DNA from: Patescibacteria group bacterium | GTDB taxonomy: Bacteria; Patescibacteriota; Microgenomatia; UBA10105; UBA927 | Assembly (NCBI GenBank): GCA_018821245.1 | Contig: JAHJMO010000017.1 | Location: 1-55,870, forward strand | Direction: 5' to 3' | DNA length: 55,870 nt | Part shown: one piece after another, positions 1-55,870 of the stretch | How the letters are laid out: the number at the start of each line of letters is the position of its first letter | Numbering within the stretch: position 1 is the first letter of the stretch | Made by a program: the position numbers and the translations under genes | Notes under the pieces: generated by a model | Database searches by the model: none | Told to the model about the DNA's origin: nothing | What the model saw: only the letters and a program-made list of their open reading frames with translations

Positions 1-824
1 AATGCGCTTGCGCTGCCTTTCTTTCTTTTGGGGGGATGATCAAATATCCTTGTATTGGACAAAGGGTATCGTGGCTTAGTAATCAGAAATAGCACGAATA
101 ATATTGCGATACGCGGAATGTATGGCAGGCGGGAGGCAGGGCGAAGCAGCAGAAAAGTTTTTGTTGAAGCCGATAGCGGAGTCAATATCAACACATTGGT
201 TCGCTTTACCATCGAGGAGGGGTTAGGCGGGTTAGAGATGCATCTTGGATTACCCGGTACCGTAGGGGGCGCTGTCTATATGAACGCAAAATGGATTCAT
301 CCGGAGGGATATCTCGGCGACACCGTATATAAGGCAGAGATTGTGACGCCGGGCGGTGAAGTAAAGGCAGTACCGAAGAGTTATTTTCGGTTCGCATATG
401 ACTACAGTTGTATCCAAAAAACAAAAGACATAGTAATAAGCGTTACATTTGCTTTCAACAAGAGGATCGGGATACGCTGTGGGCCACAGCAAACGAAAGC
501 ATAGCCTATCGGCGGCGGACTCAACCGCAGGGAGTGCGATCCGCAGGGTGTGTGTTTCGCAATATTAGCCCCGCTGAGGCGGTATCTATCTCAACGCCGC
601 ATCTTACAACTTCCGTCGGGTATCTGATTGATCACTCCGGGGCAAAAGGATTAGTGGTCGGTGATGCAAGTATATCCCCGGTACATGCCAATTTTATCGT
701 GAATAACGGCAAGGCAAAAGCGCAACAAGTGATAGAATTAATAGAACGAGTAAAAGCCATAGTAAAACAACGGTATAATATAACGCTCTCTGAAGAAATA
801 GTGCGTGTAGGAGAATTTACATGA
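1..824 (+). pseudogene. murB: UDP-N-acetylenolpyruvoylglucosamine reductase (MurB), 5'-truncated by window edge, with in-frame TGA and a frameshift
   Basis: Frame 1 reads NALALPFFLLGG*SNILVLDKGYRGLVIRN...GLPGTVGGAVYMNA...DIVISVTFAF, then continues in another frame as QQEDRDTLWATANESIAYRRRTQPQGVRSAGCVFRN...GLVVGDASISPVHANFIVN. These are MurB motifs split over two ORFs. Confidence 0.85.
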
Positions 825-2161
825 AAACACTTGTCGTAAGCGGCGGATTTCCTCTAAAAGGAGAAATGGCCATTGCCGGGGCGAAGAACGTGGCTTTGAA
901 AGCATGCGTTGCTGCGCTATTGACAGATGAGGAATTAATACTCCATAACGTCCCGCGTATACAGGATGTTTATTCCATACTGGAAGTCCTCAAAAGTCTT
1001 GGAGTCCGATCGGTATTCAAACATAATACACTTCGGGTTTCAGCCAAACATCTGGCGACAACGACAGTTCCTCTTGAGATTGGCGCCAGCTTGCGGGCTT
1101 CATCGCTGGCAATGGGTCCTCTCATCGCCAGGCACGGCCAAGCAAATATTCCAAACCCCGGCGGGTGCCGCATCGGGGCCCGTCCTATTGATCGTCAGAT
1201 TGATGGACTCCGGAAGATGGGTGCGAGTATACTCTATAATTCGACAGACGGTTATTTTCATGCCACTGCGTTACGGCTTTCAGGAACTGATTATACGTTT
1301 ACCAAAAATACCCATACGGGCACAGAAGCTCTTCTATTGGCAGCCGTGTTGGCAAAAGGCCGGACAATACTGTCTAATGCCGCCCAAGAGGTGGAGGTCG
1401 ATGATCTTATCAGCATTTTGTCCCGCATGGGAGCGAAAATCAAACGTACATCCCAGCGTCAGGTTGTAATTGACGGAGTTGACGCGCTTCATGGGACCGA
1501 ATACACCCTCATGCCCGACAGGAATGAGGAGGTTACGTTTGCGATAGCCGCAGCAATTACAGGCGGTGAGATCATGATACATAATTCCCAACGGAAACAC
1601 CTGGGCCCGTTTCTCCGTGCATTCCGCAAGGCAGGTGCTATGTGGAAGCCGTGTGGAGAGGCGACAACAAAGTATTGGATCAAAGGCAACGTTCGCCCCA
1701 CAATCATTACTACCGCTCCATATCCGGGCTTTATGACAGATTGGCAAGGGCCGTGGGCGGTGTTGATGACGCAGGCCTTCGGGAACTCTACCATTCATGA
1801 GACCGTATTTGAGAATAGATTCTCTTACGTTTCTGAACTTATGAAGATGGGTGCCAATATTGAGTTTTTTGATCCGCCGGTCAAACATCCGGAGGAGTTT
1901 TATAACTTTAACTGGGAAGACCATAAGAATGAATTGCACCAGGGAATTCTCATTCACGGTCCAACGAAACTGCATAACGCAGTTGTAGAGATGAGGGATT
2001 TGCGCGCCGGGGCCACGCTTGTACTAGCGGCACTGGCGGCATCCGGAACAACATATATCCAGGGAATTGAACATATTGACCGGGGATATGAGAAAATTGA
2101 AGAGCGCCTCACATCTCTCGGAGCAAGTATCAGGCGCGTTACAAGGGGAGATGGAGTATGA
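821..2161 (+). CDS. murA: UDP-N-acetylglucosamine 1-carboxyvinyltransferase (MurA)
   Basis: EPSP-synthase-like fold motifs (GAKNVALKACVAALLT, NPGGCRIGARPIDRQIDGLRKMGA, DLRAGATLVLAALAASGTT). Confidence 0.92.
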   Translation: MKTLVVSGGFPLKGEMAIAGAKNVALKACVAALLTDEELILHNVPRIQDVYSILEVLKSLGVRSVFKHNTLRVSAKHLATTTVPLEIGASLRASSLAMGPLIARHGQANIPNPGGCRIGARPIDRQIDGLRKMGASILYNSTDGYFHATALRLSGTDYTFTKNTHTGTEALLLAAVLAKGRTILSNAAQEVEVDDLISILSRMGAKIKRTSQRQVVIDGVDALHGTEYTLMPDRNEEVTFAIAAAITGGEIMIHNSQRKHLGPFLRAFRKAGAMWKPCGEATTKYWIKGNVRPTIITTAPYPGFMTDWQGPWAVLMTQAFGNSTIHETVFENRFSYVSELMKMGANIEFFDPPVKHPEEFYNFNWEDHKNELHQGILIHGPTKLHNAVVEMRDLRAGATLVLAALAASGTTYIQGIEHIDRGYEKIEERLTSLGASIRRVTRGDGV

Positions 2162-3477
2162 AAAAAGAAATCATTGCTATAGCCCTGGCAGGAGGAGTAG
2201 GAAACCGCTTTTGGCCGATTGCGACGGATAAAATGCTTTTCCCTTTCATGAGGGGTACCATTTTTGATCACGCAGTTATTCAAAGACTTCCGAAGATCGT
2301 TTCCCGGCTTGTTATCGTTGCAAATCCTACGAATGTAAGTGTTCTAAAAAACATCCGCCTGCCAATCCCGCACACGACGGTCGTGCAGGAACACGCGACA
2401 GGCATGGCCGGAGCGCTTATGACGGCTAAGGAGCTTATTGCCGGAGGGAGCCTCCTTATCATCATATCTGATAACCTGGTAAAACCCGAGCTCTACAAGG
2501 AAGTGCTTAAGCAGGCCAAAGAAAGCAATGCGTTTGCGGTTGTTCCGGGTTGGAAGCCGCGGGAATATTTTCCGGGCGGCTACTTTATTCTCAAAGGCGG
2601 GAAGCCCATCGGTATTGTTGAGAAACCGGGGAGCGGAAACGAGCCGAGTCCGTACGTCAATATTTCCGGGCATTATATCGACGATGCTGATATACTTTTG
2701 GAAACAATTCAAAAGACCAGAAGCGACAGGGATGATGTATACGAAAAGGCCATCTCCGAGCTTATGAAGCATATGGATGTCCGTATGATTCCCTATAGCG
2801 GCTCTTGTGTTTGTTTGAAGTATCCGTGGCATGTGTTGGACGTGATGGATGTATTATTTGCCGACGGGCTTGTGTTGCATAAAGGCCGAAATGTAGAAAT
2901 ACGCTCAAATGTCGTGATCGATGGACCTGTGTATCTGGGTGACAACGTGAAAATCTATGAAAACACAAAAATTGTGGGGCCGTGTTACATCGGCGAAAAG
3001 ACTATTATCGGCAATAACGCGATGATTCGTCAAAGCCATATCGGCGATTATTGCGTCATAGGCTTTGGTTGCGATATTACGAGGAGCTTCATCGGAGACA
3101 ATTGTTGGTTTCACGGCAATTACGTGGGGGACAGCGTGCTTGAGGGGAATGTGAGCATGGGAAGCGGATCGGTGCTTGCCAATTTGCGTTTGGACGAAGA
3201 AAATATCCGCTCAATGGTCGGCAAAGAGATTATTGACACAGGTAGGATGAAACTCGGTTCTATTATTGGCCGCAATGTCAGGATAGGCGTAAATACCAGT
3301 ATTATGCCGGGAGTCAAAATCGGAAACGACAGCATGATTGGCGCCGGAGTGGTTTTAGCTAAAGATCTTCCCGAAGAAAGTTTCTGTCTTGCTCAACAGG
3401 GTTATACGGTCAGCAGGAACACGAAATCGTTTGACAGGCGAAAGCCGCGGGCTGAATTTCGCAAAAAACTTGAGTAG
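2158..3477 (+). CDS. NDP-sugar pyrophosphorylase-like nucleotidyltransferase with C-terminal left-handed beta-helix (GlmU/GCD1-like)
   Basis: N-terminal ALAGGVGNRFWPIATDKMLFPF nucleotidyltransferase motif; hexapeptide repeats (IGDNCWF, IGRNVRIGVNTSIMPGVKIGNDSMIGAG). Confidence 0.8.
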   Translation: MKKEIIAIALAGGVGNRFWPIATDKMLFPFMRGTIFDHAVIQRLPKIVSRLVIVANPTNVSVLKNIRLPIPHTTVVQEHATGMAGALMTAKELIAGGSLLIIISDNLVKPELYKEVLKQAKESNAFAVVPGWKPREYFPGGYFILKGGKPIGIVEKPGSGNEPSPYVNISGHYIDDADILLETIQKTRSDRDDVYEKAISELMKHMDVRMIPYSGSCVCLKYPWHVLDVMDVLFADGLVLHKGRNVEIRSNVVIDGPVYLGDNVKIYENTKIVGPCYIGEKTIIGNNAMIRQSHIGDYCVIGFGCDITRSFIGDNCWFHGNYVGDSVLEGNVSMGSGSVLANLRLDEENIRSMVGKEIIDTGRMKLGSIIGRNVRIGVNTSIMPGVKIGNDSMIGAGVVLAKDLPEESFCLAQQGYTVSRNTKSFDRRKPRAEFRKKLE

Positions 3478-3482
3478 TATGT

Positions 3483-4220
3483 ATGAAATTTTTTTCGCAC
3501 AGACCGACGATCATTGTTCTTCACGGCTGGAATTTATCCGGTGAAAAGTTTGCGCCGCTTGCGCAGGGTTTACGCCGGCGTGGATATCGTGTTTTTACTC
3601 CGGATCTTCCGGGCTTCGGTAAGGAGCCGGCACCGGGAAAACCCTGGCATGTTGAAGATTACGCCCGGTTTGTCAGAGAGTGGCTTCGGAAAAATCGGAT
3701 CAGAAAGCCGGTTTTTATCGGTCATTCTTTTGGCGGAAGGGTGTCTTTGAAATACAGTCAAATGTTTCCGGAAGATGTCGAGTCACTGATTCTTGCAGGT
3801 ACACCGGGTTTTAGTCCGGTTCCCCAAAAAAGGTTGATTTTCTTTCTTTTGGTTGCTAAGGTCGGCAGAATTATGTTTTCTCTGCCCCCGTTTAATTTTT
3901 TTGCCGATTGGGCCAGGCGTTGGCTGTATTACCTTGCGGGGGCGCGGGAATTTTTCCAGGCCGAAGGCGCGATGCGGCAAACGTTTAAAAACATAGTCCA
4001 GGACGATCTTGTGCCGTCGATGGAGGATGTCAAAGTTCCCTGCCTGCTTCTCTGGGGCGAATATGACCTGATCGTACCGGTAGCGATCGCTCATCGCATG
4101 GAGGAAGTCATTCCTCGCGCCCAACTCAAAGTCATCCACGAAGCGGATCACGGAGCTCCATACAAGCAGCCGGAAATTTTTGTTTCCTATGTTGATGGCT
4201 TTTTGAAGGTTACAGTGTGA
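3483..4220 (+). CDS. alpha/beta hydrolase
   Basis: LHGWNLSGEKFAPLA, nucleophile elbow GHSFGG, C-terminal HGAPYKQPE histidine region. Confidence 0.85.
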   Translation: MKFFSHRPTIIVLHGWNLSGEKFAPLAQGLRRRGYRVFTPDLPGFGKEPAPGKPWHVEDYARFVREWLRKNRIRKPVFIGHSFGGRVSLKYSQMFPEDVESLILAGTPGFSPVPQKRLIFFLLVAKVGRIMFSLPPFNFFADWARRWLYYLAGAREFFQAEGAMRQTFKNIVQDDLVPSMEDVKVPCLLLWGEYDLIVPVAIAHRMEEVIPRAQLKVIHEADHGAPYKQPEIFVSYVDGFLKVTV

Positions 4221-5692
4221 AACTCATGAATTTTTTAAATATCCTTTTATCCGCCGTTTTTGTTTTGTGGATTTTACGGATACTGGTAAATCTTGTTTCG
4301 TATATTGAACTGTGGTGGGCTAAGGAGTACAGGTTTGACCGGATGCTCATTCATCTGCGGACATCCCAGGGTAAAAAAATTCTTTTTCCCGCATGGAGAA
4401 GGCCTCCGATTACCCCCAAAGCAATTAGTTTACTCGTCTGTAGCGTGCTTACCATGTCGGGTTTGTTTTATCTATTGCAGTTGCCATTGGCCGGCAAGCT
4501 CATTATTATGGATTTAGCCGCTTTTCCCATCACTTGCTTTTGGGTTGGCTTGCTTACGTTCCCCACCGCCATCTATCACGAAGTTCTTATCTCCAAAGCA
4601 GTTCGCAGGCTTCGAGCTCATAAATCTATGCTCGTTGTGGGTATTACTGGTAGTTTTGGTAAGACTTCGACTAAGGAGTATCTCGCGGCCATCTTGGGGC
4701 GTCAATACAAGGTTCTCAAAACCGAGGCCAGCAAAAATTCGGCTATCGGGATTGCAGAGGTTATCTTGGGAAAGCTTCAGCCGGAGCATGAGGTTTTTGT
4801 GGTAGAGATGGGTGCTTATAAAAAGGGTGAGATTGCGCGGATGACTCGGATGGTCTGTCCGGAGATCGGAATTATTACTGCTGTCAACCCCCAGCATCAG
4901 GACTTATTTGGCTCACTTGAAAATACCATGAGTGCTAAATACGAATTGATAGAAGGGTTAGTCGGGAAAAAGATTGCCATTTTTAATGCCGACAATGAGC
5001 TGGTATGTGAAATGGCCGACCGGGCTAAGAAAGACGTCCGTGAGATTTGGTTTTGGAGCAGCAAAATTCAAAATGAGAAAATCTTCACAGCCAAAGAAAT
5101 CAAGACAGGCCTTGGGGGAGTAGATTTTGTGTGTCAGTTCGGGCATAAAAGTGTGAAGGTAAAGGCATCAGTTTTGGGAGAACATCAGGTAAGCAATATT
5201 CTGGCGGCTACCGCAGGCGCGGTCGCCTGCGGTATGACACTCCCGGAGGCAGCTTCTGCCGCTTCGCTGATCAGGCCTACGGCAAAAGTTATGGAGATAA
5301 CCGGCGGAATTAACAGGAGCATGTTTCTCAACGATACATTCAACAATAACCCTGATGCCGCCAAGGCTGCCATTGATTTTATGGTGAAAGCCCGCGGCCG
5401 AAAGATTCTGGTTTTTCAGCCGATGATTGAATTAGGTAAATATGCCGAGGCGAGCCACGAGGAGGTCGGGGAGTACGCCGGAAGAAGTTGTGATGACATT
5501 ATTCTCACCAACAGTAACTGGTATGAGCATTTTTTGCAAGGCGTGCGCAAGGCCTCGTCGTCGCTCCCGGTCGTTGTTCTTTCCCCCAAAAAAGCGAACG
5601 AGTATATCAGAAAGAAAGTAAAAAGTGGAGATATGGTTGTTTTTAAAGGTAAAGAGGCAGAACGCATACTTCAGTATTGCAAAGATAATTAA
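4217..5692 (+). CDS. murF: Mur ligase family protein, MurF-like
   Basis: P-loop GITGSFGKTSTKEYLAAIL; VVEMGAYKKGEIARM; NPQHQDLFGS; NDTFNNNPDAAKAAI. Confidence 0.85.
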   Translation: MKLMNFLNILLSAVFVLWILRILVNLVSYIELWWAKEYRFDRMLIHLRTSQGKKILFPAWRRPPITPKAISLLVCSVLTMSGLFYLLQLPLAGKLIIMDLAAFPITCFWVGLLTFPTAIYHEVLISKAVRRLRAHKSMLVVGITGSFGKTSTKEYLAAILGRQYKVLKTEASKNSAIGIAEVILGKLQPEHEVFVVEMGAYKKGEIARMTRMVCPEIGIITAVNPQHQDLFGSLENTMSAKYELIEGLVGKKIAIFNADNELVCEMADRAKKDVREIWFWSSKIQNEKIFTAKEIKTGLGGVDFVCQFGHKSVKVKASVLGEHQVSNILAATAGAVACGMTLPEAASAASLIRPTAKVMEITGGINRSMFLNDTFNNNPDAAKAAIDFMVKARGRKILVFQPMIELGKYAEASHEEVGEYAGRSCDDIILTNSNWYEHFLQGVRKASSSLPVVVLSPKKANEYIRKKVKSGDMVVFKGKEAERILQYCKDN

Positions 5693-5716
5693 GGATTAGT
5701 GTAATCATATTTTGGT

Positions 5717-6955
5717 ATGACTTTACGGCGCGTTATATCTTCATCGCTTTCTCCAAATACGGAATGGGGTGACGTTTTAGCGGCATTGCGCATTCTGTTT
5801 TCTCCCTCCCGATGGAAGAATGGCAAAGAGATATTGCAGATTGAATCGTGGTTCAAGCGACGTTTTAAAACCAATAGTGCTGTATCTTTCAACAGCGGCA
5901 GATCCGCGCTTCTTGCGATACTATATGCTTTTGACATAGGTTGGCGCGACGAAGTTTTGATACAGGTATTTACGTGTGTCGCCGTGCCAAATAGTGTGCG
6001 ATGGGCAGGGGCAAAGCCCGTGTATGTGGATATCGATGAAACGTATAATATCGATCCAAAAGACGCAAAAACAAAGATATCCAAAAAGACAAAGGCTATA
6101 ATTGTTCAGCATACGTTTGGGACTCCTGCAAAAATGGATGAACTTCTGTCTATTGCACGGGCACATAACATCATTCTTATCGAAGATTGTGCACACGCGC
6201 TTGGAGCAACGTACAAAGGTAAATCCGTCGGAGGGCTTGGTGATGCTTGTTTTTTCAGTTTTGGAAGAGACAAGGTTGTTTCGAGTGTGTTTGGCGGGTT
6301 GGCAATAATTGCCGATGTACACAAAAAACAGCAGAGAAAACTCGTCGAATTCCGGAATAAACTTTCCTGCCCGTCGGTATTTTGGATTGCCCGGCAATTG
6401 CTTCATCCGATCGCATTTTCTATTATTCTGCCAATGTATACGATGGAGATCGGAAAGGTTCTGTTATGTATGCTTCAAAAGTTAAAACTTTTGTCATTTC
6501 CTGTGTATCCCGAAGAAAAAAAGGGGGAGAAACCTGATATTTTTCCATCAAAATATCCCAATGCACTAGCCTGCTTATTGTTGCCGCAGTTGGCAAAGCT
6601 TGATCGTTATAATGACAGGAGAAAGAAGACGGCAGAATATTATCGCGCCGCCATTCGTCAGGGCGTCAACATAACCATGCCCCCGGAGGTTCAGGGAGCC
6701 ATATATCTGCGGTTTCCAGCAGAAGTCCCGGATCCGGATCGTTTTCATAAGATAGCCAAAAGTAACGGTGTGTTATTGGGCAACTGGTATCACTGCGTTA
6801 TAGACCCCTGTGGAGTGGCTCACGATGCTGTTGGATACAAGAAAGGCAGCTGTCCGGCTGCGGAGGAGGCAAGTTGCGGAATCATCAATTTGCCCACGCT
6901 TATTTTGCCGGAGCAAGCAGCACGCATCAGTTATTTATTGAAGCACGCCGCATGA
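5717..6955 (+). CDS. DegT/DnrJ/EryC1/StrS-type PLP-dependent aminotransferase
   Basis: FNSGRSALLAIL; QVFTCVAVPNSVRWAGAKPVYVDID; EDCAHALGATYKGKSVGGLGDACFFSFGRDKV. Confidence 0.85.
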   Translation: MTLRRVISSSLSPNTEWGDVLAALRILFSPSRWKNGKEILQIESWFKRRFKTNSAVSFNSGRSALLAILYAFDIGWRDEVLIQVFTCVAVPNSVRWAGAKPVYVDIDETYNIDPKDAKTKISKKTKAIIVQHTFGTPAKMDELLSIARAHNIILIEDCAHALGATYKGKSVGGLGDACFFSFGRDKVVSSVFGGLAIIADVHKKQQRKLVEFRNKLSCPSVFWIARQLLHPIAFSIILPMYTMEIGKVLLCMLQKLKLLSFPVYPEEKKGEKPDIFPSKYPNALACLLLPQLAKLDRYNDRRKKTAEYYRAAIRQGVNITMPPEVQGAIYLRFPAEVPDPDRFHKIAKSNGVLLGNWYHCVIDPCGVAHDAVGYKKGSCPAAEEASCGIINLPTLILPEQAARISYLLKHAA

Positions 6956-6967
6956 TATAGTAGAAAT

Positions 6968-7936
6968 ATGAGTTTTAGCTGGATAGATATTATTATTTTG
7001 GTTGTTGTTGCATATTATATCGTTGAAGGCTGGCAGCAGGGTCTTGTTTCGCTTCTTCTGGCGACGGTTTCTTTTCTTGGATCTCTGTGGCTTGCCGTGA
7101 GATATTCTGGCTTAGTAGGCGGGTTTCTCATGGAAAAGTTCGCGTTTTCCTCGTTGTGGACGAATGTAATAGGATATCTTTTTGTCGGTATTGTCGGAGG
7201 AAGCATACTGCATGCAATTGTTTTTAGACTAGGATCCCGTATTCTCCATAAATCACAATCCTCAAGCCCGAATAAAGCGCTTGGCGCACTTGTGTCTACG
7301 ATAAATGCGTATATTTTAACTGTTTTTTTTCTCCTAGTTGTGCTGGCCTTGCCTTTGCGGGGAACTATACGGGAGGATGTGAACGATTCTACGCTCGGCA
7401 GGAGTCTGGTTATTCTCGCAGAGCGCTACGGAGGCAAAACAAAGTCTTCTTTGGATAAGGCGACGCAGAAAGTGGCGCAATTTATGACCGTAGCCCCGCT
7501 CTCTCTCGAAAAACAAGCACTGGACATACCCGTGGGTATAGATGATCTGTCTACGGATAAAAGAATGGAGGATCAGATGATTCAATTGATCAACGAGGAA
7601 CGGAAGAAGGATGGCAAACAAAAGCTACAACTGGATTATGATTTGAGATACATGGCACGTACGCATAGCCAGGACATGCTCGTCCAAAAATATTTTTCAC
7701 ATTTTGATCCGGAAGGTAACGGTATTGAATTTAGGGCGAAGCAAAGCAACGTATCGTATCAACTTTTGGGAGAGAACCTCGCGTTCACACCTGATCTTTC
7801 TACCGCTCACGAAGGGTTTATGAACAGTGAGGAGCATAAGGAAAACATTATGGATTCGCAATTTCACCGCATCGGCATCGGCATTGTCAGCGCCGGAGTA
7901 TACGGTAAAATGATTACTCAGGTGTTTGCTGATTAA
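6968..7936 (+). CDS. CvpA-like membrane domain fused to CAP/SCP1 domain
   Basis: N-terminal hydrophobic CvpA-like region (SWIDIIILVVVAYYIVEGWQQGLVSLL); C-terminal INEERKKDGKQKLQLDYDLRYMARTHSQDMLVQKYFSHFDPEG...LGENLA...HKENIMDSQFHRIGIGI. Confidence 0.85.
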   Translation: MSFSWIDIIILVVVAYYIVEGWQQGLVSLLLATVSFLGSLWLAVRYSGLVGGFLMEKFAFSSLWTNVIGYLFVGIVGGSILHAIVFRLGSRILHKSQSSSPNKALGALVSTINAYILTVFFLLVVLALPLRGTIREDVNDSTLGRSLVILAERYGGKTKSSLDKATQKVAQFMTVAPLSLEKQALDIPVGIDDLSTDKRMEDQMIQLINEERKKDGKQKLQLDYDLRYMARTHSQDMLVQKYFSHFDPEGNGIEFRAKQSNVSYQLLGENLAFTPDLSTAHEGFMNSEEHKENIMDSQFHRIGIGIVSAGVYGKMITQVFAD

Positions 7937-8577
7937 TGAAAAATAACATTGGAGTAACCCGGCTTGTTGTCGGACAACTTGCCACCAATTGTTATATATA
8001 TTGTGACGCCGTCCGAAAAGTTTCCTGCATTATCGACCCCGGTGACGCACCGGAGTATATAAGCGAGTGCGTTGAGAGCCTTGGCGTAAAGCCCCTTTTT
8101 ATTATTGCCACCCATGGTCATTTTGACCATATATTGGCCGCATATGCCTTAAGCAATATGTACGCAATTCCTTTTATCATGCACAAAGATGATGGTTTTC
8201 TTTTGCGTCGGGCCCGGCAATCTGCGATTCATTATTTGGGGATAAAACATGTGGATCCAAGTCCATCCGTGTCCAGAGTCTTGAGGGCCGGAGAGGCGCT
8301 TTCCGTGGGAGAGGGGACGCTACATGTTCTTCATACGCCGGGTCATACGCCGGGAAGCATAAGCCTCTACGATCAGAATCAGGGAATTTTGTTTACCGGT
8401 GATGTTTTGTTCAAAGGCGGTGCTGTCGGACGAACAGACTTCGCCTATGGAGATTCCGAAGAATTAAACAATTCGGTTACCATTCTTTTGGGTTTACCCG
8501 CAAATACACTCTTGTATTCAGGCCATGGGGATCCAAGCACTGTTGGGGATGAACGCGGGTACCATAGGGTTTTTTAG
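7936..8577 (+). CDS. metallo-beta-lactamase fold hydrolase (glyoxalase II-like)
   Basis: HGHFDH metal motif; HTPGHTPGS; FTGDVLFKGGAVGRTDF; SGHGDPSTVG. Confidence 0.92.
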   Translation: MKNNIGVTRLVVGQLATNCYIYCDAVRKVSCIIDPGDAPEYISECVESLGVKPLFIIATHGHFDHILAAYALSNMYAIPFIMHKDDGFLLRRARQSAIHYLGIKHVDPSPSVSRVLRAGEALSVGEGTLHVLHTPGHTPGSISLYDQNQGILFTGDVLFKGGAVGRTDFAYGDSEELNNSVTILLGLPANTLLYSGHGDPSTVGDERGYHRVF

Positions 8578-8589
8578 TATAATAGTCTT

Positions 8590-9600
8590 ATGTCGCTTCA
8601 TATCAAGCCGATGACCGATCAAGACGTTTGGGATGATTTTATCATCAGGCATTCTCCCGGGGCGGTATTTCAAAGTTGGCTATGGGGGGAAGTCCAGAAG
8701 CGCATGGGGAACACGGTTTGGCGATGGGGCGTATTTGACGACGGTCGGTTGGAAGGAGTATACCAAGTGGTAAAAGCACAAGCCAGAAGAGGGGTATTTT
8801 TGCATGTTCGTCACGGACCGGTAATTGCAAGTGACCGCACACATTACTCTGCGGTAACCAGACACCTCAAGGAGCTTGCCATTCAGGTAAAGGCGGTCTT
8901 TGTAAGGATGAGTCCACGGATAGCCGACTCACCTAATAACCGACGGCTGATGGAGCATTACGGCATGCGGCCGGCACCCATACACGCTATGGACGCGGAG
9001 CGCTCTTGGGTATTAGATTTAGACGTATCGGAGGATAAACTCTTGTCGGGGATGCGTAAAACAACGCGGTATGAGATCAGACGCGCTCAAAAACTCGGCG
9101 TAACGATCAGAAAATCTACAAAACTACAAGATATTGAATTATTTCTGTCGCTCTATAGCCAAACTTCCAAGAGACACGGTTTTGTCCCTCACGAAGGCAT
9201 ATTAGAGGAGTTTGAGGTTTTTGCCAAACAAAACCAGGCGATTCTTATAAATGCGTGGTACGAACAAAAACTATTAGCCTCCTCCGTCATCCTGTTTTTC
9301 GGAGGACAAGCGATTTACCACCATGGCGCATCGCTACCGACCAAAATTCCTGCATCATATTTGGTTCAGTGGGAGGCAATACGTGAGGCAAAAAAAAGAG
9401 GGATGCAGGTATATAATTTTTGGGGTATCGCACCACCGAATACCATCCGTCATCCATGGCAGGGGATTACATTGTTCAAAAAAGGATTCGGCGGGAGAGA
9501 AAACATAAGTCTTCATGCCTACGATTATCCGTTGAGCCGGATGTATTGGTTTTCGTGGATGATAGATTACTGGCGAAAGATTCAGAAAGGGTATTCCTGA
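8590..9600 (+). CDS. FemAB-family aminoacyltransferase (peptidoglycan bridge / lipid II)
   Basis: GAVFQSWLWGEVQKRMGNTVWRWGVFDDGRLEGVYQVV; MRKTTRYEIRRAQKLGV; YNFWGIAPPN...FKKGFGG. Confidence 0.85.
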   Translation: MSLHIKPMTDQDVWDDFIIRHSPGAVFQSWLWGEVQKRMGNTVWRWGVFDDGRLEGVYQVVKAQARRGVFLHVRHGPVIASDRTHYSAVTRHLKELAIQVKAVFVRMSPRIADSPNNRRLMEHYGMRPAPIHAMDAERSWVLDLDVSEDKLLSGMRKTTRYEIRRAQKLGVTIRKSTKLQDIELFLSLYSQTSKRHGFVPHEGILEEFEVFAKQNQAILINAWYEQKLLASSVILFFGGQAIYHHGASLPTKIPASYLVQWEAIREAKKRGMQVYNFWGIAPPNTIRHPWQGITLFKKGFGGRENISLHAYDYPLSRMYWFSWMIDYWRKIQKGYS

Positions 9601-9655
9601 ACCATATTGGAGTCTAAACTAATCGAAAAATGATACCGTAATTCAGGGTCGCCAT

Positions 9656-10645
9656 TTACGGTTTCTGCGGCCAAAATATTTTGTTAAAGAGTTTTCGTTC
9701 TTCGTTTCGTACTTTTTCAGCAAACTCGTTGTCGCTGTACTGTTGGGCTATTGTATCAAGTTTTCCCCACGACGTCGATGGCGTGAGGAAATTTCTTTTT
9801 GTTTCCCGATAGACCTGTTTGAGTTTGTCGTAGGGAACCATGACTTCACCATACACCCTGCGCTCTCTGTTTTGTTCATCTCGTTTTGTTTCGGTAAGAT
9901 ACAAACAGGGACGGTGAAAATTCAGGTATGGGTTGAACCACTGCGTATAGTAGGCGTTGATCTCGTCTGCTTTCTCCTGGTTGATGTGGACATAGCCCAT
10001 GTTCTTTCGTATGACCGATCCGTTTTTGGTTTCCACCAGTGCATTGTCATTACAATGTCGAGATCTGCTTTTCGTGTGTTTGATGAGGAGCCGATTGAGG
10101 ATTGCCTCAACTGTGTAGTTGATGAACTCTCCTCCCCGGTCGGAGTGAAAATTGAATACCACAAATGGAAACTGATCAATGAGTATTTTCAATGCCGGTT
10201 TCATACAGGATTCTGCAATCACCGGGACACAGACGACAATCTCCCATTGGGTAATCTCATCGACGGCGTTGATGTGGAAAACGTCCCTTTGGTGGACTGT
10301 ATCAATCCGAATGGCACCAGGGAGATTGTTTGGTTCCGGAGGTTTGGTGGTACCGATGGCGATCGCTCTGGGCTTGGTGCCATTGACCCAACTGTTGACA
10401 TAGACGGGATGATGTCGCAAATTGTTGATGTGGGAAATGGAGACACCGGCAATATGGTGATACTCCTGGTGACCAAATACTTCCCATTCCCGCCGAAGAA
10501 TTTCATGGGTAGCGGTGGCATTGAGCCGCAGATGGAGTTCATCTGTTTTTTCCAACAGTTTCACATCTCCACTCGTGTAGATCCGGTTGGGGTTCTCCCG
10601 ATGATATATTTTCCGTACGAGCTTCCCGAGAACCGCCCGCTTCAT
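9656..10645 (-). CDS. IS transposase, integrase core (rve, DDE) domain, IS481/IS3-like
   Basis: IRIDTVHQRDVFHINAVDEITQWE ... FNFHSDRGGEFINYTVE...HCNDNALVETKNGSVIRK: DDE integrase motifs. Confidence 0.88.
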   Translation of the reverse strand: MKRAVLGKLVRKIYHRENPNRIYTSGDVKLLEKTDELHLRLNATATHEILRREWEVFGHQEYHHIAGVSISHINNLRHHPVYVNSWVNGTKPRAIAIGTTKPPEPNNLPGAIRIDTVHQRDVFHINAVDEITQWEIVVCVPVIAESCMKPALKILIDQFPFVVFNFHSDRGGEFINYTVEAILNRLLIKHTKSRSRHCNDNALVETKNGSVIRKNMGYVHINQEKADEINAYYTQWFNPYLNFHRPCLYLTETKRDEQNRERRVYGEVMVPYDKLKQVYRETKRNFLTPSTSWGKLDTIAQQYSDNEFAEKVRNEERKLFNKIFWPQKP

Positions 10646-10684
10646 GAGTTGACCAATTGTTCCAATTGTTCGATACTTTCAATG

Positions 10685-10740
10685 CGTGAGTCATCCATAC
10701 TTGTCTTCATTGCAGAAACAAGTATATCCGGTGACTCACG
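10685..10740. repeat. Inverted repeat / hairpin upstream of transposase, inside the IS right end
   Basis: CGTGAGTCA(10685-10693)...TGACTCACG(10732-10740), with nested ATACTTGT...ACAAGTAT arms. Confidence 0.7.
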
Positions 10741-10823
10741 TTTTGTATCCACCCGACGGTATCATTTTTCGGTTAGATGCAAAACCTCGTACGGTATCAT
10801 CTTCGATTAGACAAGACTTGAGT

Positions 10824-10853
10824 TTGACAGATAGGCATCTAGTATGCTATATT
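10824..10853 (+). promoter_or_regulatory. Candidate sigma70-type promoter for the DGR variable-protein gene
   Basis: TTGACA (10824-10829), 18-nt spacer, TATATT (10848-10853), 8 nt before ATG 10862. Confidence 0.55.
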
Positions 10854-10861
10854 CCCTTCAC

Positions 10862-11503
10862 ATGTTCAAAAGTCTTGAAGGTGAACTACGAAGAAGGGGT
10901 GAAAATCCGTTGGCAAATATTGTCGCTTCTCTACTTAGTGTACGTGGAGAAGATATTCCCTTTAAAGAAAAAACAGGCGATGTGGTTCGCTTTTCTGCCG
11001 AGCAGCGCAAAGCGTTAGAAAAACGAGGCAGGACGGTATACGTTGAACTTCACGGAGAGACGTTGGAAACGTTAAAAGCGCAAACAGGTACGAAAAGTTA
11101 TCTGTATGGCAGGAAAGCAGAAGAAGTCGAAGCGGTTTCTGCTATGCGAGGAGTTGAAGTAGCGATTAACCTCGATCATGCAACTCCGGGAAAAACTTTT
11201 GGCAAGCCATTTAATGCACAACTGCCAATCCTTGAAACAGCAAATAAAGCGATTGAAGGGGTGACTGATACTTATCCTCAAACTCCGGCGGATGCGTTAG
11301 CCGTTGCTTTGGATGTGCAGAAGCAAACAGGAGTAAACATTTTATCAAATTATACTCGGGTAGGTAAAGCTGGCTCTATTCGTGTGGGCTTCTTGAGTCC
11401 CGGCGTCAGAGTGACGGTCGATGACGATTTCCATCCGGATGAGTCGGTTGACCACGTCGGGCTTCTTTCTCTGGCAGTGCCCGCAGCGGCACTTGGGCGT
11501 TGA
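10862..11503 (+). CDS. DGR variable (target) protein of unknown N-terminal family; the listed ORF begins at 10844, ATG 10862 preferred
   Basis: C-terminal 34 codons (GSIRVGFLSPGVRVTVDDDFHPDESVDHVGLLSL) are the VR matching the TR at 11817-11919; start chosen from promoter position. Confidence 0.85.
   Translation: MFKSLEGELRRRGENPLANIVASLLSVRGEDIPFKEKTGDVVRFSAEQRKALEKRGRTVYVELHGETLETLKAQTGTKSYLYGRKAEEVEAVSAMRGVEVAINLDHATPGKTFGKPFNAQLPILETANKAIEGVTDTYPQTPADALAVALDVQKQTGVNILSNYTRVGKAGSIRVGFLSPGVRVTVDDDFHPDESVDHVGLLSLAVPAAALGR
11372..11474 (+). repeat. DGR variable repeat (VR)
   Basis: 103-bp ungapped match to TR with 14 mismatches, 12 at TR adenines; in frame in the target gene. Confidence 0.93.
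11476..11493 (+). promoter_or_regulatory. Hairpin immediately 3' of VR (candidate DGR target-recognition hairpin)
   Basis: AGTGCC-CGCAGC-GGCACT; absent after TR (TAGTTTTTCGAGG). Confidence 0.6.
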
Positions 11504-11580
11504 TTTTTTGAATCTTTTGGATTTTCTCCTTTTGGATCTTCGCGTTTGTGTGATATCCTAGAAGTCAGAAGGCAGTGAAT

Positions 11581-11601
11581 GAATAGCGACTAGTGCTATT
11601 C
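11581..11601 (+). other. Stem-loop upstream of TR (possible TR-RNA leader element)
   Basis: GAATAGC-GACTAGT-GCTATTC. Confidence 0.35.
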
Positions 11602-11816
11602 GTCGCCTACTCACGAGCGGATACATATCGCCAGAGTTCTTGAGATTCATTGATATCTCAAAGAAGTGTGCGGTACCAACTCGAGACACTGCGGACTTTC
11701 CTCTTTGGACGTGTTTGCCTTTTCATTTCTGTTCGAGCAAACGGTCAAATACAATACAGCAGCCTGATGGTCATCGGACTGCGGTGGGAAAAGAGGACGG
11801 AGGAAAGTTTATTTGC

Positions 11817-11919
11817 GGCTCTATTATTGTGGGCAACTTGAATCCCGGCGTCAAAGTGAACGTCAATGACAATTTCCATCCGGATAAGTCGAATGACAAC
11901 GTCGGGCTTCTTTCTCTGG
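11817..11919 (+). repeat. DGR template repeat (TR)
   Basis: GGCTCTATTATTGTGGGCAACTTGAATCCCGGCGTCAAAGTGAACGTCAATGACAATTTCCATCCGGATAAGTCGAATGACAACGTCGGGCTTCTTTCTCTGG; rich in AAY codons; partner of the VR. Confidence 0.93.
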
Positions 11920-11935
11920 TAGTTTTTCGAGGTCA

Positions 11936-12355
11936 CTAGCTCATTTCGTTCTGAACTTTAGCAGCCCGTATCCAACCACCGAGCATTTTGCCGATTTCCT
12001 GAAGCATTTCTTGCAGAACAAGATAGCGTGCACTGGAAAGGGCTTGCGTGTCTTTTGCTAATCGCAGGAGAACCTTGAGTAGGTCTACTTTGACACTCAT
12101 CATTTGAAGGATGTTAAATTTTTCAGGTGAAGTTGGGACGAGAAACAGAAATTCAAGAATATCGAGAACAGTATTTTCTAATCGTGCTCCGAGACTATAT
12201 CGTTGGGTTTTCGGAAATGAGGGAAGTGTTATCGCAAGTTCACGATAAAGAGCGTATAGCTTGGTAAATATGGGAATATCCGGACCAAAGTCTACTATAG
12301 GTGTGTGTGTGTGGCTCTGACATATGAGGGCTATTTTATCATATGACGCACTCAT
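11936..12355 (-). CDS. avd: DGR accessory variability determinant (Avd-like four-helix bundle)
   Basis: DIPIFTKLYALYRELAITLPSFPKTQRYSLGARLENTVLDILEFLFLV...ARYLVLQEMLQEIGKMLGGWIRAA resembles the Avd / 23S-IVS four-helix bundle family; adjacent to DGR RT and TR. Confidence 0.85.
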   Translation of the reverse strand: MSASYDKIALICQSHTHTPIVDFGPDIPIFTKLYALYRELAITLPSFPKTQRYSLGARLENTVLDILEFLFLVPTSPEKFNILQMMSVKVDLLKVLLRLAKDTQALSSARYLVLQEMLQEIGKMLGGWIRAAKVQNEMS

Positions 12356-13343
12356 TGCTCCGGAGCAATTGTTTTTGGCTTGGGAAGAGTTTCGTTTGGG
12401 GAAAAGCGGGAAGCCCGAAGTTCAGCTGTTCGTCCGAACGTTGGAAGATAGTCTTTTTGCCTTACATACAGCGCTGAAACGACAAACATATCAACATGGC
12501 AACTATGAAGCCTTTTGGGTGAATGACCCAAAACGGCGCCATATCCACAAGGCCCCAGTCGTTGATCGTGTCGTGCACCACATTCTGTATACGTACCTCT
12601 ACGACCTCTTTGACCCCACGTTTATCCACGACTCGTATTCCTGTCGTTTGGGCAAAGGAACGCACAAAGGCGTAGAACGGTTGGTGTTTTTTACCAGAAA
12701 AGTATCACAGAACTATACTCGCACCTGCTGGGCACTGCAATTTGATATTCGTCGATTTTTTGCCAGAGCCGATCACAAAACTCTCAAACTATTATTGAGG
12801 CGTAAAATACAGGATGAGAATATATTGTGGTTACTCGATGAGGTAATCGACAGTTTTCACTCGGAGATGGGATATGGGAAGGGTATACCGCTTGGTAATC
12901 TCACGAGTCAGGTGTTTGCCAATATCTACCTTCACGAATTGGATCATTTTATGAAGCATACACTGAAAGTTCATTGGTACATTCGCTATGCAGATGACGG
13001 TGTGGTGGTGTCGTCATCGAGAACACTACTTGAGAAGTTGATTGAACCGATAGAAGATTTTTTGCACACCCGGCTTGCACTTACGTTACATCCGCGCAAA
13101 GTGACTATACGGAAACTGTCATGGGGTATAGATTTTTTGGGGTATATTGTTTTGCCACACTATATGTTGCCGAGGACAAAAACAAAAAAACGCCTCGTGC
13201 GGAGACTCAAAAAGCAAATTGAGTTAGCGTCATTTGAACAATCGTGGGCATCATATTGCGGATACCTGAGTCACTCCAGCAGTTTTCGATTGAGAGAACG
13301 ACTCAAAAATGATCTCTGGCTGATAGGAGGCATAAACGGGTAA
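12324..13343 (+). CDS. DGR reverse transcriptase
   Basis: RT motifs DIRRFFARADHKTL, GIPLGNLTSQVFANIYLHELDHFM (DGR-type GxxxSQ), YIRYADDGVVV, DFLGYIVLP. Confidence 0.93.
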   Translation: MRAILSYDALIAPEQLFLAWEEFRLGKSGKPEVQLFVRTLEDSLFALHTALKRQTYQHGNYEAFWVNDPKRRHIHKAPVVDRVVHHILYTYLYDLFDPTFIHDSYSCRLGKGTHKGVERLVFFTRKVSQNYTRTCWALQFDIRRFFARADHKTLKLLLRRKIQDENILWLLDEVIDSFHSEMGYGKGIPLGNLTSQVFANIYLHELDHFMKHTLKVHWYIRYADDGVVVSSSRTLLEKLIEPIEDFLHTRLALTLHPRKVTIRKLSWGIDFLGYIVLPHYMLPRTKTKKRLVRRLKKQIELASFEQSWASYCGYLSHSSSFRLRERLKNDLWLIGGING

Positions 13344-13425
13344 TGATAGTTTTGTGCATGACTGGTATAATGGGGCCATTTGAATTTCTGGCAGACAGCA
13401 CGTATACTCGTAAGTACTTCTTTTC

Positions 13426-13791
13426 ATGAAGAAAGTCTTGAGGCAGCATCATATTTCGTTCAAAAACGCCCTTGCAGGAGCATATTGGTCTTTGCGTACT
13501 CAGCCTAATTTCCGGGTGCATATTGGTTTATCAGCAGTGGCTATATGGTTTGGTTGGTATTTGGGCATCAGTAGAGTCGAGATGGTCATCGTAATTTTTA
13601 CCATAGTATTAGGGCTGGTTGCGGAGATGATAAATACGTCGCTTGAAGCTATGACTGATTTAATTACCAGAGAATGGAGGCAGGAAGCAAAAATCGCCAA
13701 AGATGTGGCAGCCGGCATGATGTTGACCGTATCCATCGGAGCCGTTATCGTCGCTATCGTTATATTCGGTCCGTATATACGAAGACTTTAA
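13426..13791 (+). CDS. dgkA: Diacylglycerol/undecaprenol kinase family
   Basis: SFKNALAGAYWSLRTQPNFRVHIGLS; GLVAEMINTSLEAMTDL; AKIAKDVAAGMML. Confidence 0.9.
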   Translation: MKKVLRQHHISFKNALAGAYWSLRTQPNFRVHIGLSAVAIWFGWYLGISRVEMVIVIFTIVLGLVAEMINTSLEAMTDLITREWRQEAKIAKDVAAGMMLTVSIGAVIVAIVIFGPYIRRL

Positions 13792-13804
13792 GCATAAGTG
13801 TCAT

Positions 13805-14854
13805 ATGGATATCCTTTTAGGATTACTCTTATTTTCATGGGTTCTCCATAGCGTATTGTATCTGCCGTTCATTCGGCTTTTGTACCGCTGGAGGTTTCAG
13901 CGTCTTTCCCAAAAAACGCTGGATGCTTTTGACAGGCGTACGCCGATTTTTGACAGATTTCATCAAAAAAAAGCCGGCACTCCGGTGGGGGGCGGAGCGC
14001 TTATTATTCTCCTTACCACAATACTATTTCCGATATCATTGATCATTCTTCGGTATTTTTGGGTACCTATTACGTCGGTGCACCCCTTGCACAGCGAGGT
14101 AAAAATTGTCCTTTTTACATTCATTTCTTTTGCGGTTCTCGGACTGTTTGACGATATCAAAAAAACATTCGTAACGTTTCGTCGGGGAGTATTTGGACTT
14201 CGGTTGCGACACAAGCTCATCCTGGAGACCATATTAGCGACGATCATCGGGTTTTGGTTGGTCTATGAGTTGAAGATTGATATTTTTTATATCCCGATTA
14301 TTGGGATTATCAGAATGGGCTGGTGGTTCATACCGTTTGCCGCTTTTGTGATAATCGCTTTTGCAAACGCATTTAATATCACCGATGGGTTGGACGGGTT
14401 AGCTTCCGGGGTTTTGATGATAGCATTATCCGCTTTTTGGATTATTTCCGCGTCCATTTTGGATACTCCGCTTTCAGTATTTATTGCTCTTTGGCTCGGG
14501 GGGCTTATAGCGTTCCTTTATTTCAATATTTTTCCTGCAAGAATATTTCTGGGTGATGTAGGGGCTTTGGCTTTTGGGGCAACCCTTGCCGTGGTTGGGT
14601 TGATATTAGGTAAGGCTCCGGCGCTTGCGGTCATCGGTGGAGTATTTGTGATTGAAGTAGCGTCATCGTTTATACAACTTTCATGGAAGAAGTTTTTTGG
14701 AAAAAAAGCCTTTGATGCCGCACCCTTTCACCTATGGCTTCAGTATAAAGGATGGCCGGAACCCAAAATCGTCATGCGCTTTTGGATCATTTCTATAATA
14801 CTGGCAATTATCGGTTTGTGGATTGCGCTGTTGACGAAAGCACATGTGCCGTAA
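13805..14854 (+). CDS. mraY: Phospho-N-acetylmuramoyl-pentapeptide-transferase
   Basis: KKAGTPVGGGALI; GLFDDIKK; NAFNITDGLDGLASG; FLGDVGALAFGATLA; PFHLWLQYKGWPEPKIVMRFW. Confidence 0.92.
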   Translation: MDILLGLLLFSWVLHSVLYLPFIRLLYRWRFQRLSQKTLDAFDRRTPIFDRFHQKKAGTPVGGGALIILLTTILFPISLIILRYFWVPITSVHPLHSEVKIVLFTFISFAVLGLFDDIKKTFVTFRRGVFGLRLRHKLILETILATIIGFWLVYELKIDIFYIPIIGIIRMGWWFIPFAAFVIIAFANAFNITDGLDGLASGVLMIALSAFWIISASILDTPLSVFIALWLGGLIAFLYFNIFPARIFLGDVGALAFGATLAVVGLILGKAPALAVIGGVFVIEVASSFIQLSWKKFFGKKAFDAAPFHLWLQYKGWPEPKIVMRFWIISIILAIIGLWIALLTKAHVP

Positions 14855-14865
14855 CCGCATTCCCC

Positions 14866-15669
14866 ATGATGGATCCTATACACAATTCTTCCATTGGAGT
14901 ACTTGACTCAGGTTCAGGTGGCCTGACCATTTGGCAAGCTTTGACAGAACAATTACCATTCGAATCGATTACGTATGTCGGCGATCATGCGTATTTACCA
15001 TACGGAGCAAAGACTACGGCGTTCATAACAAAACGTGTCTATGGTGTAATTTCTTTTCTTCAGAGACACGGTGCCAAGTTGATCGTGATAGCTTGTAATA
15101 CTGCAACAGTGGCGGGCATAGACAAATATAGGAAGATGTTCCCCGATATTCCGATTGTTGGTGTCGTTCCCGTCATAAAAACTGCAACCCAACAGAGTCG
15201 TACAAAATGTTTTGCCATTCTGTCAACAGAATTAACCGCAAAAAGCGCTTACCAAAAGAATTTGATTCGTGAATACGCTAACGGTTTTCAAGTTTTTAAT
15301 CTTTATTCCAATATCCTCGTTCCACTTATTGAATCCGGAAAGACAGAAGGGTTGACAATGGAAGTTGAACTGGGTAGAGCATTGGCGCCGATAAAAGACA
15401 GCAGGGCAGACATAGTAGTGCTTGGATGTACGCACTTCCCGTTTATTCGCGGTGTATGCACAAAAATTTTAGGAGATGATATTCAGGTATTAGATTCCTC
15501 CGGTGCCGTAGGGAGGCAGGTCCGTCGAATTTTAGAACGAAATAACATGTTGTCGCCTTCCCACGGTCATGTTTACACCTTTTACACAACCGGCGATGCC
15601 ATTGCTATGACAAGACTTTTTTCGCGATTGTTGCAAAAAAGCGCAAAGGTAGACAAAATTGAACTATGA
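14866..15669 (+). CDS. murI: Glutamate racemase
   Basis: IGVLDSGSGGLTIWQAL; VGDHAYLPYGAKT; IACNTATVAG; VLGCTHFPFI; start trimmed from ORF start 14752. Confidence 0.92.
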   Translation: MMDPIHNSSIGVLDSGSGGLTIWQALTEQLPFESITYVGDHAYLPYGAKTTAFITKRVYGVISFLQRHGAKLIVIACNTATVAGIDKYRKMFPDIPIVGVVPVIKTATQQSRTKCFAILSTELTAKSAYQKNLIREYANGFQVFNLYSNILVPLIESGKTEGLTMEVELGRALAPIKDSRADIVVLGCTHFPFIRGVCTKILGDDIQVLDSSGAVGRQVRRILERNNMLSPSHGHVYTFYTTGDAIAMTRLFSRLLQKSAKVDKIEL

Positions 15670-17054
15670 AGAAATTTAAGGGGAAAAAGGTTGCGATACT
15701 CGGGTTATCAACAGAGGGACGGGACACTGTAAAGTTTTTTGCCCGTGAAGAATCTTCTATTCTTTGTTGTGACATGCGTTCACGGTCGGAGCTGGGCACT
15801 ATATACACGAGCCTGTCTGCTTATCCGGTCATGTTTCAGCTGGGTAAGAGCTACCTTCAGAATTTGCAGGATTTTGATTATATCGTCAAGACGCAGGGGA
15901 TGTCGCCGCGATTGCCGGAATTAGTGTCTTTGCGCCGTCAGGGGAAAAAGATTACCAGCAATACTGCATTGTTTTTTGAACTATGCCAGGCTCGGATTAT
16001 CGGTGTAACAGGGACGAAGGGCAAAGGAACGACAAGCACACTTATTTATGAAATTTTGAAAAGTACCGGAAAGCAAGTTTTTTTGGGAGGTAATGTCGGA
16101 ACCCCGCTGTTATCAAAGGTGCGCGACATACAGTCATCCGACTGGGTAGTGTTGGAATTATCTTCTTTTCAGCTTGAGGACCTTCAGCAAAGTCCGCATA
16201 TCGCTGTGGTTTTGCCAATCACACAAGATCATCTGGCCAACTTTGATCCGCTGGCGACAAATTTTCACTCATCCCAAAAATCATACGTGGAAGCAAAACG
16301 GTCTATCATCCGCTTCCAGAGTTCGAGCGATATTATCGTATATAATGCGGATAATCTCACAAGTAGTGCGTTTGGTATCGCTTCGAAAGCGAAACGCTTC
16401 TCGTTTAGCGGTTGTCGAAGTGCCTCATGTGATGCGTATGTATCCAATCACGAAGCGTGGATACGTAAGGATGGAAGCGTAACGAAGATTGCGGCCCTTG
16501 GTAAAATACCATTACTTGGCGATCATAACTTGGAGAACATTGCGGCTGCCGCTCTAGTTTCCGTCAATATTGGCGTTTCGGTTTCTGCGATTTGTCGAGC
16601 GGTCAAGCGGTTTCACGGCTTACCACACCGATTGGAGCTGGTTCGGACTGTTGGTGGTGTGGCGTATTATAACGACTCTTTTTCTACCGTTCCTGAAACC
16701 ACAATCGCAGCCATCAGATCGTTTAATGCGCCCTTAATTCTCATTTTGGGCGGTTCGGAAAAAGGATCAAATTTCACTCAACTGGGTCAGAAAATAGCTG
16801 CATCCGGCATCGTTAAAGCAATTATCGTTATCGGACAAATGACGGAGTGCATTGCTCGGTCATTAGCCGGCGCACGATATCAAGGGAAGGTCGTTACCGG
16901 ATGTCTGTCCATGCATGAAATAGTGCATCGAGCGACCAAAGAAACACGTGCTGGGGATATAGTGTTGTTGTCTCCTGCCTGTGCTTCATTTGATATGTTC
17001 CCTAATTATAAAGAGCGAGGGTTGCAATTCAAATATGAGGTTGCCCGTCTTTGA
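15666..17054 (+). CDS. murD: UDP-N-acetylmuramoylalanine--D-glutamate ligase
   Basis: GVTGTKGKGTTSTLIYEIL; LELSSFQLEDL; HRLELVRTVGGVAYYNDSFSTVPETTIAAI; LSPACASFDMFPNYKERG. Confidence 0.93.
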   Translation: MKKFKGKKVAILGLSTEGRDTVKFFAREESSILCCDMRSRSELGTIYTSLSAYPVMFQLGKSYLQNLQDFDYIVKTQGMSPRLPELVSLRRQGKKITSNTALFFELCQARIIGVTGTKGKGTTSTLIYEILKSTGKQVFLGGNVGTPLLSKVRDIQSSDWVVLELSSFQLEDLQQSPHIAVVLPITQDHLANFDPLATNFHSSQKSYVEAKRSIIRFQSSSDIIVYNADNLTSSAFGIASKAKRFSFSGCRSASCDAYVSNHEAWIRKDGSVTKIAALGKIPLLGDHNLENIAAAALVSVNIGVSVSAICRAVKRFHGLPHRLELVRTVGGVAYYNDSFSTVPETTIAAIRSFNAPLILILGGSEKGSNFTQLGQKIAASGIVKAIIVIGQMTECIARSLAGARYQGKVVTGCLSMHEIVHRATKETRAGDIVLLSPACASFDMFPNYKERGLQFKYEVARL

Positions 17055-18177
17055 GATATTCAAAAAGAACGTAAAAGACAGAACACGCGGTAGCCGTTCT
17101 GTGTCCGTTAAGCTTCATTCTCCGGACCGTTGGTTGTTAGGCGCGCTCATCCTAATATGTTTATTCGGAGTGTTCATGGTATATGATTCGTCGGTGGCGA
17201 TAGCAATACGCGATTTTTCCGACCGGTATCACTTTGCGCGCGAGCAGTTGCAGTGGCTCGGATTGGCTTTTGTCGGTTTTGCCATAGCATCACTTGTGGA
17301 TTATCGCTTATGGTATAAATTGGCATTGCCTTTTCTCCTTGGATCGCTCGTGCTTCTTATCGCGGTGTTCATTCCCGGTCTGGGAGTCCGCGCTCTTGGT
17401 GCTCACCGTTGGATATCGGTGGGTGGTTTGGTGTTTCAGCCGTCTGAACTTACCAAACTTACGATGATTATCTATCTTTCCGCTTGGTTTTCTACAAGGG
17501 AAAAAGGGAGAATCGGAGCGTTCCTTTTGCTTCTGGGAATGGTCGTTGGGCTCGTTGTGCTGGAGCCGGATTTAGGAACAGCGACGATTATTCTTGCAAC
17601 CGCTGTCCTTTTGTATTTTTATTCCGGCGCTCCACTCATGCAATTTATACTGCTTGTTCCGATGTTGGCTATAGGAGTAATTGGACTTGCGTTGATATCG
17701 CCGTATCGGTTCCAACGGCTCATGACATTTTTTAATCCGCAGAGCGACCCCCTGGGAAGCTCATACCATATTCGTCAGGCTCTTTTGGCTCTCGGCTCAG
17801 GCGGCCTGTGGGGCCTTGGTATTGGTAAATCGCGACAAAAATATGAATATTTGCCGGAGGCCAATACCGATTCGATTTTTGCCATTATCGGAGAAGAGTT
17901 TGGGTTTTTGGGGGCAGTTTTGGTCGTGCTTCTATTTGTTTTTATTATTTGGCGATGCTTTCGTATTGCCAGGAGAGCGCCGGATACATTCGGACGATTG
18001 ATGGGAGCGGGAATTGCTACATGGATAGGTATTCAGGCTGTGATAAACTTTAGTGCAATGACAGCACTCCTTCCGTTGACCGGAGTTCCGTTGCCTTTTA
18101 TTTCCTATGGCGGATCGAGTCTGGTGATAACGCTTATTGCGATGGGCATAGTCGTGAATATCAGCAAACATAGATGA
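17035..18177 (+). CDS. ftsW: Lipid II polymerase FtsW (SEDS family)
   Basis: GAHRWISVGGLVFQPSELTKL; EPDLGTATI; GLGIGKSRQKYEYLPEANTDSIFAIIGEEFGFLG; PLTGVPLPFISYGGSSL. Confidence 0.93.
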   Translation: MRLPVFEIFKKNVKDRTRGSRSVSVKLHSPDRWLLGALILICLFGVFMVYDSSVAIAIRDFSDRYHFAREQLQWLGLAFVGFAIASLVDYRLWYKLALPFLLGSLVLLIAVFIPGLGVRALGAHRWISVGGLVFQPSELTKLTMIIYLSAWFSTREKGRIGAFLLLLGMVVGLVVLEPDLGTATIILATAVLLYFYSGAPLMQFILLVPMLAIGVIGLALISPYRFQRLMTFFNPQSDPLGSSYHIRQALLALGSGGLWGLGIGKSRQKYEYLPEANTDSIFAIIGEEFGFLGAVLVVLLFVFIIWRCFRIARRAPDTFGRLMGAGIATWIGIQAVINFSAMTALLPLTGVPLPFISYGGSSLVITLIAMGIVVNISKHR

Positions 18178-19295
18178 TACAAGAAACGAGTTCCATAAAA
18201 ATATGTATCGTCGGGGGCCACGCGACCCCAGCTATTGCTGTGATTGATGAAATACGCAAGCATCGGGAGGATTGGGAGATAATTTTTGTGGGAAGAATGT
18301 ATGCGCTGGAGGGTAAAGAAATTGTTTCGGAGGAGTACAAGCTGGTACGGGGACGCGGCATCCGGTTTTTACCACTTACCACGGGCCGTCTGCAGCGATC
18401 GTTAACCGCAACGACAATCGCGTCGCTTCTCAAAATCCCTATCGGATTTGTTCAGGCGTTTGGATATCTACAGCAGGAACGCCCCGATATCGTCTTGTCA
18501 TTCGGGGGATATGTAGCAGTGCCGGTGGCTATTGCCGCATGGATATTGAAAATTCCCGTTGCCACCCACGAACAGACCCGTGTTGCCGGACTAGGAAATC
18601 GTATGATAGCCCTGTTTGCCAAACGGATTTTCACCAGTTTTCCTGATATGACACGACAATTTCCTATCCACAAAACCGTCTATACAGGGCTGCCGCTGCG
18701 TGGTGAGATATTTGAATCCGTTCCTAAGCCTTCGTATATCCCCGACGGACAACGGCCCATCCTTTATATAACCGGCGGGTCAACCGGTTCGGTAACGCTT
18801 AATGCGATCATTTTTTCTGTCCTGTATAGAGTAACGAATGAGTTCATTGTGATTCACCAGACCGGAGGTTTATCGTACCAAGATGGTTTGACAGCCAAAG
18901 CAAAGCTTCCGCCTTCCCGTCGCAACCGTTATATTCCCGTTTCTTACCTCGGCGCGAAAGAGTATGCGTGGGTTCTGGCTCATGCGGATATCATCATAGG
19001 GCGATCCGGCGTCAATACCGTTATGGAGATTGCCGCTTTTGGAAAAATTGCTATCTACATTCCTTTGCCGTGGTCCGCTGAAGGTGAACAAGACGAAAAC
19101 GCGCGTTACGCCGCCCTCCATGGTTCATCAGTCGTTTTAGCGCAAAAAGGGCTGACCGGACAACGTTTATACCAGACGATACGCGATACCTATAAACGTC
19201 GTAACCTCATCAGTGACCAGGCGCGCCGATTTGCCCGTCTGGTCCCCAGAGATGCAGCATTGGAAATAGTCAAGCAGTTGATTGCATTGGTATGA
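18174..19295 (+). CDS. murG: UDP-N-acetylglucosamine--undecaprenyl-PP-MurNAc GlcNAc transferase
   Basis: VGGHATPAIAVIDEI; VLSFGGYVAVPVAIAAWILKIPVATHEQTRVAGLGNR; YITGGSTGSVTLN; ADIIIGRSGVNTVMEIAAFGKIAIYIPLP. Confidence 0.92.
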   Translation: MIQETSSIKICIVGGHATPAIAVIDEIRKHREDWEIIFVGRMYALEGKEIVSEEYKLVRGRGIRFLPLTTGRLQRSLTATTIASLLKIPIGFVQAFGYLQQERPDIVLSFGGYVAVPVAIAAWILKIPVATHEQTRVAGLGNRMIALFAKRIFTSFPDMTRQFPIHKTVYTGLPLRGEIFESVPKPSYIPDGQRPILYITGGSTGSVTLNAIIFSVLYRVTNEFIVIHQTGGLSYQDGLTAKAKLPPSRRNRYIPVSYLGAKEYAWVLAHADIIIGRSGVNTVMEIAAFGKIAIYIPLPWSAEGEQDENARYAALHGSSVVLAQKGLTGQRLYQTIRDTYKRRNLISDQARRFARLVPRDAALEIVKQLIALV

Positions 19296-19987
19296 GGGTT
19301 CATAAGAATAGCATAGTTCGTCGATACAAACTCATCGGGATATTCTGTTTATCGGTTATTGCTCTATACGGATTATGTAGCATAAGTGTTCGGGTTTTTC
19401 GCATTCAGGAGATTGAGATACGCGCCGAAGGCATAGATTTGGCAGTAGATACATCCAAGTTCAACGATAATCTGCTGCTGTTATCGACCCAAGCGCTTCG
19501 GGCACATCTTCTTGAGGAATATCCGCTTTTTGCGGATATCAGCATAAGGAAAAAATTTCCTCATACATTGACGATTACCGCAACGCGACGGAATCCCTTC
19601 GCTGTCTTGTTTACTGCAAGTCAGCGAATGACAGTTGATAGCTCGGGAATCGTACTGGGTAATGAAGAGGCGATGTCGTCACTGCCAAAGCTTTTTTTTG
19701 ATATCGGGATCGTGTATCCGGGACAAAAGATAACGGATAGGGACGTACTTGCGAGTTTGAAGCTTATTTCGGCGAGCGAAGGTGTATTGGATCATGCTGA
19801 TTTTTCAGTGAGAGATAGGTTGTCTATACAAGCCAAACTTCCAAATAGGGAGATATTATTTCCTCGTGATGGTGACATGAGCGCGAAAGCAGCCACTTTA
19901 CAAACAATTCTATCAGGGTTTAGAATAAAGGGTACACTGCCTAATATCATTGATCTCCGTTACGATAAACCGATAGTCGATGAATAG
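19292..19987 (+). CDS. ftsQ: FtsQ/DivIB-like POTRA-domain division protein
   Basis: Single N-terminal TM, FRIQEIEIRAEG, YPLFADISIRKKFPHTLTITATRRNPFAVL; lies between murG and ftsA. Confidence 0.85.
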   Translation: MRVHKNSIVRRYKLIGIFCLSVIALYGLCSISVRVFRIQEIEIRAEGIDLAVDTSKFNDNLLLLSTQALRAHLLEEYPLFADISIRKKFPHTLTITATRRNPFAVLFTASQRMTVDSSGIVLGNEEAMSSLPKLFFDIGIVYPGQKITDRDVLASLKLISASEGVLDHADFSVRDRLSIQAKLPNREILFPRDGDMSAKAATLQTILSGFRIKGTLPNIIDLRYDKPIVDE

Positions 19988-21305
19988 TATGGCTCGCGAT
20001 CGCATCATTTCTAGTATAGACGTCGGAACTTCAAAAATTACTACCGTTATTGCTTCTAAATCCGAAGATAACGATGCCCGTGTAATCGGAGTATCTACAG
20101 TGCCCAGCCGCGGACTTCGGAAAAGTCAGGTAGTAAACATAGAGGAAGCCACAGAAGCGATATCCCAATCATTGGAAAGCGCAGAGCGAATGGCCGGAAC
20201 CTCTGTAGCACGCGCGTTTATCAACGTTGGTGGCAATCACATCTCTTCCATAAACTCCCATGGAGTGGTGGCTGTGTCCGAACCGGATAAAGAAATTACT
20301 CCTTCTGATGTAAAACGTGTTATCGACGCGGCAAAGGCCATATCGATGCCTGCATCACGCGAGATACTCCATGTATTACCCCGCGGATATATAGTAGACG
20401 GGCAGGAAGGAATCGTTGATCCGGTGGGGATGACCGGTGTTCGCCTGGAAGTGGACACCCATTTGGTAACAGGCGGAGCGACTGCAGTGCGTAATTTGCA
20501 TAAATGCGTTACGGAATTAGGGGTAGAAGTATCGGGTGTTGTATTTAACGGTTTGGCTTCGGGTCTGGCGTGTCTTTCCGATACGGAAAAGGAATTAGGG
20601 GTGGTGTTGATAGACATAGGGGGCGGCACGACGGATGTCGCAATTTTTGTAGAAGGCGCACTTTCGTATTCATCCGTTATTCCTGTGGGCGCAATAAATA
20701 TCACGAAAGACGTAGCGGCTGGACTGCGTGTATCGCTTGAGAGCGCGGAAAAAATTAAATTAAGGCTTGGAGAAATAGCGAAAGGGCCAACTATAGTACA
20801 GGACGGGAACGAGGACAAAAAGGATGCAAAAACATCTGGAAAGACCGAAAAGTATGATGAAATCGACGTTTCGGATTTAGGACTGGAAGAAGAGATGCGG
20901 ACGATATCAAGAAAAACGCTCATCGAAGGCATTATAAAACCAAGACTGAATGAAATTTTTACCATGGTCGGATTGGAGATAAAGCGCAGTGGATTTGGCG
21001 GCATGACGCCCTCCGGCGTAGTCATCTGCGGAGGCGGAGCTCTGACGGTCGGAGCACAGGAAGCGGCGCGTCGGGCTCTCGCCATGCCGGTGCATATCGG
21101 GACACCCGCACATCTTACCGGACTCATAGACGAGATCACAACTTCGGCATTTACGGCAAGCGCAGGGCTATTGTTGTACGCCAGCAAAGCAGGCGGATCC
21201 GACAATGTATCGTTGTTTGGCGGCATCGGGAAGATAAAGGAACATATACAGATAAAGGGTCTTGCAGGAAAGGTGATAGATCTGGTAAAGTCGTTTTTGC
21301 CCTGA
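19980..21305 (+). CDS. ftsA: Cell division protein FtsA
   Basis: SIDVGTSKITTVIA; VLIDIGGGTTDVAIFVEGAL; VVICGGGALTVGAQEAARRAL; precedes ftsZ. Confidence 0.93.
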   Translation: MNSMARDRIISSIDVGTSKITTVIASKSEDNDARVIGVSTVPSRGLRKSQVVNIEEATEAISQSLESAERMAGTSVARAFINVGGNHISSINSHGVVAVSEPDKEITPSDVKRVIDAAKAISMPASREILHVLPRGYIVDGQEGIVDPVGMTGVRLEVDTHLVTGGATAVRNLHKCVTELGVEVSGVVFNGLASGLACLSDTEKELGVVLIDIGGGTTDVAIFVEGALSYSSVIPVGAINITKDVAAGLRVSLESAEKIKLRLGEIAKGPTIVQDGNEDKKDAKTSGKTEKYDEIDVSDLGLEEEMRTISRKTLIEGIIKPRLNEIFTMVGLEIKRSGFGGMTPSGVVICGGGALTVGAQEAARRALAMPVHIGTPAHLTGLIDEITTSAFTASAGLLLYASKAGGSDNVSLFGGIGKIKEHIQIKGLAGKVIDLVKSFLP

Positions 21306-21317
21306 AAGAAATGATAG

Positions 21318-21341
21318 AATCTACGAATCTACTAATCTACT
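21318..21341. repeat. Short tandem repeat between ftsA and ftsZ
   Basis: GAATCTAC-GAATCTAC-TAATCTAC followed by TAATTGAA. Confidence 0.6.
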
Positions 21342-21425
21342 AATTGAAATATTTATTTGTTCGCCTCTGCCCCAACTGCCCTGATATTAGTAGGCGTTCT
21401 TAATAGATTTGGCAGACTAATACTT

Positions 21426-22592
21426 ATGTTAATTAAACCGGATATCGCACGATTTGCAAAAATTAGAGTGGTCGGTATCGGAGGAGGCGGCTGTAACGCC
21501 GTCAATTCCATGATTGCCGTCAATCAGATACAGGGGGTGGATTTTTTGGGAGTCAATACTGATGCCCAGGCGCTTCTTATGTCACAGTCTCCGACCAAAA
21601 TTCAAATCGGTGAAAATCTCACCCGGGGCTTAGGTGCGGGCGGGGATGCGGAGATCGGGAGACAGGCGGCCGAAGAATCCAGAGAAAAAATTGCGGAATA
21701 TCTAAGGGACACAGACATGGTATTTCTTACGTGCGGAGAAGGCGGAGGAACGGGTACGGGTGCAGCTCCGATTTTTGCCGAGATCGCCAAGGAGTTGGGA
21801 GCACTCACCGTGGCCGTGGTTACAAAGCCGTTTCATTTTGAAGGAACCCGCCGAATGGTTACAGCAGAAGAGGGAATCGCAAATCTTAAGGGGAAGGTAG
21901 ATACGCTTATCGTCATTCCTAATCAAAGGCTCCTTGAGGTTATCGACAAAAAGATGACGCTTTTGGATGCGTTCCGCGTCACCGATTCGGTTCTGTCCCA
22001 GGGAGTTCAGGGTATAGCAGATCTTATCACCATGCCGGGACTTATAAATGTGGATTTTGCCGATGTCCGAACAATCATGACAAACGCAGGTACGTCGCTT
22101 ATGGGAATTGGTACCGGAGTTGGGGAGAACCGCGCATCGACTGCGGCAAGGACCGCGATTTCCTCACCGCTTTTGGAAACAACCATCGAGGGCGCCAAAG
22201 GAGTTCTCTTTAACATAACCGGAGGTGTAGATCTTACGATGGCGGAAGTTGATGAAGCGGCCAAGCAGATTGCGGAAGCAGTTGATCCGGACGCCAACAT
22301 TATCTTCGGGGCAACAATTGATGAAAATCTGGTCGATCAGGTCAAGATTACCGTGATCGCCACAGGCTTTGACGAAACAAAGAGGAAATTGCGTGAATTA
22401 TCCGGCAGGGCTCCCAGCCGCGGGTTTGGGATCCCGGCACAGGCCTTTTCCGTGCAACCGAAACCGGTGAGCGACACCAACAAGCATCCTGTCGCGCAGA
22501 CACAATCTGCCGTCCATCCCCCTCCTTCTGACGACCTTCCGCCCGAAGAAGACGAATTCGATATTCCCGCCTTTTTGCGGCAGAGAAGCTAG
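21426..22592 (+). CDS. ftsZ: Cell division protein FtsZ
   Basis: [50 protein letters not shown]; start trimmed from ORF start 21357. Confidence 0.96.
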
Positions 22593-22707
22593 ACGCATTC
22601 ACCTTAGAGGTGGTCTAGGTATGACACATCCGGTTTTTATCAATGTTCATCATCTAACGCAAGAAGTCAACCGTGCTAATTATTTCTTTATTCTCTGCTC
22701 ATCCTGA

Positions 22708-22713
22708 TATAAT
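22708..22713 (+). promoter_or_regulatory. -10 box upstream of ileS
   Basis: TATAAT, 11 nt before ATG 22725. Confidence 0.5.
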
Positions 22714-22724
22714 ATAGAAAAGGT

Positions 22725-25559
22725 ATGGGAACACATTCGTTTAAGCCGGTTACATCGCAGATAAGCTTTCCGGAGGTTGAGGAGGAGATGCTCACGTATT
22801 GGAAAAAGCACCGGATTTTCGAAAAGTCTATAGCACAGCGGCCGGGCGACAAAACATGGACGTTTTTGGACGGTCCGCCGTTCATTACCGGTCTTCCGCA
22901 TTACGGAACCCTCCTTTCCAGCATTCCCAAAGATGTGTTCCCTCGATTTTGGACGATGAAAGGATACAGGGTGCGCAGAGTCTGGGGTTGGGATTGCCAT
23001 GGGTTACCGGCAGAAAACAAAGTAGAAAACAAGCTGCATATTAAAAGGAAAAAAGATATTGAGGATAAAGTCGGAGTCAAAAAGTTTATCGATGAATGTA
23101 AACAGTATGTCAGCGAGGTTTCATCCGAATGGGAATGGTATGTAGATCACATCGGCCGGTGGGCGGATTTCCACAATGCCTACAAGACTATGGATACCCC
23201 GTATATGGAATCTGTCATGTGGGTATTTAAACAGTTATACGAAAAGGGACATATTTATAAGGGACTTCGGGTTTCACTTTATTGCCCGCACTGTGCTACC
23301 CCCATATCAAACTTCGAAGTGGCTATGGATTCGGAGAATTACAAAGACATCACGGAGCCCGCGGCAGTGTTTCAATATCAGCTGGAGGATGAGCACGACA
23401 CGTATTTTTTGGCGTGGTCCACGACACCATGGAACAAAATTGCAACACCCGCTCTTGCGGTGAATCCCGGGCTTTCATATATAAAAGTTCGGCAGGGAAA
23501 GAATTATTACATTCTTGCTCAATCAACGGTCAATATGCTTACATCCGAACCGTATACGATCGTGGAGAAATATAAGGGGTCGGACCTCGTAGGTAAACGT
23601 TTCGTACCGCACTATTCCTTTTACTCTATCGATAAAGGAAAACGGGCTTTCGTGGTGATTCCGGGCGATTTCGTCACTGCCGATGAAGGCACGGGCATTG
23701 TGACGATAGCCGCGTATGGCGAAGAGGACTTAGCGGTGATGCTCAAAGAAAATATTCAGATTGTTCTTCATGTGGATGAGACAGGAATATTAAAGCGTGA
23801 TGTGCCAAAATGGGGCGGCAAGTATTATTTGAATGTTGATCCTCTTGTTATAGAGGATTTGAAAAAACGTAACCTTTTGTATCGGGCGGACCCATGTACC
23901 CATTCGGTTCCTACATGCTGGCGCTGTCACACACGCTTGTATTACGCCCCGCAGAACGCATGGTTCGTAAACGTGCAAACGCTTAAAAGTCGAATGAAGG
24001 AGACAAATAAAACAGTTCATTGGTTTCCGGCACACTTCAAGTATGGCCGGTATCTCAAGAGTCTTGAATCAGCGCCGGACTGGTGTATATCCAGAAGCCG
24101 CTATTGGGGGTCGCCGGTTCCGGTATGGGAATGTGAATGCGGAGAGCGTTTTGTTCCGGGCTCAATTGAGGAGCTATCGAAAGCCTCGGGAAGAAGCATT
24201 ACTGATTTGCATAAGCCTTTTATCGACGAAGTTACGGTACCCTGCAAAAAATGCGCAAAAGATGCCCGGCGTGTTCCGGAGGTGCTGGATAGCTGGATAG
24301 AAGCGGGATCTGCTCCGTTTGCCGAGAGGCACTGGCCGTTTGAGAAAACCATCAAGCTCGAAGAGTTTTTCCCGCCTGATTTCATCGTGGAGTACACAGG
24401 TCAGATACGCGCCTGGTTTTACGTTCTTCATGTCATCGCCACGGCTCTCTATGATTCCGAAGCTTTCAAAAACGTGTTAGTAACGGGTGTTATCTTGGGA
24501 AATGACGGCAGAAAGATGAGCAAAAATTACGGTAACTATCCTGATCCTAAGCTCATGCTTCAGACGCACGGCGGCGACGCTTTACGATTGTATCTTTTGG
24601 GAAGTCCCGTCATGCATGGGGAAGACATATTGATTTCAGAACAAGAATATCGTAATCAAGTAAAGAGCGTACTTTTGCCACTTTGGAATGTCTATAATTT
24701 TTTTGTCACGTACGCAAATGTCGACGGCTGGACGCCGGAAGCAGGGAGAGAGGACCCATCATCTCATGTACTTGACCGGTGGATTCTTTCGCGCACAAGC
24801 AGACTTACCGCATGTATAACGAAGAGTCTGGAAAAGTATGATACCGTATACGCAGTCGGTGAAGCCTCGAAATTTATTACAGATCTGTCGCAGTGGTATA
24901 TACGCCGCAGCCGCGGCAGAGTCGGAGCGTCTGCTGCAGCCTCCGGCAAACGGGATTTTTATACTACTGCGTACAAGGTACTCGTTACGGTATCCCGGAT
25001 TTTTGCGCCGATTATTCCTTTTGTGACGGACTATATGTATCGTAATCTTACCAATGGTGAGTCTGTGCATCTTACTGATTGGCCGAAGACCGATCCGGAG
25101 TGGGCAGATGAGGCGCTGGAAGAAAAGATGCAATTGGTAAGGGAGATAGTGGAGCATGCACATGCCAAACGAAAGGATGCCGGGATAAAGGTCCGCCAGC
25201 CACTGCCTCTTTTGACCGTTAATAGTTCTAGAGAGCTTTCTGACTCTCTTATTCAAGTAATTGCCGACGAGGTTAATGTAAAGAAAGTGAATGTTCGAAA
25301 AGGCCGGGAGCTTACAGTAGTGCTTGATACGGCGATAAGCACTGAATTGAAGCAGGAAGGAACAGCACGGGATCTTATCCGCGAAATACAGGTGCTGCGA
25401 AGAGCGAAAAAGTGTAGAATAGATGAGCACATAGCGTTGCAGGTACCGAAAAAATATAAAAAAATGTTGACGGAAGCACTCCTAGCGGAAGTGCAAGCCA
25501 AAACGCAGACAGGCAGTATTTCATGGGGAGAAAAACTCATTATTTTGACTGGGTCATAG
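22725..25559 (+). CDS. ileS: Isoleucyl-tRNA synthetase (IleRS2-like)
   Basis: FPEVEEEMLTYWKKHRIFEKS; FLDGPPFITGLPHYGTLLSSIPKDVFPRFWTMKGYRVRRVWGWDCHGLPAE; GRKMSKNYGNYPDP. Confidence 0.94.
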   Translation: MGTHSFKPVTSQISFPEVEEEMLTYWKKHRIFEKSIAQRPGDKTWTFLDGPPFITGLPHYGTLLSSIPKDVFPRFWTMKGYRVRRVWGWDCHGLPAENKVENKLHIKRKKDIEDKVGVKKFIDECKQYVSEVSSEWEWYVDHIGRWADFHNAYKTMDTPYMESVMWVFKQLYEKGHIYKGLRVSLYCPHCATPISNFEVAMDSENYKDITEPAAVFQYQLEDEHDTYFLAWSTTPWNKIATPALAVNPGLSYIKVRQGKNYYILAQSTVNMLTSEPYTIVEKYKGSDLVGKRFVPHYSFYSIDKGKRAFVVIPGDFVTADEGTGIVTIAAYGEEDLAVMLKENIQIVLHVDETGILKRDVPKWGGKYYLNVDPLVIEDLKKRNLLYRADPCTHSVPTCWRCHTRLYYAPQNAWFVNVQTLKSRMKETNKTVHWFPAHFKYGRYLKSLESAPDWCISRSRYWGSPVPVWECECGERFVPGSIEELSKASGRSITDLHKPFIDEVTVPCKKCAKDARRVPEVLDSWIEAGSAPFAERHWPFEKTIKLEEFFPPDFIVEYTGQIRAWFYVLHVIATALYDSEAFKNVLVTGVILGNDGRKMSKNYGNYPDPKLMLQTHGGDALRLYLLGSPVMHGEDILISEQEYRNQVKSVLLPLWNVYNFFVTYANVDGWTPEAGREDPSSHVLDRWILSRTSRLTACITKSLEKYDTVYAVGEASKFITDLSQWYIRRSRGRVGASAAASGKRDFYTTAYKVLVTVSRIFAPIIPFVTDYMYRNLTNGESVHLTDWPKTDPEWADEALEEKMQLVREIVEHAHAKRKDAGIKVRQPLPLLTVNSSRELSDSLIQVIADEVNVKKVNVRKGRELTVVLDTAISTELKQEGTARDLIREIQVLRRAKKCRIDEHIALQVPKKYKKMLTEALLAEVQAKTQTGSISWGEKLIILTGS

Positions 25560-26614
25560 CGCTCCTTTTCTTGTGTTTGGGAGCGTTTGGATTGTTTCTT
25601 CTTTTGACGATCGACAAAGCTCTAGGCCTTCAGCAGTTCATGTTTCTCGTGATCGGATTTGGCTTACTGTACGCGGTTTCCCGCTTGGATAAGGCCGTAC
25701 TTTGGTGGTTTGCTCCAGTGGGGTACGTGTTGGCGATAATATTTCTTGCATCTTCCTTTGCCGGGCCAAGCATCAGGGGAGCTACACGTTGGATATTCGT
25801 GGGCGCAGTACAGTTGCAACCTTCGGAAATTGTGAAACCTTTCATATTATTAGCCGTAGCTCGTGCCATAACAGTATGGTCCCCGAGGAATATTCGTTCT
25901 TTTCCGATATTGATGGCTCTCTGTGTTCTACCACTTCTTTTGATTTTTCGACAACCTGATTTGGGGACGAGCATCATATATGCTTCCGCGTTTGTGTCGA
26001 TGATATTGGCTGCGGGAATATCGGTAAAGCTCTTCATCGCGGCAACTCTTGTGCCCGGATTACTTTTCCCGTTCTTGTGGCATTTATTGGCGCCCTATCA
26101 GCAAAATCGAATTCTTACGTTCCTTAACCCGGGTTTGGACCCAAGGGGAGCCGGGTATAACGCTATGCAATCCATGATAGCCGTCGGCAGCGGACAGTTG
26201 TTCGGCAGGGGATTGGGCAGGGGGACACAAAGCCACCTCAGGTTTTTGCCGGAGTTCCATACGGACTTCATATTCGCAACGCTTATAGAGGAGCTTGGGT
26301 TATTTGGCGGATTATTGCTTATTTCTTTTTACGCAGCACTGTTGTGGAGAATCATTAAGCCTTATTTGCAGGGCCCGATAGATGACGTCTTTTCTTACAC
26401 TTACGCGATCGGATTGTTCGGCATGTTACTCGTACAGTTATTTATAAATACCGGTATGAACATGGGGATTGTACCGATTACCGGCATTACGCTTCCTTTT
26501 GTATCGTACGGAGGCAGTTCTTTGCTGTCTTTATCTATTTCGTTAGGTGTATTGATGGCCTTACGGGGATCGAGAAGCGGGACCGATGTCATTGCAATTG
26601 GCGCATCGGACTGA
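25523..26614 (+). CDS. rodA: SEDS-family glycosyltransferase RodA
   Basis: GATRWIFVGAVQLQPSEIVKPF; QPDLGTSIIYASAFV; GRGLGRGTQSHLRFLPEFHTDFIFATLIEELGLFGG; PITGITLPFVSYGGSSLL. Confidence 0.92.
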   Translation: MGRKTHYFDWVIALLFLCLGAFGLFLLLTIDKALGLQQFMFLVIGFGLLYAVSRLDKAVLWWFAPVGYVLAIIFLASSFAGPSIRGATRWIFVGAVQLQPSEIVKPFILLAVARAITVWSPRNIRSFPILMALCVLPLLLIFRQPDLGTSIIYASAFVSMILAAGISVKLFIAATLVPGLLFPFLWHLLAPYQQNRILTFLNPGLDPRGAGYNAMQSMIAVGSGQLFGRGLGRGTQSHLRFLPEFHTDFIFATLIEELGLFGGLLLISFYAALLWRIIKPYLQGPIDDVFSYTYAIGLFGMLLVQLFINTGMNMGIVPITGITLPFVSYGGSSLLSLSISLGVLMALRGSRSGTDVIAIGASD

Positions 26615-26628
26615 TAAAATATAGCTCT

Positions 26629-26940
26629 ATGTTTGCAGTAATTCGTATCAGCGGGAAGCAATACAAAGTGTCTGTCGGAGACACAATTGAGGTCGACCAT
26701 CTGGATGGAGATGTGGGGCAGGAGATACCCCTGGAGTCGGTTCTGCTTTATGTGGGAAAGGACAACAAGGCAAAAGTAGGAAAACCAACAGTAAAAAATA
26801 CGAAGGCAGTTGTTAAAATTATTGAACAGAAAAAAGGAAAAAAGATAGACGTCTTGCGGTTTAAAGCAAAATCTCGGTACAGGAAGTTGCGCGGTTTCCG
26901 ACCCATGCTCACGAAGATTGAAATAGTGTCTATTTCCTAG
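26629..26940 (+). CDS. rplU: 50S ribosomal protein L21
   Basis: MFAVIRISGKQYKVSVGDTIEVDHLDGDVGQE; KKGKKIDVLRFKAKSRYRKLRGFRP. Confidence 0.95.
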   Translation: MFAVIRISGKQYKVSVGDTIEVDHLDGDVGQEIPLESVLLYVGKDNKAKVGKPTVKNTKAVVKIIEQKKGKKIDVLRFKAKSRYRKLRGFRPMLTKIEIVSIS

Positions 26941-26942
26941 TC

Positions 26943-28100
26943 ATGAGGCCATATCTTTTTTTGTTTGGTCGAACCCCGAAACTGGCATTTCTGGAACTTA
27001 CGTCATGTATCCCCTCTGCATCTCTTCTTTCTGAAGGCGTTGGGCTCGCGCAGGACTCATCTATCACCGAAGACTTAGCCTCCCGGCTGGGCGGGACAGT
27101 AAAGGTAGCAGAGGTCATTGGCAAAATAGAGGAGTTGAGTGGCGCAGGTCTGGCAAAATATATTGACACCGGAGATACCGGGAAGAAAATGGTGTTTGGG
27201 GTAAGTGTATACGGTATTGATGGTTGCGACATGCATACGCTGTTAGTCGACATAAAGCAGGATATCGAAAAGAGCGGTCATACGGTGCGATATGTTGCCC
27301 CGCATGAAGGATCCGTGCTGTCCAGTGTCGTTGTTGCGAAACAGCATGTACAGGAATTAATCGCCGTGCGCTCGGAAAACGGATATATCATCGGTAAGAC
27401 TCTTGCGGTGCAAGAGTTCGAGGAGTGGTCCAAGCGCGATTACAGCAGGCCGTATGCGGATCCGAAATCCGGAATGCTGCCTCCCAAAGTCGCCCGCATG
27501 CTTGTCCATGCTGCTGTCGGCTTTCATGGGGAGGGGATGACGATACTGGATCCATTTTGCGGTATGGGTACGATCCTTGGTGAAGCATCGCTTGAGCGCT
27601 GCCGTGTTATTGGCGGAGATCAGGATACTCACGTTATTTCAAAGGCCCGTAAGAATCTTGAGTGGCTAGCGACGGTATATCAGAATATTGACATATCGCA
27701 CTCTGTGTTTTATGCGGGAGACGCAACGGGAGTATCGAAGCACATACGGGAAGCGTCTGTTGACGCCATCATCACGGAACCGTTCATGGGTACAACAAAG
27801 TTAGGTGGAGGTTCGATAACGGATGCAGTGAAAATTCGCAACATCATGAAGGGCTTGGAGAAACTTTATATAGGATGCCTGCGCGAATGGCACAAAGTAC
27901 TCAAACCATCCGGCAAGGTTATGATTGCATTTCCGGAATATCATCTAAACGGGAAAATATTTGCCGTGAAAAAAGTTATTGACATGTGTGAAAAGCTTGG
28001 TTATACTAACTTGGTTGGACCCATAGAGTACGGGAGACCACAAGCGATTGTAAAGAGAGAATTTTATTTGTTTGAAAAGAGCTCAAAAATTAACAATTAA
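26943..28100 (+). CDS. Trm11/TrmG10-like RNA methyltransferase
   Basis: LDPFCGMGTILGEASLERCRVIGGDQDTHVISKARKNLEW; TEPFMG at the catalytic-motif position; N-terminal THUMP-like region. Confidence 0.75.
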   Translation: MRPYLFLFGRTPKLAFLELTSCIPSASLLSEGVGLAQDSSITEDLASRLGGTVKVAEVIGKIEELSGAGLAKYIDTGDTGKKMVFGVSVYGIDGCDMHTLLVDIKQDIEKSGHTVRYVAPHEGSVLSSVVVAKQHVQELIAVRSENGYIIGKTLAVQEFEEWSKRDYSRPYADPKSGMLPPKVARMLVHAAVGFHGEGMTILDPFCGMGTILGEASLERCRVIGGDQDTHVISKARKNLEWLATVYQNIDISHSVFYAGDATGVSKHIREASVDAIITEPFMGTTKLGGGSITDAVKIRNIMKGLEKLYIGCLREWHKVLKPSGKVMIAFPEYHLNGKIFAVKKVIDMCEKLGYTNLVGPIEYGRPQAIVKREFYLFEKSSKINN

Positions 28101-28103
28101 CAT

Positions 28104-28358
28104 ATGGCCCACGTAAAAGCAGGCGGAACAGCAAAAGGCAACAAAGACTCGGTGTCCAAAAGACTCGGTGTCAAAATATACGGAGGTCAGTGCGCCTTGT
28201 CAGGAAACATCATCATACGTCAAAAAGGCACGAAATATTATCCCGGCAAAGGAGTAATGATGGGGCGTGACTTTACGATTTTTGCCGTAACCGGTGGGAA
28301 AGTTGAATTTTCTGTAAAAAATGGGAAACAATACGTTTCTGTCCTGCCCGGTGCATAA
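28104..28358 (+). CDS. rpmA: 50S ribosomal protein L27
   Basis: SVSKRLGVKIYGGQCALSGNIIIRQKGTKYYPGKGVMMGRDFTIFA. Confidence 0.95.
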   Translation: MAHVKAGGTAKGNKDSVSKRLGVKIYGGQCALSGNIIIRQKGTKYYPGKGVMMGRDFTIFAVTGGKVEFSVKNGKQYVSVLPGA

Positions 28359-28370
28359 CATATCACAAGA

Positions 28371-29183
28371 ATGGCAGATACACAACAGATATTACATCTT
28401 GATATAGAGCTTCTTCAGCCTAATCCGCTTCAGCCGCGGGGGCTCATTAGTCCTGATTCATTACACGATTTAGTAGATTCTATACGTGAGCATGGGATTA
28501 TTGAACCTTTAGTGGTAGCCAAAACTCCAGCCGGATATCAAATCATCGCCGGCGAGAGACGTTGGAGAGCATCTAAGCTCGCCCGACTTACCACCGTGCC
28601 TGTAGTTATAAGAGAAACGACGGCGCGCGGCATGCTTGAAATGGCGCTTGTGGAGAACGTTCAGCGTGAAGACCTCAACCCCATAGAACGGGCACAGGCG
28701 TTTCAAAGGCTTGTAGAAGAGTTCGGGTTGACTCTTGGGGAGATTGCCAAGCGTATCGGTAAAAGCGAATCGTATGTATCCAACACGATGCGTTTGATGG
28801 CTTTGCCTGACGCAATAAAAGACGGTCTTATATCCAAGGCTATAAGCGAGGGACATGCGCGCGCGATAGCGGGGCTGGGAGATATCAAGCTGATGGTCGA
28901 TGCGTATAAAACGATACTTGCGGAAAGCGCATCTGTGCGACGGGCGGAGGATTTGGCCAGGAGGCTCAAGGCCCAGATAAATCAAAAGCCGTCACAGCGG
29001 GTTGAACGGATCCACAGTGACGAGCTGGACCGCATTGCCAAAGATATAGCGCAGGCTGTCAACGGTCTGGTGAAAATTACGCAGTCCAAAGTAGAGGCGC
29101 GGATTGTCATGGTTATGCGTGGCAATCTGGAAACCACAAATAAAATCCTCAAGCTTATTCATGGTAAGCTAATGGCAAAATAG
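28371..29183 (+). CDS. parB: ParB/RepB/Spo0J family partition protein
   Basis: LLQPNPLQPR; EPLVVAKTPAGYQIIAGERRWRAS; ALVENVQREDLNPIERAQAFQRL; IGKSESYVSN. Confidence 0.93.
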   Translation: MADTQQILHLDIELLQPNPLQPRGLISPDSLHDLVDSIREHGIIEPLVVAKTPAGYQIIAGERRWRASKLARLTTVPVVIRETTARGMLEMALVENVQREDLNPIERAQAFQRLVEEFGLTLGEIAKRIGKSESYVSNTMRLMALPDAIKDGLISKAISEGHARAIAGLGDIKLMVDAYKTILAESASVRRAEDLARRLKAQINQKPSQRVERIHSDELDRIAKDIAQAVNGLVKITQSKVEARIVMVMRGNLETTNKILKLIHGKLMAK

Positions 29184-29195
29184 AAGAGCGGTTTT

Positions 29196-29762
29196 TTATA
29201 ACGAATACGAAGGTCTTTGGATAACACCGGTTTTATTAAATGGCCAGTACCTCAAAAGTGCCGTCCCGATAAAATCTTCTTTGGCAATAGGCCCGAACTC
29301 GCGCGAATCAGAGCTATGAGGTCTGTTATCGCCGACTACGAAATAAACTCCGTCAGGTACGATAATGGCTCTATTTTCCTGTAAATACGATCCGCCGAAA
29401 ACAAATACGTCCGGAGCTAAATATGGTTCGTCGAGAGGCTGTCCGTTGATATAAAATGTATTATTGCGTAATTCTACCGTATCTCCGGGGAGCCCGATGA
29501 CGCGTTTGATGTAATCGATGTCTTTGTTTCTGGGAGATTTGAAAATGACAACATCTCCCCGTTGAGGGTCTTTGAATTTATAAAGAATTTTGTTCGTGAG
29601 GATGTATTCTCCGTTATGAAAATTCGGCTCCATGGACGCGCCGTTGATCTCCTGCGGAGACATGACAAAAAGATAAATCATTACCAGGACAGACGCAACA
29701 ACGACAATGCCCTGCAAAAAATCAAAAAATGCGGCAACCGCACGTTTTATCGTTTCCATACG
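29196..29762 (-). CDS. lepB: Signal peptidase I
   Basis: GASMEPNFHNGEYILTNKILYKFKDPQRGDVVIFKSP; DYIKRVIGLPGDTV; VVGDNRPHSSDSREFGPI; start set at METIKRAV (ORF extends to 29831). Confidence 0.92.
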   Translation of the reverse strand, partial: RMETIKRAVAAFFDFLQGIVVVASVLVMIYLFVMSPQEINGASMEPNFHNGEYILTNKILYKFKDPQRGDVVIFKSPRNKDIDYIKRVIGLPGDTVELRNNTFYINGQPLDEPYLAPDVFVFGGSYLQENRAIIVPDGVYFVVGDNRPHSSDSREFGPIAKEDFIGTALLRYWPFNKTGVIQRPSYSL

Positions 29763-29823
29763 TATGAAGTTTGCACCTACAATTACAGTGTAAATGGTAT
29801 AATACTGATCGTCAAGATCTTTA

Positions 29824-29897
29824 GGGCTCATAGCTCAGTTGGCTAGAGCGTTGCATTGACATTGCAAAGGTCCCAGGTTCAAATCCTGGTGGGCCCA
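29824..29897 (+). tRNA. tRNA-Val(GAC)
   Basis: GGGCTCA...TGGGCCC acceptor; TTGCA-TTGACAT-TGCAA anticodon arm; TCCCAGGTTCAAATCCTGG T arm; no encoded CCA; upstream TATAAT. Confidence 0.95.
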
Positions 29898-29910
29898 CAG
29901 AGCGAGGAGT

Positions 29911-32547
29911 TTATCCTGAGCGAATCAGTTTTTTCTTTGGCTTTGGGTTTTTGATTTTTTTCTTTGCGTGCGGAATGGGTGTTTTGGTCGGATAGTCAGC
30001 TTCCTTCTTTTGGTTTCGTCGATAGCTTACAATCACTCTAGGAATAAGAAGGCATAGGAGTAAGAGAAGCATTGACCATAAGAAAGCGTTTGATCGATAG
30101 ATTGGGCGTCTTGTACGTTTTTGAAGTTCTCCGGAGCCGGTTGATTCGCCCTTGACGGTCGGTGTAAGGGTGGGGCTTGGACTGCTTTCCATGGAGGCGC
30201 CGAGTACATTGTAGACAGCTGGTGTAGGTGTGGATGTGGGCGTTGGCGTGGGAGTAGGAGTGGGAGCCGGTTGGGACGTTGGGAAAAGCGGGTTACTTGG
30301 AAAATTGATCGTATATGTGTCTATTTGGGAAGATGGAGGGTCTCGTATGATTTCTCCGTCAAGCTGATCCCAATAATCCGCGTCTTTCGTCACCTGTCCG
30401 ACGATGACGTGATATGCACCTTTGTCTGTCCCTTTTACTTTGAGCGTATACGCGCCTTCTTTGGCATTTTCGACAAATATCATGCCGCTGTTTTCCGAAT
30501 ATATCTTGTCGGCGAATGTTGCTTTCATGGTAGCCGGTGATTTAATAAAGAAATAAAGAGCAGGATAAATAGACAACATGCTGCTTTCCGTGATGTGAGA
30601 ATCCGTATACGCTAATCCCAGGGCGTTGAGTATATTGGTGATGCCCTGTTTTGTGTACATTAATTCACCGTGATTGGCGGCCAGCATGGCGGAGTCGCTG
30701 TCTGCTTTTGCACTTCTGGAGACAACCGTAAAATCTCCATTGCCGTATATGTTGGTGATCGGCCGGCCGTCTTCGTAAAACCCTTGTGAGATATCGTTGG
30801 GGCTGGCGGCGGCAACCACATACCCCTCGAGCGTTTGTCCCTTTTCGCCGTAAATGGATTGAAATATCGGAAAGATGTTTGAAAATGTAGAGTCATAGAG
30901 GCCTAGCGTATCATTTTTCATGTGCATGGAAGAGGCAGGTATGACGGATCCGTTGTTTGCTGTAAGAAAGTCGTAAATAGGCAGTAGATCTTCCAGTACG
31001 GGGTAGCGGTCTTTCAATATCTGTGTGTTGGTTTTGTTGGCATCTCTGTTTATCGCAAGCACAATTTTCAAAACAAGCCAGAAAAGCGTGTTTTCCCGTT
31101 CCGTTTCCCCGCCGCTTAGCGCGCGATACGCCTGGGGCACACCGTAGTGTGGTGAACCGACAGTAATAAGATTGTGAATTTTACCGGTTCCGTGTTTCTG
31201 TGCATATATCCGCGCGGCCAATCCTCCGAGAGAGTGTCCGATGATATTGACTTTGGTGCCTTCTGTAATTTTTTGAGCGATAAAATTCTTTAGGTCATCT
31301 GCTATCGATTCAACGTCTTTTCGCCAATCGTATGTGAAGAGAAACAGTGTTTCGTTTTCCGTATATCCCAAATTTTTCAGTGTAGAGATGATACCGTCAT
31401 AAGCATGGACGAACGGATTGATCTTCCAGTTGCTTTGGGATGCCGGGACATTGTGGAGCATGGCATCTTTGTGCCATGAGGCGAAAATTCCCGGTACAAC
31501 GATCACTGCGGGTTTCGGCGTTGGAGTGGGCGTTTGTGTCGGTGTTGGAGTAGGCGTGGGGGTGGGTGTGGGCGTGGGGGTGGGTGTGGGAGTCGGAAGA
31601 ACGATCGGGCCGTCAGCCGCCAGGCCTATACGGAATGCGGTTGCCCCTCCGACTGTTCCTAGGCCGCCGTAGTAAACCATGGTTGTGCCGTTGGAGAGCC
31701 TGATTGCGCTTGGGCCGCCCATACTGTTGGCGTCAAATGTACCGGGGGATCGGCTAAGAACGACAGATGGAGCGGCCCACGTGACGCCGTCGGGCGAAGT
31801 AGTGTAGGAAATATTTCCATTGTCTCCATGCAGAAACATCTCGTACGTTGTTCCGTTATAAAGGACTGTCGGGCCGTCCGCGTGTTTTCCCTGGCTTGAC
31901 AGATCAATGACAGGGTTATTTATGTACGGTGTCCAGTGGACCCCGTCCGTTGACGTGGCATATCCTACGCGCCAATACACATTCTTCAGCGCCGAATACC
32001 ACATCTTATATCCCGACCCAACTTTGAGGACGAAGGGGTTTACCACACCTTCGTCATCCCATTCTTGAGACGGTGATGGAGACAAAACTTGCGAGTCAAC
32101 TTTAGTCCAATTTAATCCATCTGATGACGTAGCGTATCCGATTTTAAAGTTTGACATGTCATCGGGTGTTGATGTGTACCACATTTTGTAAACACCCTCA
32201 TCTTGGATTACGTGGGGAGTATTAAAGTGTTTTGGCTCACTTGGATTATTAGTGTTCCATTGAAGGACGGGATTTAATCCATATTTAACCCAATTAGTGC
32301 CATCGGCTGATGTAGCATAACCAATTGCCCAATATTGTCCATTATGCCCCGCATACCAAAGCTTAAACTGGTTGTTTTCGAGAAGAACGCAGGGCCAATG
32401 AGTATGAGATTTATCCCAAGCATTAGAACTAGTATTTATAACGGGGTTTGACTCGTATTTATTGAAAGATGGGGAGGCTGTTACATAGCTCTTTATCAGA
32501 AAGAGCAGGAGAATACTACAAAGTAGAGCAGTCAGAGCTTTTTTCAC
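29911..32547 (-). CDS. Large exported surface protein: GH43-like beta-propeller + Pro/Thr linkers + lipase-like alpha/beta hydrolase + C-terminal TM anchor
   Basis: N-terminal signal-like segment; repeated YATSxDGxxW blades; VNIIGHSLGGLAARIYAQKHG lipase motif; PTPTPT linkers; C-terminal LWSMLLLLLCLLIPRVIVSYRRNQKK. Confidence 0.8.
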   Translation of the reverse strand: MKKALTALLCSILLLFLIKSYVTASPSFNKYESNPVINTSSNAWDKSHTHWPCVLLENNQFKLWYAGHNGQYWAIGYATSADGTNWVKYGLNPVLQWNTNNPSEPKHFNTPHVIQDEGVYKMWYTSTPDDMSNFKIGYATSSDGLNWTKVDSQVLSPSPSQEWDDEGVVNPFVLKVGSGYKMWYSALKNVYWRVGYATSTDGVHWTPYINNPVIDLSSQGKHADGPTVLYNGTTYEMFLHGDNGNISYTTSPDGVTWAAPSVVLSRSPGTFDANSMGGPSAIRLSNGTTMVYYGGLGTVGGATAFRIGLAADGPIVLPTPTPTPTPTPTPTPTPTPTQTPTPTPKPAVIVVPGIFASWHKDAMLHNVPASQSNWKINPFVHAYDGIISTLKNLGYTENETLFLFTYDWRKDVESIADDLKNFIAQKITEGTKVNIIGHSLGGLAARIYAQKHGTGKIHNLITVGSPHYGVPQAYRALSGGETERENTLFWLVLKIVLAINRDANKTNTQILKDRYPVLEDLLPIYDFLTANNGSVIPASSMHMKNDTLGLYDSTFSNIFPIFQSIYGEKGQTLEGYVVAAASPNDISQGFYEDGRPITNIYGNGDFTVVSRSAKADSDSAMLAANHGELMYTKQGITNILNALGLAYTDSHITESSMLSIYPALYFFIKSPATMKATFADKIYSENSGMIFVENAKEGAYTLKVKGTDKGAYHVIVGQVTKDADYWDQLDGEIIRDPPSSQIDTYTINFPSNPLFPTSQPAPTPTPTPTPTSTPTPAVYNVLGASMESSPSPTLTPTVKGESTGSGELQKRTRRPIYRSNAFLWSMLLLLLCLLIPRVIVSYRRNQKKEADYPTKTPIPHAKKKIKNPKPKKKLIRSG
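31511..31596 (-). repeat. Low-complexity (Pro-Thr)n coding repeat
   Basis: Repeated ggngtg units encoding PTPTPTPT on the minus strand. Confidence 0.85.
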
Positions 32548-32623
32548 TAGTTAAAATTAATAAATTCAACATATCACGAGAATTAGGTTTGTCAAGTAGA
32601 AAAAATATTGTTAGACTTGCAGC

Positions 32624-33466
32624 ATGATAAAAGATGTACCTTGTGGGCATAATAAATTAATTTTTTATAAATCAGTTAATCGTTGGCAAATTTATAGGTG
32701 TGATAATTGCGGGCTTTTGATTACTGTGGTTAATCAAGGCTCTGGTAATATTAACAAAGATATCTATAACGACAGATATATAAAAGCTTATGAAGAGAAA
32801 AAAGATGAACTTAAGAAAAGATTTCTAAAACAATTTGAACTTATTAGGAAATATAAAAAGGGCGGGAAAATATTAGACATAGGTTGTGGTTTAGGTTACT
32901 TTCTTCAGGTAGTTGAGAATGATCGTGCATGGACTGCATATGGTTTGGAAATCAACAAAAAATTAGCACTGCTTGCTAAAAAAAATACAGTCGCAGATAT
33001 TCATATAGGTTCATTAAATGCTCTGCCGTATGATAAGAATTCAATGGATTGCATTACCTGTTTTGACGTATTAGAGCATGACATCGATTTGTATAGAAAT
33101 CTAATAAATATTAGAAGGATATTAAAAACCAAAGGAATAATAGTAATACAATGCCCTAATTATAAAAGCTTAATGCAATATTTGAGTGGGTCACACTGGG
33201 ATTGGTGGTCACCACCTGATCACATTCTTCATCTTACGCCAAAAACCTTAACCACTTACTTACGGAGATGCGGTTTCAGCATACTTTATTCTACGACCTA
33301 CGAACCCACGAGAGATTTTTGGTACAATGTTAAATTCGCATTGTGCAGGAATGTTTTTTGTAAATTAATATTATATACATTTGCGCCGACGCTCTTGGTT
33401 ATAAAATATATTTCAGATGTGCTTGGTTACGGAGCACTAACTTTCATTATTGCCATAAAAGACTAA
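32624..33466 (+). CDS. SAM-dependent methyltransferase (class I) with N-terminal zinc-ribbon-like Cys residues
   Basis: ILDIGCGLGYFLQVVE; CFDVLEHDIDLYRNLINIRRILKTKGIIVIQCPNY. Confidence 0.85.
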   Translation: MIKDVPCGHNKLIFYKSVNRWQIYRCDNCGLLITVVNQGSGNINKDIYNDRYIKAYEEKKDELKKRFLKQFELIRKYKKGGKILDIGCGLGYFLQVVENDRAWTAYGLEINKKLALLAKKNTVADIHIGSLNALPYDKNSMDCITCFDVLEHDIDLYRNLINIRRILKTKGIIVIQCPNYKSLMQYLSGSHWDWWSPPDHILHLTPKTLTTYLRRCGFSILYSTTYEPTRDFWYNVKFALCRNVFCKLILYTFAPTLLVIKYISDVLGYGALTFIIAIKD

Positions 33467-33469
33467 CCT

Positions 33470-34234
33470 ATGTCCCTTTCCGTTTTGATGGTTACGAAAA
33501 ATGCAGGGGAAGTGATTGGAGAGGCGTTGGAAAGTATTGACGGGTTATGGGATGAGCTACTGGTGGGTGATGCTGGAAGCACAGACGCAACTGTGGAGAT
33601 TGTAAAGGAGTACAAAGGCCGTATAGTGAGACAGTCCGGCAATAATTTAGGAGGAAGGAAACAAAAGCTCGTAAAGAAGGCAGGGAGCGATTGGACATTA
33701 ATATTAGACAGCGATGAGCGTGTGTCGGATGATCTTCGACACGAGATAAAGGAAATTCTTGCGGGAAATCATCGCGGTATCGCCGGTTGGCGGATTCCCT
33801 ACCAAAATTATGTTTTCAACAGGCCCGTTTTTTACGGAGGAGAGAAGTATTCAAAGGTTCGGTTATTCAAAAAACACAAAGGTCATGTGACGGCCGTTCC
33901 TTTGCATGAAGATATTAACATGCAGGGGAAGTTGGGGGATTTAAAGGGGGTGATATACCATCATTCATATCGCACGCCTTTTCAATTACTTTCAAAATTT
34001 ACACGCTATGCAAGGATTGCCGCAGTTCAAAAGAAGAGAGCAGGTGAAAAATTAACACCGAATAAACTCTTCCTTTACGGCCCTCACATGTTTTGGTCCA
34101 GATTTTTTGTAGATAAGGGATACAAAGACGGATGGCGCGGACTGGTTCTTGCAGCAGCGTTTGCTTATATGGAAACGCTGACTTACTGGTTGTTATTTTG
34201 CTCGCCGAAGAATTTGAAGATACCACGTGCGTAA
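33470..34234 (+). CDS. Glycosyltransferase family 2 (WaaE-like)
   Basis: LSVLMVTKNAGEVIGEALESIDGLWDELLVGDAGSTDATVEI; WTLILDSDERV. Confidence 0.88.
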   Translation: MSLSVLMVTKNAGEVIGEALESIDGLWDELLVGDAGSTDATVEIVKEYKGRIVRQSGNNLGGRKQKLVKKAGSDWTLILDSDERVSDDLRHEIKEILAGNHRGIAGWRIPYQNYVFNRPVFYGGEKYSKVRLFKKHKGHVTAVPLHEDINMQGKLGDLKGVIYHHSYRTPFQLLSKFTRYARIAAVQKKRAGEKLTPNKLFLYGPHMFWSRFFVDKGYKDGWRGLVLAAAFAYMETLTYWLLFCSPKNLKIPRA

Positions 34235-34280
34235 GCCCGTGGAGCTTCATCTCAAAAATAACGAGCAAGTGAGAAATTAC

Positions 34281-34318
34281 TTTCATGTTATCATGTTTTA
34301 AAACATGATAACATGAAA
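34281..34318. repeat. 38-nt perfect palindrome
   Basis: TTTCATGTTATCATGTTTT|AAAACATGATAACATGAAA, 19-bp arms with no spacer. Confidence 0.95.
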
Positions 34319-34332
34319 TTTTAGAAAGCAAT

Positions 34333-35135
34333 ATGTCGAAAAAAAATGTTGGTGCGGTCAGAAAGATACAGATTTTTTATTTTCTGCAAGTGATCATAAT
34401 GCCAGTGATCAAGATGTAGTAAAGTGCAGACATTGTGGGCAGGTTCGCGTTATCGCCACACACACAGCTGCACATAGGCATCTTTACCGTGGTGATGATA
34501 TAAAAGTGTATGTCGAGAAAGAAAAAATGTTTCGGGAACTTTTTCAGGGCGTGATACAGTTCATCCGCCGATATAAAAATCGAGGTACGTTGGCCGATAT
34601 AGGCGCGGGAGTAGGACTTTTGGTAGATGAAGCGAGGCGCGCAGGATATCAGGCCGTAGGCTTTGAACCGTCAAAAGCAGCAGTCAGCACTGCGTTAGCG
34701 CGATATAATATACGGTTGCGCAGGCACGCGTTTTCTTCTGCCTTAATTCGCAAGCCGATAGACATAATAGTATTTAATCATGTATTGGAGCATTTGAATA
34801 AACCAAAAGTAGCCATAAAGGATGCAAAAAAGGTTCTGAAGCCTGATGGCTTACTGATAGTAGGTGTACCGAATTTCGGGAGCTATATGTCTATACTAAA
34901 AAAATTCAGATGGCAGTCGCTTGTTCCCCGAGAGCACCGCTGGCAGTTTACACTCGCTACATTAGACCGGCTTATTCTTCCTCTGGGATTCAGACGTGTA
35001 GGTTTACGAACGGAAAATCATGACCGTTCTATGCACTCACGGTGGAAACGGTTGATCTACGTGTTTATTGATACAATAGCGCTGGCGACCAACAGGGGAG
35101 AAGCGATCCTTGCGGCATATCAAAAAAATCTATGA
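34333..35135 (+). CDS. SAM-dependent methyltransferase with zinc-ribbon N-terminus; apparent frameshift in A8 tract after the start codon (ORF track begins at 34506)
   Basis: From 34506 frame: ADIGAGVGLLVDEARRAGYQAVGFEPSKAAV; upstream in the same frame CWCGQKDTDFLFSASDHNASDQDVVKCRHCGQV; ATG 34333 is one nt out of frame via A8 (34339-34346). Confidence 0.75.
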
Positions 35136-35917
35136 TAACAAACGGTGTGTGGTTTATCATCGTTGCTTACAAAGCGGATAAAAACGCGTTGAAGCTCCTG
35201 ATATCTGCCCTCAAAGATTTTCACGTAATTGTCATATCCAACGATAACACTGCATACCGGGATGTTGTACCGGGTGATTATAAAGAAATAAAAAATAGTA
35301 TAAACATGGGGTATGGAGGAGGGGCAAATGTCGGGATGCGGTACGCGTTATCGCGCAAGGCCAAGTGGCTTGTGGTTCTCAATCAGGATCTGGTGTTATC
35401 TTTCAAGTCGGCGAAGGATTTTGCCACAAAACTTACGAAGTCACCTTCCTGCGTCGCCGGGCCATTTGCCGGCGGCTTGGACCGGAGACGATGGACGACA
35501 AGGTTGCCCTCGCGCCAAACGGATTATATTACGGGATCATGCTTTGCGATCCATCGCAAAGTCATTGAGACAGTGGGGTATTTCTATGAACCGTACTTTC
35601 TGTACTATGAAGAGGTAGATTATTGTGTCCGCGCCAGACTCTTGGGATTTCCTATAAAACATCTTCATCTACGAGACATCTCTCATAATGAAACAGAGAC
35701 GTTGGGGCAAGGATCGTTTCTCCACCAGTATTACCTCTCCCGAAATCACCTATTGTTTGTTTGGAGACTCGCGCCGGCTCCGGTGAAACTGTACGAGTTG
35801 TTTCGCAGCACAAAAACTGTATCCGAACACATCGTGCGTCATGAAAAAGGTGCACTAAAGGGAATCAAAGATTTTTTGTTCGGACGCTTCGGAGAATACG
35901 CGGGGAGGGGACTATGA
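35132..35917 (+). CDS. Glycosyltransferase family 2 (rhamnosyltransferase-like)
   Basis: NMGYGGGANVGMRYAL; WLVVLNQDLVLS; TGSCFAIHRKVIETVGYFYEPYFLYYEEVDYCVRARLLGF. Confidence 0.85.
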   Translation: MITNGVWFIIVAYKADKNALKLLISALKDFHVIVISNDNTAYRDVVPGDYKEIKNSINMGYGGGANVGMRYALSRKAKWLVVLNQDLVLSFKSAKDFATKLTKSPSCVAGPFAGGLDRRRWTTRLPSRQTDYITGSCFAIHRKVIETVGYFYEPYFLYYEEVDYCVRARLLGFPIKHLHLRDISHNETETLGQGSFLHQYYLSRNHLLFVWRLAPAPVKLYELFRSTKTVSEHIVRHEKGALKGIKDFLFGRFGEYAGRGL

Positions 35918-37011
35918 AGACAGGTATCGATGGCGGTGCGTTATCGATTACAGACGACCGGCTCAAAATGGGAGTGTATCGCGTGGCACACAATCTCGTG
36001 AAAGAATTGCCGCTAATTGATGTGAAAAGTAACTATAGGGTTTATAGATTCGGCAGAGGAGAGAAGGGGACACAACTATCTAGCCGTTCAAATATAAAGT
36101 TTGTTCGATTGCCGCGTTACGGATTTCAAAAAATCTGGCAGCCTTTCGAACTTATTTCGAATCCTGTGGATGTGTATCTGGGTATATCCCAATCATTGCC
36201 CATTACATTGTACGACGTCAAGAAAATCGGGTTTATTTATGACGTTGGATTCCTCGATCACCCTGAATATTACAGAAAATCTCATTTTGACTTAACTGCC
36301 CAGACGGCAAACGTTGTTCGTAGATCCGATCACATGATTACTATTTCACAGGCCTCCGCTAATAATATCCTGAAAAAATATCACATACCGAAGGAGAAAC
36401 TGACGGTTGCCTATCTCGGAGTCGAAAAGCAATTTATGTCGGCGGGACCCAAATATAGACGTGCACACCCATATTTCCTTTTTGTTGGTGCGTTCAAGCC
36501 CGGTAAAAACGTACCGATGATGCTTAGATCATTCGCTTGTTTTCTGGAGAATACCAAAGGTCCGTGTGATTTTCTGTTAGCAGGAAGCGATTACTGGCTG
36601 GACCCGGAAATACCAGCAACCATCAACGCGTTGAGGCTTCGGGATCGGGTGCAGTTCGTGGGATTTCTCGACGATGAGACGCTCGCGACGTATTATCGGG
36701 GAGCTGCGGCACTGGTCACTGTTTCTCTTATCGAAGGATTTGGGTTGCCGGCAGTTGAAGCGATGGCATGCGGAACGCCGGTGATTGCGTCAACCATAGG
36801 ATCATTTCCCGAAGTCGTAGGCGAGGCTGGAATATTAATCGATCCCCATGACGAGGAATCATTAGCCAAAGCGCTGAGAAGGGTCGTCAACGATGCTACC
36901 TTTCGCACTAAGCTCATTAATGGCGGCAAACGCCGCGTGAAACAATTTACATGGAAAAATTTCGCTAGGATCGTCTATGAGACGTCGCGTCAGTCAGTTG
37001 GCAATGTATGA
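35914..37011 (+). CDS. Glycosyltransferase family 4 (group 1)
   Basis: [70 protein letters not shown]. Confidence 0.93.
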
Positions 37012-38597
37012 AAAAAGCTCATTCATTCCGCTTGATGTGGTTTATATGCGGCATCACCGCAATCGTTATATGGTTTTGGGGGGTTACGCTCCCCTTTGTC
37101 GGCATCTACAACGCCAATAATAATTACCTAGCGCTTGCGTCCAATAATTTCCTCCGTTTCGGATACTCGACGCTTCATTTTCTCCCGACCTATTATGTCG
37201 GTGAGACGTTGCCTGCTAAAGTCCCGTATTACCTGCATCATCCAGTATTATTTTTTCTCCTTGCGTCCGTACCCATTGCTTTGTTCGGAAGTAGCAATTG
37301 GGTAGTCCATATGATGCCGTTTCTTTTTACCTTGGCTTCGATAGTGGTATTGTATGCGGTCATCCGTGAAATTTCGGGCGATCGAATCGCTCGATGGAGC
37401 TCGCTATGTGCGGCGCTTTTCCCAATGACGTCGTTTTTTTGGAAATATATGTTTTTTGAACAGGCGAGTATGTTTTTTACCCTCACCTGTCTTTTCTATT
37501 TTATCCGGTATCTTAAGACAGAGAACCGAGGGTATATTTTGGGACTGTTTGTTTCATCGCTATTGGGAGGAGCGATAGATTGGTACGGCGGATATCTATT
37601 GTTTGGGTTTTTGTATCTTTTTGTCATCCGAAGAGATAAACATACCTTTGTGGGATTTGCTACCTATGTCGCGGGGTTGGTGCTGGGCCTTTCAACGTAC
37701 GCGGCGGCGCTCTATTGGAGCGGGAATGTTCATGCCGTTTTCGAGGGCTTTTTTGCGCGGTGGATAACAAGCGAATTGATCGGGTTATCCTGGTGGCCGG
37801 TGCGGTTGACACTCGTTGCGTTGCTTCGTCTGCTTATTTATTTTTCGCCGTTTGCGATGATTGGTATATGGTGGTGGCTGCGAGACAAATCAAAAAAGAC
37901 TCAAGGCGTTTTTTCGAGCCGACAACTCCTAATTGTTTTCATCATTCTTGGACTTGTTAATCTCGTCGTGCTCCCCTCTGCAACATGGGGACATAGTTAT
38001 TTCCTCTACTATCTGGTGCCGTTTGTTTCCTACGTCATGGGACTCTGGATAGATAGGGTATCGTATCGATCAATAGTTCTCGTTTGGGGTGTTGTCATTG
38101 TGCAAGTTTTCTGGACCGTGAGTGTGAACGGCGTGAAGATCAGCCAAGTCACCAAACAGTCGTGGAAACATGATTTCGGCCGCGATGTGAGTGCCGTCGT
38201 TCCAATGTATAGCAGGGTCGGTGTGTTGGAGTACCCGGGCGATGTGTTGGAGAATTACTTTGGCATAGCAACGACTCCCATTTCCAGCATGGATGTCGAT
38301 CGGTGGGCAATAGGTGATGGACATAAGGAGCTTGGGTTTGTTGTCATGGCTTGCAAAAGTGACTGCGGGGTTTCTGAAAACAGCTTCATTAAAGCGTTAA
38401 GTAATCATCAGGCAGTAGCAGAGTTTCACTATGGGAACAACAAAGGCTGGCTTATTGGCGGCGTACGGCAGGAGCGTGGACTGTCTATTATGAGAAAAAC
38501 GTATGAGAATAACTATCAGCTGCAACGAACATCAACACCGCTTTTGTTGCGGTGGTACCGCACCATACGGGATATACTCGGGAGCACGCAGATATGA
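37008..38597 (+). CDS. Polytopic GT39/ArnT-like glycosyltransferase
   Basis: Many TM segments; N-terminal loop with NNNYLALASNNFLRFGYSTLHFLPTYY...YYLHHPVLFFLLASVPIALFG. Confidence 0.7.
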   Translation: MKKAHSFRLMWFICGITAIVIWFWGVTLPFVGIYNANNNYLALASNNFLRFGYSTLHFLPTYYVGETLPAKVPYYLHHPVLFFLLASVPIALFGSSNWVVHMMPFLFTLASIVVLYAVIREISGDRIARWSSLCAALFPMTSFFWKYMFFEQASMFFTLTCLFYFIRYLKTENRGYILGLFVSSLLGGAIDWYGGYLLFGFLYLFVIRRDKHTFVGFATYVAGLVLGLSTYAAALYWSGNVHAVFEGFFARWITSELIGLSWWPVRLTLVALLRLLIYFSPFAMIGIWWWLRDKSKKTQGVFSSRQLLIVFIILGLVNLVVLPSATWGHSYFLYYLVPFVSYVMGLWIDRVSYRSIVLVWGVVIVQVFWTVSVNGVKISQVTKQSWKHDFGRDVSAVVPMYSRVGVLEYPGDVLENYFGIATTPISSMDVDRWAIGDGHKELGFVVMACKSDCGVSENSFIKALSNHQAVAEFHYGNNKGWLIGGVRQERGLSIMRKTYENNYQLQRTSTPLLLRWYRTIRDILGSTQI

Positions 38598-39748
38598 AGA
38601 AGATTGCCATCGTCAGGGGAAAATTTTTGAACGCCTATGAGATGCAGAGCTTCGAGCCTTTGGTTTCGCGATATGACATAACCGCCTTCGGTTCTCTTAC
38701 CTGTTATCACGACCGCTATAGATTTCCGGTGGTTAAACTTCCTTCGCCGATGGATCTGCCGGACTTCCCCTTCAAACTGCCGTTACTAAACCGCTTATGT
38801 ATTGACGCACACTATCTCCATGGTCTGGAAGAGCGACTGCGTGGATTTGATCTTGTCCATACTGCCGAGACGTACTACCGCTATACGCAGCAAGCGCTAC
38901 ATGCCAGGAAAAAGGGATATGTCAAAAAGGTTATTGCCACTGTGTTGGAGAATATACCTTTCAATAATGAAGGATTTTGGGGGAGAAAATGTTTTAAAGC
39001 GTGTGCGCGAAATGAGCTTGACCACATAATCGCCCTGACGTGTTTGACGGCAGATGCGCTTGTGCGGGAAGGCACGGATCCTGCAAAAATCACTGTTATC
39101 GGTCACGGCATAGACTGCAAAAGATTTTTTCCGGGGACAAAAAGAAGCGGGAAGGGTTCAACCATTACTATTTTGTTCTCCGGCAGGCTCGAAGAGTATA
39201 AAGGTGTATTAGATGTGCTTCATGCGGCACGGATGTTATTTGCCGATCCCCTTTTATTCGGCTATCGCATGAGATTTGTTTTTGTCGGAGAGGGTTCTTT
39301 AAAAAAACGAATGCTTGTATTGGAAAAGGCCATGGGTATAGAAGCCTTTATTTATCATAAGAGCTTGCCGTATGCGCAAATGCCGGATGTATACAGGGAT
39401 GCGGATATCTTTGTTGCACCCAGTAAACCTAGGTTCGTCCGAAGGTTTGGCGTAAGCCATATGACATGGCAAGAGCAGTATTGTACTGCGCTTCTAGAGG
39501 CGCAAGCTGCGGGACTGGCGATCGTAACGACCAAAAGCGGCGGCATACCGGAAAATGTCGGGGAGGCGGCGCTTTTTGCCAAACCCGGTGACGTGCCGGA
39601 TCTTGCAGAGTGTATTAGGAGATTTGTCACGTCACCGACTCTTAGACGGCAGTATGGAGAAAGAGCCAGAAAACGGGCAGAATCCGTCCATGATATCAGG
39701 GTGATTTCGGGCAAGATCCTGGATGTTTACGATCGGATCCTGCGTTGA
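38594..39748 (+). CDS. Glycosyltransferase family 4
   Basis: ITILFSGRLEEYKGVLDVLHAARML; ADIFVAPSKP...EQYCTALLEAQAAGLAIVTTKSGGIPENVGEAALFAKPGD. Confidence 0.9.
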   Translation: MKKIAIVRGKFLNAYEMQSFEPLVSRYDITAFGSLTCYHDRYRFPVVKLPSPMDLPDFPFKLPLLNRLCIDAHYLHGLEERLRGFDLVHTAETYYRYTQQALHARKKGYVKKVIATVLENIPFNNEGFWGRKCFKACARNELDHIIALTCLTADALVREGTDPAKITVIGHGIDCKRFFPGTKRSGKGSTITILFSGRLEEYKGVLDVLHAARMLFADPLLFGYRMRFVFVGEGSLKKRMLVLEKAMGIEAFIYHKSLPYAQMPDVYRDADIFVAPSKPRFVRRFGVSHMTWQEQYCTALLEAQAAGLAIVTTKSGGIPENVGEAALFAKPGDVPDLAECIRRFVTSPTLRRQYGERARKRAESVHDIRVISGKILDVYDRILR

Positions 39749-39754
39749 GTATCT

Positions 39755-40870
39755 TTAATTATTCAAGAGAAAGCGGAGTATAAAAAGCGCATTTAAAACG
39801 GAAAGAGGCAGAGTAAGGGAATAAAGGATAATTTGCCTGCCGAACCTAAGCTTAAGGATTTTAGCATATATGTGGGCAAGTCCTATCGCAAGAAGTGGCA
39901 AAATCGAGACAAACATGCGGCCGCTGTAACTAGCTCCCTGCCGCCACGTACTCCAGCTGGCAATAAGGAGTAGCTCTAGTGCAAAAACCGCAATATACCC
40001 CCAAGACTTTTTCCAAAAGAGTCCGAAGATCCCTACCATCGTAATCGGCGTCCACAGAAACAAGCCGTTGGCAGGGGAGAAGAGAACACCAAGAATATGC
40101 GGTCGAAAGATGTTAAATCCTTCTCCGCCGAACATGTAGGGATTGGAAAAAATAGTTCCATAGAGGGTTTGCCAGGCGAGAAGTTGCCATACAAAGACTG
40201 ACGAGAAACCCAGTAGAATGCGTATCAATATTTTTCTTCCACCTCCGAGGTGAGTAAAGAGTATCAGTGCGTACGCGACGTCTTGCAGCCGAAAGAGAGC
40301 TAGAAATCCGAGACCCGCACCGACTAGAAACCAACTGCGATTCTTTTGAGCAAGTAAGGACAGGAACAAGGTGGCAGCAAAAAACGAAAGCGCATGGGAG
40401 TTTACCGGATCAAGCGAACCGTAAAAAAATAGATTGGTGGCCGCCGCAATACCCGCGACAGCCAAAAAGCTTGCCTGTTTGGAAAAAGACTTTGCAAGAA
40501 ACCGATATAAAAGGATCAAGCCTACAAGCGCAAGCGACACGCTCGTAAATCCTGCGGCAAGCTCATAAGGGAGAGAGTAGCCGTAGCCCATCATGAGAGT
40601 ATGAGTCCACACGTATAACGGTGCCCAAAGCAGTGCCGGGCCGACAGAGTATTTATTGCCTGCATATCCGAGTGGTGTAGGAGGCTGGGCAACACCGTAG
40701 TGACTATACTCGTTGGCAAAATCGATATCGTGGTCTACGACACCCGACCGGAGCCACGAATAATAGAATATGCCGTCTCCGTAGACAGCCTTTTTCAGAT
40801 ACAGGGCATGGGCAAAAAATCCCGCAAAATATACGAAAGCGATGAATATAATCCACAGATTCTTCTTCAT
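39755..40870 (-). CDS. Polytopic membrane protein (GT39-like, putative)
   Basis: Multiple hydrophobic segments; luminal YGDGIFYYSWLRSGVVDHDIDFANEYSHYG motif. Confidence 0.6.
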   Translation of the reverse strand: MKKNLWIIFIAFVYFAGFFAHALYLKKAVYGDGIFYYSWLRSGVVDHDIDFANEYSHYGVAQPPTPLGYAGNKYSVGPALLWAPLYVWTHTLMMGYGYSLPYELAAGFTSVSLALVGLILLYRFLAKSFSKQASFLAVAGIAAATNLFFYGSLDPVNSHALSFFAATLFLSLLAQKNRSWFLVGAGLGFLALFRLQDVAYALILFTHLGGGRKILIRILLGFSSVFVWQLLAWQTLYGTIFSNPYMFGGEGFNIFRPHILGVLFSPANGLFLWTPITMVGIFGLFWKKSWGYIAVFALELLLIASWSTWRQGASYSGRMFVSILPLLAIGLAHIYAKILKLRFGRQIILYSLTLPLSVLNALFILRFLLNN

Positions 40871-40893
40871 GTTTTCGTGATAGAATTATAGCA

Positions 40894-41649
40894 ATGATCA
40901 CCGCCGTTGTCCTAAGCAGAAACGATGCAGAGTATATAGGCAGGACGCTGGAAAGCATACATTGGTGCGATGAGGTCGTTGTCATAGATGACGATTCGAC
41001 GGATGACACAGGGGCGATATGTGAGCGTTTCGGAGCACGTGTTTATGTGCGTGCCCTCCACAAGGATTTTGCTTCGCAGAGAAACTTCGGGCTATCTAAA
41101 GCGAGAGGGGAGTGGGTGTTTTTTGTTGACTCCGACGAGATTGTAAGTTCCCAATTGGCTTCTGAAATCCAGCTTGTCGTCAAGAATGCGACCAAAATGC
41201 CAAATGCCAATGTAGGATATTTTGTCAGGAGAAAGGATTTTTTCGGGGGGAGATGGCTTCTCCATGGAGAGACTGCCAATGTACGGCTCCTTCGGCTTGC
41301 CAAAAGAAACGCAGGTATTTGGATGAGGCCTGTACATGAAGTGTGGAAGATAACGGGGCCCGTCGGGATACTCCGCGAACCACTCCTCCACTATCCCCAC
41401 CCAGACGTCGCACAATTTATCGATTCCATCAATTGGTATTCTACGGTCAACGCCCAGTATCTTTTCAGACAAAAGATTCGCGAGTCGTGGTGGAAGATAC
41501 CCGTGTATCCGGCAGCAAAATTTTTCTACAATTACATTTGTCGTTTGGGATTTTTGGACGGGACGGCAGGGGCTGTGGTTGCCATCATGATGAGTTTTCA
41601 TTCATTTTTGACACGGGCAAAGTTATGGAAACTTTGGGATCGCGATTAA
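40894..41649 (+). CDS. Glycosyltransferase family 2
   Basis: MITAVVLSRNDAEYIGRTLESIHWCDEVVVIDDDSTDDTGAICERFGA; WVFFVDSDEIVS. Confidence 0.92.
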   Translation: MITAVVLSRNDAEYIGRTLESIHWCDEVVVIDDDSTDDTGAICERFGARVYVRALHKDFASQRNFGLSKARGEWVFFVDSDEIVSSQLASEIQLVVKNATKMPNANVGYFVRRKDFFGGRWLLHGETANVRLLRLAKRNAGIWMRPVHEVWKITGPVGILREPLLHYPHPDVAQFIDSINWYSTVNAQYLFRQKIRESWWKIPVYPAAKFFYNYICRLGFLDGTAGAVVAIMMSFHSFLTRAKLWKLWDRD

Positions 41650-42773
41650 GGCGGGATCTGCTCCTTGTGTGTGCGCTAGGCCTGACATGCGCGTACGCGG
41701 TTTACTCACTATACCGCATTATCACAACGTATGCTCCGGATTTCAGCGTCTTCTACCAATCAGCCGGAAATTTAGTGCGTGGTGTCAATATTTACGGGGA
41801 CCCGACTCTTTATACAGGCTTAGGATATCCGCCGGTGAGTCTTTTGCCGTTTCTACCGTTTATTCTGCTTCCGTATAAGCTGGCTCAGGGAATATGGGTA
41901 GTGGGGTCGTTTGCAGCACTTTTGGGCTCTATATGGGTAACAATTGTTTTGGTGGAAAAACGGATTTCTTTACGACGTTTTGCGTGGGTATGTATGGCCG
42001 CATTTCTTTCCTTTCCGACAAAATTTTCACTTGGAATGGGTACCGTAAACATCGTAGCATTGTTTTTATTGCTATTCTCGTTGCGCTTGATGGGGAAAAA
42101 CAGAGACAGGAAGGCAGGACTTTTCCTGGCATGTGCTTTGGTACTTAAGCCTCACTTTGCGTTGTTGTTGGTGCCTTTTCTTCACCATAAACAAAGGGCG
42201 GTTGGCGTTGCGGCTGTGGTGCTCGTGCTTATGGGAATGATCATAGGTGGATTGTTTGGTTGGAATCTTTGGTTAGAATATGCTGTCAAAGCTGCCCCAC
42301 CGCTTCTTCGGTTTACCGGAAAGGAGATATATTATAATCAGGGCATATCAGCGGTTTTTTCCCGTTTACTGCCAGTTGGGCAGGCCGGCGTTGCTGCGCT
42401 TGCTGGCTCAATACTCGTGATCGCATGGGCATATCAGTATATGAAAACGCATAGCATGACGGTTTTTAAGAGTGTGGCGTTCTTTATGCCGGTTCTTCTT
42501 TTGGTTGAGCCGTTGTCCTGGCAGCACCATTATGTTTTTTTGCTTCCCACATTTTTTGTCGTTTGGAGGGCGCTTCGGCGAAAAGATCATTGGAAGATTG
42601 CACTGCTTTTGGCAAGTTATATCTTGATCAGCGCAAATATCAAGCAGCCGGATCTTTTATCCCCCTCTTTTATGTCACGCATCGCGCTTTCGCATGTTTT
42701 TTGGGGCAATATGCTTCTGTTGACGCTTTATGCTATGGTCGTCCCGGCGCAAAACAGAAGTGCTCGATTATAA
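41625..42773 (+). CDS. GT87 / DUF2029-like polytopic glycosyltransferase
   Basis: PDFSVFYQSAGNLVRGVNIYGDPTLYTGLGYPPVSLLPFLPFILLPYKLAQGIW; multiple TMs; start trimmed from ORF start 41343. Confidence 0.75.
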   Translation: METLGSRLRRDLLLVCALGLTCAYAVYSLYRIITTYAPDFSVFYQSAGNLVRGVNIYGDPTLYTGLGYPPVSLLPFLPFILLPYKLAQGIWVVGSFAALLGSIWVTIVLVEKRISLRRFAWVCMAAFLSFPTKFSLGMGTVNIVALFLLLFSLRLMGKNRDRKAGLFLACALVLKPHFALLLVPFLHHKQRAVGVAAVVLVLMGMIIGGLFGWNLWLEYAVKAAPPLLRFTGKEIYYNQGISAVFSRLLPVGQAGVAALAGSILVIAWAYQYMKTHSMTVFKSVAFFMPVLLLVEPLSWQHHYVFLLPTFFVVWRALRRKDHWKIALLLASYILISANIKQPDLLSPSFMSRIALSHVFWGNMLLLTLYAMVVPAQNRSARL

Positions 42774-42774
42774 T

Positions 42775-43965
42775 ATGGATGTGCAACTGATCACGTCACT
42801 GTTTTTCATAAGTTTGCTCGTTGGTAATATCATAAAAATCGGCATAGGGGGAGATGCGTCGCTATACATTCATGATGTCGTGCTTTTATTGCTTGTTTCG
42901 GCTTTTTCGTTGCAGCAATATCGGAAAGGCGTGAGAGCAATACCGAGACTGGCATGGTATGTATTAGGATTTGCGGCAATAGCTATTTGTTCATTGGTGC
43001 TCAACGCCCGGAGATTTACGTCGGTGGAATCAGGCCAGTCGCTTCTTTATCTGGTTCGCTGGCTTCTGTATGCAAGCCTCTACTGGATTACGGCGTTTTC
43101 ACAATATCCCTCGCTATGGCTTACCGGTCTTTATGGGGCAGGAATGGGAGTTGCCGTACTCGGATTTCTTCAGCTATGGCTGTACCCTGATTTGCGTAAT
43201 TTGTACTACCTCGGATGGGATCCGCATTTCCGGCGCATGTTTTCTACGCTCCTTGACCCCAATTTTACCGGCATCATCATAGTCCTTACGTTTTTCCTGG
43301 GATTGCTTCTATACCCGCGTATTGCGAAAAAAGCATGGATCGTTTTGGGAGAGGCTATACTTGTCATTGCGCTTTTGACTACGTATTCAAGAAGCAGTTT
43401 TTTGGCGTTTGGGCTGGGGATAGCGGCCTTGGTGTTGTGGCAAAAAGCGTGGAGGTGCGGAGCATTACTCCTTGCGGTGTTTGCCGCAGGGGTGATTCTT
43501 ATGTCCGGACAGACAGAAGGCCAGCGTCTGACACGCTCTGCCAGCGCTTACGCGCGTATCGGCAACTGGACAAAGACGATCGCGCTTGTCAAAAAGTCTC
43601 CGATTGTGGGATATGGCTTTAACACGCTTCGCTTTGTGCGAGGAGAGGAGACGAACGGGGCCGATTCGGCAATCCCGTCACGAGCCGGCTCGGGAGTGGA
43701 CAATAGCATATTGTTTCTTTTGGCTACAACAGGAATAGTGGGCGCGGTTTACTATCTTTGGCTTCTATGCCGCATGGTGCGGCTGGCCAGCCACCCAAGT
43801 GTCAGCGCTTCCTTTGTGGCCATACTTGTCCACAGTATGTTTGTCAACAGTTTGTTTTATCCTTGGGTGATGATATGGATGTGGATCGTGATAGGAGTAA
43901 GAGAGCGCGAACTTGCGCCACGACAAAAATCCGCTCGAGCGAAGTTTTGTCGTGGGGTGAATTAA
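42775..43965 (+). CDS. O-antigen ligase/polymerase (WaaL/Wzy-like)
   Basis: Polytopic; LLTTYSRSSFLAFGLGIAALVLW; SPIVGYGFNTLRF; VDNSILFLLATTGIVGAVYYLWLL. Confidence 0.8.
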   Translation: MDVQLITSLFFISLLVGNIIKIGIGGDASLYIHDVVLLLLVSAFSLQQYRKGVRAIPRLAWYVLGFAAIAICSLVLNARRFTSVESGQSLLYLVRWLLYASLYWITAFSQYPSLWLTGLYGAGMGVAVLGFLQLWLYPDLRNLYYLGWDPHFRRMFSTLLDPNFTGIIIVLTFFLGLLLYPRIAKKAWIVLGEAILVIALLTTYSRSSFLAFGLGIAALVLWQKAWRCGALLLAVFAAGVILMSGQTEGQRLTRSASAYARIGNWTKTIALVKKSPIVGYGFNTLRFVRGEETNGADSAIPSRAGSGVDNSILFLLATTGIVGAVYYLWLLCRMVRLASHPSVSASFVAILVHSMFVNSLFYPWVMIWMWIVIGVRERELAPRQKSARAKFCRGVN

Positions 43966-43967
43966 AT

Positions 43968-44678
43968 TTATTTTTTGTAGGTCACATGGCGCTCTATGGT
44001 GGTCTGGTTGCTGGCGGGGTCTGTGGCTTTGATCGTGAGTGTGTTGTCGCCTTCCGCTAGCGGGAAGTCATAATGGAATGAGCCGTCTATAGCTACGACC
44101 GCCAACCGTCCGTTGATGGTGACAGCGACGTCTTCTTCTGTTTTGCCGGAAACGGTGACTCTGCCGGTATCTCCTTCTACGGTGCTATTGTCAGAAGGGC
44201 TGGAAACTTCCAAAGACGGAGGAGTGCGTTTGATGCGTATAGGCAAGACATCCGAGAGATCGCTTATATTTCCGTTTGCATCAATTTGTTTGGCGCTGAC
44301 GGTGTTGGCGCCTTCATCCATTTTTACTGAAGAGATGCTGAAGGAGCCGTCCTTTGCTATGGATACCTTTTTTGCCTCGCCGTCGTTGACATAGAGAATT
44401 AGCATATAGCCTGTTTGTCCTCTACCGCTTATGGTAATCGTAGCGCTGTTGGTGGCCACAGGTAAAGGATCAAGAGTCGGGGGGAGGATGATGTTCTGTA
44501 CGGGTTGGGCGGAAGGCGTTCCACCGCGGAGCCGTTCTACCAAAAGACTGAAGCCGACTAAGATTTTGAGACCGAAGAAGGCAAGAAAGATGAGAACGAC
44601 GACAATGCCCGCCAGGGACAAAAAGATCCTGCGCTCCTGTTGGCGTTCCTGATACCGGCGAAGATGCGATCTGGCCAT
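43968..44678 (-). CDS. Single-TM protein with tandem Ig-like domains
   Basis: TM LSLAGIVVVLIFLAFFGLKILVGF; repeats TVSGKTEEDVAVTINGRLAVVAIDGSFHYDFPLAEGDNTLTIKATDPASN. Confidence 0.8.
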   Translation of the reverse strand: MARSHLRRYQERQQERRIFLSLAGIVVVLIFLAFFGLKILVGFSLLVERLRGGTPSAQPVQNIILPPTLDPLPVATNSATITISGRGQTGYMLILYVNDGEAKKVSIAKDGSFSISSVKMDEGANTVSAKQIDANGNISDLSDVLPIRIKRTPPSLEVSSPSDNSTVEGDTGRVTVSGKTEEDVAVTINGRLAVVAIDGSFHYDFPLAEGDNTLTIKATDPASNQTTIERHVTYKK

Positions 44679-44762
44679 ATAGTAGTAACTCTTTAAGCCA
44701 TTGTACCAAACTCTAAGAATTTATTTTATCAAAAAATTCACAATAATTCACTATTGATCTTG

Positions 44763-45896
44763 TCACGTATTCCGTTGAATTACTTGCGGAAGTAGTGTGG
44801 ATGTGAGGGTTTCGATTCCTTCCTTGGTTTTAGTAGAGATATATACATGAGGAATGTCACCGGCCAGGCCCGATATTTTTTGTCTGTCCAGATTCGGTGC
44901 AGCGTCGATTTTGTTAAACACCAATACTTCTTTTTCCTCTGGAATTTTAAGCTGATTCAGAATTTCATTCACGACCCCGATTTTTTCCGTCATGAGCGGA
45001 TCTGATGCATCGATGATGTGCAGGACTATATCAGCATGGACTGATTCCATAAGTGTGGATTTAAATGCTTCGATTAAAGACGGCGGAAGATTGGCGATAA
45101 ATCCGATCGTATCTGATATGAGCACTTTTTTCCCGAGACTCGGCATAAAAATCTCACCTACGGTGCTGTCGAGCGTCGCAAACAATGTATTTTCCACCAG
45201 GTGTTTTTTATGGGTGAGGATATTAAACAACGATGTTTTTCCGGCATTGGTGTATCCCACAATGGAGATCGTTTGCAGCCCGAGATTTTTCCTATGGTCC
45301 ATCTGTCGTTTGCGCGAAGCGGCGGATTTGGCAAGCTCATCTTTGGTGCGTTTGATTTCGCGTTTCCAGTGCCGTTTCATCAGTTCCGTATTGGTTTCTC
45401 CGAGCCCCCTTGTTCCGATACCGCCACCCTGGCGGGAAAGGACCATACCCATGCCGTAAATCCTGGGCCCCATACTTTGCATCCGTGCAAGTTCTATCTG
45501 GAGTTTGGCTTCCGCCGTTCGTGCATGGCGGGAGAATATCGCAAGGATGAGATCGACACGGTCCCAGATTTGGATATTCGGTCGTATGGCCCAGAACAAT
45601 TTCATCAGTGTAAATTTCTGGCTGGGTTTGAGCTGACCGTTGAGCACAATGATGTCTGTGGGATGCGTTTTCAGATAAACACACACTTCTTCCGCTTTTC
45701 CCGGGCCAATATAGGTCGCATTAAATTCTTCGCCTTTTTGATGGATGAGGTCTATGACCTGCGAATTCCCAAGTGTTTCGACAAGATGCCACAGTTCGGT
45801 GATATCCTGTTCCATGTCCGCACGACTCATCCGAGGACGAGCGAGGTAGACAAAGAGTATAATGAGTGGGCGGGAGAGTGTTTGCACTGGATCCAT
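44763..45896 (-). CDS. hflX: GTPase HflX
   Basis: IGPGKAEEV; GIGTRGLGETNTELMKRHWKREI; SIVGYTNAGKTSLFNIL; ISDTIGFIANLPPSLIEAFKSTLME; NKIDAAP. Confidence 0.94.
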   Translation of the reverse strand: MDPVQTLSRPLIILFVYLARPRMSRADMEQDITELWHLVETLGNSQVIDLIHQKGEEFNATYIGPGKAEEVCVYLKTHPTDIIVLNGQLKPSQKFTLMKLFWAIRPNIQIWDRVDLILAIFSRHARTAEAKLQIELARMQSMGPRIYGMGMVLSRQGGGIGTRGLGETNTELMKRHWKREIKRTKDELAKSAASRKRQMDHRKNLGLQTISIVGYTNAGKTSLFNILTHKKHLVENTLFATLDSTVGEIFMPSLGKKVLISDTIGFIANLPPSLIEAFKSTLMESVHADIVLHIIDASDPLMTEKIGVVNEILNQLKIPEEKEVLVFNKIDAAPNLDRQKISGLAGDIPHVYISTKTKEGIETLTSTLLPQVIQRNT

Positions 45897-45914
45897 TATA
45901 ACAATATAAACACT

Positions 45915-46571
45915 ATGTATAAACTTTCTCCATCAGATTTTGCGTATTTATACGAGGAGTGCAAGCTCTGTTACTACCTCAAAATCAAAATGAGTATCCA
46001 GCGGCCGTCTATGCCGTTCCCCGGCGTGTTTTCGGCCCTCAATACCCGCCTTCAGGGGGCCTTGATCGGGAAGGAATTGCAAGAGCTTTCGCCGGTATTG
46101 CCCCAAGGCTCTGTGGAGAGCCAGGAGGGGTTTATCGAGTCTATGCCGGTTCCGAATACGAAAGTTTATATCAAAGGCAAGTATGACCTTCTTGTCCGCC
46201 AGCCGGATGGCACACGTCTCATCATTGACTTCAAGATCAGCCAGCCGAGCGAAGAAAAGATCGCCAAATATGAGACACAGCTTCAGGCGTACCACTACGC
46301 ATTCGAGCATCCCTCAACCGGGGAGACAAGAACCATTACCAAAATGGGACTTATCATCATGTATCCGGACCAAACGAAGTTTGAAAACGGCAGGGCGGTC
46401 ATGGATTTTCCTCCGCAGTGGTTTGAGATAGACATAAAAAAAGATTTTTTCCTGCAGTTTATGGCAGAGGTGAGTAGCCTGTTGGAAGGTCCGACGCCCC
46501 CGGAAAATCCCAACTGTAAGTGGTGCAAGTATCGCCATCTCGGAGAAGTTGAAAATTTGATGCGGCTCTGA
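45915..46571 (+). CDS. PD-(D/E)XK superfamily nuclease (Cas4-like, stand-alone)
   Basis: KLSPSDFAYLYEECKLCYYLKIK; GKYDLLVRQPDGTRLIIDFKIS; ETQLQAYHYAFEH; C-terminal NPNCKWCKYR; start trimmed from ORF start 45201. Confidence 0.8.
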   Translation: MYKLSPSDFAYLYEECKLCYYLKIKMSIQRPSMPFPGVFSALNTRLQGALIGKELQELSPVLPQGSVESQEGFIESMPVPNTKVYIKGKYDLLVRQPDGTRLIIDFKISQPSEEKIAKYETQLQAYHYAFEHPSTGETRTITKMGLIIMYPDQTKFENGRAVMDFPPQWFEIDIKKDFFLQFMAEVSSLLEGPTPPENPNCKWCKYRHLGEVENLMRL

Positions 46572-46609
46572 AAGTCAATTCGATGAATAGTACGATTTGT
46601 ATAGACAAT

Positions 46610-47089
46610 ATGATAGAGATTCAAAATACTACAAAAAAAGATGTTGCCTGGATTCAGGATCTATTTAATAGGCATTGGGGAGGAAAAATCATCGTTGCGA
46701 AAGGCATTATTCATAAGCCGGAAGAAGTCGAAGGAATGAGGGCGTTGATCGGCGGAAAAGTCATGGGAGCGATTACATATAAAGCTAGAGAGAGAGAACT
46801 TGAAATTATATCGCTTAATAGTTTTGAGGAGGGGAAAGGAGTAGGCTCGGCGCTATTATCCGGGATAATTCAATTAGCAAAAGAAAAGAAGTTGCAAAAG
46901 GTATGTGTCATTACGACTAACGATAACCTTAACGCGCTTCGCTTTTACCAAAAACGCGGTTTTCGCCTGACATACATATACCCGAATGCACTCGTACAGT
47001 CACGTAAATTGAAGCCTGGTATCCCGCTGGTTGGTGAAAACGGTATTCCGCTGCGGGACGAGATCGAACTTGAAATTAAGGTCTGTTAG
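46610..47089 (+). CDS. GNAT family N-acetyltransferase
   Basis: GKGVGSALLSGIIQLAKEKKLQKVCVITTNDNLNALRFYQKRGFRLTYIYPNAL. Confidence 0.9.
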   Translation: MIEIQNTTKKDVAWIQDLFNRHWGGKIIVAKGIIHKPEEVEGMRALIGGKVMGAITYKARERELEIISLNSFEEGKGVGSALLSGIIQLAKEKKLQKVCVITTNDNLNALRFYQKRGFRLTYIYPNALVQSRKLKPGIPLVGENGIPLRDEIELEIKVC

Positions 47090-47121
47090 CCCCCCGGCGG
47101 GCAGGGAACTGACTGTTTTTG

Positions 47122-47305
47122 AGCCGAAGGTGGGAATTGAACCCACGACCTATGCTTTAGCCGTCCGTTACTCTCACCTAGAGCCTCTTGTCAGAATCGA
47201 ACTGACATCTACGGTTTACGATACCGCTGCTCTGCCATTGAGCTAAAGAGGCGCAGGCTCTGACGGGCGGGCGAAAGCGTTGCTCTGCCTCTGAGCTACT
47301 TCGGC
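47122..47305 (-). pseudogene. Split tRNA-Thr(CGU)-like gene interrupted in the anticodon loop by a 112-bp insert
   Basis: 5' half (47305-47272) GCCGAAGTAGCTCAGAGGCAGAGCAACGCTTTCG; 3' half (47159-47122) TAAAGCATAGGTCGTGGGTTCAATTCCCACCTTCGGCT; joining gives a complete 72-nt tRNA with loop TTCGTAA. Confidence 0.75.
47182..47252 (-). tRNA. tRNA-Thr(CGT), nested inside the split tRNA
   Basis: GCCTCTT...AAGAGGC acceptor; GCGGT-ATCGTAA-ACCGT anticodon arm; GTCAG-TTCGATT-CTGAC T arm. Confidence 0.9.
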
Positions 47306-47361
47306 GCAGTAATCATTGGGGAACCCATTTTCCCATCTTGCCCTCCATAAATTGCTTTTTG

Positions 47362-47433
47362 AGCGGCGGAGGGGAATTGAACCCCCGACCTTCTGCTTGG
47401 GAAGCAGACATTCTACCTCTGAACTACCGCCGC
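47362..47433 (-). tRNA. tRNA-Gly(CCC)
   Basis: GCGGCGG...CCGCCGC acceptor; TCTGC-TTCCCAA-GCAGA anticodon arm. Confidence 0.94.
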
Positions 47434-47537
47434 AATTTACGGGGTAAAGTCCGCTGGCATACTACCTGTGTACTAATCCTTCACTTCGGCCGATGCTTGG
47501 GCCTTTTTGCATATGTATTCTATCGGTTGAAATCAGG

Positions 47538-48074
47538 CTACGGCAAAGTCAGGACGTTGCCGGCGTGAATCAGATCCGGATTTGCCAGATTATTGGTCTC
47601 TGCTATTGCTGTCCACCGATAGTTGTCTCCGTATTGGGTTCCCGCAATATCCCAGAGAGTATCTCCAACTTTAGCGGTATATTGTACATTACCAAGATGT
47701 GTCATTGCCGAGGATGTCTGCCCCTGTGGCATAATCGGCGTTACATCCGGAATAATGAGTGCCTGATCAACCTCTATGTAATCGGGATTCACAAGTGCAT
47801 TGGCCTTTTGGATATCCGGCCAGTTATACCCTGTTTTATAGTATTTCTCCGATATACTCCACAGCGTTTCTCCCGCTAGCGTCACATGATTCGTCGGAAG
47901 GGAAGCGGTCGTTTCCTCCTGTTTTTCGACTGCCGTTTTTTGACTTGCTGTTTGCTTTCGGCTGTTAACGTAGTTGAATACTAGCATCCCGATAACCAAC
48001 ACAACTGCTAATCCCAGAATCATGGAAATAAAAGAATCAATGGAATTAATGCGTAATTTCAGTGATTTCCACAT
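47538..48074 (-). CDS. Membrane-anchored protein with two LysM domains
   Basis: N-terminal TM; HVTLAGETLWSISEKYYKTGYNWPDIQKAN... and YTAKVGDTLWDIAGTQYGDNYRWTAIAETNN. Confidence 0.9.
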   Translation of the reverse strand: MWKSLKLRINSIDSFISMILGLAVVLVIGMLVFNYVNSRKQTASQKTAVEKQEETTASLPTNHVTLAGETLWSISEKYYKTGYNWPDIQKANALVNPDYIEVDQALIIPDVTPIMPQGQTSSAMTHLGNVQYTAKVGDTLWDIAGTQYGDNYRWTAIAETNNLANPDLIHAGNVLTLP

Positions 48075-48134
48075 AGTTTATATCCTCCGTTCCAGGCAGA
48101 GATAAAAAAATCAAATACATAAGAAATATCAATG

Positions 48135-48209
48135 CGGACTCGACCGGATTTGAACCGGCGGTTTCGTCCTTGACAGGGACGCGTGTTAACCAGGCTACAC
48201 TACGAGTCC
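48135..48209 (-). tRNA. tRNA-Asp(GTC)
   Basis: GGACTCG...CGAGTCC acceptor; CGTCC-CTGTCAA-GGACG anticodon arm; discriminator G. Confidence 0.95.
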
Positions 48210-48278
48210 AGCACAAAACATAGTCATTATAATTTATATTTGAGGATTCAGCAACGCTTGTGTTACGATTAAGTCAAG

Positions 48279-50063
48279 ATGGCAACACTAATGAATCTTG
48301 AAATTGCTAACCTTCTCCGCAATATCGCTGCCGCCTACCAGATCCTTGATGAAAATCGCTTCCGTATTATGGCCTATGAGCGGGCTGGAGACAGCATAGA
48401 ACATGCCACGCGCGAGATGAAGGATATTTGGGAAGACGAAAAACTTTCTGAAGTGCCAGGTGTCGGGAAAACACTCGCGCAACATCTGGATGAACTATTT
48501 CGGACCGGCAGAGTAAAGCATTTTGAATCGGTTATGAAGCGTGTCCCTGAAGCGGTGTTCCCCCTGTTGGGTGTCCCGGGTATGGGCCCCAAAAAAGCGT
48601 ACAAACTGGTTAAGGCGCTCCATCTAAACCGGAAGGATTCCGCCATTGATGATCTTGAGAAGGCGGCCAGAGAGCATACAATTGCCCCTATTGAGGGATT
48701 CGGAGAAAAGTCGGAACATGCGATTCTTGAGGGAATCAGCGCCTACAGGAGAGGTCAAATAAAGGGACAGAGGATGTCTTTGCCGGAGGCAGACCGCATC
48801 GCCCGGGAAGTGATAGCCCACATGAAAAAAAATCCCGACGCAGAGAAGATTGATACGCTTGGGAGCCTGCGGCGGCAGGTTGCAACCATCGGTGACATCG
48901 ATATAGCTGTAGCTACTACAAATGCCCAAGGCGTCATAGAGCATTTTTTGCGTTTTCCTCATAAGAAAATTATCGAACAGGGGCCGTCCGGAGCCTCCGT
49001 GATCCTTACCAATGGCAGGCAGGTTGATGTACGCGTTCAGGAGCCACGGGCGTACGGGGCGATGCTTCAGTATTTCACCGGCTCCAAGCACCATAATATC
49101 GCGCTTCGTGAGTACGCCCTCGGCCGGGGAAAGTCGCTTTCCGAGCATGGCGTAAAGGATGTAAAAACCGGAGTCGTGGAACAGTTTCGTACGGAACAAG
49201 AGTTTTACGAAGAGTTGGGGCTCCAATATATTGCGCCGGAACTTCGTGAAGACCGTGGAGAAATTGAAGCCGGTTTGCGCAAAGGTTTGCCAAAGCTTGT
49301 GGGGTTTGCCGACATAAAGGGCGACCTGCATGTGCACACAAGCTATGACTTGCACCCGTCACATGATCTGGGAGTAAACACACTTGAGGAATGTTTGGAT
49401 AAAGCGGCAGCACTCGGGTATGAATATATCGGGATCAGTGATCATAATCCAAGCGTATCAAATCAGTCGAAAGAAAAGATAATCGATATTATGAAGCGCC
49501 GAAAGGAATATTATGAACAAAAATATTACTCGTGGAAAGAGCGCGTGAAAAAACGAGTACATTTATTCATCATGTGTGAGGCAGATGTCCTTACGGACGG
49601 CACAATCGCATTACCGGAGAAGGCGTTTGACTTTGTGGATGCCGTCATTGCGTCCATCCATTCCGCATTTCGGCAGGAACGCAAAACCATGACAAAAAGA
49701 GTATTGTCAGGTCTTGGCAGCCACCCCAAAGTTTGCGTATTCGGGCATCCCACAGGCCGGTTATTGCCCACAAGAGAGGGCATAGAACTTGATTGGGAAG
49801 AGATATTTGCTTTTTGCAAAAATCGGAAAATCGCACTTGAAATCAACGCGTATCCGTCCCGACTGGATTTACCGGACACTCTTGTTTATGACGCGGTCAA
49901 AGCCGGGTTACCGTGTATAATCAATACCGATGCGCACTCCGTGAGGCAGATGGACCTTCTCCCGTACGGCGTGTCCGTTGCCAGGCGCGGATGGTGCACG
50001 AAGCGTGACATCGCAAACACCATGGAGTATAATAAATTTAAAGATTGGCTACTTCGCCATTAA
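48279..50063 (+). CDS. polX: Family X DNA polymerase with PHP domain
   Basis: HhH VPGVGKTLAQHLDELFRTG / VPGMGPKKAYKLVKAL; GSLRRQVATIGDIDIAVAT; PHP motifs GDLHVHTSYDLH, GISDHNPS, NTDAHS. Confidence 0.93.
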   Translation: MATLMNLEIANLLRNIAAAYQILDENRFRIMAYERAGDSIEHATREMKDIWEDEKLSEVPGVGKTLAQHLDELFRTGRVKHFESVMKRVPEAVFPLLGVPGMGPKKAYKLVKALHLNRKDSAIDDLEKAAREHTIAPIEGFGEKSEHAILEGISAYRRGQIKGQRMSLPEADRIAREVIAHMKKNPDAEKIDTLGSLRRQVATIGDIDIAVATTNAQGVIEHFLRFPHKKIIEQGPSGASVILTNGRQVDVRVQEPRAYGAMLQYFTGSKHHNIALREYALGRGKSLSEHGVKDVKTGVVEQFRTEQEFYEELGLQYIAPELREDRGEIEAGLRKGLPKLVGFADIKGDLHVHTSYDLHPSHDLGVNTLEECLDKAAALGYEYIGISDHNPSVSNQSKEKIIDIMKRRKEYYEQKYYSWKERVKKRVHLFIMCEADVLTDGTIALPEKAFDFVDAVIASIHSAFRQERKTMTKRVLSGLGSHPKVCVFGHPTGRLLPTREGIELDWEEIFAFCKNRKIALEINAYPSRLDLPDTLVYDAVKAGLPCIINTDAHSVRQMDLLPYGVSVARRGWCTKRDIANTMEYNKFKDWLLRH

Positions 50064-50080
50064 GTAAAAAGGAGGAATAT

Positions 50081-50638
50081 ATGCAGGTTTCACTTGGGAT
50101 AATTTTGGGAGCAGTCGGGTTAATAGCGGTATATTTTTGGTCACTGTATAACTCGCTGGTACGGGAATCAACGCAGATTGACGAAGCATGGGGTCAGATA
50201 GATGTACAGCTAAAGAGGAGAGCTGATCTTATACCAAATCTGGTTGAGTCGGTGAAAGGATACGCCAAACACGAAAAAAGCGTGTTTACCGAGGTCACGC
50301 ACGCAAGAACTGCGCTTATGAAAGCAGGTACACCGGCAACGAGTGCTCAAGCCAACGATATGCTCACGGGCGCTCTGAAAAGCTTGTTTGCTGTGGCGGA
50401 GGCATATCCGCAGCTTAAGGCAAACGAAAACTTTGTACACCTGCAGAAGGAACTATCCGACACCGAAGATAAGGTAGCGTACGCGCGTCAGTACTATAAC
50501 ACGCAGCTTATGGAGTATAACGTTAAGGTAAAGACGTTTCCCAACACACTGTTTGTACGGTCCTTCGGGTTTGCCGAAAAGGAATTTTTTAAGACGGATG
50601 CAACAGACAGAAAAAGCGTGAAGGTAGACCTTCATTAA
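50081..50638 (+). CDS. lemA: LemA family protein
   Basis: YNSLVRESTQIDEAWGQIDVQLKRRADLIPNLVESVKGYAKHEKSVFTEVT; Shine-Dalgarno-like GGAGG upstream. Confidence 0.94.
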   Translation: MQVSLGIILGAVGLIAVYFWSLYNSLVRESTQIDEAWGQIDVQLKRRADLIPNLVESVKGYAKHEKSVFTEVTHARTALMKAGTPATSAQANDMLTGALKSLFAVAEAYPQLKANENFVHLQKELSDTEDKVAYARQYYNTQLMEYNVKVKTFPNTLFVRSFGFAEKEFFKTDATDRKSVKVDLH

Positions 50639-50653
50639 CGTCATTTCTTTCGC

Positions 50654-51556
50654 ATGAGTATTCAAGCGCAAATTCGTTCAAATATTTCAAAGACGTATGT
50701 CATCATGGCAGTGTTTGTTGTGGTTGTCGTTTTGGCCGCGTATGTTTTTGGTCAGTCGCTGGGATACGGCAATTCATGGATGTGGATGGCAGTCCTATTT
50801 TCAGTCGTTTCCAGCTTTGCCGGATATTGGTGGGGAGACAAGGTCGTTCTTGCCATGTCCGGAGCCAGGCCAGCGGATAGAAAACGCGATTTTGATTTTT
50901 TTACTGTTGCCGAGAACATGGCTATTGCGGCAGGATTGCCGAAGCCCAAGCTCTTTGTGATAGAGGATACAGCGATGAACGCGTTTGCCACCGGCCGCGA
51001 CCCGGCCCACGCTGTCGTATGTGCCACTACGGGAATTTTGACACGCCTCGAGCGTCGCGAGCTGGAAGGGGTTATCGCTCACGAACTATCGCATGTAAAA
51101 AACTTTGATACGAGACTCATGGCGATTGTTGCAGTTCTGGTGGGAAGTATCGCGTATTTAGCGGACTTGTTCATGCGTTCTTTATGGTGGGGAGGCGGAA
51201 GGAAAAGAAGCGACAATGATCGTAGCAATCTGGGAGGAATTCTTATGATCGTGGGGATTGTGTTGGCTATAGTAACACCTATATTAGCTACACTTATCCA
51301 GCTGGCTATCTCCCGGCGCCGAGAGTATTTAGCTGATGCATCAAGTGCCAATCTTACGCGGTACCCCGAAGGATTAGCACGGGCGCTGGCAAAAATTTCC
51401 GAAGATCGCGAGGTATTGGAAGCAGCTACTAACGCCACGGCACATCTTTATATAGCCAATCCGTTCAAAGGAAAACAGTTCCACGCGTGGTTTTCTTCGC
51501 TTTTTGACACGCATCCGCCTGTTGCGGAGCGGATAAGACTCCTGCGGGTGATGTAG
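50654..51556 (+). CDS. htpX: M48 zinc metalloprotease HtpX
   Basis: GVIAHELSHVKNFDT (HExxH); N-terminal TMs; RRREYLADASSANLTRYPEGLARAL. Confidence 0.94.
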   Translation: MSIQAQIRSNISKTYVIMAVFVVVVVLAAYVFGQSLGYGNSWMWMAVLFSVVSSFAGYWWGDKVVLAMSGARPADRKRDFDFFTVAENMAIAAGLPKPKLFVIEDTAMNAFATGRDPAHAVVCATTGILTRLERRELEGVIAHELSHVKNFDTRLMAIVAVLVGSIAYLADLFMRSLWWGGGRKRSDNDRSNLGGILMIVGIVLAIVTPILATLIQLAISRRREYLADASSANLTRYPEGLARALAKISEDREVLEAATNATAHLYIANPFKGKQFHAWFSSLFDTHPPVAERIRLLRVM

Positions 51557-51626
51557 GCGACCTTCGTATGCGTTTAGCGCTCGCCGTTGCCTTTTAGCCT
51601 TTACCGCGAGATAATAGACAGGACAC

Positions 51627-52922
51627 ATGTCGCTATCTGACCGCATTATTGTCATTGCCGCCAAGGTTATCGGCGCCATAAGCAGGCTGTTTGGTTTGGG
51701 CGCGGGTGCTACCTGGCCCGGAGAAATAGCGATCACGTTTAGGCCAAATATAGCCCGATCACTAGCTAGTGAACTTTCAGATGGAGTCATTTTGATAGCT
51801 GGTACCAACGGCAAGACAACAACATCTCTCATGGTCAAAACGATGCTTGAACACATCGGGGATAGTGTCGTCTATAATATCACCGGTGCAAACCTCTTAA
51901 ACGGAGTAGTGTCGTCGTTTATCCATGATGCAGATTGGTTGGGCGGTGTGAGAGCGAACATTGGGATTTTTGAAATCGATGAAAACTCGTTACCGATCAT
52001 GCTCAAATATGCCACTCCAAAACGCATCGTTCTTCTTAATCTTTTCCGGGATCAATTGGACCGTTATGGAGAAGTAGACGTCATTGTTGAGAAATGGAAG
52101 AAGGCTTTATCGCATCTACCCGGGGACGCAGAGATTATCCTCAATAGCGATGATCCGGGAGTGGCATTCATAGGCAAATCAGTGAAAGGAAAAGTAATTT
52201 ACTTTGGGTTAAATGACTCATCAATCTATTTAAAAGCCAAAGAACATGCAACTGACTCGACGTTTTGTCCCAATTGCGGTATGCGTTTAACCTACGACGG
52301 AGTTTATTACTCGCATATTGGTGTTTGGCGATGCACTAGGTGCGGTAACAAGCGACCTGATCCGAACGTGAGTAAGTGGTCAAGTCCGTTACCCGGGATC
52401 TATAACCAATACAACACGCTGGCGGCAGTGGCTTTGGCGAAATCATTGGATATTTCCGATGAAGAAATTCAGAAAGCTCTCCACTTATTTGTTCCGGCGT
52501 TTGGTCGTCAGGAAGAGATTGTCGTGGGAAGCAAAACGGTCAAGCTATTTCTTTCCAAGAATCCCGCGGGATTTAATGCATCACTCAGAACCGTACTGGA
52601 TATGGGAGCCAAAAAACTGCTGTTGGTTTTAAACGACCGCATTCCAGATGGCAGAGATGTGAGTTGGATATGGGATGTAGATTTTGAAATACTCACGAAT
52701 CGCCACGAATTATTTATTTCCGGTGACCGCTGTTACGACTTAGCACTGAGGCTTAAATATGCTAATTTGTGTTTTTCCAAGCCGCGAATATTCACGAATT
52801 TACAAAACGGTGTTCAAGCAGCCATAAAGGCGACTTCGGAACGAGAGACACTTTTCGTACTGGCGACTTACTCAGCCATGCTTGAAATACGGAAAATTTT
52901 AATTGGAAGGAAAATTTTTTAA
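51627..52922 (+). CDS. murT: Lipid II isoglutaminyl synthase subunit MurT
   Basis: AGTNGKTTTSLMVKTML; NLFRDQLDRYGEVD; zinc-ribbon CPNCGMRLTYDGVYYSHIGVWRCTRCG. Confidence 0.92.
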   Translation: MSLSDRIIVIAAKVIGAISRLFGLGAGATWPGEIAITFRPNIARSLASELSDGVILIAGTNGKTTTSLMVKTMLEHIGDSVVYNITGANLLNGVVSSFIHDADWLGGVRANIGIFEIDENSLPIMLKYATPKRIVLLNLFRDQLDRYGEVDVIVEKWKKALSHLPGDAEIILNSDDPGVAFIGKSVKGKVIYFGLNDSSIYLKAKEHATDSTFCPNCGMRLTYDGVYYSHIGVWRCTRCGNKRPDPNVSKWSSPLPGIYNQYNTLAAVALAKSLDISDEEIQKALHLFVPAFGRQEEIVVGSKTVKLFLSKNPAGFNASLRTVLDMGAKKLLLVLNDRIPDGRDVSWIWDVDFEILTNRHELFISGDRCYDLALRLKYANLCFSKPRIFTNLQNGVQAAIKATSERETLFVLATYSAMLEIRKILIGRKIF

Positions 52923-52924
52923 CA

Positions 52925-53683
52925 ATGAAACAATTTAACAATTCAACAATGAATGTAAAGATCGCCTGGTTATATCCGGACCTCATGAGCACTTACGGTG
53001 ATCGGGGGAATGTAATTGTTTTGCAAAAACGCTGTCTGTGGCGTGGGATTCCTGCAGAGGTAGTTCTTGTTACCCTCGAGACAGGCGTTGCCAAGCTGCG
53101 GAATTGTGACATGATTTTCATGGGTGGAGCCCAAGATCGTCAGCAAAAATTGGCGGGAGAAGATTTTTTGAAAAATAAAGGTCCGGTGGTCAAAGAAATG
53201 GTAGAGAGTGGAATCCCTGCGCTCTTTGTCTGTGCGGCATATCAGTTTGTCGGTCGCTATTACAAGCCGTATCAGGGTGAGAATATCCCGGGAGCCGGAA
53301 TATTTGATCTGGTAACCGAACACCCGGGGGATCAGGGAAAGCGAATGATCGGAAACGTTACGGCGAGGATAGTCAATCCTCCGGAGCTTTCCGGGACGAT
53401 TATTGTGGGCTTTGAAAATCATGGCGGCAGGACGCATTTGGGACCCATGATGAAGCCGTTTGCAAAAGTGATCAAAGGAAACGGCAACAATGGTGACGAT
53501 GGGTGGGAAGGGGCTGTATATAAAAATTCCATCGGATCATATTTCCACGGTCCGATACTGCCAAAAAATCCAGTCATTGCCGATTGGCTGTTGGAAAAAG
53601 TTACAGGTCCGCTCAAACCGCTTGATGATGTTAGAGAGCTTACTCTACCCCCACGAACACGATTTTGGGGTAGGATTTTTTAA
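52925..53683 (+). CDS. gatD: Lipid II isoglutaminyl synthase glutaminase subunit GatD
   Basis: IAWLYPDLMSTYGDRGNVIVLQKR; GGAQDRQQ; PALFVCAAYQFVGRYY; GFENHGGRTHLGP. Confidence 0.92.
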   Translation: MKQFNNSTMNVKIAWLYPDLMSTYGDRGNVIVLQKRCLWRGIPAEVVLVTLETGVAKLRNCDMIFMGGAQDRQQKLAGEDFLKNKGPVVKEMVESGIPALFVCAAYQFVGRYYKPYQGENIPGAGIFDLVTEHPGDQGKRMIGNVTARIVNPPELSGTIIVGFENHGGRTHLGPMMKPFAKVIKGNGNNGDDGWEGAVYKNSIGSYFHGPILPKNPVIADWLLEKVTGPLKPLDDVRELTLPPRTRFWGRIF

Positions 53684-53927
53684 TCTCCTGCATGAATTTT
53701 TCCGACACTCCACCGGCAAATTTACCGTATTTGCCCCTACTCATATGCCCGCACAGGCGTCTTTCGTAATCGCGGATGATGTCCATGATTTCAGAGCCGA
53801 TTCGGTTGAATTTCGCTTTATTCATTTCGGGATTGAGCGCGTATGCGTCGTGAATTTGCTTGAATGTATCGAAGATCTCTTTGTTTTCTTCTACCATTAG
53901 CTGAAAGATCTGTTTGTATTTGCTCAT
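53640..53927 (-). CDS. Hypothetical protein (95 aa), convergently overlapping the gatD 3' end
   Basis: ORF with coherent helical composition (KQIFQLMVEENKEIFDTFKQIHDAYALNPEMNKAKFNRIGSEIMDIIRDYERRLCGHMS). Confidence 0.6.
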   Translation of the reverse strand: MSKYKQIFQLMVEENKEIFDTFKQIHDAYALNPEMNKAKFNRIGSEIMDIIRDYERRLCGHMSRGKYGKFAGGVSEKFMQEIKKSYPKIVFVGVE

Positions 53928-54000
53928 ATTTCCACAATATCCCAGAAAAAAAGAAAGATCAAGGCGTTGTTTTGTTGTTCCGTCATAACCAGTAATACGC

Positions 54001-54006
54001 TATAAT
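54001..54006 (+). promoter_or_regulatory. -10 box upstream of gatC
   Basis: TATAAT, 9 nt before ATG 54016. Confidence 0.5.
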
Positions 54007-54015
54007 AGCCATAGT

Positions 54016-54321
54016 ATGACAGTTAAAAAAACGTCAAAAACAGATCTCGATGTGGACTACGTAGCCCGCCTGGCCAATCTCCCCTTGACGCTCTCGCAAA
54101 GGAAGAAATTTGCCGGTCAGCTTTCTCAAGTGCTTGAGTACGTTTCTCAAATCCAGAAGCAGGACATTTCCGGAGTTACCGAAACAGCACAAGTCAGCGG
54201 TCAGGAGAACGTGATGCGTGAAGACGAGGTAAAACCGGGGTTGACACAAGAGGAGGCCCTTGCTAACGCCCCTTCGGTACATAACGGATTTTTCCGCGTG
54301 AATTATGTTTTTGAGGAGTAA
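54016..54321 (+). CDS. gatC: Asp-tRNA(Asn)/Glu-tRNA(Gln) amidotransferase subunit C
   Basis: VDYVARLANLPLTLSQRKKFAGQLSQVLEYVSQI; VMREDEVKPGLTQEEALANAP. Confidence 0.93.
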   Translation: MTVKKTSKTDLDVDYVARLANLPLTLSQRKKFAGQLSQVLEYVSQIQKQDISGVTETAQVSGQENVMREDEVKPGLTQEEALANAPSVHNGFFRVNYVFEE

Positions 54322-54324
54322 GGT

Positions 54325-55758
54325 ATGGATATTTGTTCCCTAACTATCCGACAGGCTAAAGAAGCGCTTGACAGGAAAGAATTTAGCGCTATTGAGCTTG
54401 TTGAAGCATGCTTGGAGAACAGCACAAAGTATGATGGGATTTTGAAAGCTCTTTTGACCGTTGACGTGGATGGCGCCCGACAGGAAGCTTCTGCCGCAGA
54501 TCGCCTGCGCGCGCAAGGAGTAAGCAAACCGCTGTTGGGGATCCCGTTTGTCCTTAAGGATCTCTATACGACCAAGGGTCTTCGCACGACCGCAGGCTCC
54601 AAAATTATCGATAATTATACGCCACCGTTTGACGCTACAGTCGTTGTCCGCCTCAAGAATGCAGGAGCAGTCATTCTGGGGAAGGCAAATCAGGATGCGT
54701 GGGGGCACGGTTCATCCGGTGAGAACTCTGATTACTTCCCAACCAAAAATCCTTATGACACCTCGCGCGTGCCGGGAGGATCAAGTTCCGGTTCGGCTGT
54801 GGCGGTCGCAAGCGGTATGTGTTTGGCGGCAACAGGCACGGATACCGGCAGTTCCGTACGTTTACCTGCTTCTTTCTGCAATCTCGTCGGTATCAAGCCC
54901 ACGTACGGCCGCGTATCGCGTTACGGCATCATCGCTATGGCCTCGTCGTTTGACACCATAGGTCACATGACGAAAACCATATGGGACAATGCGCTGGTGT
55001 ATGAAATTACGGCAGGGAAAGATCCATTAGACGCTTCTTCAGTCGATAGATCAGTTCCGCGTTATACCCAAGCACTTGGTAAAGCGATTTCTGGCGTTAA
55101 GATAGGACTTCCCAAAGAATATTTTTCCTCCAAAGGGATTGATTCCTCGGTGTTTACTGCGACAAAAGATGCGATAAAGGAGCTTGAAGCGTTGGGTGCG
55201 ATGTTTGTTGAAGTGAGTCTGCCACATACTGACGTGGCGATGGCGTGTTACTACATTTTGGTACCGGCGGAAATTAGCTCAAATCTTGCCCGATTTGACG
55301 GAATTCGGTACGGTTACGGACGGGAAGTATTGGGAGAAGAAGCGAAGCGGCGTATCACGATGGGTACCCATGCTCTTTCTTCCGGATATTACGATGCGTA
55401 TTACAAGAGAGCTGCAAAGGTTCGTACGTTGATTAAGAATGATTTTGATGAAGCTTTTCAACATGTGGATGTGATTTTGATTCCCGCTTCACCGGCAACC
55501 CCCTTTAAAATCGGAGAAAAGACTCAGGATCCGCTCGCAATGTATCTTTCCGATATTTTTATGTGTCCTGTCAATATCGCAGGAGCTCCTGCACTGTCGG
55601 TGCCGTGCGGCTTTGTGGACGGGTTGCCTATTGGGTTTCAATTGATAGGGCCGCAATTTGAAGAAGAACGATTATACCAAGTCGGGTACGCATACGAACA
55701 AGAAGCGCCATGGTATAAGACAAAGCCTGATTTGAAAAAAGTGATAAGAACAATATGA
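54325..55758 (+). CDS. gatA: Asp-tRNA(Asn)/Glu-tRNA(Gln) amidotransferase subunit A
   Basis: [27 protein letters not shown]; amidase signature [36 protein letters not shown]. Confidence 0.96.
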
Positions 55759-55870
55759 CCAATGACTATACGATGATTATCGGTCTCGAGATACACGTTG
55801 AACTTAAAACATTATCCAAAATGTTCTGCGCGTGCAAAAACGATCCCTTCTTTGCAGGAAAACCGAATAT
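55755..55870 (+). CDS. gatB: Asp-tRNA(Asn)/Glu-tRNA(Gln) amidotransferase subunit B (truncated by window end)
   Basis: [32 protein letters not shown]: canonical GatB N-terminus. Confidence 0.93.

Follow-up and report, generated by a model that had tools for sequence, protein, structure and literature searches.

A conserved structured RNA domain 5' of the template repeat in Patescibacteria diversity-generating retroelements, with a helix predicted to span the template

A stretch of DNA from a Patescibacteria group bacterium (contig JAHJMO010000017.1 of assembly GCA_018821245.1, analysed over its whole length of 55,870 nucleotides and called the window below) carries two copies of a 103-bp segment that differ mainly at the adenines of one copy, which raises the question of what kind of system maintains such a pair and how the copying of one repeat into the other might be controlled. 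To our knowledge, the start, confinement and end of cDNA synthesis in diversity-generating retroelements (DGRs) are known in detail only for BPP-1, and Patescibacteria DGRs, common as they are, have not, as far as we know, been studied at the bench.

Realigning the two copies by program (11372-11474 and 11817-11919, both on the + strand) returned the ungapped 103-bp alignment with 14 mismatches that a preliminary description of this DNA had drawn up by hand. Twelve of the 14 mismatches fall at adenines of the second copy, which has 25 of them (hypergeometric P = 2.3e-7), as had been claimed, and none of the 14 falls at an adenine of the first; since the bias is towards adenines of the second copy only, 11817-11919 is read as the template repeat (TR) and 11372-11474 as the variable repeat (VR). 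A search of the whole 1.08-Mb genome (97% complete) with the TR sequence matched these two places only. The changes of TR adenines in the VR are six A>G, three A>C and three A>T, which corrects an earlier tally of 7 G and 3 T; the ten codon changes and their residues are all as first listed. The two non-A changes, T>G (in ATT>CGT) and C>G (in AAC>ACG), do share codons with changed adenines, each lying directly 3' of one, and to the GAC, GAT and CAT codons whose adenines were said to be untouched can be added the ATT at 11378. That every change is nonsynonymous is correct and adds little, because this is built into the TR, in which 24 of the 25 adenines occupy codon positions 1-2 and, of the 75 A>N changes that are possible, only one is silent. 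Similarly, calling the divergence "clean" is justified by the 12 differences at adenines and slightly generous in view of the two others, a share above that of most relatives; in the TR/VR pairs of relatives that share the gene order, almost every mismatch lies at a TR adenine and non-A changes are few. The two non-A differences may reflect either drift of the TR or occasional misincorporation beside an adenine.

The last 20 positions of the VR (11455-11474, + strand) are free of adenine and identical to TR positions 11900-11919, and by analogy with BPP-1 this IMH-like end may act as the IMH. Directly 3' of the VR lies a small inverted repeat (AGTGCC..GGCACT, 11475-11493, + strand), at the place where the IMH stem-loop of BPP-1 sits, and it is kept in some relatives, not in all.

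The VR forms the 3' end of an open reading frame for a 213-aa target protein (10862-11503, + strand; 10844 is an alternative start to the ATG at 10862), of a family that other Patescibacteria DGRs also have in their VR-bearing genes. This protein had no match in Pfam, NCBIfam, PHROG, PADLOC or the sequences of the PDB. A C-type lectin fold is usual, not obligatory, for the variable domain of a DGR. AF2 models of the window protein and of a relative (pLDDT 87 and 89) gave no significant match in a Foldseek search, C-type lectins being among the top matches with best E-values of 2.0 for the window protein and 0.11 for the relative. On the 3' side of the TR, a 139-aa Avd accessory protein is encoded on the minus strand (11936-12355; NCBIfam NF033474, 86.4 bits against a cutoff of 80; Pfam PF22296, 59 bits against a cutoff of 40; phrog_3206), divergently from a 339-aa reverse transcriptase (RT; 12324-13343, + strand) that matches PF00078 and carries the motifs LGNLTSQ and YADD. 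The best PDB match of the RT is 8ub7, the Bordetella DGR RT (E 7e-32), and it is 32% identical to the BPP-1 Brt over 284 aa, with LGNLTSQ aligned to IGSLTSQ of Brt and fitting the DGR motif [I/V/L]GxxxSQ. The starts of avd and the RT gene overlap divergently by 32 bp (12324-12355), a layout common to close relatives, in which the gene order is target gene, TR, avd (reversed) and RT.

The surrounding genes form a chromosomal cell-wall cluster (FemAB-like, dgkA, mraY, glutamate-racemase-like, MurD-like ligase, ftsW and murG-like genes) in a genome of about 1.08 Mb. Just upstream of the target gene is an IS481/IS3-like transposase gene (9656-10645, minus strand) with an integrase core, scoring below family cutoffs. 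RT relatives at E <= 1e-20 were found in 54 of the 374 genomes of the class; scans of genome-contig and viral-contig collections with the RT returned no relatives.

An adenine-biased repeat pair, an RT of the DGR lineage, an Avd nearby, a VR ending the target ORF and an adenine-free IMH-like end thus occur together at one locus, and TR/VR, RT and Avd constitute an already known type of system, the DGR. The original TR/VR reading is supported by the adjoining Avd, the DGR-type RT and relatives with the same adenine pattern, and comparison with these shows the repeat pair to be a genuine TR and VR of a DGR.

Between the target gene and the TR lies a non-coding stretch of about 245 nt (11571-11815) that appears to be a conserved structured RNA, a feature that the preliminary description had missed. 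Its 5' half consists of a hairpin P1 (GGCAGTGA...GCC, 11571-11607) and a helix/hairpin P2-PB (11613-11683), both seen in the fold of the window and in covariation measured in relatives, where RNAalifold on a MAFFT alignment of 11 relatives gave compensatory change in 21 of 26 pairs. The core (11685-11815) was recognised by a covariance model, R1, built on six relatives with the window left out: it matches the window on the + strand at 11685-11815 with 47.8 bits (E 1.8e-7 in 589 kb) and ends 1 nt before the TR. Both this model and the window fold place in the core a helix PL (11693-11704/11799-11810), a hairpin PC (11708-11718/11737-11746), a single-stranded motif AAATACAATACAG (11747-11759) and a hairpin PD (11759-11762/11779-11782), all on the + strand. 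A plain MAFFT alignment of the six relatives, from which the window was again left out, shows both partners changed in 14 of 23 pairs, and 90% of its cells pair, as against 43-59% when the partners are slid. Across 24 aligned matches, 22 of the 23 core pairs show compensatory change in an alignment (A6) that was fitted to its structure and leans to it, whereas alignments A5 and A7 and the duplex test described below were not fitted to structure. Folding z-scores for the stretch from target gene to TR, relative to shuffled sequence, were negative in 17/17 loci, and since U-G pairs are common the RNA is assigned to the + strand. Three blocks of the domain are near-invariant (GACACUnC, AAUAAAAUACAG and CAGUGA). 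Reading AAUAAAAUACAG as a -10 box was rejected as the main interpretation, since the two strands of PL, which lie on either side of it, covary, and because that covariation spans the segment both of its flanks belong to one RNA. Taken together, the comparison between relatives shows a predicted structure that is conserved. Rfam 15 (4227 models) had no match in the window at E<=1, nor in eight relatives at the gathering score.

This domain is also predicted to pair across the template. It contains a segment, ...AGACACU, whose complement AGUnUCU... follows the TR, and in the window the two strands of this helix, P0, are CTCGAGACACT (11680-11690) and AGTTTTTCGAG (11921-11931, directly after the TR), both on the + strand. 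When duplexes of matched strands were compared with duplexes in which partners had been swapped between loci, 36 loci gave -12.3 (matched) vs -6.7 kcal/mol (swapped) and an independent set of 23 gave -9.9 vs -6.2 kcal/mol, with 0/20,000 permutations as good in either set, a test that does not fully remove the relatedness between loci. Because swapping partners controls for the conserved core of the helix, the result indicates that its variable outer pairs covary. P0 is also stronger with the flank of the TR than with that of the VR in 17/17 loci, the margin in the window being small. The window helix reaches -11.8 kcal/mol with one mismatch and one G-U pair, and the unconstrained MFE fold of 11565-11935 forms it. 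The comparison among loci therefore shows a candidate pairing of the domain across the TR.

Part of the 5' strand of P0 (11680-11683) can also pair upstream with 11613-11620, in the outer helix of P2, and the two pairings are mutually exclusive. A test of such a switch gave -6.7 for matched vs -6.1 (P about 0.01), and the idea was set aside for its weak statistical support.

Past the TR, 25 of 57 loci have an intrinsic terminator no more than 65 nt from the TR end, where 3.2 would be expected, and because of these terminators the RNA probably ends just after P0 in many loci. In the window itself, no terminator is recognisable past the TR.

How closely the 5' domain is tied to the DGR can be seen from its distribution. 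A second covariance model, R2, scanned over the 374 genomes of the class, gave 45 matches in 36 genomes, and these co-occur with the RT (P = 2e-20). Thirty-three of the matches lie <=3 kb from an RT, 31 of them upstream and on the RT strand, 30 at a distance of 445-635 nt and the remaining one 69 nt from a fragment of an RT. An adenine-biased TR was found at or near the 3' end of the element in 60 of the 64 matches tested. In the first set this held for 37 of 38 matches, the TR starting between 7 nt before and 13 nt after the element end, and in a further set for 23 of 26 loci (20 of the 26 loci being from other classes), with 21 TR starts falling from 9 nt before the element end to 7 nt past it, and two lying 21 and 26 nt beyond it. 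At the level of the phylum, an element match was obtained in 58 of 380 genomes. In the RT tree the 44 element-positive RTs all group in a single clade, to the exclusion of the 11 negative RTs, and R2 has no match in BPP-1, in three other phage DGRs or in eight loci of the class whose RTs are of another kind or partial. In two sister DGRs, L052 (G028:C25) and L152 (G368:C5), a natural rearrangement has reversed the unit of element and TR with respect to avd and RT, and because the element stays with the TR there, the RNA domain belongs to the TR. Comparison thus shows the predicted element to be linked both to the TR and to one RT clade.

Several individual loci deserve mention in their own right. 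Four of the 64 matches (L153, L183, L189 and L142) had no detectable TR/VR pair nearby; they are possibly solitary or decayed copies, or have their VR elsewhere in the genome. One genome of about 1.1 Mb (G028) holds six copies of the element (L040, L041, L043, L045, L052 and L055), each with its own TR, and its DGRs have several different target families. In a single-contig genome (G067, locus L133), element, TR and VR are kept beside an RT remnant that gives only a 31-aa match, and this DGR seems to have lost its RT. Finally, proteins of the target family occur in genomes lacking a DGR RT, namely at L060 (G011, a single-contig genome in which none was detected) and at L062 (G101), where one protein has two tandem target domains; these may be frozen former targets.

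The interpretation that we favour, and hold to be quite probable, is that of a DGR whose TR RNA has a structured 5' domain as a scaffold for RT and Avd, with P0 holding the 3' end of the TR for the start of cDNA synthesis. Here and in the Patescibacteria relatives the TR would make up the 3' part of a non-coding transcript and be copied by the RT with Avd, adenines being misread, and the cDNA would replace the VR at the 3' end of the target gene by way of the adenine-free IMH-like end, diversifying the C-terminal domain of the protein. The 5' domain (P1, P2, PL/PC/PD and the AAUAAAAUACAG segment) would most likely be the RT-Avd scaffold and might supply or position the primer; P0 would bring it to the 3' end of the TR, holding the point where cDNA synthesis starts, and PL, ending just before the TR, may mark where copying stops. 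We infer transcription, protein binding, priming, stopping and current activity from the nucleotide sequences.

One may also consider a DGR that works as BPP-1 does, where recruitment of bRT-Avd and cDNA priming are both functions of the spacer 3' of the TR, and a motif within avd, on the 5' side of the TR, stops synthesis (PMC12875486). Scaffold and primer would then lie 3' of the TR, and the 5' structure would only stop the cDNA at the 5' end of the TR, which agrees with the position of PL exactly at that edge. Since avd, on the minus strand, adjoins the 3' side of the TR, the longer TR RNA needed for this would be antisense to avd, and several relatives do have a hairpin 3' of the TR inside the antisense avd. 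A universal hairpin of this kind was ruled out, being missing in the window and in several relatives; in addition, the terminators close behind the TR in many loci leave not much space for a scaffold on that side, P0 links the 5' domain with the TR 3' end, and at the two inverted loci avd does not lie 3' of the TR at all. We therefore regard this arrangement as unlikely.

Similarly improbable in our estimate is that the DGR of the window is real and has become inactive, TR and VR having drifted since the last homing event. The share of non-A mismatches, the imperfect P0 of the window and the transposase gene just upstream would fit such a history, whereas the ORFs for RT, Avd and target protein are unbroken, with catalytic motifs present, the RNA domain is likewise intact, and 12 of the 14 differences obey the adenine rule.

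A role for the 5' element outside the retroelement RNP, as a leader or attenuator regulating the expression of TR and RT, is very unlikely by our assessment. Structured leaders are common and the element does lie between target gene and TR, but it remains with the TR where RT and Avd are inverted, P0 pairs it with sequence beyond the TR, and at nearly every locus its 3' edge and the edge of the TR are no more than about 13 nt apart. A plain duplication, or chance, would account for the existence of a repeat pair and is refuted by the adenine bias (P = 2e-7), the RT, the Avd and the many relatives with the same pattern.

We found no prior description of an RNA domain 5' of the TR in Rfam 15 or in the open-access literature, the main paper on CPR DGRs (Paul et al. 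2017, Nat Microbiol) lying outside that search; the 5' domain with P0 would thus be a previously uncatalogued variant of DGR architecture, for which a prior description is possible. With a covarying, phylum-wide RNA whose proposed layout is opposite to that of BPP-1 (scaffold 5', template 3' and a closing helix), the question of how cDNA synthesis is controlled becomes testable by mutation and compensation, and the covariance model locates TRs even where the RT is missing or inverted, as its 60/64 matches at a TR illustrate. If the proposal is true, it would provide a second, compact scaffold for programmable mutagenesis.

Compared with the BPP-1 DGR (mtd/avd/TR/brt), the window shares adenine-specific substitution from TR to VR at the 3' end of the target gene, an Avd, a related RT and an adenine-free IMH-like end. 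In BPP-1, however, avd lies 5' of the TR on the same strand and a structured spacer of about 145 nt lies 3' of the TR before brt (PMC12875486), and this same-strand order of avd, TR, spacer and RT is not that of the window DGR: here the structured RNA is 5' of the TR, avd is antisense between TR and RT, and many relatives have terminators after the TR. BPP-1, for its part, shows no P0-like excess pairing. Roux et al. 2021 described a DGR clade 2 restricted to Patescibacteria/CPR (PMC8144416), to which the window RT presumably belongs, judging from the single clade of element-positive RTs and the chromosomal neighbourhood; the main text of that paper does not mention Avd or gene orientation, and we found in it no description of a 5' RNA domain for clade 2.

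Against the model for retron St85 the RT scores 39.1 bits, far from the NCBIfam cutoff of 235. Retrons have an msr-msd RNA that primes from a branching G, with a structured 5' part, a template 3' of it and complementary segments, a1/a2, that bracket the template. The window system is like them in layout, with its structured 5' RNA, its template in the 3' part of the RNA and complementary segments around the template, among which P0 resembles a1/a2, and it is unlike them in its adenine mutagenesis, its homing into a VR and its Avd; it is retron-like in layout and is not a retron. Whether Patescibacteria DGRs as a whole follow a distinct RNP plan is a wider proposition that we see as evenly balanced: a 5' RNA domain, rather than a 3' spacer, would bind RT-Avd, and P0 would close the template loop and place the primer at the 3' end of the TR, a retron-like layout put to mutagenic retrohoming that would not have been described before.

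Follow-up and report, generated by a model that had tools for sequence, protein, structure and literature searches.

A structured RNA 5' of the template repeat and a simple repeat at the start of avd in a Patescibacteria clade of DGRs

The window, by which we mean the whole 55.9-kb stretch of DNA analysed here, carries the hallmarks of a DGR: a DGR-type reverse transcriptase (RT), an adenine-biased pair of template repeat (TR) and VR, and a VR located in the 3' end of the target gene. The RT ORF matches PHROG_1423 (E 3.9e-105) and is of the DGR type with intact catalytic motifs. The avd ORF matches Pfam bAvd (E 7.5e-16) and PHROG Avd (E 4.4e-19). TR and VR are identical at 92 of 107 positions, and 12 of the 15 differences fall on TR adenines read on the plus strand. 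Because the differences concentrate there, we take the TR to be a plus-strand template. The features of the locus are as follows.

10844-11503, plus strand: VP, the target (variable) protein gene, with no Pfam match and with the VR in its 3' end
11372-11478, plus strand: VR, 107 nt, inside VP
11505-11545, plus strand: degenerate copy of the VR-linked CTTKG repeat that is found after the VR in relatives
11552-11559, plus strand: weak -10-like GATATCCT, near the position of the relatives' -10 peak, a candidate promoter of the TR RNA
11637-11665, plus strand: P1 hairpin of the TR 5' leader, a divergent copy unscored by model R2
11688-11812, plus strand: structured RNA element P2-P3-core-P4, abutting the TR (model R1, 24.9 bits, E 0.001)
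11693-11704, plus strand: 5' strand of the P2 helix, pairing with 11799-11810
11708-11746, plus strand: P3 hairpin, 11708-11718 paired with 11737-11746
11748-11758, plus strand: conserved unpaired core AATACAATACA
11759-11782, plus strand: P4 hairpin
11799-11810, plus strand: 3' strand of the P2 helix, ending 6 nt before the TR
11817-11923, plus strand: TR, the template repeat
11936-12355, minus strand: avd, with an intact reading frame from the ATG at 12355 in the phase that was assembled
12301-12312: (GT)6 simple repeat inside the 5' part of the avd coding sequence, appearing as (CA)n when read from the strand of avd
12324-13343, plus strand: DGR RT with YADD and GNLTSQ motifs, starting after the repeat

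All four parts thus lie in the order VP(+)-TR(+)-avd(-)-RT(+), on the strands given by an earlier sequence-only reading of this DNA. That reading also placed the TR close to the avd stop codon, which is correct, at a distance of 16 bp, which becomes 12 nt with the boundaries used here. The 32-bp divergent overlap of avd and RT that it described (12324-12355) holds provided that the ATG at 12355 is the avd start. Directly upstream of the VP start, positions 9611-10818 hold an IS-like element that has inverted ends and encodes an rve-type transposase on the minus strand (9656-10645); its insertion may have replaced the VP promoter.

Relatives of the window RT were gathered from the class and the phylum and annotated with HMMs and a finder of A-biased repeats; a first scan of genome contigs with the window RT as sole query had returned no matches. 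The order VR(+)-TR(+)-avd(-)-RT(+) occurs in 88 of the 119 annotated loci and TR(+)-avd(-)-RT(+) in 93, figures that describe the clade of the window RT rather than all DGRs, because sampling was by similarity to that RT. The layout had been considered unusual, a description that these counts contradict: the inverted-avd order is the norm within one clade of Patescibacteria DGRs. The classic avd(+)-TR(+)-RT(+) order is seen with more distant RTs from the same class or even from the same family. Almost every inverted-avd locus sits in one 96-row block of the RT tree (weak support, 81), and a second small inverted-avd group (L113, L121 and L122) lies apart from it. A set of 80 named loci, found by a different route, come almost entirely from Patescibacteria; 64 were previously unseen, and avd is antisense to RT in 60/60 of those that have avd.

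That DGR cassette order varies by lineage is noted in a passage of a 2019 survey (PMC6642488). The Patescibacteria (CPR) DGRs assigned to clade 2 by Roux et al. 2021 (PMC8144416) have the same hosts and are probably the same clade. That paper's main text makes no mention of Avd, of strand or of orientation, and it seemingly describes neither an RNA leader nor a repeat in avd.

The roughly 300 nt separating VP from the TR contain a conserved element. RNAalifold, applied to a structure-unaware alignment of 30 loci, recovered the P2, P3 and P4 helices with compensatory change in 17 of 19 pairs. In the full structure, 20 of 22 pairs carry changes on both sides (30 loci), and none of 500 shuffles reached any of five measures. 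The signal peaks only at zero in a slide control, in which shifted partners destroy it. Comparative covariation of the TR flanks was one of the checks named in the sequence-only reading, and it places the signal on the 5' side. The P1 hairpin, which has a UACG-type loop, shows compensatory change in 9/9 pairs among sequences selected with a motif rule that constrains the loop and leaves the stem free.

The covariance model R1, which describes the P2-P3-core-P4 element, has 11688-11812 as its only match in the window at E<=10. It matches 78 of the 95 loci searched, as well as L049, 55 of 72 named loci and 74 of 362 genomes of the phylum, whereas a search of 21 classic, distant or BPP-1 loci gave no match. 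Wherever the TR is known, the match lies on the TR strand (76/76) and ends a median of 1.5 nt before the TR. Positions 11480-12060 have no Rfam match at E<=5, and the leader RNA is absent from Rfam. The minimum free energy fold of the window leader agrees with R1, and its fold energy as a single sequence is unexceptional (z -0.85). The window leader is a divergent member of the clade, with a weak R1 match, a P1 that R2 leaves unscored and a poor -10 box; it carries the P2-P3-core-P4 fold ending at the TR by which R1 leaders are recognized.

The distant RT group of L113, L121, L122 and L123 also has avd antisense to RT, without an R1 leader match. One intact leader RNA scoring 93.7 bits (L134, G635:C7:106409-106502) sits in a 92%-complete genome with no RT match, and is either a DGR remnant that lacks an RT or a reused RNA. 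A second candidate for an orphan leader, L133, was rejected since its RT region is masked by N.

On the other side of the TR, a strict scan found a terminator-like hairpin with a trailing U-tract in 53 of 93 relatives; dinucleotide shuffles gave 7.1, the minus strand 13 and mid-avd positions 3. The relatives' U-tract lies at a median of +36 nt after the TR and straddles the avd stop, covering a median of 15 nt of avd. The TR RNA of these relatives thus probably ends at the hairpin and U-tract shortly after the TR. In relatives a -10-like box on the TR strand peaks ~170 nt upstream of the core: one 20-nt bin holds 31, no other bin of that strand exceeds 9, and none on the opposite strand exceeds 7. 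Fixed promoters for RT and avd were considered as well and rejected, as there is no positional -10 peak for them. In L013 and L037, which form one well-supported clade in the RT tree, the TR is inverted onto the avd strand; the leader is still 5' and the terminator-like hairpin still 3' of the TR. Because both elements move with the inverted TR, leader, TR and terminator appear to be one cassette that is independent of avd.

These observations bear on the proposal of the sequence-only reading that avd and the TR RNA exert mutual antisense control. Under this explanation the TR RNA would run on antisense into avd, TR RNA and avd mRNA would regulate one another, and an Sp-like element would reside in the avd antisense strand. 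TR and avd do converge across a 12-nt gap, and read-through of the TR RNA into avd is possible in this window because no terminator hairpin was found after its TR. The terminators ~36 nt after the TR, which lie mainly on the TR strand, argue the other way, as they limit the overlap with avd in relatives to ~15 nt, and the covarying structure sits 5' of the TR. We regard the explanation as quite improbable and doubt that antisense control accounts for the layout. An Sp hidden in the avd antisense strand was rejected as a candidate: no sign of a fold was detected in the 3' flank of the window TR (z +1.18), which is also where the TR RNA seems to end in relatives.

In about 89 relatives the VR is followed by CTTKG motifs in an array, with a spacing of 7-8 nt and 2.9 motifs per 90 nt vs 0.52 in shuffled sequence. 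It also follows the VR where VP has moved. The array may be a target-site element that stands in for the hairpin of BPP-1.

BPP-1, the DGR of a Bordetella phage (Rfam RF03022, Phage_DGR), shares with the window an RT, Avd, adenine mutagenesis between TR and VR, and a structured RNA beside the TR. Passages of PMC12875486 describe how the folded BPP-1 spacer 3' of the TR (Sp) recruits bRT-Avd and how one of its internal adenines primes the cDNA, which is stopped by a motif upstream of the TR. The arrangement differs: BPP-1 has the order avd(+)-TR-Sp-RT(+), whereas the window has its structure 5' of the TR, an inverted avd and, as a further difference, a simple repeat in avd. RF03022 matches the BPP-1 Sp at 104.7 bits and leaves the window region unmatched. 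The structured spacer 3' of the TR that defines this family is missing from the window, and there is no room for a BPP-1-like one because avd lies 12 nt past the TR.

The P1 hairpin offers a point of contact between the two arrangements. The Sp of BPP-1 has a CUACGG loop and the P1 of the Patescibacteria leader a UACG-type loop. When the P1 model R2 was run on 79.6 kb of classic-layout loci, its four best matches (L110, L109, L118 and L117), each with a weak E of 0.045-0.35, all fell on the TR strand within the spacer that separates avd/TR from RT. Such placement in 4/4 cases is unlikely by chance, because the spacer makes up only ~2% of the sequence searched. Judged by P1 alone, homology of the leader RNA to the classic Sp is probable. 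The resemblance of P1 to the hairpin 3' of the TR in classic DGRs suggests that the leader is a circularly permuted DGR RNA. Homology of P3-core-P4 to the classic Sp was rejected, as model R3 gave only chance-like matches and found neither the classic Sp nor that of BPP-1. R1 run on classic loci with filters off likewise gave only chance-like matches.

The sequence-only reading had offered a different priming element as its other option. This part gains some support from the covarying RNA 5' of the TR and from the lack of a structural signal 3' of the TR in the window; that the leader primes is what we infer. Alternatively, the leader could be a regulatory 5' UTR only, such as a riboswitch or stability element, and another element or a nick would prime the cDNA. 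The confinement of Sp homology to P1, together with the indirect assignment of priming, speaks for this possibility. It fits poorly with a leader that ends at the TR boundary in 76/76 loci and that moves with the TR when the TR is inverted, and the terminator was the only other conserved structure seen at the TR ends. We consider a purely regulatory leader unlikely, though worth keeping in mind.

The overlapping 5' ends of avd and RT are of interest because the adjoining simple repeat makes avd look phase-variable. No second repeat like the (GT)6 at 12301-12312 is present in the window, and the 1.08-Mb genome has a single copy of this 12-mer. A simple repeat is present at the avd/RT junction in 65 of 93 loci, or in 100 of 153 after the addition of 60 new loci. 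Its unit may be poly-G, (GT)n, (GA)n, (CT)n, CCTGT or ATTG. Repeat density is 6.36 per kb in the junction vs 0.023 per kb elsewhere in the same loci, a ~270-fold difference. Read on the avd strand, the repeat sits just 5' of the Avd domain; RT is mostly spared, because its start follows the repeat in 49/65 loci.

The length of the repeat sets the reading frame of avd. In 64 of 65 loci, one or more of the three phases lets an ATG 5' of the repeat read into the Avd domain; in 50 loci exactly one phase does so, and an ATG 3' of the repeat is absent in 62. The window itself has no ATG, GTG or TTG between (GT)6 and the Avd domain, and its avd is in frame from 12355. In the first set, an in-frame ATG is found in 20/65 loci with a repeat vs 25/28 without (p 1.9e-7); of the three exceptions among the 28, one is masked and the other two carry a repeat that falls slightly short of the threshold. 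The 60 new loci gave 12/35 with a repeat vs 23/25 without (p 5e-6). Both sets combined give 32/100 vs 48/53 (p 1.2e-12), and an open avd is found in 54/100 vs 49/53 if GTG and TTG starts are allowed (p 5e-7); all these p-values overstate independence since the loci are related by descent, although the unit types differ widely at the same place. This frame logic can be read from the sequences themselves, implying that avd is translationally phase-variable through slippage in the repeat.

Such repeats could also exist without a selected switch, either as neutral hot spots of slippage where the avd N-terminus is unconstrained or as errors of assembly. The N-terminus ahead of the Avd domain is indeed variable, and homopolymer lengths are prone to misassembly. 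Neither source accounts readily for the enrichment over the rest of the same loci, in which non-coding parts are included, for the many unrelated unit types at one place, or for the lack of a downstream ATG. Dinucleotide repeats are out of frame as often, with avd in frame in 8/33. A neutral or artefactual origin therefore seems very doubtful to us.

We think it likely that in the DGRs of this Patescibacteria clade the TR RNA is its own unit, with a 5' leader replacing Sp, and that avd is read through a repeat. The TR RNA would form a short transcription unit composed of a promoter, a structured leader of ~220-250 nt and the TR, to which relatives add the terminator. The leader would do the job of the BPP-1 3' spacer by binding RT-Avd and presenting the primer. 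The RNA would in effect be circularly permuted, which would allow the TR to abut the end of avd. In cells with an in-frame repeat, RT and Avd may assemble on the leader, and cDNA would start near the 3' end of the TR. The P2 helix that touches the TR could then stop the RT at the 5' boundary of the TR, and the adenine-mutated cDNA would replace the VR. Slippage in the avd 5' repeat would shift the frame and turn Avd, and hence mutagenesis, on and off in living cells, leaving RT intact. A switch in avd would act on mutagenesis because Avd is needed for cDNA synthesis in BPP-1, according to a passage of PMC6642488. Taken further, we lean towards a DGR lineage in which the priming and assembly module has moved 5' of the TR, with a boundary set by P2, and in which hypermutation is phase-variable through avd slippage.

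DGR biochemistry is built mainly on BPP-1, and a widespread lineage with its RNA module across the TR offers a natural way to probe how cDNA priming works and where synthesis stops. The hosts of these DGRs are ultra-small Patescibacteria that depend on host contact and are almost unculturable. If the avd switch is real, a random switch controls a targeted mutator, which would directly answer the question of how a dangerous hypermutator stays mostly silent in cells.

Simple-repeat contingency loci of pathogens, such as the neisserial lgtA and opa, are phase-variable genes. They share with avd a repeat in the 5' coding end, a frame set by repeat length and a fraction of about a third in frame. 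They differ in that contingency loci switch surface structures, whereas the gene switched here would be a hypermutation cofactor, and this case is known from sequences alone. The literature passages on both topics contain no description of an avd repeat switch, and parts of the findings on these DGRs may have been described earlier. A single 1.1-Mb genome (G028) encodes six DGR RT loci, five of which have a simple repeat at the avd start.

Follow-up and report, generated by a model that had tools for sequence, protein, structure and literature searches.

The window analysed here, a stretch of 55,870 nucleotides (contig JAHJMO010000017.1), belongs to a genome of the class Microgenomatia (Patescibacteria/CPR), referred to below as G000. 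On its minus strand, a complete tRNA-Thr(CGU) gene lies within the anticodon loop of another tRNA-Thr(CGU) gene. Read along the minus strand, the locus consists of the following features:

47361..47433, minus strand: neighbouring tRNA-Gly(CCC) gene, which adjoins the Thr-CGU gene in relatives and serves as a synteny anchor
47272..47305, minus strand: 5' half of the outer tRNA-Thr(CGU), 34 nt, comprising the acceptor 5' strand, the D arm, the anticodon stem 5' strand and the loop bases TTCG up to base 35
47160..47271, minus strand: insert of 112 bp between tRNA bases 35 and 36
47262..47271, minus strand: 5' palindrome arm of the insert, CCCGCCCGTC, a degenerate form of CCYGCCYGCC (consensus from related nests)
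47181..47252, minus strand: inner, intact tRNA-Thr(CGU) (ARAGORN; Rfam RF00005, 66.6 bits; genome tRNA set)
47160..47169, minus strand: 3' palindrome arm of the insert, AACGGACGGC, a strongly degenerate form of GGCRGGCRGG
47122..47159, minus strand: 3' half of the outer tRNA-Thr(CGU), 38 nt, comprising the loop bases TAA, the anticodon stem 3' strand (with a C-A mismatch), the T arm, the acceptor 3' strand and the discriminator

The inner gene is called by both ARAGORN and Rfam, whereas the outer one is invisible to both. When the two outer halves are joined in silico, ARAGORN reports a tRNA-Thr with the anticodon CGU. All pairs of its acceptor (7/7), T (5/5) and D (4/4) stems are intact, the anticodon stem has a single C-A mismatch, and the cut can be placed in only one position, 35^36. 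Thus, the arrangement described in the initial annotation, made from the sequence of the window, proved exact in coordinates and sequence, including the strand, the 34- and 38-nt halves, the 112-bp insert, the restoration of a CGU tRNA upon removal of the insert, the mismatch and the point of interruption. The partial complementarity of the insert ends, also pointed out there, corresponds to worn palindrome arms, the pristine forms of which (CCYGCCYGCC / GGCRGGCRGG) occur in other nests. The view that the insert is too short for a typical group I intron likewise stands, since 72 of its 112 nt are a tRNA and Rfam at the gathering threshold reports tRNAs alone. RNAfold predicts that the 184-nt nest region forms two stacked cloverleafs, one atop the anticodon arm of the other. 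Apart from the nest, searches for palindromes in the window gave weak matches only.

Nearly all anticodons found in G000 are represented by a single gene, and for Thr-CGU the inner gene is the sole intact one in the genome tRNA set. A genome of the same family, G010, carries an uninterrupted tRNA that is identical to the joined outer tRNA at 67 of 72 positions. Upstream of this intact gene is an apparent tRNA-Gly 3' end, and the gene downstream of it also adjoins the Thr-CGU gene in relatives; the Gly-Thr gene order of the window locus is common to relatives. As a separate observation, tRNA-Asn(GUU) is absent from the 45 tRNAs found in G000, due either to an assembly gap (the genome is 97% complete) or to an interrupted gene; the corresponding loop pattern gave only three candidate matches.

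Comparable nests were found in dozens of Patescibacteria, involving tRNAs for Thr, Val, Arg, Ile, Met, Ala and Trp, and some of them are triple. A search of relatives with the window nest retrieved the same nest (Y[X]) in G180 and different nests in several other genomes. Scanning 374 genomes of the class for two D arms spaced closer than a tRNA length revealed many further nests with Val, Arg, Ile, Met and Thr tRNAs. A stricter pattern applied to one genome from each of 84,980 species produced 50 records, nearly all from Patescibacteria, including Levy-, Roizman-, Gottesman-, Woyke-, Ames-, Shapiro-, Kerfeld- and Portnoybacteria, among other groups. Three nests (L141 and L148, labelled Ignavibacteriales; L154, Flammeovirgaceae) come from records assigned to other phyla, and these may represent either mis-binned CPR contigs or true spread. 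With the strict pattern, no nests were found in viral contigs. An automatic parser accepted 55 nested loci from Microgenomatia and other Patescibacteria, and further ones were recognized by eye. Among the triple nests, L094 (G079:C5) consists of Thr in Thr in Thr, whereas in L229 (G180:C36) a third tRNA harbours the Y[X] nest itself in its D arm. In L034 (G026:C39) the two tRNA types of the window are nested in reversed order, with the 3' half of a third tRNA on the outside. In L212 (G174:C19), the content of a Thr outer half starts Thr-like, ends Gly-like and has no ARAGORN call, possibly representing a recombined nest.

The insert in most nests has the same plan, namely, a 10-nt arm, a whole tRNA gene and another 10-nt arm, and resides either in the anticodon loop or in the D stem. 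There are two versions of the pristine arms, 5' CCTGCCCGCC with 3' GGCAGGCGGG and 5' CCCGCCTGCC with 3' GGCGGGCAGG, both of which are common to nests of unrelated genomes; the arms of the window, CCCGCCCGTC and AACGGACGGC, are worn copies of these. Neither version is a perfect palindrome. When folded, pristine arms have one T-G and one C-A position or, alternatively, form either of two 6-bp helices that exclude each other and are offset by 4 nt. A second family of inserts, with arms TCCCAGCA...TGCGGGATCCCGTACAT / ATGGTACNGGGA, is present in G026 and G091, and a third, with an arm starting GTTTGCC, in G079. In two loci of the second family, L022 (G091) and L034 (G026), a two-hairpin build, TCCCAGCA...TGCGGGA-TCCCGTACAT [tRNA] ATGGTACNGGGA, is conserved. 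Palindromes with the same arm order and no tRNA also exist (L007, L059, L090). Among the collected loci, there were no standalone full 10+10 arm palindromes with mixed Y/R order, while shorter ones were present. Palindromes without a tRNA were also seen in the D arm or the variable region of outer tRNAs (L032, L089, L097, L110 and L117). The genome of the window has a possible second nest (C21:19395-19466; L220, L248), in which CCTGCCCGCC and a remnant resembling a D arm, GCGGATTAGTAGA, precede tRNA-Met(CAU); the 3' arm and the 3' half are unrecognisable.

The insertion site is constant for each isoacceptor. In the anticodon loop it is 33^34, 34^35, 35^36 or 37^38: Thr (CGU, UGU), Met, Ile-UAU and Arg-UCU tRNAs are cut at 35^36, Val and Arg-CCU at 37^38, and Arg-UCG at 33^34. 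The additional site in the D stem is GGNAGA^GC. For the anticodon-loop nests, we rebuilt the outer anticodon from both halves and compared it with the inner one. The two agree in 45 of the 46 readable cases, whereas 20,000 shuffles yielded 7.4 agreements on average and never more than 17. Even in the sole mismatch, L093, the outer tRNA still reads Thr. The D-stem nests in which the outer anticodon is uncut and agrees with the inner one are L118 (Val-GAC), L221 (Arg-CCU) and L230 (Thr-CGU). A search of 380 genomes for inserts that was blind to their content gave the same picture, as all four matches in real tRNA anticodon loops contained a tRNA of the same isoacceptor. Despite the shared anticodon, inner and outer sequences are mostly 0.6-0.8 identical and differ in their acceptor stems. 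The explanation we prefer is that the match arises from selection for viability, and not only from target recognition: because there is one gene per anticodon, the breaking of a tRNA gene would be tolerable only when the cassette responsible provides that tRNA itself. Recognition of tRNA genes presumably also matters, because cassettes are hardly seen between genes.

Filled and empty versions of the same site are seen at the Val-CAC locus. G019, G020 and G021 have an intact gene of the GGGCGCA type, whereas in the congeners G017 and G007 the orthologous gene is cut at 37^38 by the arms and a different Val-CAC tRNA. The identity of the locus is backed by the same conserved upstream gene. The inner Val-CAC tRNAs of G017 and G007 are identical at 73 of 73 positions. 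By contrast, in the outer tRNA of both genomes a palindrome replaces part of the D and anticodon stems, and the outer tRNA of G007 additionally has an indel in the D stem and 68 bp inserted in the T arm. Because the inner tRNA is kept while the outer one gains insertions and indels, we consider the outer gene to be a decaying relic and the inner gene its replacement. In other members of the family (G011, G008 and G013), further Val-CAC types occupy the same locus next to the same upstream gene. G023 has yet another Val-CAC type; its upstream gene does not match and the locus is unconfirmed. Across nests, all stems are fully paired in 26 of 46 outer tRNAs compared to 43 of 52 inner ones (Fisher p = 0.007), with badly decayed outer tRNAs being under-counted because the parser requires recognisable outer halves. 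Outer decay shows no more than a trend with the age of the arms (p = 0.08). The 26 outer tRNAs that are still fully paired are the counterpoint, and could reflect recent insertion or some retained function. The filled and empty Val-CAC sites, the decay of the outer genes, their more defective stems and the position of the inner gene as the only intact Thr-CGU gene of G000 all support one of the two possibilities raised in the initial annotation, namely, that a destroyed outer gene gave way to an inner one of the same identity.

As for mobility, in L126 and L168 the arms and the inner tRNA are 94-96% identical, the outer tRNAs differ more and the flanks are unrelated. Similarly, the Y[X] nest shared by G000 and G180 has unrelated flanks in the two genomes. 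As judged from these sequence comparisons, the arms and the tRNA probably move jointly as a single mobile unit; it is on these two pairs that the argument for mobility rests, because no cassette was seen outside tRNA genes. Since about 26 of the 31 tRNAs preceded by an arm lie within another tRNA gene (three of these with a partial or rearranged outer gene), insertion seems to be aimed at tRNA genes. We considered the Y1/RAYT transposase as a candidate mover. A Y1 transposase (Y1_Tnp) is encoded in 15 of 16 nest-bearing genomes and in 69 of 94 genomes of the class (p = 0.11), which is no significant excess over the class background. Of eight Y1 loci read, one (L253) gave a match in the arm scan, namely, a single palindrome, CCCGCC..GGCGGG, which lies at position 2601 and thus some 0.8 kb away from the Y1 match. 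No transposase or recombinase could be tied to the arms.

Taken together, the window nest is probably the product of in-place tRNA replacement by a palindrome-flanked cassette. In this scenario, a cassette composed of a complete tRNA gene between two 10-nt arms would have entered the resident tRNA-Thr(CGU) gene at its anticodon loop and destroyed this gene, and the tRNA-Thr(CGU) of the cassette would have taken over its job. The outer halves would then be a relic decaying through point mutation and further insertions. More generally, such cassettes would strike patescibacterial tRNA genes in the anticodon loop or the D stem. They would be retained where the tRNA that they bring reads the codon served by the broken gene, with repeated rounds of insertion giving rise to triple nests. 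The insertion itself would depend on an enzyme that acts on the palindrome in trans. It is conceivable, and we propose this tentatively, that the cassettes represent a new class of minimal selfish elements made of a palindrome and one tRNA gene and inserting into the gene of their own isoacceptor. Perhaps by supplying the function it destroys, such an element becomes at once indispensable, spreads between Patescibacteria and drives serial in-place replacement.

Among the alternatives, a two-step origin is unlikely, though the least so. According to it, a tRNA-less palindrome breaks a tRNA gene, its tip is cut as DNA, and a fragment with a functional tRNA is captured there and fixed by selection, so that no mobile tRNA cassette exists. 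The location of the inner tRNA exactly at the palindrome tip and the tRNA-less palindromes of the same arm order found nearby (L007, L059, L090) are in line with this possibility. However, the captured pieces are almost exactly of tRNA length, and the closely similar arm and inner tRNA pairs of L126 and L168 are set in unrelated flanks. Furthermore, in 374 genomes no arm-only insert was found in an otherwise intact tRNA anticodon loop, the two matches obtained not being tRNAs. The same null result bears on the other possibility of the initial annotation, a small novel intron carrying a tRNA, which we regard as decidedly improbable. Under this reading, the inner tRNA would be excised and the outer one spliced, so that both are made, with the palindrome arms holding the outer halves for cutting and ligation. 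Its appeal lies in the sites, as the anticodon loop and the D stem are also positions of archaeal introns, in the many fully paired outer tRNAs and in the stacked cloverleafs predicted for the window nest. Nevertheless, the RtcB ligase (PF01139) is missing from 14 of 16 nest-bearing genomes, G000 included, and splicing cannot mend outer tRNAs that have palindromes in the D stem, the 68-bp T-arm insertion or a lost half. In addition, the intron leaves the isoacceptor match without a reason, and G000 does not need the outer tRNA.

If nests arose within tandem tRNA duplicates, by unequal recombination or by template switching, the same isoacceptor would naturally end up inside and outside, and a degenerate tandem Thr copy is indeed present in G025 (L005). 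The low identity between inner and outer tRNAs with their different acceptor stems, the palindromic arms at both junctions in most nests, the lack of chimeric acceptor stems and the constancy of the site for each isoacceptor make this origin very improbable. Finally, nearly all of the nests come from draft or metagenome assemblies, which brings to mind an artefact. The same structure with site-specific junctions is nevertheless found in long contigs, and the congeners G017 and G007 are interrupted at one locus. Because nests recur in dozens of independent assemblies, chance or misassembly can be dismissed, and the probability of an artefact is negligible.

How does the proposed cassette compare with known systems? 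Rickettsia palindromic elements (RPE), REP and MITE-like repeats are likewise short, palindromic, presumably non-autonomous pieces of DNA within genes. The recurrence of a palindrome at many loci, typical of these repeats, is also seen here, in the form of two arm versions and tRNA-less palindromes of the same kind. Unlike these repeats, nest inserts have a whole tRNA gene at their tip, enter the gene of the same isoacceptor and take the place of the gene that they break, and their pristine arms always pair with the T-G and C-A positions described above. Integrative elements and prophages with attachment sites in tRNA genes also target these genes, frequently in the anticodon or the T arm, and leave a working tRNA. 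Nest inserts differ from them in being only about 110 bp long, in having no integrase and no duplicated att core (in the window, TTCG on one side of the 112-bp insert and TAA on the other), and in that the restored tRNA is a separate whole gene in the insert and does not come about by the rebuilding of a 3' end. Archaeal bulge-helix-bulge introns interrupt the anticodon loop or other arms of tRNAs, and a helix joins their ends; the motif has two 3-nt bulges and a 4-bp helix at the splice sites. By contrast, the hosts of the nests are bacteria that mostly lack RtcB, the inserts contain tRNA genes, and the outer tRNAs decay, to the point that those of G007 and G017 appear from their sequence to be non-functional relics even after splicing. 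Group I introns of bacterial tRNAs share the position in the anticodon loop. They possess a conserved catalytic core (P3-P9) and are at least about 200 nt long, whereas the nest insert has about 40 nt beyond its tRNA, which hold no such core, and no group I intron was detected by Rfam in the window.

We found no description of nested tRNA genes in the literature searched, which included few subscription papers. Searches on tRNA introns in CPR and on palindromic elements in tRNA or RNA genes yielded nothing describing nests. Those on insertion into tRNA genes returned only papers on casposons, on an archaeal tyrosine recombinase and on unrelated subjects, none of which appeared to concern nests, and a further search led to papers on Rickettsia and giant viruses only. 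The introns mentioned in a Microgenomates genome paper are rRNA introns only. Our results thus suggest that nests are an undescribed way for tRNA genes to invade and replace their own kind. What the initial annotation, confined to one stretch of DNA, could not see is that such nests are widespread, that many isoacceptors are involved and that the palindrome arms recur. There is also a practical consequence for annotation, as the tRNA finders used here overlook the outer relic and report the inner gene alone.

Change in tRNA genes is generally ascribed to point mutation, duplication, loss and transfer. In the nests, a tRNA gene has apparently been replaced in place by a relative with the same anticodon, and this has happened repeatedly, for several isoacceptors and in a large part of the bacterial tree. 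In-place replacement would explain why one syntenic tRNA locus, such as Val-CAC, has differing sequences in related genomes, and would define a kind of insert that survives because it carries the very function it breaks.
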